Shown here one piece after another: positions 1 to 36,702 of a stretch of 36,702 nucleotides of DNA. This DNA is from Gallionella sp. Lineage in GTDB: Bacteria; Pseudomonadota; Gammaproteobacteria; Burkholderiales; Gallionellaceae. Every line of letters starts with the position of its first letter. The stretch's first letter is position 1. Both the position numbers and the translations under genes were made by a program. Location of the stretch: NCBI GenBank assembly GCA_025350705.1, contig JANXXH010000005.1:1-36702 (forward strand). Reading direction: 5' to 3'. The notes under the pieces are model-generated. The model worked only from the letters and a program-made list of their open reading frames with translations, was not told the origin of the DNA and did no database searches.

Positions 1-228
1 GCCACTGCCGCGATCGAATTCAATTTTCCCGAAGCGGTGCTGCGCGCATCGCGCAAACCTGCCATCATGGCTGATGCGGCGTATGCAATTTTTACGCGCG
101 ATAGCCGCACTTGCAACGGAAATTATTTTATCGACGAAGAGGTGTTGCGCGAATCGGGCGTGAGCGATTTTGAACGTTATGCTGTGTCGCCAGGCACACC
201 GTTGTTCAAGGATTTGTTTCTTGGTTAA
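1..228 (+). CDS. Short-chain dehydrogenase/reductase family protein (HSDL2-like), C-terminal part; 5' end outside window
   Basis: Frame 1 is open from base 1: ATAAIEFNFPEAVLRASRKPAIMADAAYAIFTRDSRTCNGNYFIDEEVLRESGVSDFERYAVSPG..LFLG*, which resembles SDR/HSDL2-like C-termini. Confidence 0.7.
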   Translation, partial: ATAAIEFNFPEAVLRASRKPAIMADAAYAIFTRDSRTCNGNYFIDEEVLRESGVSDFERYAVSPGTPLFKDLFLG

Positions 229-271
229 TACTTGGTTGGTTCATGTTTTATTCTCGGGGGGGAATGATTAG

Positions 272-2125
272 ATGCAGATTCAAACTATGGATGTGATTAC
301 ACCGGAGCAGGCAGGCACCCTGCACGGGCTGTTCGTGGAACGCGCGCGCCGCTCGCCGGATAAAGTCGCCTATCGCTATTTTAGTTCCGACATCACGCCC
401 GCAAGCGGGCATGAGTCTTCTCTGAAACTTCGTTTTCAGCAGGATGGATGGCGCGACATCACTTGGCAGGGGATGCTGGATGAGGTGGCGCGCTGGCAGT
501 CGGCATTGTTAAGCGAGCATCTTGTGACGGGCGACCGCGTCGCCATCATGTTGCGCAATTGCCCGCAGTGGGTGATGTTCGAGCAGGCGGCGATGTCGCT
601 GGGCCTGGTGGTGGTACCGCTGTATGTGGTGGACAGGCCGGACAATATCGCCTACATCGTCAACGATGCGCAGGTGAAGGTGTTGTTGTTTGAAACAGGC
701 GAGCAGTGGCAGGCATTGCGCACGGCGATAACGCAATTGGAATGCGTGCAGCGTTTCGTCAGCATCGACAGGGTGTCTGACATGGGTGAACCCCGCCTGA
801 AATGTGCGGATGACTGGTTGCCCGCACAGGCGAAAATGGGCTGGGAGCGCGTGCGTGATCGTGATGCGCTGGCCACCATCATGTACACATCGGGCACCAC
901 CGGCAAACCCAAAGGCGTGATGCTGTCGCACCGCAACATCGTCTTTGATGCCTATGCCGGATTGCAGACCTTCCCCGCTAGCACGCACGATATCTGGCTG
1001 TCCTTCCTGCCTTTGTCGCACGCCTTCGAGCGTACGGCGGGCTACTACATGAGCATGATGGCCGGATCGACGGTGGCCTACGCGCGATCCATTCCTCTGT
1101 TGGCAGATGATCTGAAGATCATCCGTCCCACGATACTGGTTGCCGTGCCGCGTATTTACGAGCGTATCTACAACGCCATCCACGCCAAGCTGGAAGAAGG
1201 CCCGCCGTTGCGGCACAAGCTGTTCACGCTCACCGTGGATATCGGCTGGGATCGCTTCGAGTTTCAACAAGGGCGCGGTTCGTGGAAGTTCAAATTTTTG
1301 CTGTGGCCGTTACTCAAGCATCTGGTGGCTGACAAGGTGATGGACAGGTTGGGCGGGCGCTTGCGTTTGTCCATCAGCGGCGGAGCGGCATTGCCACCCA
1401 AGGTGTCACGCCTGTTCATCGCGCTCGGCCTGCCGCTGATCCAAGGCTACGGCCTGACCGAGACCAGCCCTGTGGTGAGTGTCAATCGCCTTGATAACAA
1501 TTATCCCGCCAGCATCGGGCGACCCTTGCCCGGTATCGAAGTGCGCATCGGAGCGCAGAATGCGCTGTTGGTGAAAGGCCCGTGCAACATGCTGGGCTAC
1601 TGGCACAATCCCGAAGCCACCGCCGCGATGATAGACAAGGACGGCTGGCTGAACACCGGCGACACCGCGCGCATCAGCGAGACCGGGCATATCTACATCA
1701 CGGGACGTCTGAAGGAGATCATCGTGATGTCCAACGGCGAGAAGGTGCCTCCTGCGGACATTGAGACTGCCATCCTGCGTGATTCTCTGTTCGACCAGGT
1801 GATGGTGTATGGCGAGGCGCATCCTACGCTGGTCGTACTGGCGGTGGTCAATCCCGAGCACTGGCAATCTTTCGCGAAACAGATCGGCGTGCGCCCCGAC
1901 ATGCCGGAATCTTTGCACGACTCTCGCATAGAGCAGCAGGTGTTGCAACGCATCGCGGAGCAGATCAAGGAGTTTCCCGGCTACGCCAAGGTACGCCGCG
2001 CGTTGCTGCTCACCGAGCCGTGGAGCATCGAGAATGGTATGTTGACTCCCACTCTCAAACTCAAACGTCCTCAAGTGTCAGTGCGCTACGCCAAGGAAAT
2101 CGAACAGCTCTATCAAGGGCGCTGA
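272..2125 (+). CDS. Long-chain acyl-CoA synthetase (AMP-dependent synthetase/ligase)
   Basis: 617 aa with the AMP-binding motif YTSGTTGKPKGVMLSH, then GYGLTETSP, GWLNTGDTA and GRLKEIIVMSNGEKV. Confidence 0.93.
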   Translation: MQIQTMDVITPEQAGTLHGLFVERARRSPDKVAYRYFSSDITPASGHESSLKLRFQQDGWRDITWQGMLDEVARWQSALLSEHLVTGDRVAIMLRNCPQWVMFEQAAMSLGLVVVPLYVVDRPDNIAYIVNDAQVKVLLFETGEQWQALRTAITQLECVQRFVSIDRVSDMGEPRLKCADDWLPAQAKMGWERVRDRDALATIMYTSGTTGKPKGVMLSHRNIVFDAYAGLQTFPASTHDIWLSFLPLSHAFERTAGYYMSMMAGSTVAYARSIPLLADDLKIIRPTILVAVPRIYERIYNAIHAKLEEGPPLRHKLFTLTVDIGWDRFEFQQGRGSWKFKFLLWPLLKHLVADKVMDRLGGRLRLSISGGAALPPKVSRLFIALGLPLIQGYGLTETSPVVSVNRLDNNYPASIGRPLPGIEVRIGAQNALLVKGPCNMLGYWHNPEATAAMIDKDGWLNTGDTARISETGHIYITGRLKEIIVMSNGEKVPPADIETAILRDSLFDQVMVYGEAHPTLVVLAVVNPEHWQSFAKQIGVRPDMPESLHDSRIEQQVLQRIAEQIKEFPGYAKVRRALLLTEPWSIENGMLTPTLKLKRPQVSVRYAKEIEQLYQGR

Positions 2126-2126
2126 C

Positions 2127-2546
2127 ATGGGGAACGCTGGCATGCACGAAGAACATCCGACCACGACATTACCGCAGCGCGAGCCGACCATACGCATCTC
2201 AGCGATGCCTTCCGACGCCAGTTACACCGGCGACATCTTTGGTGGCTGGCTGATGGGGCAGGTGGACATTGCGGGCAGCATCCCGGCACTGCATCGCGCC
2301 AAGGGCCGTGTCGCAACCGTGGCGGTGAATTCCTTCGTGTTCAAGCAACCCATCTTTGTCGGCGACATTGTGAGTTTTTACACCCGGATCGTGAAAGTGG
2401 GAACGACTTCGATCACCGTCGAGGTCGAGGTCTACGCGCAACGCGATCCGGCCAAGCCGGTTTGCGTCAAGGTGACCGAAGCGACGCTGACTTATGTCGC
2501 GGTGGGGGAAAACCGCAAACCAAGACCGGTGCCGCCGGAAGATTGA
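2127..2546 (+). CDS. Acyl-CoA thioesterase, hotdog fold (YciA/BACH-like)
   Basis: 139 aa, MPSDASYTGDIFGGWLMGQVDIAGSIPA..VAVNSFVFKQPIFVGDIVSFYTRIVKVG typical of YciA-like thioesterases. Confidence 0.85.
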   Translation: MGNAGMHEEHPTTTLPQREPTIRISAMPSDASYTGDIFGGWLMGQVDIAGSIPALHRAKGRVATVAVNSFVFKQPIFVGDIVSFYTRIVKVGTTSITVEVEVYAQRDPAKPVCVKVTEATLTYVAVGENRKPRPVPPED

Positions 2547-2558
2547 TAAAAGATGAGG

Positions 2559-2647
2559 TTGTAGGAGCGGGCCATGCCCGCGATCTTTAAATGAATCGCG
2601 GGTACGAAGAGCTTTTGTCCGGGCACCCGCATGGCCCGCTCCTACAA
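2559..2647. repeat. REP/BIME-like inverted repeat
   Basis: TTGTAGGAGCGGGCCATG (2559-2576) is the perfect reverse complement of CATGGCCCGCTCCTACAA (2630-2647); inner CCCGCGAT/ATCGCGGG also pair. Resembles Pseudomonas-type GTAGGAGCGGG..CCCGCGA REPs. Confidence 0.88.
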
Positions 2648-2681
2648 ATGGAGCTTATGGAATAAGAATGGGAGAGAAAAG

Positions 2682-5165
2682 ATGAACAATAATTTCCATA
2701 TCCGCAAAGTCGCAGTCCTCGGTGCAGGCGTGATGGGCGCGCAGATCGCGGCGCACATGGTCAACGCCAATGTCGAGACGCTGTTGTTCGAGTTGCCCGC
2801 CAAAGAGGGCGACCCGAACGGCAACGTGAACAAGGCGCTGGACGGCCTGAAGAAGCTCGAGCCATCGCCCATTGCCAGCCCGTCAAAGATCACTTTCATC
2901 CAGCCTGCCAACTATGAACAGCATCTGGAAAGATTGCGCGAGTGCGACCTGATCATCGAGGCCATCGCCGAGCGCATCGACTGGAAATCCGACCTGTACA
3001 AGAAAGTCGCGCCCTACGTTGGTGCACACGCGATCTTCGCGACCAACACCTCCGGCCTGTCGATCAACACGCTCGCCGAGGCATTTCCGGAAAACCTGCG
3101 CCACCGTTTCTGCGGCATCCATTTCTTCAATCCGCCGCGCTACATGCATCTGGTCGAGTTGATCCCCTGCAAGGGCACAGAAGTAACTTTGCTCGATCAC
3201 CTTGAAGAATTCCTCGTCTCCACCTTGGGCAAAGGCGTGGTACGTGCCAAGGACACGCCCAATTTCATCGCCAACCGCATCGGCGTGTTCTCGATGCTCG
3301 CCACCAAGCATCACGCGCAGGAATTCGGTCTAGGTTTCGATATGGTGGACGCGCTCACCGGGCGCTATCTCGGTCGCCCCAAGAGTGCTACCTTCCGCAC
3401 GCTGGACATCGTCGGCCTCGACGTGTTCGCGCATGTGGTCGAAACGATGCGCGTCAATCTCACCGGCGATTCGTGGCATAAACATTACGATGTACCGGAA
3501 TGGTTCAAGTACTTGGTCGGGCAGGGCGCGCTCGGGCAGAAATCCAAAAAAGGCATCTACCAGAAGATCGGCAAGGACATCCATGTCTTCGACCTGAAGA
3601 CCAAAGAGTATCGCCTCTCGGACGCCAAGGTGGACGACGAGGTGAAGGAGATATTGCGCGAGCGCGACTGGGCGAAGAAGCTCGCCGGGCTGCGTCGCAA
3701 CCAGCATCCGCAAGCGCAGTTCCTGTGGGCGTCGTTCCGCGACGTGTTCCATTATTGCGCGATCAATTTGCAAACCATCGCCGACAACGCGCGCGACCTC
3801 GACTTCGCGGTGCGCTGGGGTTTCGGCTGGGACATCGGCCCGTTCGAGATCTGGCAGACCGCGGGCTGGCAGGAAGTCGCGGGCTGGATCGCTCACGACA
3901 TCCAGACCGGCAAGACCATGTCAGACATGCCGTTGCCGGAATGGGTCACCGATCCGGTGCGCAACGAAGTTCATGACATGCGTGGTTCTTATGCGCCGCT
4001 GAAGAAGACGCAGGAGCCGCGCTCCGAGCTTGCTGTTTACAAACGCCAACCTTTCCCAGACCGCCTGCTCGGCGAAGATCGCACATACGGCGAGACCGTG
4101 TTCGAGACTAGCGATGTGCGCATGTGGCACACTGGCGACAATATCGCGATACTCAGTTTTAAATCCAAGATGCATGCGATCAGCAACGAAGTGCTGGATG
4201 GCATCTTGCGCGCAGTGAGCGAAGCCGAGGAACATTTTTCCGCACTCATCATCTGGCAAACCGAAGCGCCGTTCTCCGCAGGGGCGCACCTGCTGCAACT
4301 GATGCAGGGCGTGCAGGAAGCCGCCGATGCGCCTGTTGGGGTGTTCGATAAACTCAAGGGCGCGGCGGACCGCGTGAAATACACCATCGCGGGCGGCGGA
4401 GGGCTGGGCGAGATCGTCAATGCCGCAGCGGGCAACGTGCCGCGCGTCGAAGACGTGGTCGCCAAATTCCAGCAAGTGTCGCAGCGTCTGCGTTACGCGC
4501 AAGTGCCCACGATCGCGGCGGTGTATGGCTTGGCGCTCGGCGGCGGCTGCGAATTCTCGATTCACTGCACGCGCATCGTTGCGTCGCTGGAAACATACAT
4601 CGGCCTGGTCGAAGTCGGCGTCGGCGTATTGCCCGCAGGTGGCGGCAGCAAAGAGATGGCTCTGCGCGCGGCCAATGAAGCCCGAGGAGGCGACATCTTC
4701 CCCTACCTCAAACGCTACTTCCAGCAGATCGCGATGGGCGAAGTCGCCAAGAGCGCCGAGCTCGCGCGCGACATGGGCTACCTCAAGCAATCGGATCGCA
4801 TCGTGCTCAACCAGTATGAATTGCTGCACGTCGCCAAGGAAGAAGCCCGCGCGCTCACCGCCACAGCGTATCGCCCACCGCTCGCGCCTCGCCAGATCCC
4901 CGTCGCCGGGCGCACCGGCATCGCCACCCTCAAAGCTGCGATGATCAACATGCTAGAAGGCGGCTTCATCTCCGAACACGACTACAACATCGGCTGCCGC
5001 ATCGCCGAGACGATGTGCGGTGGCGACGTCGAAGTGGGCAGCATGGTGGACGAACAATGGCTGCTTGATCTGGAACGCAAGAACTTCATGGAATTGCTGG
5101 CGACGCAGAAGACGCGTGATCGGGTGGAATATATGTTGAAGAATGGGAAGCCGTTGAGAAACTAG
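2682..5165 (+). CDS. Bifunctional 3-hydroxyacyl-CoA dehydrogenase/enoyl-CoA hydratase (FadB-like)
   Basis: N-terminal Rossmann motif VAVLGAGVMGAQIAAHMVNA, HFFNPPRYMHLVELIP, C-terminal crotonase motif YGLALGGGCEFSIHC. ATG at 2682 follows GGGAGAGAAAAG; the listed ORF start at 2631 lies inside the REP element. Confidence 0.92.
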   Translation: MNNNFHIRKVAVLGAGVMGAQIAAHMVNANVETLLFELPAKEGDPNGNVNKALDGLKKLEPSPIASPSKITFIQPANYEQHLERLRECDLIIEAIAERIDWKSDLYKKVAPYVGAHAIFATNTSGLSINTLAEAFPENLRHRFCGIHFFNPPRYMHLVELIPCKGTEVTLLDHLEEFLVSTLGKGVVRAKDTPNFIANRIGVFSMLATKHHAQEFGLGFDMVDALTGRYLGRPKSATFRTLDIVGLDVFAHVVETMRVNLTGDSWHKHYDVPEWFKYLVGQGALGQKSKKGIYQKIGKDIHVFDLKTKEYRLSDAKVDDEVKEILRERDWAKKLAGLRRNQHPQAQFLWASFRDVFHYCAINLQTIADNARDLDFAVRWGFGWDIGPFEIWQTAGWQEVAGWIAHDIQTGKTMSDMPLPEWVTDPVRNEVHDMRGSYAPLKKTQEPRSELAVYKRQPFPDRLLGEDRTYGETVFETSDVRMWHTGDNIAILSFKSKMHAISNEVLDGILRAVSEAEEHFSALIIWQTEAPFSAGAHLLQLMQGVQEAADAPVGVFDKLKGAADRVKYTIAGGGGLGEIVNAAAGNVPRVEDVVAKFQQVSQRLRYAQVPTIAAVYGLALGGGCEFSIHCTRIVASLETYIGLVEVGVGVLPAGGGSKEMALRAANEARGGDIFPYLKRYFQQIAMGEVAKSAELARDMGYLKQSDRIVLNQYELLHVAKEEARALTATAYRPPLAPRQIPVAGRTGIATLKAAMINMLEGGFISEHDYNIGCRIAETMCGGDVEVGSMVDEQWLLDLERKNFMELLATQKTRDRVEYMLKNGKPLRN

Positions 5166-5177
5166 GGCCTCATATAA

Positions 5178-5825
5178 ATGGCTGTGCTTACTAAAGAGTC
5201 TAATGAAATGAACAATTCCCGAATGCTCAGCAGAAAAGAAAGACTAAATAAATTGGCTTGGCCAATTTTTATCATTTTGGTAGGCGCGTATTTGCTAATG
5301 CTTGGGTTAATTATGGGAAAGAATGCAGGATTTATAGTTCTTGGCTTAGTGATTATTGTTGTTTCTATTTGGGTTGGCTGGAAAAAATATTCAATCAAAT
5401 CGGATGAGGTAAAACCCCAAACGGAACTGGGAAAGATCATATCGAAAATTGATGAAACTATGGCTTCAATCTTCGCCGTGATATTTCCAGTATTTATAGT
5501 ACTTGCTATAGCAGTTTCTATTATTGGTGCAATTTTCGGTGCGGACAAGGAGCAGGAGAAGTACCTTAAAATATCCAAGATGGATGCGTCAGTCTTCTTT
5601 AAATTGGCATGCCAGTCAAAGTCTATATGTAAGAATTATGCTGATGTCAGGTTAAGCTGTGCAGAAGCGGGAAGCATTCAGAAATGCATAGAAATTAAGA
5701 TGAAAGGTGATGACTATAGTGCTTGCACTGATGATGGAAGAATCAACGGATTAGAAGAACAGCTAGTCCCTAATTTTGCTCAATGCATTGGGAACAAGAT
5801 TTCATCTTTTCTAAGCAGTAAATAA
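5178..5825 (+). CDS. Hypothetical membrane protein with Cys-containing C-terminal domain
   Basis: 215 aa; two hydrophobic blocks (WPIFIILVGAYLLMLGLIMG.., IFAVIFPVFIVLAIAVSIIGAIFG), then a soluble tail with several Cys. Visibly more AT-rich than its neighbours. Start could be the internal ATG (MNNSRML). Confidence 0.65.
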   Translation: MAVLTKESNEMNNSRMLSRKERLNKLAWPIFIILVGAYLLMLGLIMGKNAGFIVLGLVIIVVSIWVGWKKYSIKSDEVKPQTELGKIISKIDETMASIFAVIFPVFIVLAIAVSIIGAIFGADKEQEKYLKISKMDASVFFKLACQSKSICKNYADVRLSCAEAGSIQKCIEIKMKGDDYSACTDDGRINGLEEQLVPNFAQCIGNKISSFLSSK

Positions 5826-5915
5826 TAAAGGGATGCAAGGAATGCCAATGGGGTCAGCATCGCAATTGTTTTCACAAGGCAGTAACGTTTGTAAACAACA
5901 AGAGATGCAGGGGAA

Positions 5916-6272
5916 ATGGTAATGCAGCCATACAAAGCCAGTTGCCACTGCGGCGCGATCCACTTCACATTTGAAGCCGAGCCTTTCACCAAAGGGCTGC
6001 GCTGCAACTGCTCGTACTGTTCCAGGCGGGGAACGATGATGCATCTGGTGCCGGGGGCGCTGTTCCATATCGACGCGAAAGAAGGCGCGCTGAATTTTTA
6101 CCGGTTCGGCAAAGAGCAGGCGAAGCACTATTTCTGCAAAACCTGCGGCATCTCCACCTTCAGCGAAACGACCAGGAGGCCGGGGCAATATATCGTGAAC
6201 CTCGGATGTGTCGAAGGGGTGGACACTTTTGCGCTGGAGACGACGGTGTTTGATGGCAAGAATCTGCTCTAG
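5916..6272 (+). CDS. GFA/CENP-V domain zinc protein (glutathione-dependent formaldehyde-activating enzyme family)
   Basis: 118 aa: ASCHCGAIHF..LRCNCSYCSRRG..YFCKTCGISTFSE, the characteristic GFA zinc ligands. Confidence 0.88.
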   Translation: MVMQPYKASCHCGAIHFTFEAEPFTKGLRCNCSYCSRRGTMMHLVPGALFHIDAKEGALNFYRFGKEQAKHYFCKTCGISTFSETTRRPGQYIVNLGCVEGVDTFALETTVFDGKNLL

Positions 6273-6336
6273 GTGTGACGCAGCGTTCTATAGTGATCAT
6301 AATGTTGTATGGGCAAGGAATAATCAGAGGCAAACC

Positions 6337-6765
6337 ATGAGTAATGAGATCGATATCCCGTCTGTAGCACATGTCATACAATTGGCTGTGGCCCCGGTTT
6401 TTCTGCTGACGGGCATAGGCGCCATCCTGTCTGTCCTGTCTGGTCGGCTGGCACGCGTGATCGATCGCTTCCGCATCGTTAATAATATGGAGGGTGATGT
6501 GCGCACAGCGCATGAGGTGGAAATTGGGCAGTTGTTAAGCAGGTCCAGGTGGATACACTGGTCGATTACACTTTGCACGGTATGCGCCTTGCTAGTTTGC
6601 ATCGTGATCGCAACACTTTTTATCGGCTCGGAATTGGGCAAGGATACGTCAAGCGTAATAGCCATACTTTTCACTGGGGCTATGCTTACCCTGATTGGTG
6701 GCTTGACGTGTTTCCTGCGCGAAATCTCGATTGCAACAGACGTCATATCACGAGATGTTACCTAG
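6337..6765 (+). CDS. DUF2721 family membrane protein
   Basis: MSNEIDIPSVAHVIQLAVAPVFLLTGIGAILSVLSGRLARVIDRFR.. with later TM helices; ATG 6337 preferred over the listed upstream start. Confidence 0.8.
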   Translation: MSNEIDIPSVAHVIQLAVAPVFLLTGIGAILSVLSGRLARVIDRFRIVNNMEGDVRTAHEVEIGQLLSRSRWIHWSITLCTVCALLVCIVIATLFIGSELGKDTSSVIAILFTGAMLTLIGGLTCFLREISIATDVISRDVT

Positions 6766-6850
6766 CCTCGTAAGAAAGTGTAACAGGAGACATACCACGC
6801 CACATTGAAGAGATGAACATCTTGAGCAAACCCACTCACCGGAGGTTTAT

Positions 6851-8047
6851 ATGAGCAAACAAATACAGGAAGCCTACATCGTCGCCGCAACCCGCACACC
6901 GGTGGGCAAGGCGCCGCGCGGCATGTTCCGCAACACGCGTTCTGATGATTTGCTGGTGCATACGCTGAAGAGCGTGCTGGCGCAGGTGCCTTCACTCGAC
7001 CCGGCCTCCATTGCCGATGTGATCGTCGGCTGTGCGATGCCGGAGGCGGAGCAGGGGGTGAACGTGGCGCGCATCGCGGTATTGCTGGCCGGGTTACCGA
7101 ACACGGTGCCGGGCCTGACCATCAACCGTTTCTGCTCTTCCGGCTTGCAGGCGGTGGCGCTGGCGGCGGATCGCATCCGTCTCGGCGAGGCCGACGTGAT
7201 GATCGCGGCGGGCATGGAGAGCATGAGCATGGTGCCGATGATGGGCAACAAGATCGCATTCAATCCCGCCGTGTTCGAGGACGAGCATTACGGCATCGCT
7301 TACGGCATGGGGCTGACGGCGGAGAAAGTGGCGGAGAAGTGGAAGGTCTCGCGTGAAGCGCAGGATGCGTTCGCGTTGCAGAGTCACCAGCGCGCCATCG
7401 CGGCGATCAACAACGGCGAATTCAAGGATGAGATCACGCCGTACCATATCAGCGAGCATGTGCCGGACATGAACTCGCGCGAGGTGAAGATCAAGGGGCG
7501 CGACGTGGCGCAGGACGAAGGGCCCCGTGCCGATACTACATTGGAAGCGCTGGGCAAACTCAAAACGGTGTTCGCGCAAAAAGGCTCGGTGACGGCGGGC
7601 AACAGTTCGCAGATGTCGGATGGCGCGGGTGCGGTGTTGCTGTGCTCTGAGGCGGTGTTGAAGCGCTACAACCTCACCCCCATTGGCAAGTTTCTCGGAT
7701 TCAGCGTCGCGGGTGTGCCACCAGAAATTATGGGCATCGGCCCGAAAGAGGCGATCCCGCGCGTGTTGAAGCAGGTGGGCTTGAGTCTGAGCGACATGGG
7801 CTGGATCGAGCTCAATGAGGCCTTTGCCGCACAGTCGCTGGCGGTGATCGGCGATGTCGGCCTCGACCCGAAGATCGTCAATCCACTCGGCGGCGCGATC
7901 GCGCTCGGCCATCCGCTGGGTGCGACCGGCGCGATCCGCACCGCGACACTGTTGCACGGGCTGCGCCGCCGCAAGCTAAAATATGGCATGGTGACGATGT
8001 GTATTGGGACGGGTATGGGGGCGGCTGGGGTGTTTGAGGCACTGTAA
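6851..8047 (+). CDS. Acetyl-CoA C-acyltransferase (thiolase)
   Basis: 398 aa; TINRFCSSGLQAVALAADRI (acylation Cys), NPLGGAIALGHPLGATGAIR, MCIGTGMGAAGVFE. Confidence 0.93.
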   Translation: MSKQIQEAYIVAATRTPVGKAPRGMFRNTRSDDLLVHTLKSVLAQVPSLDPASIADVIVGCAMPEAEQGVNVARIAVLLAGLPNTVPGLTINRFCSSGLQAVALAADRIRLGEADVMIAAGMESMSMVPMMGNKIAFNPAVFEDEHYGIAYGMGLTAEKVAEKWKVSREAQDAFALQSHQRAIAAINNGEFKDEITPYHISEHVPDMNSREVKIKGRDVAQDEGPRADTTLEALGKLKTVFAQKGSVTAGNSSQMSDGAGAVLLCSEAVLKRYNLTPIGKFLGFSVAGVPPEIMGIGPKEAIPRVLKQVGLSLSDMGWIELNEAFAAQSLAVIGDVGLDPKIVNPLGGAIALGHPLGATGAIRTATLLHGLRRRKLKYGMVTMCIGTGMGAAGVFEAL

Positions 8048-8081
8048 ACTTATTGCACGGCTTATTTCTGAAAGGGAGAAA

Positions 8082-8645
8082 ATGAAAAGAATATTGTTGT
8101 TGATCTGCTGTGTGTCGCTTAACTGGAACGCGAGTGCAGTAGAAGTGGGGGGAGTAAAGCTGCCGGACAGTGTGCAAGTCGGCAATCGCGATCTGGTGTT
8201 GAACGGCGCGGGTATCCGCACCAAGTTCTTCTTGAAAATTTATGTCGCGGCGCTGTATCTCGGTGAGAAAGCATTTGTGGGTGAGTCCGCGCTGAATCAA
8301 TCCGGGGAGAAGCGGATCGCCTTGCATGTCTTGCGAGAGCTTAGCGACGAGCAAATGTTGCATTCGTTCAACGAGGTGATGGTCGCGAATCAAACGCCTG
8401 CCGAGATGCAGGCGATGGAGCCGCAGCTTCAGGAATTGACGGCGATTTTTCATGCTGTCAAAACAGTGAAAAAAGGAGATGTCATTAACCTGGATTATCT
8501 CCCGGATAGTGGCACACAGATCGTTGTGAATGGCGTACAGATGGGAAACATCCCCAGTTCGGTATTCAATCGCGCGCTCTTCAAAATCTGGCTGGGCGAC
8601 AAACCTGCCCAGCCTGATCTGAAGCAAAAAATGCTGGGAATGTAG
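8082..8645 (+). CDS. Chalcone isomerase-like family protein, secreted
   Basis: Signal peptide MKRILLLICCVSLNWNASA; VGGVKLPDSVQVGNRDLVLNGAGIRTKFFLKIYVAALYL; RBS AAGGGAG before ATG 8082. Confidence 0.85.
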   Translation: MKRILLLICCVSLNWNASAVEVGGVKLPDSVQVGNRDLVLNGAGIRTKFFLKIYVAALYLGEKAFVGESALNQSGEKRIALHVLRELSDEQMLHSFNEVMVANQTPAEMQAMEPQLQELTAIFHAVKTVKKGDVINLDYLPDSGTQIVVNGVQMGNIPSSVFNRALFKIWLGDKPAQPDLKQKMLGM

Positions 8646-9856
8646 TGAGCGATGCAGAGCGACTCAATGCTGATGGTCATGCGGCCAGATTGAATCAAGC
8701 TGCATTGCAACGTGCGTTGCATGCACAGGGCGAGGAATGGCAAAACCTGGTGTTTGAGCGTTGCCCGCATTTGTTTGCTGATGCGGCGGTCTTCATTGAC
8801 GCGATTCAGTTGCAACTGATGCGCGATATGGTTGCGGCGGTGGAACGGGTGGTCAAGCTGCCGGGGTGGATGAGCAATGAACCCGCGCAACAAGATTGCC
8901 TGGGCGTGTTTTACGGCTACGACTTTCACCTCAACGAGCAGGGCGCGCACCTGATCGAGATCAACACCAATGCGGGCGGGGGATTTCTTAGTGAATTGCT
9001 GATCGATAGCCAGCGCGATGCTGGTTTACCCGGCAAGGCTGTTGCAGTTGAAAATCTTGAACCAACTTTTCTCGCGATGTTCCGCAACGAGTGGCGATTG
9101 GTGCGCGGCGATGTGCCGCTCAAGACCGTCGCCATCGTGGACGAACAACCTGAAGCGCAATATCTTTATCCGGAATTCCTGCTGGCGAAGGCGATGTTCC
9201 AGCGCGCCGGGATTGCAGCGTACATCACCGATCCATCGGAGTTGCTGGCGCGTGATGATGGCTTGTACCTCGACGGGAACAAGATCGATCTGGTATATAA
9301 CCGCCTGACGGATTTTTCCTTGCAACAACATCCCGCGTTGCGGCAAGCGTATCTGGACGGGCGCGTGGTGTTGACACCTTCTCCCGCACACTATGTCCGT
9401 TACGCTGACAAGCGTAACCTGGCGCGGCTGAGCGATGCGGATGGTTTGCATGCACTTGGCGCGAGCAAAGCGGACATCGCTGTCTTGCAGACAGGTGTAC
9501 CACATACCGTTGAGGTGCGGCCGGAAAAGGAAGAGACGCTGTGGTCGGAGCGCAAGCAGTGGTTCTTCAAACCGAACACCGGCTATGGCAGCAAAGGCGC
9601 GTATCGTGGTGAAAAATTGACCAAGCGCGTGTTCGGCGAGATCATGCGATCTGATTATGTCGCGCAAAAAATGGCCGCACCGGGCGAGCGCTCGGTATGC
9701 GTGAATGACGCCGATGAGGTTGTGCTCAAGTACGATGTGCGCTGTTATGTGTATGACGGACATATCCAATTGGTCGCGGCCCGGCTGTATCAGGGGCAGA
9801 CCACCAACTTCCGCACACCGGGCGGAGGTTTCGCCACTGTGTGCGTGGTCGGGTAA
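8645..9856 (+). CDS. ATP-grasp-like conserved protein (glutathione(spermidine)-synthase-like)
   Basis: 403 aa, GTG start overlapping the upstream TAG; HLIEINTNAGGGFLSELL and WFFKPNTGYGSKGAYRG resemble ATP-grasp loops. Specific function not recognised. Confidence 0.65.
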   Translation: MSDAERLNADGHAARLNQAALQRALHAQGEEWQNLVFERCPHLFADAAVFIDAIQLQLMRDMVAAVERVVKLPGWMSNEPAQQDCLGVFYGYDFHLNEQGAHLIEINTNAGGGFLSELLIDSQRDAGLPGKAVAVENLEPTFLAMFRNEWRLVRGDVPLKTVAIVDEQPEAQYLYPEFLLAKAMFQRAGIAAYITDPSELLARDDGLYLDGNKIDLVYNRLTDFSLQQHPALRQAYLDGRVVLTPSPAHYVRYADKRNLARLSDADGLHALGASKADIAVLQTGVPHTVEVRPEKEETLWSERKQWFFKPNTGYGSKGAYRGEKLTKRVFGEIMRSDYVAQKMAAPGERSVCVNDADEVVLKYDVRCYVYDGHIQLVAARLYQGQTTNFRTPGGGFATVCVVG

Positions 9857-9925
9857 AATAGATTTTTGTTGATCTATGCATTTCTTGCGGTGACGTATCG
9901 CATGGTTATAATCCAAGGAGGAATC

Positions 9926-10720
9926 ATGAAGAACATTATTCTGGTTATGTTGTTGAGCTGTTTGGGTAGTGCTACGGCACAGGCGGTGGTGCAGGGCAAA
10001 GAAGTTAGTTATCAGGCGAATGGCAAGACTCTTAAAGGTTATATAGCCTATGACGATGCCATCAAGGGCAAGCGCCCCGGCGTGATCGTGGTGCACGAGT
10101 GGTGGGGACAGAATGAATATCCGCGCAAGCGTGCGCGCATGCTGGCTGAACTGGGCTATACCGCGCTGGCAGTCGATATGTATGGCGATGGCAAGGTGGT
10201 CGATAATCCCGATGACGCAGGTAAGCTTGCCGGTGCTGTGTACAAGGATATGGCGACGGCGAAGGCGCGCTTTGAAGCGGGCATGGATGTGTTGCGCAAG
10301 CATGAAACTGTGGATGCCAGTGAAATTGCGGCATTCGGCTATTGCTTCGGCGGCGGCGTGGTGCTGAACATGGCGCGTCTTGGCGGAGACTTGAAAGGCG
10401 TGGCGAGTTTTCATGGGTCGCTGGGCACAGAGAATCCAGCGCAGCCGGGCAAGATAAAGGGGCGTATCATTTCGTTCAGCGGCGATGCCGATCCGATGAT
10501 CGCTGCCGACAAGGTTGCCGCGTTCAAAAATGAAATGGAATCTGCCGGAGTGAATTACCGAGTGGTGATCTATCCTGGTGCGAAGCATGCGTTCAGCAAT
10601 CCAGATGCCACAGAGACGGGCAAGAAATTCAACATGCCGATTGCTTACGACGCCATTGCAGACAAGGATTCATGGGAGCAGGCCAAAGTTTTTTTGCATG
10701 AGGTGTTCGCTGCGAAGTGA
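9926..10720 (+). CDS. Dienelactone hydrolase family protein, secreted (DLH1)
   Basis: Signal peptide MKNIILVMLLSCLGSATAQA; GYCFGGG nucleophile elbow, GDADPMI, GAKHAF; RBS AAGGAGG before ATG 9926. Confidence 0.9.
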   Translation: MKNIILVMLLSCLGSATAQAVVQGKEVSYQANGKTLKGYIAYDDAIKGKRPGVIVVHEWWGQNEYPRKRARMLAELGYTALAVDMYGDGKVVDNPDDAGKLAGAVYKDMATAKARFEAGMDVLRKHETVDASEIAAFGYCFGGGVVLNMARLGGDLKGVASFHGSLGTENPAQPGKIKGRIISFSGDADPMIAADKVAAFKNEMESAGVNYRVVIYPGAKHAFSNPDATETGKKFNMPIAYDAIADKDSWEQAKVFLHEVFAAK

Positions 10721-10744
10721 TTTGTTTGCAATTGTTAAAACAGC

Positions 10745-10880
10745 GAAATCCAATGGCGCGTTTATCCGGTACGATTCCAAGGTGATTGTGTCGCGCAACA
10801 ATAGGCTTCAAGCTTATGAACCCGCAGTATGTGTCAATGACGCAAGAGCTGTTTCGCTCTGGTGTGCGTGGTCGGGTAGA
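10745..10880 (+). pseudogene. Decayed fragment of a second copy of the 3' end of the ATP-grasp-like gene (parent 8645-9856)
   Basis: gattgtgtcgcgcaacaataggc resembles parent gattatgtcgcgcaaaaaatggc; cagtatgtgtcaatgacgc (10825-10843) matches cggtatgcgtgaatgacgc (9693-9711) at 16/19; gtgtgcgtggtcgggta (10862-10878) is identical to 9839-9855. The parental frame is interrupted by stops. Confidence 0.72.
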
Positions 10881-10888
10881 ATGCACTC

Positions 10889-11272
10889 ATGATGCTCTAT
10901 TCATTTTTTGCAGTCGGTGTCGGTGCAGCATTGGGCGCGTGGTTGCGCTGGGGGTTGGGGTTATGGCTCAATCCAGCGCTGCCCGAGTTGCCGCTCGGCA
11001 CGCTGTCCGCTAATCTGATCGGTGGCTATATGGTCGGTCTTTCGGTGGCTTTTTTTACTCACTATCCGGGAATTTCTCCGGAATGGCGTTTGCTCATCAT
11101 CACCGGTTTTCTCGGCGGTCTGACTACTTTTTCAACCTTCTCGGCAGAGACCGTCACGCTGCTGCTGCGTGGCCAGTATGCGTGGGGATCGGCGGTCATA
11201 GTCTCCCATCTTGGCGGTTCTTTGCTGATGACGGTTTTGGGCATACAGACTTTTAAATGGCTACAAACATAG
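10889..11272 (+). CDS. crcB: Fluoride efflux transporter CrcB
   Basis: 127 aa: [48 protein letters not shown], CrcB/Fluc signature. Confidence 0.95.
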
Positions 11273-11282
11273 GGGTGTGATC

Positions 11283-11588
11283 ATGAACCTGCTTTCGTTC
11301 TACGTCAGCGAAAAACAACATCACTCCGGCATGCCCTTGCATGAATGGTTGCTGGAAGAGGCTAAATCGCTGGGTGTGCACGGCGGTTCCGCATTCCGGG
11401 CAATCGCCGGGTTTGGACGGCATGGCAAAATGCATGAGGAAACTTTTTTTGAATTGGCCGGCGAGCTGGCAGTTAAGGTCGAGTTCGTGGTTGATGATGC
11501 GCTTGCTGAGCAATTGCTCGAAAGAGTACGCGGCCAAAGCATGAAGATTTTTTATGTCAAGCAGCCGGTGCAGGCCGGTGGAACTTGA
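11283..11588 (+). CDS. DUF190 domain protein (often encoded with crcB)
   Basis: LSFYVSEKQHHSGMPLHEWLLEEAKSLGVHGGSAFRAIAGFGRHGKMHEETFFELAGELAVKVEFVVDD; DUF190 pattern. Confidence 0.9.
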   Translation: MNLLSFYVSEKQHHSGMPLHEWLLEEAKSLGVHGGSAFRAIAGFGRHGKMHEETFFELAGELAVKVEFVVDDALAEQLLERVRGQSMKIFYVKQPVQAGGT

Positions 11589-11634
11589 GGCATGGCGGCG
11601 GCATGTTGTATAGTTTTACTAGTAGGGGGAAAGC

Positions 11635-12426
11635 ATGAAAAATATTTTTTTGATTTTGTCGTTATGCTGTTTCTGCAACGCGGCTCAAGCGGTGGTGAAT
11701 GGCAAAGAGGTGAGCTATGACGCGGATGGCGTGGCGCTAAAAGGTTATCTTGCCTACGACGATGCCATCAAGGGCAAGCGTCCTGGAGTGTTGGTGGTGC
11801 ATGAGTGGTGGGGGCTTAATGAGTATGCCCGCAGCCGTGCACGTATGTTGGCCGAGCTGGGTTATACCGCCTTGGCCGTGGATATGTACGGTAACGGGAA
11901 GGTCGCCGAGACTCCTATCGAGGCAAGTAAGTTGGCCGCCGATTTAAGCAGGGATATAGATTTGGAAAAATTCAGATTCCTGGCCGGATATAATTTTCTG
12001 CTTAAACAGGAAACCGTGGATACAAGTCAAGTAGCCGCTTTTGGTTATAGTTTCGGCGGTGGCGTAGTTTTGAACATGGCGCGAATAGGTATTAACCTGA
12101 AAGGTGTGGCAAGTTTTTATGGAGGTTTGGAAACGAATTTCCCGGTCTACCCCAAAAAAAACATGCCGCTCGTTATTTCATTCACGGGTGAAGACGATCC
12201 GTTTATCACTGCCGATAAGGTTGCAGCTTTTAGGCAGGAAATGAAATATTCGGGAGCGAATTGCCGCGTGGTCACTTATCCCGGTGCAAAGCATGCTTTT
12301 ACCAATCCTGATGCGGATGAAATGGGTAAAAAATTCAATTTGCCATTTGCCTACAATGCTGCGGCTGACAAGGATTCCTGGGAGCAGACCAAGGTGTTTC
12401 TGCGTGAAGTGTTTTCCGCAAAGTGA
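11635..12426 (+). CDS. Dienelactone hydrolase family protein, secreted paralogue (DLH2) with Ser at the nucleophile position
   Basis: Aligns with DLH1 along its length; elbow is GYSFGGG instead of GYCFGGG; signal peptide MKNIFLILSLCCFCNAAQA. Confidence 0.9.
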   Translation: MKNIFLILSLCCFCNAAQAVVNGKEVSYDADGVALKGYLAYDDAIKGKRPGVLVVHEWWGLNEYARSRARMLAELGYTALAVDMYGNGKVAETPIEASKLAADLSRDIDLEKFRFLAGYNFLLKQETVDTSQVAAFGYSFGGGVVLNMARIGINLKGVASFYGGLETNFPVYPKKNMPLVISFTGEDDPFITADKVAAFRQEMKYSGANCRVVTYPGAKHAFTNPDADEMGKKFNLPFAYNAAADKDSWEQTKVFLREVFSAK

Positions 12427-12463
12427 ACTCCTGTAACTGCCAAGTCGATGGGCGCATACTGAG

Positions 12464-13030
12464 GTGAGTTTTTCCGGTCTGATCGCGAACTACGGTTATG
12501 TTGCGCTGTTTGCAGGTACTCTGCTGGAGGGAGAGACGCTGTTGATATTGGCGGGTTTCGCCGCGCATCAGGGGTATCTGCAACTGCACTGGGTGATCAG
12601 TATCGCGCTGCTCGGTGGCTTTCTTGGTGATCAGATTTATTTCTGGCTGGGAAGGCGGCACGGTGCGTGGGTGTTGTCCTATTTTCCGCGACTGGTTCCG
12701 GTATTCGAGCGTACCAACACATTGATAGAGCGTTATCACGAGGTGCCCATTGTGGGCATACGGTTCCTCTATGGCTTGCGCACGATAGGACCTTTGGCCT
12801 TTGGTATGAGTGCGGTGCAGGCTTGGCGCTTTATGCTATTCAACGCTTTGGGCGCGGCCATCTGGGCGGTGTGCATAGGCGGTGCTGGCTATTTGTTCGG
12901 GCAGGTTCTGGAGCTGTGGCTGAATGATTTGAAGCGCGTCGAAGAAGTGCTGTTATTGGCCATGCTGTCCGGTGGCATCGTCTTTTGGGGCTGGCGGCAC
13001 TGGCAGTTCCGCAGAAAACTCCGCCCCTGA
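12464..13030 (+). CDS. DedA family membrane protein (SNARE-associated/VTT domain)
   Basis: LIANYGYVALFAGTLLEGETLLILAGFAAHQGYL..FLGDQIYFWLGRRHG..GIRFLYGLRTIGPLAFGMS, DedA signature. Confidence 0.92.
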   Translation: MSFSGLIANYGYVALFAGTLLEGETLLILAGFAAHQGYLQLHWVISIALLGGFLGDQIYFWLGRRHGAWVLSYFPRLVPVFERTNTLIERYHEVPIVGIRFLYGLRTIGPLAFGMSAVQAWRFMLFNALGAAIWAVCIGGAGYLFGQVLELWLNDLKRVEEVLLLAMLSGGIVFWGWRHWQFRRKLRP

Positions 13031-13065
13031 AAATTTATTCCACTTCGCAATAGAAACAGAATTAA

Positions 13066-13117
13066 TGTAGGGTGCGTTTACGCACCATCGTCAAGTGGTG
13101 CGTAAACGCACCCTACA
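13066..13117. repeat. GTAGGGTGCGT-type palindromic element between convergent genes
   Basis: 22-bp perfect arms TGTAGGGTGCGTTTACGCACCA / TGGTGCGTAAACGCACCCTACA with 8-nt loop; each arm contains its own hairpin GGTGCGT-TT-ACGCACC. Confidence 0.92.
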
Positions 13118-13237
13118 AAATTACTGTTGTTTTTAATTTTAATTACCCCTGTACGTTGGCGTAAATACCGCTACGCTGATCTCATGATGCGCTTGCGCGC
13201 AACATGAGTTTGCCGTGCAATGAAAGAATTTTTCGTG

Positions 13238-14377
13238 TTATTGGGCGAAGAAATCCTTGACCTTGTTCATCCAGGATTTCGCGCGCGGGTTGTGGCGTGC
13301 GCTGTCTTTCTCGTTTATTTTTTCAAACTCACGCAGCAGATCCTTTTGGCGATCGGTCAGGTTCACCGGTGTTTCCACCGCTACGTGGCAATGCAAATCG
13401 CCATGACTGGCACTGCGCACGCCCTTGATGCCCTTGCCGCGCAGACGGAATATTTTTCCGCTCTGGGTCTCGGCGGGGATCTTGATCGTGGCCACTCCAT
13501 CCAGCGTTGGGATCTCGATCGAACCACCGAGCGCGGCAGTGCTGAAACTGATCGGCATCTCGCAATGCAGGTCATTATGGTCGCGCTGGAACACCGCATG
13601 CGGCTTGGTATGTATCACCACATATAAATCGCCGGGTGGGCCGCCATTCGCGCCATGCTCGCCTTCGCCGGACAGCCGGATGCGATCATCGTTATCCACG
13701 CCCGGCGGGATTTTCACCGACAGCGTCTTGTGTTGCTTGATGCGTCCGTTACCGTTGCAGTCCTTGCACGGCGAGGTGATCATCTTGCCGGTGCCGTGAC
13801 AGCGCGGGCAGGTTTGCTGGATCGAGAAGAAGCCCTGTTGCATGCGTACCTGGCCATGTCCTGAGCAGGTCGTGCAGGTGACTGGAGAGGTTCCCGCTTT
13901 GGCCCCCGATCCATGACAGGTTGCGCATTCCGCCATCGTGGGGATGCGTATCTGTGTTTCAGTGCCGCGAGCGGCTTGTTCCAGTGTGATCTCGAGGTTG
14001 TAGCGCAGGTCGGCGCCGCGTTGCACATTGCTGCGCCCACCGCCGCCGCGTCCGCCGCCCCCGGCTCCACCAAAGATGTCGCCGAAGATGTCGGAGAAAT
14101 CGAAGCCTGCTGCTCCACCCGCACCGAACGGGCTGCCGCCACCCATGCCACCTTCGAATGCGGCATGGCCATGCTGGTCATAAGCGGCACGCTTCTGACT
14201 GTCGCTTAAAGTCTCGTAAGCTTCTTTGGCTTCCTTGAAATGTTCTTCGGCTTTCGGGTTGTCCGGATTGCGGTCTGGGTGATGCTTCATCGCCAGCTTG
14301 CGATAAGATTTTTTTATTTCTTCGTCCGAAGCATCGCGGTTGACGCCGAGAACTTCGTAATAGTCTTTTTTGGACAT
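13238..14377 (-). CDS. dnaJ: Chaperone protein DnaJ
   Basis: J domain [39 protein letters not shown] region; four CxxCxGxG-type zinc motifs. Confidence 0.98.
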
Positions 14378-14382
14378 AGTTA

Positions 14383-14495
14383 TTAGTCGTTAGTCATTAG
14401 TCGCTAGACGTTAGTTGAAAAGCGAGCTGGTCGCAAGTTTGTAGACGTTAGTCGTTAGTTGAGAGGCTGCTTACCTCAACTAACGACTAACGTCT
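14383..14495. repeat. Heptanucleotide (TTAGTCG) array plus 21-bp perfect hairpin in the dnaJ-dnaK spacer
   Basis: 14383-14417 reads TTAGTCG TTAGTCA TTAGTCG CTAGACG TTAGTTG; AGACGTTAGTCGTTAGTTGAG (14443-14463) is the perfect reverse complement of 14475-14495. Confidence 0.9.
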
Positions 14496-14507
14496 AATGG
14501 CTATCAA

Positions 14508-16436
14508 CTATTTTTTATCTTTTACTTCTGTGAACTCCGCATCCACCACGTCGCCTTCATCTTTTTTTGCCTCGGCGTGTGCGTCAGCAGGTTCTCCGCC
14601 CGCTTGTGCCTTGGCTTGTTCGGCGGCATACATCTTCTCGCCGAGTTTTTGCGCGGCTGTCGACAGTGCTTCGGTCTTGGCTTCGATGGCTTCTTTGTCG
14701 TCGGTCTTGACCACTTCTTCGGCTGCCTTCAATGCAGTCTCGATTGCAGTTTTCTCGTCAGCCGTCAGATGCTCGCCATATTCCTTCAGCGATTTGTTCG
14801 TGGTGTGGATCAGCGAATCAAGCTGATTGCGCGCAGTCACCAGTTCCAGCGCCTTGCGGTCATCTTCGGCGTGGACTTCAGCATCTTGCACCATTTGCTT
14901 GATCTCGGCTTCGCTCAGGCCGGAGCTCGCTTGGATCTTGATCTTGTTCTCTTTGCCGGTCGCCTTGTCCTTTGCCGACACATGCAAGATGCCGTTTGCG
15001 TCGATGTCGAAAGTCACTTCGATCTGCGGCATGCCTCGCGGTGAAGGCGGGATGTCAGACAGGTTGAATTGGCCGAGGCTCTTGTTGCCGGAAACGATCT
15101 CGCGTTCGCCTTGCAGCACGTGGATGGTCACCGCATTCTGATTGTCTTCAGCGGTCGAGAACACTTGCGAAGCCTTGGTCGGGATCGTGGTGTTCTTCTT
15201 GATCAGCTTGGTCATCACGCCGCCCATGGTTTCGATACCAAGGCTGAGTGGTGTCACGTCGAGCAACAGTACATCCTTCACTTCGCCTTGCAGCACGCCA
15301 CCTTGAATTGCGGCACCTACGGCTACGGCTTCATCAGGATTCACGTCTTTGCGCGCTTCTTTGCCGAAGAACTCTTTCACCTTTTCTTGTACTTTTGGCA
15401 TGCGGGTCTGACCGCCGACCAGAATCACATCGCCGATGTCAGACATGTTGATACCGGCATCCTTCATTGCGATCTTGCACGGCTCGATGGTGCGCGCAAT
15501 CAGGTCTTCGACCAGGCTTTCCAGTTTGGCGCGGGTAATCTTCACCGCCAAGTGTTTCGGGCCGCTTGCATCGGCGGTCACGTAAGGAAGATTCACCTCG
15601 GTCTGTTGTGCAGAAGAGAGTTCGATCTTGGCTTTTTCTGCCGCGTCTTTCAGGCGTTGCAAGGCCAGCATGTCCTTCTTCAGGTCGATGCCGCTTTCTT
15701 TCTTGAACTCGTCGACCAGATATTCGATGACGCGCATGTCGAAATCTTCGCCGCCCAGGAAGGTGTCTCCGTTGGTGGACAGGACTTCAAACTGATGTTC
15801 GCCTTCTATCTCGGCGATGTCGATGATGGAGATGTCGAAGGTGCCGCCGCCCAGGTCATACACTGCGATCTTGCGGTCGCCTTCCTGTTTGTCCAGACCG
15901 AATGCCAGCGCGGCTGCGGTCGGCTCGTTGATGATGCGCTTCACATCAAGACCTGCGATGCGCCCGGCATCTTTGGTGGCCTGGCGCTGCGAGTCGTTGA
16001 AATATGCAGGCACAGTGATGACCGCTTCGGTGACGGGTTCGCCCAGATAATCTTCGGCGGTCTTTTTCATTTTCATCAGCACTTGCGCGGATATCTCCGG
16101 TGCGGAGATATCCTTGTCGCGCACTTTCACCCATGCGTCGCCATTCTTGGCCTTGACGATGGTGTAAGGAACCATGCCGATGTCCTTCTGTACCATGGGT
16201 TCCTCGAAACGGCGGCCGATCAGGCGCTTTACGCCATACAGAGTGTTCTTGGGGTTGGTCACGGCTTGGCGCTTGGCCGGTGCGCCGACAAGAACCTCAC
16301 CATCTTCCATGTAGGCGATGATGGACGGAGTGGTGCGAGCGCCTTCTGCGTTCTCGATCACCTTGGTCTTGCCGTTTTCCATGATGGCCACGCAAGAGTT
16401 CGTCGTGCCCAGGTCGATACCGATGATTTTTCCCAT
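14508..16436 (-). CDS. dnaK: Chaperone protein DnaK
   Basis: [48 protein letters not shown]; start set at MGKIIG. Confidence 0.98.
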
Positions 16437-16514
16437 GATGCATCCTTTCAAGTGAAGTGGTTGTTTCGATGTTGCGTAAGCTGGGGGTGTGTTCTGATTA
16501 TTTCAAGTGGGTCG

Positions 16515-16587
16515 AGCTTGTAGCCCGTAGCTTGTGGCTTGTAGCAAAACCGGGGCTGGTTACCCGCTACAAGCTACCGGCCACCCG
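16515..16587. repeat. Heptanucleotide (GCTTGTA) inverted array in the dnaK-grpE spacer
   Basis: GCTTGTA GCCCGTA GCTTGTG GCTTGTA GC followed by the inverted arm GCTACAAGCTACCGGCCACC (reverse complement GGTGGCCGGTAGCTTGTAGC). Confidence 0.85.
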
Positions 16588-16589
16588 CT

Positions 16590-17141
16590 TTATTCTTTTC
16601 CTTTCGCCACCATCACCAGCGCCGGGCGCAGCACGCGGTCATTCAGCGTGTAACCCTTTTGCATGACGCTGACCACGGTGTTGGCGGGTTGGTCGCTTTC
16701 CAGCATGCCGATGGCTTGATGTTTGTGCGGATCCAGTTTTTCGCCGATCGGATTGATTTCGCTGATGCTGAATTTCTCAAACACGCTGGAGATTTGTTTC
16801 AACGTCAATTCCATGCCGCTCTTGAAACTCTCGATATTCTCGGTCTGTACTGCCAGGCCGGCATCCAGGCTGTCCTTCACCGCCAGCATCTCATTGGCAA
16901 ACCGCTCAACGGCGAATTTATGCGCCTTGCTCACGTCTTCGATCGCGCGGCGGCGGATGTTCTCGCCCTCGGCCTTGGCGTACATCCAGGCATCGTAATG
17001 TTCCTGCGCCTTGAGTTCGGCTGCTTTGAGCATTTCTTCCATGCTGGGCATCACTTCGGTGGCGTTAGCATCAGCGTGCAAAGGCTCGGCCAATGGGCCG
17101 ACCTTGGGATCGACTTGCGGGTTGGTATCGTTCTGTTCCAT
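16590..17141 (-). CDS. grpE: Nucleotide exchange factor GrpE
   Basis: C-terminal GrpE motif [49 protein letters not shown] 17141 preceded by TTTGGAG. Confidence 0.95.
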
Positions 17142-17168
17142 GCCATTCTCCAAATTTCAACTTGTGGG

Positions 17169-17196
17169 TTATGGGGGGTAAATCACCCGTTTCAAG
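17169..17196 (-). promoter_or_regulatory. Sigma32 (RpoH) heat-shock promoter for grpE-dnaK-dnaJ
   Basis: Minus strand CTTGAA-ACGGGTGATTTACC-CCCCATAA: matches the CTTGAA / CCCCATNT consensus with a 14-nt spacer, upstream of grpE. Confidence 0.85.
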
Positions 17197-17259
17197 AGCA
17201 GATGCAAAATTATTTTTTGCCGCATGAGATAATGCGCGCCGTTTGGATGCTGCACCGAT

Positions 17260-18423
17260 ATGTCTACCAACAAGAATTACTACTGGCGCATTGCCGGATT
17301 CTATTTTTTCTATTACGCCTTCGTGGGGATGTTCGCGCCCTATTGGAGCCTGTATCTCAAGTCTCTTCAATTCAGCGCCATCGAGATCGCGATACTGGTC
17401 GCGGTGCAACCGGTGATGCGCATGATCGCGCCCACCTTGTGGGGCTGGCTGGCCGACCGCACCGGCCAGCGCTTGCTGGTGGTACAGATCGCCGCGACTA
17501 TGAGTGCCGTGTGTTACATGGGTTTTTTTGCGACCACCAGCTTCTGGGGCATGTTCATCGTGCTGGGGTTGATGGGTTTCTTCTGGAGCGCTTCAATGCC
17601 GCTGGTGGAGGCGACCACGCTGACGTATCTGGGCAAGCACAGCGCGCGCTACGGGCGCATCCGCTCGTGGGGCTCGGTCGGTTTCATCGCCGCGGTGGTC
17701 GGGTTGGGCTACGCGCTCGATCACATGGCTATCCGTTGGTTGCTGTGGGTGGGGGCGGCGATAGAACTGGGCATTGTTCTGTTCGCGCGGCAGATCCCCC
17801 CTACCGAAGTGCTGGCGCATCACACCGACAGCCAACCGGTCAAACAGATCATGCTGCAATCGCGCGTGTTGGCCTTGTTCGGCGCGTGCTTTCTGATGTC
17901 CGTTGCACACGGCGCGTATTACACCTTTTACTCGATCTATCTGGTCGATCATGGTTACACTAAAAGCGCGGTAGGCGGATTGTGGGCGCTTGGCGTGATC
18001 TGCGAGATAGGCGTTTTCTTCGTGATGCCGTGGCTGGTGCGCCGCTTCGGTTACACCCGCATCCTGCTGGTTAGCTTCAGTGCAGCGGTGCTGCGCTTCA
18101 TGCTGATCGGATGGGGCGTGGACTTGCTGCTGCTGTTGCTCATCGCGCAAGTGCTGCACGCTGCCACCTTCGGCGCGTATCACGCCGCGTCTGTGGGACT
18201 GGTGCATGAATTCTTTCAGGGGCGGCATCAATCCAAAGGACAGGCCCTGTTCGGCAGCCTCACCTATGGCGCAGGCGGCATGCTGGGTGGCTTGGCGAGC
18301 GGCCCGATCTGGCAGCACTACGGCGCGAGTGTGCTGTACTCATGCAGCGCGGGTGTGGCATTGCTGGGGTTGTTGCTGGTGTGGGCGAAGCTGGCGATGG
18401 TGCGTGTGCAACAGCCCACCTAA
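17260..18423 (+). CDS. MFS transporter, PPP/HcaT-like family
   Basis: 387 aa, 12-TM pattern; YYWRIAGFYFFYYAFVGMFAPYWSLYLKSLQFSAIEIAIL, WGWLADRTGQR. Confidence 0.85.
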   Translation: MSTNKNYYWRIAGFYFFYYAFVGMFAPYWSLYLKSLQFSAIEIAILVAVQPVMRMIAPTLWGWLADRTGQRLLVVQIAATMSAVCYMGFFATTSFWGMFIVLGLMGFFWSASMPLVEATTLTYLGKHSARYGRIRSWGSVGFIAAVVGLGYALDHMAIRWLLWVGAAIELGIVLFARQIPPTEVLAHHTDSQPVKQIMLQSRVLALFGACFLMSVAHGAYYTFYSIYLVDHGYTKSAVGGLWALGVICEIGVFFVMPWLVRRFGYTRILLVSFSAAVLRFMLIGWGVDLLLLLLIAQVLHAATFGAYHAASVGLVHEFFQGRHQSKGQALFGSLTYGAGGMLGGLASGPIWQHYGASVLYSCSAGVALLGLLLVWAKLAMVRVQQPT

Positions 18424-18652
18424 GGTGGCAGGATGGATAGCACTGCAAAGGGTGCTTATTGATTCCAATCGAGTCTAACCCCATTGATTTTTCGAGGTTC
18501 GGTGTTACGGTTTGAAATGCCATCCGGACATTCAGGGGAAATATCTTCTTTTTCATTGAACGATCATTCCGTTTTTCTCAGAGATATTTATCTGTTATGG
18601 CATAATCGCGTGTTCTAGAATCAAGTGAAATAACATATGCAAGTGAAATAAT

Positions 18653-20056
18653 ATGAAAGCGCAAACCCTATATGACAAACTCTGGTATGCACACGTGGTG
18701 CGGCAGGAAGCCGACGGCACCGCTTTGATCTATATCGACCGCCATCTGGTGCATGAAGTGACCAGCCCGCAGGCCTTCGAGGGCTTGAAACTGGCCGGGC
18801 GCAAGCTGTGGCGCACCGCCTCCATCTTGGCGGTCGCGGATCATAACGTGCCGACCACGGGGCGTGCGCAGGGCATCACCGATCCGGTCTCGCGTTTGCA
18901 GGTGGAGACGCTGGACAGCAATTGCGCCGAATACGGCGTGAGCGAATTCAAGATGAATGACGTGCGCCAGGGCATCGTGCATGTGATCGGGCCTGAGCAG
19001 GGCGCGACCTTGCCGGGCATGACCGTGGTGTGCGGCGATTCGCACACCAGCACGCACGGCGCGTTTGCTGCACTGGCGTTCGGCATCGGAACTTCCGAGG
19101 TCGAGCACGTGATGGCGACGCAATGTCTGCTGATGAAAAAAACCAAGGCCATGCGGGTCGTGGTGGATGGCACGTTGGGTCGTGGTGTGACCGCCAAGGA
19201 CATCGCCCTGGCGGTGATCGGCAAGATCGGCACGGCAGGCGGCACCGGCTATTCGATAGAGTTTGCAGGAAGCGCGATTCGCGCCTTGAGCATGGAAGGC
19301 CGCATGACCTTGTGCAACATGGCGATCGAAGCGGGTGCGCGCGCGGGCATGGTCGCGGTTGACGATAACACCATCAACTATCTGAAGGGTCGTCCGTTCG
19401 CACCGAATGGTGAGATGTGGGACAAGGCTGTGGCTTACTGGCACACCTTGCATAGCGACGAGGGCGCGCAATTCGATCAGGTGGTCAAGTTCGATGCCGC
19501 TCAGATCAAGCCGCAAGTGACCTGGGGCACGTCACCGGAAATGGTTGTGGCGGTGGATGGGCGCGTGCCCGATCCTGCAACCATGAACGATGCGGTCAAG
19601 CGCGATGCTGCCGAGCGCGCGTTGAAATATATGGGCTTGAAGGCGAACACGCCGATTGCGGAAATCAGGATCGACAAGGTGTTCATCGGTTCGTGTACCA
19701 ATGCGCGCATCGAAGATATGCGCGCGGCGGCGGTGGTGGCAAAGGGCAAGCATGTCGCGGCGAACGTGAAACTGGCGATGGTGGTGCCCGGCTCCGGTTT
19801 GGTGAAGCTGCAGGCTGAGCGCGAAGGATTGGACAAGATTTTCATCGCGGCGGGTTTTGAATGGCGCGAGCCGGGTTGCTCGATGTGCCTGGCGATGAAT
19901 GACGACAAGCTGGAACCGGGCGAACGCTGCGCCTCGACTTCCAACCGCAACTTCGAGGGGCGGCAGGGTCAGGGCGGACGCACTCATTTGGTCAGCCCGG
20001 AGATGGCTGCGGCTGCCGCGATCGCAGGACATTTTGTCGATACAACCAAGTCTTGA
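18653..20056 (+). CDS. leuC: 3-isopropylmalate dehydratase large subunit
   Basis: [68 protein letters not shown]. Confidence 0.98.
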
Positions 20057-20067
20057 AAGGAGCTGGC

Positions 20068-20388
20068 ATGAAGAAGAGTGTGGCTATGTTTTTGACATTG
20101 GGAATGGCGATATTGACCCTGCTTGCGGGACGCACGTCATTTGCTGATGACGACCTCGTTGATCGTGCAGGAAAGGGAATCAAGAAAGGTGGCGAGGCGG
20201 CTGGTCGGGGTATCAAGAAAGGCGGTGAAGCTGCCGCCCGAGGAATTGATAAGGGTGCCAAAGTGGTTGTGCCGGCCATCAAGAAGGGCGACAAAGCGGC
20301 AGTTAAAGGGATCAAGACAGGCGGCGACTGGGTGAGCCGGAAATTGAAAAAGTCAGATGAAAAGTCGGAAAAGGCAGACAAGAAATAA
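20068..20388 (+). CDS. Small secreted Lys/Gly-rich protein built of six 11-residue repeats
   Basis: RBS AAAGGAG before ATG 20068; signal peptide [26 protein letters not shown]; then [66 protein letters not shown]. Confidence 0.85.
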
Positions 20389-21026
20389 TGCAAAAATTTA
20401 CCCTATTGAATGGGCTGGTTGCGCCGTTGGATAGAGCCAATGTCGATACCGATGCAATCATTCCCAAGCAATTTTTAAAATCCATCAAGCGCTCTGGTTT
20501 CGGCCCGAATCTGTTTGATGAATGGCGATATTTGGATCATGGCGAGCCGGGCCGGGATAATTCCGGGCGCTCTCTCAATCCGGATTTTGTGTTGAACCAG
20601 CCGCGTTACCAAGGCGCGCAGATACTGCTCGCGCGCGAAAATTTCGGCTGCGGTTCGTCGCGCGAACATGCGCCATGGGCACTGGAAGACTATGGTTTTC
20701 GCGCCATCATCGCGACCAGCTTCGCCGATATCTTTTTCAACAACTGTTTCAAGAACGGTTTGTTGCCGATCCGTTTGGCTGCGGAACAGGTGGATGAGTT
20801 GTTCAAGGCCGTGGCTGCGCATGTAGGCTACAAGCTGGCGATCGATCTTGCGCAGCAAACCATCAGCGTGCCGGATGGCAAGGTGTATAAGTTTGAAGTC
20901 GAGGCGTTTCGCAAGCATTGCTTGTTGAACGGACTGGATGACATCGGCCTGACCTTGCAGCATGTGGACGAGATCAAGACGTATGAGGTGAAACACCGTG
21001 CGGCGCAGCCGTGGTTGTTCGCATAA
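20388..21026 (+). CDS. leuD: 3-isopropylmalate dehydratase small subunit
   Basis: [55 protein letters not shown]. Confidence 0.98.
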
Positions 21027-21054
21027 GTTGAATGAATTCTGATTGGAAAGATAA

Positions 21055-22119
21055 ATGAAGATCGCAGTATTGCCGGGTGACGGCATCGGACCCGAGATCG
21101 TCGCGCAGGCGGCGAAAGTGTTGGAAGTGTTGCGCAGCGACGGCCTGAAGATCGAGATGGAGTATGCGCATCTCGGTGGTGCTGGCTATGATGCGGAGGG
21201 TGATCCATTCCCTGCAACCACAGAAAGGCTGGCGCTCGCATCAGATGCCGTACTGCTGGGCGCGGTAGGTGGTTATCAGTACGATACGCTGCCACGTCCC
21301 AAGCGCCCGGAGCAAGGCTTGTTGCGCATACGCAAAGGTTTGGGTCTGTTCGCCAACCTGCGTCCCGCGCTGGTGTATCCCGAGCTGGTCAATGCTTCCA
21401 CACTGAAGCCGGAGTTGGTATCGGGTCTGGATATCATGATCTTGCGCGAACTGACCGGAGATATTTATTTCGGTCAGCCGCGCGGCATCCGCACATTGGA
21501 TAACGGCGAGCGCCAGGGTTTTGACACCATGCTGTACAGCGAATCAGAGATACGCCGCGTGGCGCATGTGGGTTTCAAGATCGCGATGAAAAGAAATAAA
21601 AAAATGTGCTCGGTAGACAAGGCCAATGTGCTGGATACCAGCATGTTCTGGCGCGAGATCGTCACCGACGTGGCCAAGGAATATCCTCAAGTCGAGTTGT
21701 CGCACATGTACGTGGACAACGCCGCAATGCAACTGGTTCGCGCGCCCAAGCAGTTCGATGTGATTCTCACTGGCAATATCTTCGGCGATATATTGTCTGA
21801 TGAAGCCTCGATGCTCACCGGCTCCATCGGCATGCTGCCGTCTGCTTCGCTGGACGAAAACAACAAGGGGCTTTATGAGCCGTGCCACGGTTCGGCACCG
21901 GACATCGCGGGCAAGGATATCGCTAATCCATTGGCGACGATCTTGTCGGTGGCGATGATGATGCGTTACACATTTGCGCATGAAGATATTGCGCAACGCA
22001 TTGAGGCGGCGGTCCGCAAGACGCTGCAACAGGGTCTGCGCACTGGCGATATTGCCGAAGCAGGCAAGCAGAAGATCGGCACGGCGGCGATGGGCGACGC
22101 GGTTGTCGCGGCGTTGTAA
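21055..22119 (+). CDS. leuB: 3-isopropylmalate dehydrogenase
   Basis: [62 protein letters not shown]. Confidence 0.98.
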
Positions 22120-22140
22120 ATATTTTTAGAGAGAAGAATC

Positions 22141-23163
22141 ATGGGCAAGCAATATGACGTATGTATATTGGGCGCGACCGGCGCAGTGGGCGAGGCGATG
22201 CTGTCGATACTGGAGCAGCGCAAGTTTCCGGTGCGCAATCTGTATCCGTTGGCATCCAGCCGTTCGGCGGGTTCCACTGTGAGCTTTCTAGGAGATGACT
22301 ATACTGTCATCGACGTGGACGATTTCGATTTTGCCAAGGCACAAATCGGACTGTTTTCGGCGGGCGGCAGCGTATCCGAAAAGTATGCGCCGATCGCCGC
22401 CGCAGCCGGTTGTGTGGTGATCGACAACACTGCGCACTTCCGCTACGACCGCGATATTCCACTGGTGGTGCCGGAAGTGAATCCGCACGCTATTGCTCAA
22501 TACAAAAATCGCGGCATCATCGCCAATCCGAATTGTTCGACCATCCAGATGCTGGTGGCACTCAAGCCGATCCATGACGCGGTGGGTATTGCGCGTATCA
22601 ACGTGGCGACTTATCAGGCGGTGTCCGGTACCGGCAAGGAGGCGATCGATGAACTGGCTGCGCAAACCCGTGCGCTATTTAACTCACAGGATGTCGAAAT
22701 CGAAGTGTATCCGAAACGTATCGCTTTTAATGTGTTGCCGCACATCGATGTGTTCATGGAAAACGGCTACACCAAAGAAGAAATGAAAATGGTCTGGGAA
22801 ACCCGCAAGATCATGGAAGACGATTCCATCGTGGTCAATCCGACTGCGGTGCGTGTGCCGGTATTCTATGGGCACTCTGAGGCCGTGCATATCGAAACCC
22901 GCAAGAAAATCACTGCTGTCGAGGCGCGTGCTTTGCTGGAGAAGGCGCCGGGCGTAGTTGTGATGGACAAGCGCGAACCGGGCGGATACCCGACACCGGT
23001 CGATGCGGCAGGGAACGACGCGACCTATGTCGGACGCATCCGAGAGGACATTTCCCACCCCATGGGCTTGAATTTGTGGGTAGTTAGCGACAATGTACGC
23101 AAGGGTGCGGCACTGAATAGTGTGCAAATCGCGGAAATTTTAATTGCGAAATATCTCAGTTAA
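22141..23163 (+). CDS. asd: Aspartate-semialdehyde dehydrogenase
   Basis: YDVCILGATGAVGEAMLSILEQRKFPV..IIANPNCSTIQMLVALKPIHD (catalytic Cys). Confidence 0.96.
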   Translation: MGKQYDVCILGATGAVGEAMLSILEQRKFPVRNLYPLASSRSAGSTVSFLGDDYTVIDVDDFDFAKAQIGLFSAGGSVSEKYAPIAAAAGCVVIDNTAHFRYDRDIPLVVPEVNPHAIAQYKNRGIIANPNCSTIQMLVALKPIHDAVGIARINVATYQAVSGTGKEAIDELAAQTRALFNSQDVEIEVYPKRIAFNVLPHIDVFMENGYTKEEMKMVWETRKIMEDDSIVVNPTAVRVPVFYGHSEAVHIETRKKITAVEARALLEKAPGVVVMDKREPGGYPTPVDAAGNDATYVGRIREDISHPMGLNLWVVSDNVRKGAALNSVQIAEILIAKYLS

Positions 23164-23251
23164 GACATAATGCGAAGAATAATATGAGCTTGTGCTTATA
23201 ACTCTTTGATGTTATTTTGTATTGTCGTTTAAAAAAGGTGAGGGTGATCGA

Positions 23252-25951
23252 GTGGGAAAATCACTGCTAAAGCTGCTCGGCGTTGTTGCTGCCTCTATGT
23301 TATCTGCAACTGTTTCCGCCGTAGGTATGGGTGGAATAAATGTGGCTGGTGCATTGGGACAACCTCTTAAAGCCGAAATAGAATTAGTGGCAATCAGCAA
23401 GGCCGAGAAAGATAGTTTGGTCGCTCGTCTTGCCTCACCAGAAGCCTATAAGAGTGCCGGGCTGGAATATCCATATGGCAACAAGTTCAAATTTCAGATC
23501 GAGAGTCGCGCGGACGGTCAGCAGTACATCAAAGTGAGCAGTGTGCAACCAGTCAACGACCCTTTTGTAAGCTTGTTGGTCGAGTTGACTTGGTCTTCCG
23601 GAAAATTGTCCCGTGAATATACTTTTCTGTTGGATCCTCCCGGTTATGTGCCTGAACAACCTGCCCAAGTAAAAGTGGAGGCAGTTGCACCGCAAGTGCA
23701 GGCCCCTGCATCCGCAGTAGTCGCGCCGGAAACAAAAACAGCTACTCGAGTGGAGCAGGCCGTGCCGGCAACGGCGGTCACGCCTGCTGAACAAGTCATG
23801 CCGACGGAATCCGCTGCCAATGCGGCGGAACAAGCCGCTTTAACGGAAATGCCTGCCAAACTTGAGGAACAAGCCGCTACAACAGAAATCCCTGTCAAAC
23901 TTGAGGAACAAGCTGTGCCTGTTCCGGAAGAATCTGCAACCATATCAGCGGAACAGGCTGCGCTGGAAGCTGCCGCGGTGCAAGCGAATAATGAGTGGAT
24001 TGAGGTTCAACGCGGCGACACGATGACCAAGATCGCAGAACAATACAAACAGTCTGATATTAGTTTGGAGCGTATGCTGGTTGCGATGTATCGAATCAAT
24101 GCTGAACAGTTTGACGGAAGAAACATGAATCGCATCCGGGTCGGCAAAATTCTCCATTTGCCCAGTCAACAGGAGATGATGAGAGTGTCGCAGCCTGATG
24201 CGGAGAAGGAAATTCATGCCCAGGCAGCCAACTGGAATGCGTACCGGCAAAAATTGGCCAGTGCAGCGACCGTCAGCAATCAGTCGCAATCTGTACAGTC
24301 TGTACAGCAAGTTGCTACAGGCAAGATCAGCAGTTCTATAGCCGATATGGCTCCGGTGGCAAAAGAATCTGCCAGGGAAGTATTGAAACTTTCCAAGGGA
24401 GAAGCTCCTGGAGAACAGATCGGGGCGGGTGCAGGCGGCAAGTCCATGTCAGAGCAGGATAAGAAAAATGCTGAGCAGGAAGATGCGATTGCCAAGAACA
24501 AGGCATTGAAGGAAGGGCAGGAGCGCATCGCATTACTCGAAAAAAATCTCAAGGATATGCAGCGCCTCGCCCAATTGAAAGCCGAAGCAGCTTCTGCGCA
24601 GGCACAACCTCAAGAAGCAGCTAAAACTGTTGTCAGCCAAGTGACGGCAACAAGCGTGGTCAAGCCGATTCCGGTTGTACAGCCTAAGCCACCAGTACAA
24701 GAAAAACGGGATCAGGTCAAACCTGAACAGGGCAAGCCGGAACCATCCCTGCTGGATCAGGTTCAGGTCGAGCCGCTTTATTTGGCCGGAGGTGCGGCTG
24801 CCATGCTTGTTTTGGGTGGTCTAGGTTTTATGTTGTCCAGGAGAAAAAAAAAGCTTTCATATGAGGATATCGGTGACATAACGGGCCACATGGCTGCGCC
24901 AGTACAGCCTTCTCCTGATACCGGTGATTATACCGCTATGGCTGGTGTCCAGGGGGGGCAAGCTCCCCAATCGGAGAGTGTTGATCCGATCAGTGAGGCA
25001 GATCTGTTCCTTAACTTTGGCCGTGATGTCCAGGCTGAAGAGATACTCAAAGAAGCTCTGCAAAACACCCCGAACAATCATCAGATACATCTCAAGCTGT
25101 TGGGAATTTATGCCAACCGCAAGGATACAAATTCCTTTTCGACAATCGCAAGCCAGTTGAAAGATTCCGGTGATGATGATGCATGGCAACAAGCGATTGC
25201 TATGGGACATAAGCTGGAACCGAACAATCCGATATACGGCGGCAAGTCGATGGAAGATACAACCAGAGCGACTATAAAAGGGGTGGCTTTCAATGATAAA
25301 CCGGAACCGGAACATGTTCCGAAAACACAAGGATCAGCTCTCGATTTTGATTTTGATGTAAATGCATCTGCAACCAATGAAATTCCATCGGCGGCAGGCG
25401 GCGCGGAAATGGATTTTGATGTTTCATCCACCCTAATTTCTACACCTATGGCTAGCGGGACTGGGGGCGGCGATATGGATTTTGATGTCACCACTGCCAA
25501 TACTTCGATGGGTGAGGCTGGCGTGACAACACAGGATGCAGATGATTTGGTTTTTGATGTGCCGGGCAGCCATTCATTCAAACCAGCAGAGGCCCAACCG
25601 GAAATAATCAAGCCTGAAGAGGCTGATAGCGGCGGAATGGCTTTCACTCTTGATTTTCCTGTTGAGGCAGAGAAGCCTGCGTCCGTGGCACAGTCTGCGG
25701 CAATTGGCTTGGAAGGCATCAATCTGAACTTTGATGATGCCACAGCACCAAGCGGATCGAGCGAATCAAGCGAACCAGCAGCAGGAGGCAGCGATCAATG
25801 GCAGGAAGTCGCAACGAAACTCGATTTGGCCAAGGCCTACCAGGAAATGGGCGATGCCGATGGTGCACGCGAAATTCTCAACGAAGTTTTGCGCGAGGGG
25901 GACGAGGAGCAACAGGCGACAGCGAAAACCTTGTTTGCACAATTAGGTTAA
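23252..25951 (+). CDS. fimV: FimV-family pilus assembly/peptidoglycan-binding protein
   Basis: GGINVAGALGQPLKAEIELVAIS..; LysM-like WIEVQRGDTMTKIAEQYKQ; TM AGGAAAMLVLGGLGFMLSRRKKK; acidic MDFDV-containing region; C-terminal ATKLDLAKAYQEMGDADGAREILNEVLREG. GTG 23252 probable start; the track lists 23222. Confidence 0.9.
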   Translation: MGKSLLKLLGVVAASMLSATVSAVGMGGINVAGALGQPLKAEIELVAISKAEKDSLVARLASPEAYKSAGLEYPYGNKFKFQIESRADGQQYIKVSSVQPVNDPFVSLLVELTWSSGKLSREYTFLLDPPGYVPEQPAQVKVEAVAPQVQAPASAVVAPETKTATRVEQAVPATAVTPAEQVMPTESAANAAEQAALTEMPAKLEEQAATTEIPVKLEEQAVPVPEESATISAEQAALEAAAVQANNEWIEVQRGDTMTKIAEQYKQSDISLERMLVAMYRINAEQFDGRNMNRIRVGKILHLPSQQEMMRVSQPDAEKEIHAQAANWNAYRQKLASAATVSNQSQSVQSVQQVATGKISSSIADMAPVAKESAREVLKLSKGEAPGEQIGAGAGGKSMSEQDKKNAEQEDAIAKNKALKEGQERIALLEKNLKDMQRLAQLKAEAASAQAQPQEAAKTVVSQVTATSVVKPIPVVQPKPPVQEKRDQVKPEQGKPEPSLLDQVQVEPLYLAGGAAAMLVLGGLGFMLSRRKKKLSYEDIGDITGHMAAPVQPSPDTGDYTAMAGVQGGQAPQSESVDPISEADLFLNFGRDVQAEEILKEALQNTPNNHQIHLKLLGIYANRKDTNSFSTIASQLKDSGDDDAWQQAIAMGHKLEPNNPIYGGKSMEDTTRATIKGVAFNDKPEPEHVPKTQGSALDFDFDVNASATNEIPSAAGGAEMDFDVSSTLISTPMASGTGGGDMDFDVTTANTSMGEAGVTTQDADDLVFDVPGSHSFKPAEAQPEIIKPEEADSGGMAFTLDFPVEAEKPASVAQSAAIGLEGINLNFDDATAPSGSSESSEPAAGGSDQWQEVATKLDLAKAYQEMGDADGAREILNEVLREGDEEQQATAKTLFAQLG

Positions 25952-25984
25952 GCATCATTCTGTATTGTCGGCAAACGCGATACA

Positions 25985-26227
25985 TAGCCAATCGGCTAAG
26001 TCATCACAAAACGATGACATAAGCCGCTGGTTAACGCAAACATAAGTCATTGGTTAGCTATGCATAGCCATCTGACCAAGTTGGCAAACTACGCCAACAT
26101 AAGTCATTGGTTAGCTTTGCATAGCCAATCGACTGATGAGACTACTAGCCATTCCACCAGGTTGTCAAAGAACAACAACCAGGTGGCTGGTTATAAGCCA
26201 GCAAAAACGCTGGCAAGTCGCTGGTTA
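25985..26227. repeat. 48-bp modular cruciform repeat cluster, locus A (units 25985-26033, 26065-26113, 26146-26193 nested in 26122-26227, plus an orphan 3' half 26043-26056)
   Basis: Each unit begins TAGCCA and ends TGGTTA, with variable complementary internal stems (GTCATC/GATGAC, GTTGGC/GCCAAC, GGTTGT/ACAACC, GCCAGC/GCTGGC) around A-rich loops. Confidence 0.9.
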
Positions 26228-26238
26228 GCGGCAGCTCT

Positions 26239-26886
26239 GTGTTGGGCTGCCGTTTTATTTTGGAGCGAGATTTGAAATTCCATCCTTCCACGCAAATTCT
26301 GTCCTGGTGCTTAATGGTTGCGGTCTTGCAAGTGTTGACGCTTGGAACATTGCTGGCTGTGGTCGGGATTTTTCTGGTACTGGCGCTGTTGGTGTCAGCG
26401 CGCAAGCTTATGCAGCTGTTGCGCCGCACGCGCTGGATCATGCTGTCGTTATTGCTGATTTACGCTTACAGCACACCCGGACAGCCTCTGCTTGAGGTAC
26501 TCGGAATATTCAGCCCCAGCCGTGAAGGACTGACTGATGGCGTGTTGCAATTCACTCGTTTGCTGGCTGCGTTAGCCGGATTGGCGATATTGCTGGATCA
26601 CTTGCATCGCCAGCAGTTAATCGCAGGTCTGTATACTTTGCTTGCTCCATTGCAATTGATCGGTGTGTCGCGTGAACGAGTCGCGGTGCGCCTGGCATTG
26701 ACACTGCATTATGCAGAAGTCGCGATGTTGCGCGAGACGCACACATGGCAAGACAACCTGCGCAGTTTGTTTGAACCGCATGATGAGATCAGCAAGCAAA
26801 TGGAATTGACGCTGTATCGTTTTACTATCCATGACGGATTGTTGGCGGGCATTGCACTGTTGCTGTTATTAGGGGCTATGCGATGA
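26239..26886 (+). CDS. EcfT/CbiQ-like energy-coupling-factor transporter transmembrane protein (tentative)
   Basis: Hydrophobic 215 aa with a CbiQ-like layout. Start uncertain (GTG 26239, or a TTG near 26272 preceded by GGAG). Confidence 0.55.
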   Translation: MLGCRFILERDLKFHPSTQILSWCLMVAVLQVLTLGTLLAVVGIFLVLALLVSARKLMQLLRRTRWIMLSLLLIYAYSTPGQPLLEVLGIFSPSREGLTDGVLQFTRLLAALAGLAILLDHLHRQQLIAGLYTLLAPLQLIGVSRERVAVRLALTLHYAEVAMLRETHTWQDNLRSLFEPHDEISKQMELTLYRFTIHDGLLAGIALLLLLGAMR

Positions 26887-27671
26887 GAATCGCGCTGGGT
26901 GTGGAATATGATGGTTCTGCATTTTTGGGTTGGCAGAGTCAGGCAGAAGGACAGACTGTTCAGGACATGCTGCAATCTGCTTTGAGCCAAATAGCTGGAG
27001 AGCATATTTCAGTCGTTGCGGCGGGGCGCACCGACACTGGCGTGCATGCGCTGGAACAGGTGGTGCATTTCGATACCACTGCGTCAAGGCCGGTCACTGC
27101 CTGGGTGCGCGGTGTGAATTCCCTACTGCCGGGCAGCATAGCGGTGTTGTGGGCGCATCCAGTGCCGGATGAATTCCATGCGCGCTTTTCTGCACATGGG
27201 CGCTGTTACCGTTATTTGCTGCTCAACCGCGCCACGCGCAGTGCGATACATGCGGGCAAGGTCGGCTGGTTCCACACGCCGCTGGATGTGGCTGCGATGC
27301 AGGCTGCAGCATTGCTCCTGTTAGGTGAACATGATTTCAGCGCGTTCCGTGCCGCTGAGTGCCAGGCTAAATCGCCGGTCAAGGATTTGCAGAAACTGGA
27401 CATAAGCATGAAGGGTGAGATGATTGTCTTTGATTTCAGTGCCAATGCTTTCCTGCATCACATGGTGCGCAACATCGTCGGATGCCTGGTGTACATCGGC
27501 AAGGGAAAATATCCGCCGGACTGGCTGGCGGAGGTGTTGGTGGGCCGCGAGCGCAGCTTCGCCGCACCGACCTTCGCCCCGGATGGCTTATACTTGCGCC
27601 AGATAAAATACGAAGCGAAGTGTGGATTGCCTCAGATGGGAAACAATACGATGTTGGGAGAGTTGTTGTGA
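26883..27671 (+). CDS. truA: tRNA pseudouridine synthase A
   Basis: [61 protein letters not shown]. Confidence 0.97.
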
Positions 27672-28291
27672 CGCGCATCAAGATATGCGGCATCACCCGC
27701 GTCGAGGACGCATTGTACGCCGCATCCAGCGGCGCGGATGCGATCGGCCTGGTGTTCTATGTTAGCAGCCCGCGTCATGTCAGTATCGCGCAGGCCAAGA
27801 AAATTGTTGATGCGTTGCCACCTCTCATAACGGTCGTCGGTTTGTTTGTTAATGCCGAGGCAACATTCCTTCGCGAAGTGCTCTCGAGCGTGCCGCTCGA
27901 TCTGCTGCAATTCCACGGCGACGAGTTGCCGGAATATTGCGCGCAATTCAAGCGGCATTATCTGAAAGCGATCCGCGTTAAAGCCGGGGTGGATTTGATA
28001 CAATGCGCGTCCGATTTTCGCGGTGCCAAAGGTCTGCTGCTGGATGCGCATGTGGAAGGAATACCGGGCGGCACCGGCACAGCATTCGACTGGACCTTGA
28101 TACCCAAAAAATTACCGTTGTCGGTGATCTTGTCCGGCGGGCTGGATGCGGGAAATGTAGCGGCAGCGATCAAACAGGTGCGGCCTTACGCGGTGGATGT
28201 TTCAAGTGGAGTAGAGGCAAGCAAAGGAATCAAGGACGCAGCCAAGATCGCGGCGTTCATCAATGAGGTTAAACGAGCAGATGCAAAGTAA
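27668..28291 (+). CDS. trpF: Phosphoribosylanthranilate isomerase
   Basis: GTG 27668 overlapping truA stop: [62 protein letters not shown]. Confidence 0.97.
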
Positions 28292-29492
28292 ACAGATGTA
28301 CGACTATCCAGATAGCACCGGCCACTTCGGCCAATTCGGCGGCATCTACATGGCCGAAACGCTGATCCCGGCAGTGGAAGAATTGCGCACACAGTATCTG
28401 CGCTTCCGCGATGATCCCGAATTCAAGGCTGAGTTCGCCTACGAATTGAAACACTATGTCGGGCGTCCCAGCCCGATCTATCACGCTAGGCGGCTTTCTG
28501 ATGATCTTGGGGGCGCGCAAATCTACCTGAAGCGCGAGGATCTGAATCACACCGGCGCGCACAAGATCAATAATGCCATCGGCCAAGCCTTGCTTGCCAA
28601 ACGCATGGGCAAGAAGCGCGTCATCGCCGAGACTGGCGCAGGCATGCACGGTGTGGCGGCCGCGACGGTGGCGGCGCGCTTCGGTATGGAGTGCATCGTG
28701 TACATGGGCGCTGAAGATATTCAGCGCCAAGCGCCGAATGTGTTCCGCATGAAGCTGCTGGGGGCGACCGTGGTTCCGGTTGAGAGCGGTTCCAGAACAC
28801 TCAAGGATGCGTGCAACGAGGCGATACGCGACTGGGTCACCAACGTCGAGAGTACCTTTTATATTTTCGGCACTGCTGCGGGCCCGCATCCTTATCCGAT
28901 GATGGTGCGCGACTTTCAGTGCGTCATCGGCAACGAAGCCAAGGTACAGATGCCGGAGATGATAGGTCGACAGCCGGATGCAGTGATCGCCTGCGTCGGT
29001 GGTGGTTCCAATGCGATCGGCATGTTCTATCCCTACATCGAAGAAACAAATGTGCAGATCATCGGCGTGGAAGCGGGCGGTCACGGCATCGCCAGCGGGC
29101 AACACGCCGCACCGCTCACCGCGAATGCGAAAGTCGGCGTGCTGCACGGCAACAAGGTCTATCTGATGCAGGATGAGAACGGCCAGATCATTGAGACGCA
29201 TTCGATTTCCGCCGGGCTGGATTATCCCGGTGTCGGCCCTGAGCATTGTCTTCTGAAAGATCAGGGTCGAGCGCAATATGTCGCGATCAACGACGACGAA
29301 GCGCTGGCCGCATTCGATGCGCTGTGCCGCTTTGAAGGCATCATCCCCGCGCTGGAATCCAGCCACGCGCTTGCACACGCGATGAAGATCGCACCAACCA
29401 TGGGCAAGGACAAGGTGCTGCTGGTGAATCTTTCCGGTCGCGGCGACAAGGATATCAATACCGTGGCGCGCCTCAAAGGAATCACGCTATGA
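28281..29492 (+). CDS. trpB: Tryptophan synthase beta chain
   Basis: [68 protein letters not shown] 28281 preferred. Confidence 0.98.
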
Positions 29493-29635
29493 GCCGCATC
29501 ACAATTCATTTTGCGGGCGAACTGCGGCGTCGCGTGCTCGCTCATTCCTCACCTACCAATATGGTATGTCTCGTCATTCGCTGCGCGGCTCCTTGCATTT
29601 CATCCCGCAAAAGTGAATTGTTAGAGGTTTACTAA
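29489..29635 (+). CDS. Putative 48-aa ORF bridging trpB and trpA, arising from a MITE-like insertion
   Basis: ATG overlaps the trp[52 protein letters not shown], ending TAA immediately before trpA ATG 29636. Confidence 0.45.
29502..29620. mobile_element. MITE-like imperfect palindrome inserted between trpB and trpA
   Basis: Terminal inverted repeats CAATTCATTTTGCGGG (29502-29517) and CCCGCAAAAGTGAATTG (29604-29620), complementary with one bulge; the interior is loosely palindromic around ACCAATATGGT; flanked by ATGAGCCGCAT (29489) and ATGAGCCGTAT (29636). Confidence 0.7.
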
Positions 29636-30436
29636 ATGAGCCGTATACAAAGCACATTCGATAAACTCAAGTCGGATAAGCGCAAGGCGCTGATTCCGTT
29701 CATCACCGCTGGCGACCCATCGCCGCAACTCACCGTGCCGCTGATGCATGGACTGGTGGAATCGGGTGCGGATGTGATCGAGCTCGGCGTGCCATTCTCC
29801 GACCCGATGGCGGACGGCCCGACGATACAGCGTGCTTCCGAACGTGCGCTCAAACAAGGCATGACACTGCGCGGTGTGCTGGACATGGTGGCGGAATTTC
29901 GCAAGAAGGACACGAACACCCCGGTGGTGTTGATGGGCTATGGCAATCCGATCGAAGCAATGGGCTGGGAAGTTTTTGCAAAGCGCTGCAAGGAAGTCGG
30001 CGTGGATGGCGTGCTGACGGTGGACTTTCCGCCGGAAGAAAGCCACGATGCATTCGAACATCTACAACGCTACGGCATCGATCCTATCTTCCTGCTTGCA
30101 CCGACCACCGACGATGCGCGCGTGGAGCGTGTAGCCAAACTGGCGCGCGGCTACGTGTATTATGTGTCCCTCAAGGGTGTAACTGGCGCGGGCAATCTCG
30201 ATCTTTCCGCCATAGAGCAAAAGATCCCGCAATTGCGCAAGCACATCAAACTACCCATAGGCGTGGGCTTCGGCATCCGCGATGCAGCGACTGCGCTGGC
30301 AGTGGCGAAACTTTGTGACGGCGTGGTGGTTGGTAGCCGTATCGTGCAGGAGATCGAGAGCTCGACAGAACAAAACGTTGTCGCCAACGTGAGCAAGCTG
30401 GTGAAGGAATTAAGGCAGGCTGTAAACAAGGCATAA
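29636..30436 (+). CDS. trpA: Tryptophan synthase alpha chain
   Basis: [62 protein letters not shown]. Confidence 0.98.
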
Positions 30437-30448
30437 GGAGGAAATATC

Positions 30449-31330
30449 ATGAGCTGGTTTCAAAAATTATTGCCACCCAAGATCAAGCGCCGCATAGGCG
30501 ATGCCAAAAAGAACGTCCCGGAAGGGTTGTGGACCAAGTGCCCGTCCTGCCAAGCGGTGTTGTATCACTCCGATCTGGAAAAAAACCAGAGCGTTTGTCC
30601 GAAGTGTAACCATCATCACCGCATTACAGCACGCAACCGTCTGGATTTGCTGCTGGATAGCGAAGGACGTTTTGAGATCGGCGCAGAAGTGTTGCCGGTG
30701 GACACGCTCAAGTTTAAGGACAGCAAAAAATATTCTGACCGGCTGCTCGACTCGAAGAAAAATACCGACGAAGATGATGCATTGGTTGTGATGCAGGGCA
30801 GCATTTATTCCGTGCCAGTGGTTGCGGCTGCATTCGAGTTCAACTTCATGGGTGGCTCGATGGGCTCGGTGGTTGGCGAGCGTTTCGTGCGCGGCGTGCA
30901 AGTTTCGCTGGAGCAAAAATGTCCGTTCATCTGCTTCGCTGCCAGCGGCGGCGCGCGCATGCAGGAGGGCTTGCTGTCGCTGATGCAGATGGCGAAGACT
31001 TGCGCCGCGCTGACGCAACTCAGCCAGGAACAATTGCCGTTCATCTCGGTGCTGACCGACCCCACGATGGGCGGCGTGTCCGCCAGCTTCGCCTTCATGG
31101 GCGATGTAGTGATTGCCGAACCCGGAGCGCTGATCGGCTTCGCTGGCGCGCGCGTGATCCAGCAGACGGTGCGCGAAACCCTGCCTGAGGGATTTCAGCG
31201 CGCGGAATTTTTATTGGAGCACGGCGCAGTGGATATGATCATCGATAGGCGTCAGATGAAAAATCAGCTGGCGACGCTGATCACCCTGCTGACCAAGCAG
31301 TCGGCAGTGGCGGAAATCGAGGCGGCATAA
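30449..31330 (+). CDS. accD: Acetyl-CoA carboxylase carboxyltransferase subunit beta
   Basis: [44 protein letters not shown] (zinc ribbon)..[22 protein letters not shown]. Confidence 0.98.
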
Positions 31331-31401
31331 CTTCTGGTGTGGAATTTCATTTGATGTCGGAACAATTTATTCACCACCTTTCGATTGTGAGAGAAATATA
31401 G

Positions 31402-32193
31402 ATGCGCAACCTTTTCGTCGTAATCATTGCCATCCTCTGTTTGGCAGGGATAACGACACAAGCTACAGTCGCTACAGAACAACAGGAACAACAATCCTGG
31501 GACAATGCCCAGCAAGAGAACAGCGAAGCCAGTTACGGTCTCTACCTCAAGGCTTATCCCAATGGAGACTTTGCCAACCTGGCCAAGATACGCAGCGACA
31601 AACTCAAGCTCATTAAAGATGAAGAAGCTCAACGCCAAGTGACGATTCCGGCGATGGTTCAAGTCCCCGGCAAGAACTACGAGATCGGCAAATACGAGGT
31701 AACCCAAGCGGAATGGATATCGATGATAGGTATCAACCCAAGCAAGTTCAAGAATTGTGGCGACACCTGCCCGGTAGAGAAAGTAAGTTGGGATGATACC
31801 CAGGCCTTTATTCAAAAGCTCAACGCCAAAACTGGCAAGCAATTTCGTTTGCCGACAGAAGTCGAATGGGAATATGCCTGCTATGGCGGAAGCCAGAACG
31901 AATACTGTGGCGGTGACGATGTTGATGCCGTGGCGTGGACAGAGAGCAAAGGCAACGAGCAAACCCATCCGGTGGGGCAAAAGCAAGCGAATGGCTATGG
32001 CTTGTATGACATGAGCGGTAATGTGATGGAATGGACGAATGATTGCTGGGAAGGAAACTGCGATCAGCACGTGTTTCGGGGCGGATCCTGGATCAACCGT
32101 CCCCAGGACGCGCGCGTGTTGTACCGCATCAGGTTCGGTGCAGCGATCCGGAACAGCAGCGGCGGGTTTCGTTTGGCCAGGACGATACCGTAG
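31402..32193 (+). CDS. SUMF1/FGE-sulfatase-fold secreted protein, probably not a true formylglycine-generating enzyme
   Basis: Signal peptide; YEIGKYEVTQAEWISMIGINPSKF..PVEKVSWDDTQAFIQKLNAKTGKQFRLPTEVEWEYAC..GNVMEWTND..FRGGSWINRP..GGFRLAR. Confidence 0.88.
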   Translation: MRNLFVVIIAILCLAGITTQATVATEQQEQQSWDNAQQENSEASYGLYLKAYPNGDFANLAKIRSDKLKLIKDEEAQRQVTIPAMVQVPGKNYEIGKYEVTQAEWISMIGINPSKFKNCGDTCPVEKVSWDDTQAFIQKLNAKTGKQFRLPTEVEWEYACYGGSQNEYCGGDDVDAVAWTESKGNEQTHPVGQKQANGYGLYDMSGNVMEWTNDCWEGNCDQHVFRGGSWINRPQDARVLYRIRFGAAIRNSSGGFRLARTIP

Positions 32194-32196
32194 CCG

Positions 32197-32420
32197 GGTA
32201 GGGTGGGCACGTTTTTGCCTCGCAGAGGTTCTCGCACTCGGAGGGTGTGCCCACGTTGATTTCCACGCCGCGTGGGCATAACCAGCGACTTAGCTGTCTT
32301 CTTTTGACAGCCTAGTCGATTGGCTATAACCAATGACTTGCCCAGCGTCTTTTGCTGGGTTAGTCAGATGGCTAGCAGTCATATCAGCAGTTACACTAGA
32401 TGAAGCTTGCCCACCCTACC
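32197..32420. repeat. Composite palindrome island with 13-bp outer inverted repeats (GGTAGGGTGGGCA) enclosing two 48-bp cruciform units (locus B)
   Basis: GGTAGGGTGGGCA 32197-32209 versus TGCCCACCCTACC 32408-32420 (perfect); internal GTGGGCAC/GTGCCCAC/CGTGGGCA; cruciform units 32279-32326 and 32327-32374 directly abutting, in reverse orientation to loci A and C. Confidence 0.85.
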
Positions 32421-32435
32421 GTATACCAAATATAT

Positions 32436-33704
32436 ATGCCTAACACTTTAGCCGGCTGGCTAACCTATCTCGAATCCCTGCATCCCAAAGCCATCGCGCT
32501 CGGTCTGGAGCGCGTGGCACAAGTCAAGCAGCGGCTGAATCTCCAGCCTGATTTTCCCCTCATCGTGGTCGGTGGCACCAACGGCAAGGGCTCGGTTTGC
32601 GCGATGCTGGAGTCCATTCTTCATGCATCTGGATTTCGCGTTGGTTGCTATACCTCGCCGCATCTGTTGCATTACAACGAAAGGGTGCGCATCGCCAAAC
32701 ATCAAGTGAGTGATGCTGAATTGTGCGTATCGTTTGAAAAAATCGAGCTGGCACGTGGAGCAACATTACTCACTTACTTTGAATTTGGCACGCTTGCTGC
32801 GATGCAGTGTTTCATCGAGCACAAGGTGGATGTCGCGGTACTCGAAGTGGGGTTGGGCGGCAGACTGGATGCGGTGAACGTGTTCGACAATGATTGCGCA
32901 GTGATCGCCAGTGTGGATATCGACCATACCGATTATCTGGGTGATACGCGTGAGCAGATTGCATATGAAAAGGCGGGAATCATGCGGGCTGGTCGTGTGA
33001 CGGTCTGTGCGGATAGCGATGTGCCCCAGGCGGTACGCGTTCATGCACAAAAGATCGGAGCTGAGTTGTGGTGCATAGGGAATGAATTTGGTTTCAAGCA
33101 GCATCAAGGGCAATGGGACTTCTACGGCAAATCGGGTTCGCGCAATGCGTTGCCTTATCCTGCCCTGCGCGGTACGTTCCAATTGAACAATGCCAGTGCG
33201 GCACTGGCGGCGCTGGATGTGCTCAAGGATAAATTGCCGGTGAGCATGGAGACGGTGCGGCGCGGGTTGGGCGAAGTGCAACTTGCTGGGCGTTTTCAGT
33301 TCGTGCCGGGCAAACCGGCGCTGATCCTGGATGTGGCACACAACCCGCATGCGGCGCGTTCATTGGCGCAGAATCTTGCCAGTTTGCCGCCCTGTCCGCA
33401 CACCTATGCGATATTTGCGATGCTCAAGGACAAAGACATGGCGGGAGTGGCGGGGGCGCTCGATGGGCGCATCGACACATGGCTGGTGGCGGGGATAGTT
33501 GCGCCACGCGGGGCGACTGCGGTTGAGTTGGCGCAAGCGTTGCGGCAGAGCGGCGTGCGCGGCGAGCGGCTCACCTTCGATAACATCGCCGAAGCGGTAA
33601 GTTATGCCTATAACGCGGCAGGCGAAAATGATAGAATCGCTGCCTTCGGATCGTTCTATACTGTGGCGGAAGTGATGGCCTCAAGAGGGCTTCGAGTTTT
33701 ATAG
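32436..33704 (+). CDS. folC: Bifunctional folylpolyglutamate synthase/dihydrofolate synthase
   Basis: MPNTLAGWLTYLESLHPKAIALGLERV..VVGGTNGKGSVCAMLESIL..LEVGLGGRLDAVNVFD..DVAHNPHAARSLA; ATG 32436 preferred because 32400 lies in repeat DNA. Confidence 0.96.
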   Translation: MPNTLAGWLTYLESLHPKAIALGLERVAQVKQRLNLQPDFPLIVVGGTNGKGSVCAMLESILHASGFRVGCYTSPHLLHYNERVRIAKHQVSDAELCVSFEKIELARGATLLTYFEFGTLAAMQCFIEHKVDVAVLEVGLGGRLDAVNVFDNDCAVIASVDIDHTDYLGDTREQIAYEKAGIMRAGRVTVCADSDVPQAVRVHAQKIGAELWCIGNEFGFKQHQGQWDFYGKSGSRNALPYPALRGTFQLNNASAALAALDVLKDKLPVSMETVRRGLGEVQLAGRFQFVPGKPALILDVAHNPHAARSLAQNLASLPPCPHTYAIFAMLKDKDMAGVAGALDGRIDTWLVAGIVAPRGATAVELAQALRQSGVRGERLTFDNIAEAVSYAYNAAGENDRIAAFGSFYTVAEVMASRGLRVL

Positions 33705-33729
33705 GAAAAATTTAGAGGTTCATTAAAGC

Positions 33730-34383
33730 ATGGCAAAAGTACAAACAGATGATGAGTCGAATCTCAGGCGCAAGGCGCGCCGCCGTTTGATCGGTGCGGT
33801 CGCGCTTACGCTGGCGGTGGTAGTGATATTGCCGATGGTACTGGACAGCGAACAAAAGCTAACCGGGAAAGACATTGAATTGCGCATTCCGTCTCCCGAT
33901 AAGGTTGGCGAGTTCGTACCGGGTGTGGCGGTTTCTGAAGTGGCAGCAACCCCTCCGCCAGTTGCTGCGAACGTCGTGTCCACTCCGATACAGCTTGCAA
34001 CTCCAGTGATTGCCACGCCTGCCAAGGAAGCAGCGCCGAGCAAGCCACCCGTGCATAAACCCTCAGCAACTCATAAGCCTACTGAAGCTCTTAAGCCTGT
34101 AGAAGCCCAGAGCGCAGAAACTCAGAGTACAGAAACCAAGAGTGAAAATAAGCCTGCAAGTACTGAAAGTTATGTTGTGCAGGTTGCGGCATTCTCAAAT
34201 CCAAATTCAGCGAAACATGAGCTCCAGAATCTGAAGAAATGGGGCTTCAAGGCCTATACCGAAAAATCCGGCGACATGATACGGGTGCGCGTTGGCCCCT
34301 ACCCGGACCGCAACAAGGCTGAGAAGGTCGTCGGTATGCTGGAAAAACATGGGTTACATCCGGTGGTCATGTCTGTTCAATGA
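33730..34383 (+). CDS. SPOR domain protein (DedD-like)
   Basis: N-terminal RRKARRRLIGAVALTLAVVVILPMVLD TM, Pro/Ala/Thr-rich linker, C-terminal SPOR domain YVVQVAAFSNPNSAKHELQNLKKWGFKAYTEKSGDMIRVRVGPY. Confidence 0.92.
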   Translation: MAKVQTDDESNLRRKARRRLIGAVALTLAVVVILPMVLDSEQKLTGKDIELRIPSPDKVGEFVPGVAVSEVAATPPPVAANVVSTPIQLATPVIATPAKEAAPSKPPVHKPSATHKPTEALKPVEAQSAETQSTETKSENKPASTESYVVQVAAFSNPNSAKHELQNLKKWGFKAYTEKSGDMIRVRVGPYPDRNKAEKVVGMLEKHGLHPVVMSVQ

Positions 34384-34874
34384 CCGGATTTGATTACGTT
34401 GTAATAACTATATTACTGATTTCGGTGTTACTTGGTGTATGGCGCGGTTTTGCTTGTGAAGTGTTATCGTTGGTTGGCTGGCCGCTGGCGTTTGTGTTGA
34501 GCAGTGTATACGCGGATAACCTTGCACGGTTCATACCGTTGCAGCAAGAAGCATTGAGTGTCACAGTGGCTTATGTGTTGGTGTTTGTCGCCGTGATGAT
34601 CATGTGGAGTATGCTGGTATGGATGCTCACCAAACTGCTGAAAACGGTCGGGCTGGGTGAGATGGATAAAGTGTTTGGCGGGTTGTTCGGGATTTTGCGC
34701 GGTGGGTTGGTGGTGCTTGTTCTGGTGTGGCTATGTGGAGTGACGGATATGCCCGAGAAACCATACTGGCGTGAAGCGATGATGAGCAGGGCACTGGAGG
34801 ATGTTGCGTTGCTGACTAAAACATGGTTGCCTGACAGCATTGCGCAGCGCATCCATTATCGAATTCGTAGTTAA
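34380..34874 (+). CDS. cvpA: CvpA family protein
   Basis: [42 protein letters not shown].., position between the SPOR gene and purF. Confidence 0.93.
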
Positions 34875-34890
34875 TTTTGGGATAGAAATC

Positions 34891-36405
34891 ATGTGCGGCA
34901 TACTCGGATTGATCTCGCAATCACCGGCCAATCAGTTGTTGTATGACGGCCTGCAAGTCTTGCAGCATCGCGGCCAGGATGCCGCCGGTATCGCGACGCT
35001 GGAAAATCATACTTTCCATATCCACAAGGACAATGGGCTGGTGCGCGATGTGTTTCGTACCCGCCATATGCGCTCGCTACTGGGCAATGCGGGAATCGCG
35101 CACGTGCGCTATCCGACTGCGGGTTCTGCGGTGGATCACAACGAGGCGCAGCCGTTCTATGTGAATTCGCCGTTCGGTATCGTGCTCGGACACAACGGTA
35201 ACCTGACCAATGCCGAAGAATTGAAGGAGCAGTTGTTCGTGGAGGATTTGCGCCACGTCAATACTAGTTCCGATTCTGAAGTATTGTTGAATGTGCTGGC
35301 GCATGAGTTGCAGATCAATTCCCAGCAATACCGCCTGGAAGTAAAAACCATCTTTGCGGCCGTTGCCGGAGTGCATAAGCGTTGTCGCGGCGCGTATGCG
35401 GTGGTAGCAATGATTGCGGGCTATGGCCTGCTGGCGTTCCGTGATATTTACGGTATCCGCCCGCTGGTGATAGGCGTGCACGAAACCCCACAAGGCAAGG
35501 AATATCTGGTTGCTTCAGAAAGTGTCGCGCTCGACACTCTGGGTTTTAAGTTCCTGCGCGACATCGCCCCCGGCGAAGCGGTGTTCGTCGATTTCAACGG
35601 CAAGCTGCACAGTAAGCAATGCAGCGACAAGGCGAGCCTTAATCCGTGCATCTTCGAATACGTGTATCTGGCGCGTCCCGATTCGGTGATCGACGGCATT
35701 TCAGTTTATGAAACTCGCTTGTACATGGGCGAATATCTGGCCGATAAGATCAAGCGCACTTGGAAAGAGATCGATATCGATGTGGTGATCCCGATCCCCG
35801 ATTCCAGCCGCCCCAGCGCTTTGCAATTGGCGAACCGCCTTAACCTGCCGTTCCGCGAAGGCTTCGTGAAGAACCGTTACATCGGACGTACCTTCATCAT
35901 GCCGGGGCAGGCGATGCGCAAGAAATCGGTGCGCCAGAAGCTGAATGCCATCAACGTCGAATTCAAGGGCAAGAACGTGTTGCTGGTGGATGACTCCATC
36001 GTGCGCGGCACCACCAGCCGCGAGATCGTGCAGATGGCGCGCGATGCGGGCGCGCGCAAGGTTTATTTTGCCTCCGCTGCGCCGCCAGTGCGCTTCCCGA
36101 ATGTGTATGGCATCGATATGCCCAGCCCATCCGAGCTGATTGCCACCGGACGCACCGACGATGAGATTTGCCGCGAGATCGGTGCGGACCGCATCATCTA
36201 TCAGGATCTGGATGATCTTAAAGCGGCAGTGCAAAAAGCCAACCCCAAGATCACCAACTTCGATGCGTCATGCTTCGACGGGCGCTACATCACCGGCGAT
36301 GTCAATGCCGACTATCTGAATAAAGTTGAGGCACGGCGCGGACATGGCAAGGCCAGCGATGATGCCAACCAGATGGCGCTGGATTTGGCAGAGGTCAACG
36401 AATAA
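34891..36405 (+). CDS. purF: Amidophosphoribosyltransferase
   Basis: [36 protein letters not shown] (N-terminal Cys nucleophile); [26 protein letters not shown]. Confidence 0.98.
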
Positions 36406-36421
36406 ATCAAGTGGGGATAAT

Positions 36422-36451
36422 TTGACATTTAGCTGCGGCAGGTGTTACTTT
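36422..36451 (+). promoter_or_regulatory. Putative sigma70 promoter for metZ
   Basis: Perfect -35 TTGACA (36422-36427) and a weak extended -10 TGTTACTTT (TACTTT 36446-36451) with 18-nt spacing. Confidence 0.5.
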
Positions 36452-36455
36452 CTAC

Positions 36456-36516
36456 CTGCGCCGATTTGAGGAACAGCTTGCGGGCGCATTATAAATACTG
36501 CTAAAGCGAGGGAAAC
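36456..36516 (+). promoter_or_regulatory. SAM-II-type riboswitch aptamer upstream of metZ
   Basis: CTGCGCCGATTTGAGGAACAGCTTGCGGGCGCATTATAAATACTGCTAAAGCGAGGG: conserved GATTTG, GCTTGC, ATAAAT and GCTAAAG blocks in order; P1 TGCGCC (36457-36462)/GGCGCA (36483-36488); located just 5' of a methionine biosynthesis gene. Confidence 0.85.
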
Positions 36517-36603
36517 CCGGTTTAGCTCTGCGTAGCCAATCGGCTAGGCTGTCAAAAGACGACAGCCAAGTCGCTGGTTAGCGCCAAGCTATCCGGGTTT
36601 TTT
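36513..36603 (+). terminator. Putative intrinsic terminator/expression platform of the SAM-II riboswitch, with a repeat-bearing loop
   Basis: AAACCCGG (36513-36520) pairs with CCGGGTTT (36593-36600) followed by TTT; the ~72-nt loop holds one cruciform unit. Confidence 0.65.
36533..36580 (+). repeat. 48-bp modular cruciform repeat unit, locus C
   Basis: TAGCCA-AT-CGGCT-A-GGCTGTC-AAAAGAC-GACAGCC-A-AGTCG-C-TGGTTA. Confidence 0.9.
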
Positions 36604-36618
36604 CATTAAGGGGTCATC

Positions 36619-36702
36619 ATGACTGAATCATCCTATCAACCGGAAACATTGGCGGTGCACGCCGGCACGGTGCGCAGCCAGTTCGGCGAACACAGCGAGG
36701 CG
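36619..36702 (+). CDS. metZ: O-succinylhomoserine sulfhydrylase, N-terminal part; 3' end outside window
   Basis: MTESSYQPETLAVHAGTVRSQFGEHSEA, typical N-terminus of Cys/Met-metabolism PLP enzymes; position after purF. Confidence 0.85.
   Translation, partial: MTESSYQPETLAVHAGTVRSQFGEHSEA

Follow-up and report, generated by a model that had tools for sequence, protein, structure and literature searches.

How can a short repeat keep its fold while the sequence of its stems is exchanged, and by what route do its copies reach new sites? These questions are raised by a stretch of 36,702 nucleotides (the window), which is contig C53 of a 2.69-Mb draft genome of Gallionella, with relatives in the Gallionellaceae, and in which a first-pass annotation had described units of 48–49 bp with the ends TAGCCA and TGGTTA as a dispersed cruciform repeat.

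The hairpin units and their family

Reading of the sequence, combined with pattern and covariance-model matches, yielded seven hairpin units at three places in the window (Table 1). Every unit of the first-pass annotation was found at its position and with the arm sequence described, and units at 32279–32326 (minus strand) and 36533–36580 (plus strand) were added. Locus A (25967–26227) is a nest of units between the stop codon and the terminator of fimV, locus B (32279–32374, minus strand) consists of two units in exact tandem, and locus C (36533–36580, plus strand) is a single unit amid terminator-like hairpin arms, 3′ of a SAM_alpha riboswitch. No Rfam family matched the hairpin, and only this riboswitch (36448–36521) exceeded the gathering threshold in the window. 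SAM_alpha is, judged by its name, the alpha-proteobacterial type; here, it occurs in a Gallionellaceae genome, in a region (36448–36604) that also holds C1 and the terminator-like hairpin. Elsewhere in the window, the dnaJ–dnaK gap (14384–14510) contains dense direct and inverted repeats of the TAGTCGTTAGTC type, apparently no kin to the hairpin family, the dnaK–grpE gap (16515–16589) contains imperfect inverted repeats of the AGCTTGTAGC type, and an inverted repeat of 33 nt with an 8-nt loop (GGTGCGTTTACGCACC; 13055–13128) is possibly a terminator or another palindromic repeat.

Table 1. Hairpin units, leaders and adjoining features in the window.
Feature	Position	Strand	Basis
Oldest unit of locus A, decayed left half (GTCGGCAAAC)	25967–25976	+	Sequence; first unit at the equivalent site in L361 and L363
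A1 leader, type-2-like (GCGATACA)	25977–25984	+	Position, likeness to GCTTTGCA leaders
Hairpin unit A1, 49 bp, arm CGGCT/AGCCG	25985–26033	+	Sequence, pattern, covariance model
Oldest unit of locus A, right half (ACGCAAACATAAGTCATTGGTTA)	26034–26056	+	Sequence, comparison with other copies
A2 leader, type 2 (GCTATGCA)	26057–26064	+	Sequence, leader consensus
Hairpin unit A2, 49 bp, arm TGAC/GTCA	26065–26113	+	Sequence, pattern, covariance model
A3 leader, type 2 (GCTTTGCA)	26114–26121	+	Sequence, leader consensus
Unit A3, left part (TAGCCAATCGAC), split at C^T by A4	26122–26133	+	Same geometry in L115
A4 leader, type 1, 12 nt (TGATGAGACTAC)	26134–26145	+	Leader consensus
Hairpin unit A4, 48 bp, arm CCACC/GGTGG, inside A3	26146–26193	+	Sequence, pattern, covariance model
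Unit A3, right part (TAAGCCAGCAAAAACGCTGGCAAGTCGCTGGTTA)	26194–26227	+	Sequence
fimV intrinsic terminator, nest built before it	26229–26256	+	Orthologous intergenic regions
Hairpin unit B1, older, downstream member of tandem pair	32279–32326	-	Sequence, pattern, covariance model
Hairpin unit B2, inserted between B1 leader and B1 hairpin	32327–32374	-	Sequence, pattern, covariance model
B2 leader, type 1 (TGATATGACTGC)	32375–32386	-	Tandem-pair analysis
B1 leader, degenerate type 1 (TAGTGTAACTGC), parted from B1 hairpin by B2	32387–32398	-	Tandem-pair analysis
C1 leader, type-2-like (GCTCTGCG)	36525–36532	+	Leader consensus
Hairpin unit C1, between terminator-like arms AAACCCGG (36513–36520) and CCGGGTTTTTT	36533–36580	+	Pattern, covariance model, Rfam, flanks

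Across the genome, the pattern TAGCCA-N32..40-TGGTTA matched 67 times, compared with twice for the reversed pattern, and the covariance model gave 85 matches (best E value 7e-14), which indicates a family of units and not chance. The dispersed family outside Rfam that had been proposed was borne out. In a first sample of the genus, 24 of 25 genomes carried the hairpin, with 2–111 copies each; in the Gallionellaceae, it was present in 50 of 61 genomes and 14 of 15 genera, genus g20 being almost free of it. A literature search of incomplete coverage found no paper describing this family.

Pairing and mismatches in the fold

The consensus fold of 49 distinct 48-mers comprises a 6-bp foot (G·T at 3/46), a 2×1 internal loop, 5 bp, an A·A mismatch, 7 bp and an A-rich loop of 7 nt. 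In this set, 94.7% of the stem cells were paired (82.8% in shuffles), and changes on both sides of a pair affected 120 cells (41.9 in shuffles) at 11 of the 18 stem pairs. The inner stems, previously called complementary but unrelated in sequence, do keep their pairing; “unrelated” was an overstatement, as they represent a limited set of related variants. Because the shuffles were uncorrected for the relatedness of the copies, all column pairs were also ranked by background-corrected mutual information. Of the top eight, seven were pairs within the stem and the remaining one was 8/42 in the internal loop, and this result was repeated in 158 leader-bearing copies from many genomes. Both sides of the stem change together and a specific folded strand is, evidently, preserved; the data fit a single folded strand no less well than a cruciform.

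The correlated 2-nt/1-nt internal loop noted before was likewise recovered: positions 8/42 are T·C or C·T in 174 of 180 copies, which means that the mismatch switches jointly and never turns into a base pair in those. The states of the loop in a wider set were TT..C (115 copies), TC..T (54) and AT..C (3). Such covariation of a mismatch that does not pair points to recognition of the fold by a protein. Positions 14/36 form an A·A mismatch in 168 of 180 copies. The foot is nearly constant within the genome (G·T at 3/46 in 76/81, in a covariance-model alignment with the foot not fixed), and other lineages have kept the leader (see below) with feet altered as pairs (TAAGCA/TGCTTA, CAGCCA/TGGCTG, TAAGTA/TACTTA). 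That one-sided intermediates are rarer than double changes is in line with hairpin-templated mutation, that is, template switching that maintains complementarity without selection on structure. However, mutation templated by the opposite arm would make mismatches pair and so erase them, and both 8/42 and 14/36 persist, which renders this explanation very unlikely; from the same persistence we infer selection for a fold that includes specified mismatches. The initial proposal, that the folded strand is selected or is a state through which the repeat passes, is supported by the compensatory changes together with the conserved mismatches and the covarying, unpaired 8/42.

One-sided changes in the stem produced A·C on the top strand (G·T on the bottom strand) in 101 cases and G·T on the top strand in 23 (51 and 18, respectively, leaving out pair 15/35). 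This asymmetry speaks for folding of the bottom strand, but a mutation bias specific to one strand could also produce it, and the copies are related. Predicted energies are nearly equal for the two strands and favour neither. Of 70 copies in three single-contig genomes whose GC skew is clear, 47 had the top strand on the lagging-strand template (p = 0.006 against 0.5, p = 0.27 against 0.6), an orientation not distinguishable from gene bias, since ∼57% of the long ORFs are leading. The two strand signals disagree, the wobble pairs indicating the bottom strand and the chromosomal orientation the top strand on the lagging-strand template.

Leaders, targets and nested copies

The leader, the nested insertion and the duplication-free target sites, all of which the first-pass annotation had missed, are the most informative features of the family. 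Aligning the flanks of 223 copies revealed a conserved leader 5′ of the hairpin. Type 1 (174 copies) measures 60 bp, with the 12-nt leader TGATGRAACWAC preceding the 48-bp hairpin, has the target C^T, and stands in the context C, TGATGRAACWAC, hairpin, T. Type 2 (21 copies) measures 56 bp, with the leader GCTTTGCA preceding the 48-bp hairpin, has the target R^AC, and reads GCTTTGCA, hairpin, A. The type-1 copies were sorted by a loose leader pattern, and the leader is equally plain in the 223 unsorted copies; their consensus is C at −13 (83%), T at −12 (91%), G at −11 (96%), T at −9 (97%), C at −4 (100%), C at −1 (99%) and T at +1 (94%). No leader position tracking the target was found in a covariation test of the type-1 copies. 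A hammerhead ribozyme (CTGATGA..GAAAC) was considered for the leader and rejected, as stem II is absent and the core A is a G in 23% of the copies.

At locus A, the unit at 26122 was present as annotated, and its structure could be refined: A3 is an older copy of 46 bp, which is restored, with nothing lost or duplicated, by joining 26133 to 26194, and it is split by A4, a younger 60-bp copy (12-nt leader at 26134–26145 and hairpin at 26146–26193). Removing the nested unit (a type-2 unit from the loop, or a type-1 unit from the arm) restored an older unit of 47–48 bp without visible loss or duplication in five cases (L096, L161, L187, L361 and L115). The order leader–leader–hairpin–hairpin is expected where an older unit receives a 60-bp copy between its leader and its hairpin. 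Among 18 tandem hairpin pairs, both leader positions were readable in 17 (L131 is at a contig end), and 13 of these carried two leaders in an exact 12-nt register; the other four had one recognised leader or none. Older copies of the family itself are recurrent targets, be it at the leader/hairpin junction, in the arm or in the loop. Foreign hairpins were targeted by type 1 barely above shuffled flanks (p 0.02–0.03), and for type 2, enrichment was clear only through self-nesting. Units also occur in the loop of another hairpin repeat (CCGAAAAACTTTTGGCCGGGCACCCG), which in turn sits in unit loops (L051 at 6047, L048, L175, L360). At C2:47014–47088 of the same genome as the window (L175), a 75-bp unit has a foreign insert in its loop, which suggests that the loop tolerates cargo.

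The fimV terminator site is mostly empty (∼30 bp) among 30 orthologous loci of the genus. It contains one unit in L363, a unit in the loop of that unit in L361, and larger nests in L369, L360 and the window; from these empty, single and nested states it follows that the nest grew through successive insertions. In nested copies as well as at orthologous sites, insertions are exact and target-site duplication is absent, unlike with classical DDE-transposase MITEs, which share with the units that they are short, non-autonomous and contain inverted repeats. Exact insertion without duplication, the bottom-strand wobble signal and the asymmetric unpaired bases are all compatible with a family of integron-like attC sites, recombined as folded bottom strand by a tyrosine recombinase; attC sites, too, act as a single strand that is folded and in which unpaired bases are conserved, and their sequence is free if pairing is kept. 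However, the core boxes GTTRRRY/RYYYAAC were not found at the ends, the right boundary being TGGTTA followed by T (in 94%) and the left one AC followed by TAGCCA. R-box motifs are lacking, no gene cassettes lie between the units, and the units are dispersed, which makes an attC family extremely improbable.

Some copies are old. Orthologous copies may be nearly unchanged (0–2 differences in 48) while their flanks are 71–85% identical (L031/L055, L034/L418, L092/L005), and in others (L062/L138, L102/L009), compensatory double changes number one to three; differences of this kind reflect either in-place change or replacement by conversion, the two not being separable. Copies preserved while flanks drift, compensatory changes and the location of units beside terminators would suit a structured RNA element (e.g., an mRNA 3′-end or antisense hairpin) whose folding is selected, copying being secondary. 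Such a role is distinctly unlikely: the units had no fixed orientation to neighbouring genes (according to rough, unreliable ORF calls), the strand favoured by the wobble asymmetry is, of the two, the one that more often lies antisense to the neighbours, most species have no unit at the orthologous site, and exact nested insertion would be left unexplained.

Proposed mobilisation and related elements

The hairpins constitute a large repeat family that is constrained in its fold, nests in its own copies, inserts exactly and falls into two leader/target classes. We give an even chance to their being a non-autonomous mobile element, REP/MITE-like, whose folded single strand would be recognised and inserted by a trans-acting enzyme, with the leader choosing the target. 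One strand would fold up, fixed mismatches included, into the hairpin; a single-strand nuclease or transposase, acting in trans and HUH-like in logic, would recognise fold and leader and join the folded strand into single-stranded targets, for example hairpin feet and loops. If the enzyme needs the fold, stem changes would survive only as complementary pairs. IS200/IS605 and REP elements carry the guide for their cleavage site beside the hairpin; the leader adjoins the hairpin at this very position and would pick the target. As a precedent, TnpA_REP cleaves single-stranded REPs at CT, a tetranucleotide 5′ of the palindrome helps to choose the site, and the E. coli REP requires its stem mismatch (PMC8266576).

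Linkage to a Y1/RAYT transposase, for which the first-pass annotation had advised looking, was not supported. When 49 genomes were searched with the PF01797 profile and eight with a family-specific profile, no RAYT/Y1 gene was linked to the units. Y1 was absent by two profiles from G466 (single contig, 99% complete, 10 copies), G006 (draft, 99% complete, nine copies) and G022 (draft, 83% complete, 111 copies), and by the one profile used from G361 (99% complete, nine copies). RAYTs do occur in many of the genomes searched, and Y1/RAYT genes are frequent in g20, the genus almost devoid of the element. Among ∼60 Y1-containing or related loci, a unit was nearby only at L207 (280 bp past an IS200-type gene), at L332 and at one locus of G388; units never bracketed RAYTs, and no Y1 locus had both element ends. 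The RAYT of G388, with a unit ∼150 bp away, was rejected as a linked mobiliser, as the unit sits within the GTAG REP that belongs to this RAYT, which is itself frameshifted. The only RAYT found in the genome of the window (L021; contig C56, 18938–19285) is flanked by its own REP (GTAGCCCGGATG..ATCCGGG). It is possible that an enzyme was missed by both profiles, is supplied by a plasmid or phage, or has since been lost.

A strict REP family, moved by a RAYT (Y1 tyrosine transposase) later lost from many genomes, is rather unlikely. It would account for the CT dinucleotide at the type-1 junction (C at −13 in 83%, T at −12 in 91% and T at +1 in 94%; this concerns the junction sequence only, and type 2 differs), the conserved mismatches, the tetranucleotide adjoining the hairpin, the dispersal of copies between genes, and the RAYTs present in many of the genomes. 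GTAG REPs and BIMEs mobilised by RAYTs are, like the units, short dispersed palindromes with a conserved mismatch and a CT boundary (type 1), non-autonomous, intergenic and often clustered. However, GTAG is absent from the 5′ foot on both strands: the top-strand foot is CWAC or TGCA, the 5′ side on the bottom strand is only target sequence, and GTWG occurs only 3′ of the bottom-strand hairpin. In the genomes searched, no RAYT gene was flanked by the repeats, and in some element-rich genomes no Y1 gene could be detected. In contrast to REPs and BIMEs, the units combine a 48-bp hairpin with a leader of 8–12 nt, have no linked RAYT, and are inserted one into another instead of being paired head to head. 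Being REP- or IS200/IS605-like in working, yet without the two defining features of GTAG REPs, they are regarded here as a novel variant among the dispersed hairpin elements. It is conceivable, though doubtful, that they represent a new mobile system altogether, in which a non-Y1 enzyme inserts folded single-stranded hairpins with interchangeable stems, guided by the leader and without duplication, into hairpins including their own copies.

Hairpin MITEs derived from IS200/IS605 resemble the family in that insertion proceeds without target duplication, a guide-like sequence lies beside the hairpin, and a change of guide accompanies a change of target; in contrast, the Y1 loci yielded no parent element that shares these ends, and some carriers are without Y1 genes. 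CGTC REPs, also high-copy palindromes without a dedicated transposase, have stems of 8–9 bp, loops of 4–5 nt and a CGTC tag, whereas the units have three stacked stems, a 7-nt loop and another leader; how short palindromic repeats spread without a linked transposase has been stated as an open question for CGTC REPs (PMC3733652). The present family is a clean test case: its junctions are exact, its two classes of leader come with two classes of target, one and the same site is empty in some sister species and occupied in others, and a mismatch covaries unpaired. It could help identify the mobilising enzyme.

Within 300 genomes of the order, matches were also found outside the Gallionellaceae (G086, G152, G224, G112, G218, G182, G317 and others), and the matches listed from a scan of 85,488 species genomes bore the names Gallionella, Sideroxydans, Ferrigenium, Gallionellaceae and Nitrosomonadales, with a few broader or other ones. 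The type-1 leader is joined to hairpins with different feet in G152 and G112, and a type-2-like leader to 41-bp hairpins in G218. The latter leader reads GCYTTGCA (L437–L441), and the copies are partly 49-bp tandem repeats near contig ends. In G152 (L425–L434), leader and hairpin, with the feet CAGCCA/TGGCTG, are contained in a composite repeat of ∼190 bp present in several near-identical copies; the hairpin can thus also travel in larger repeats.
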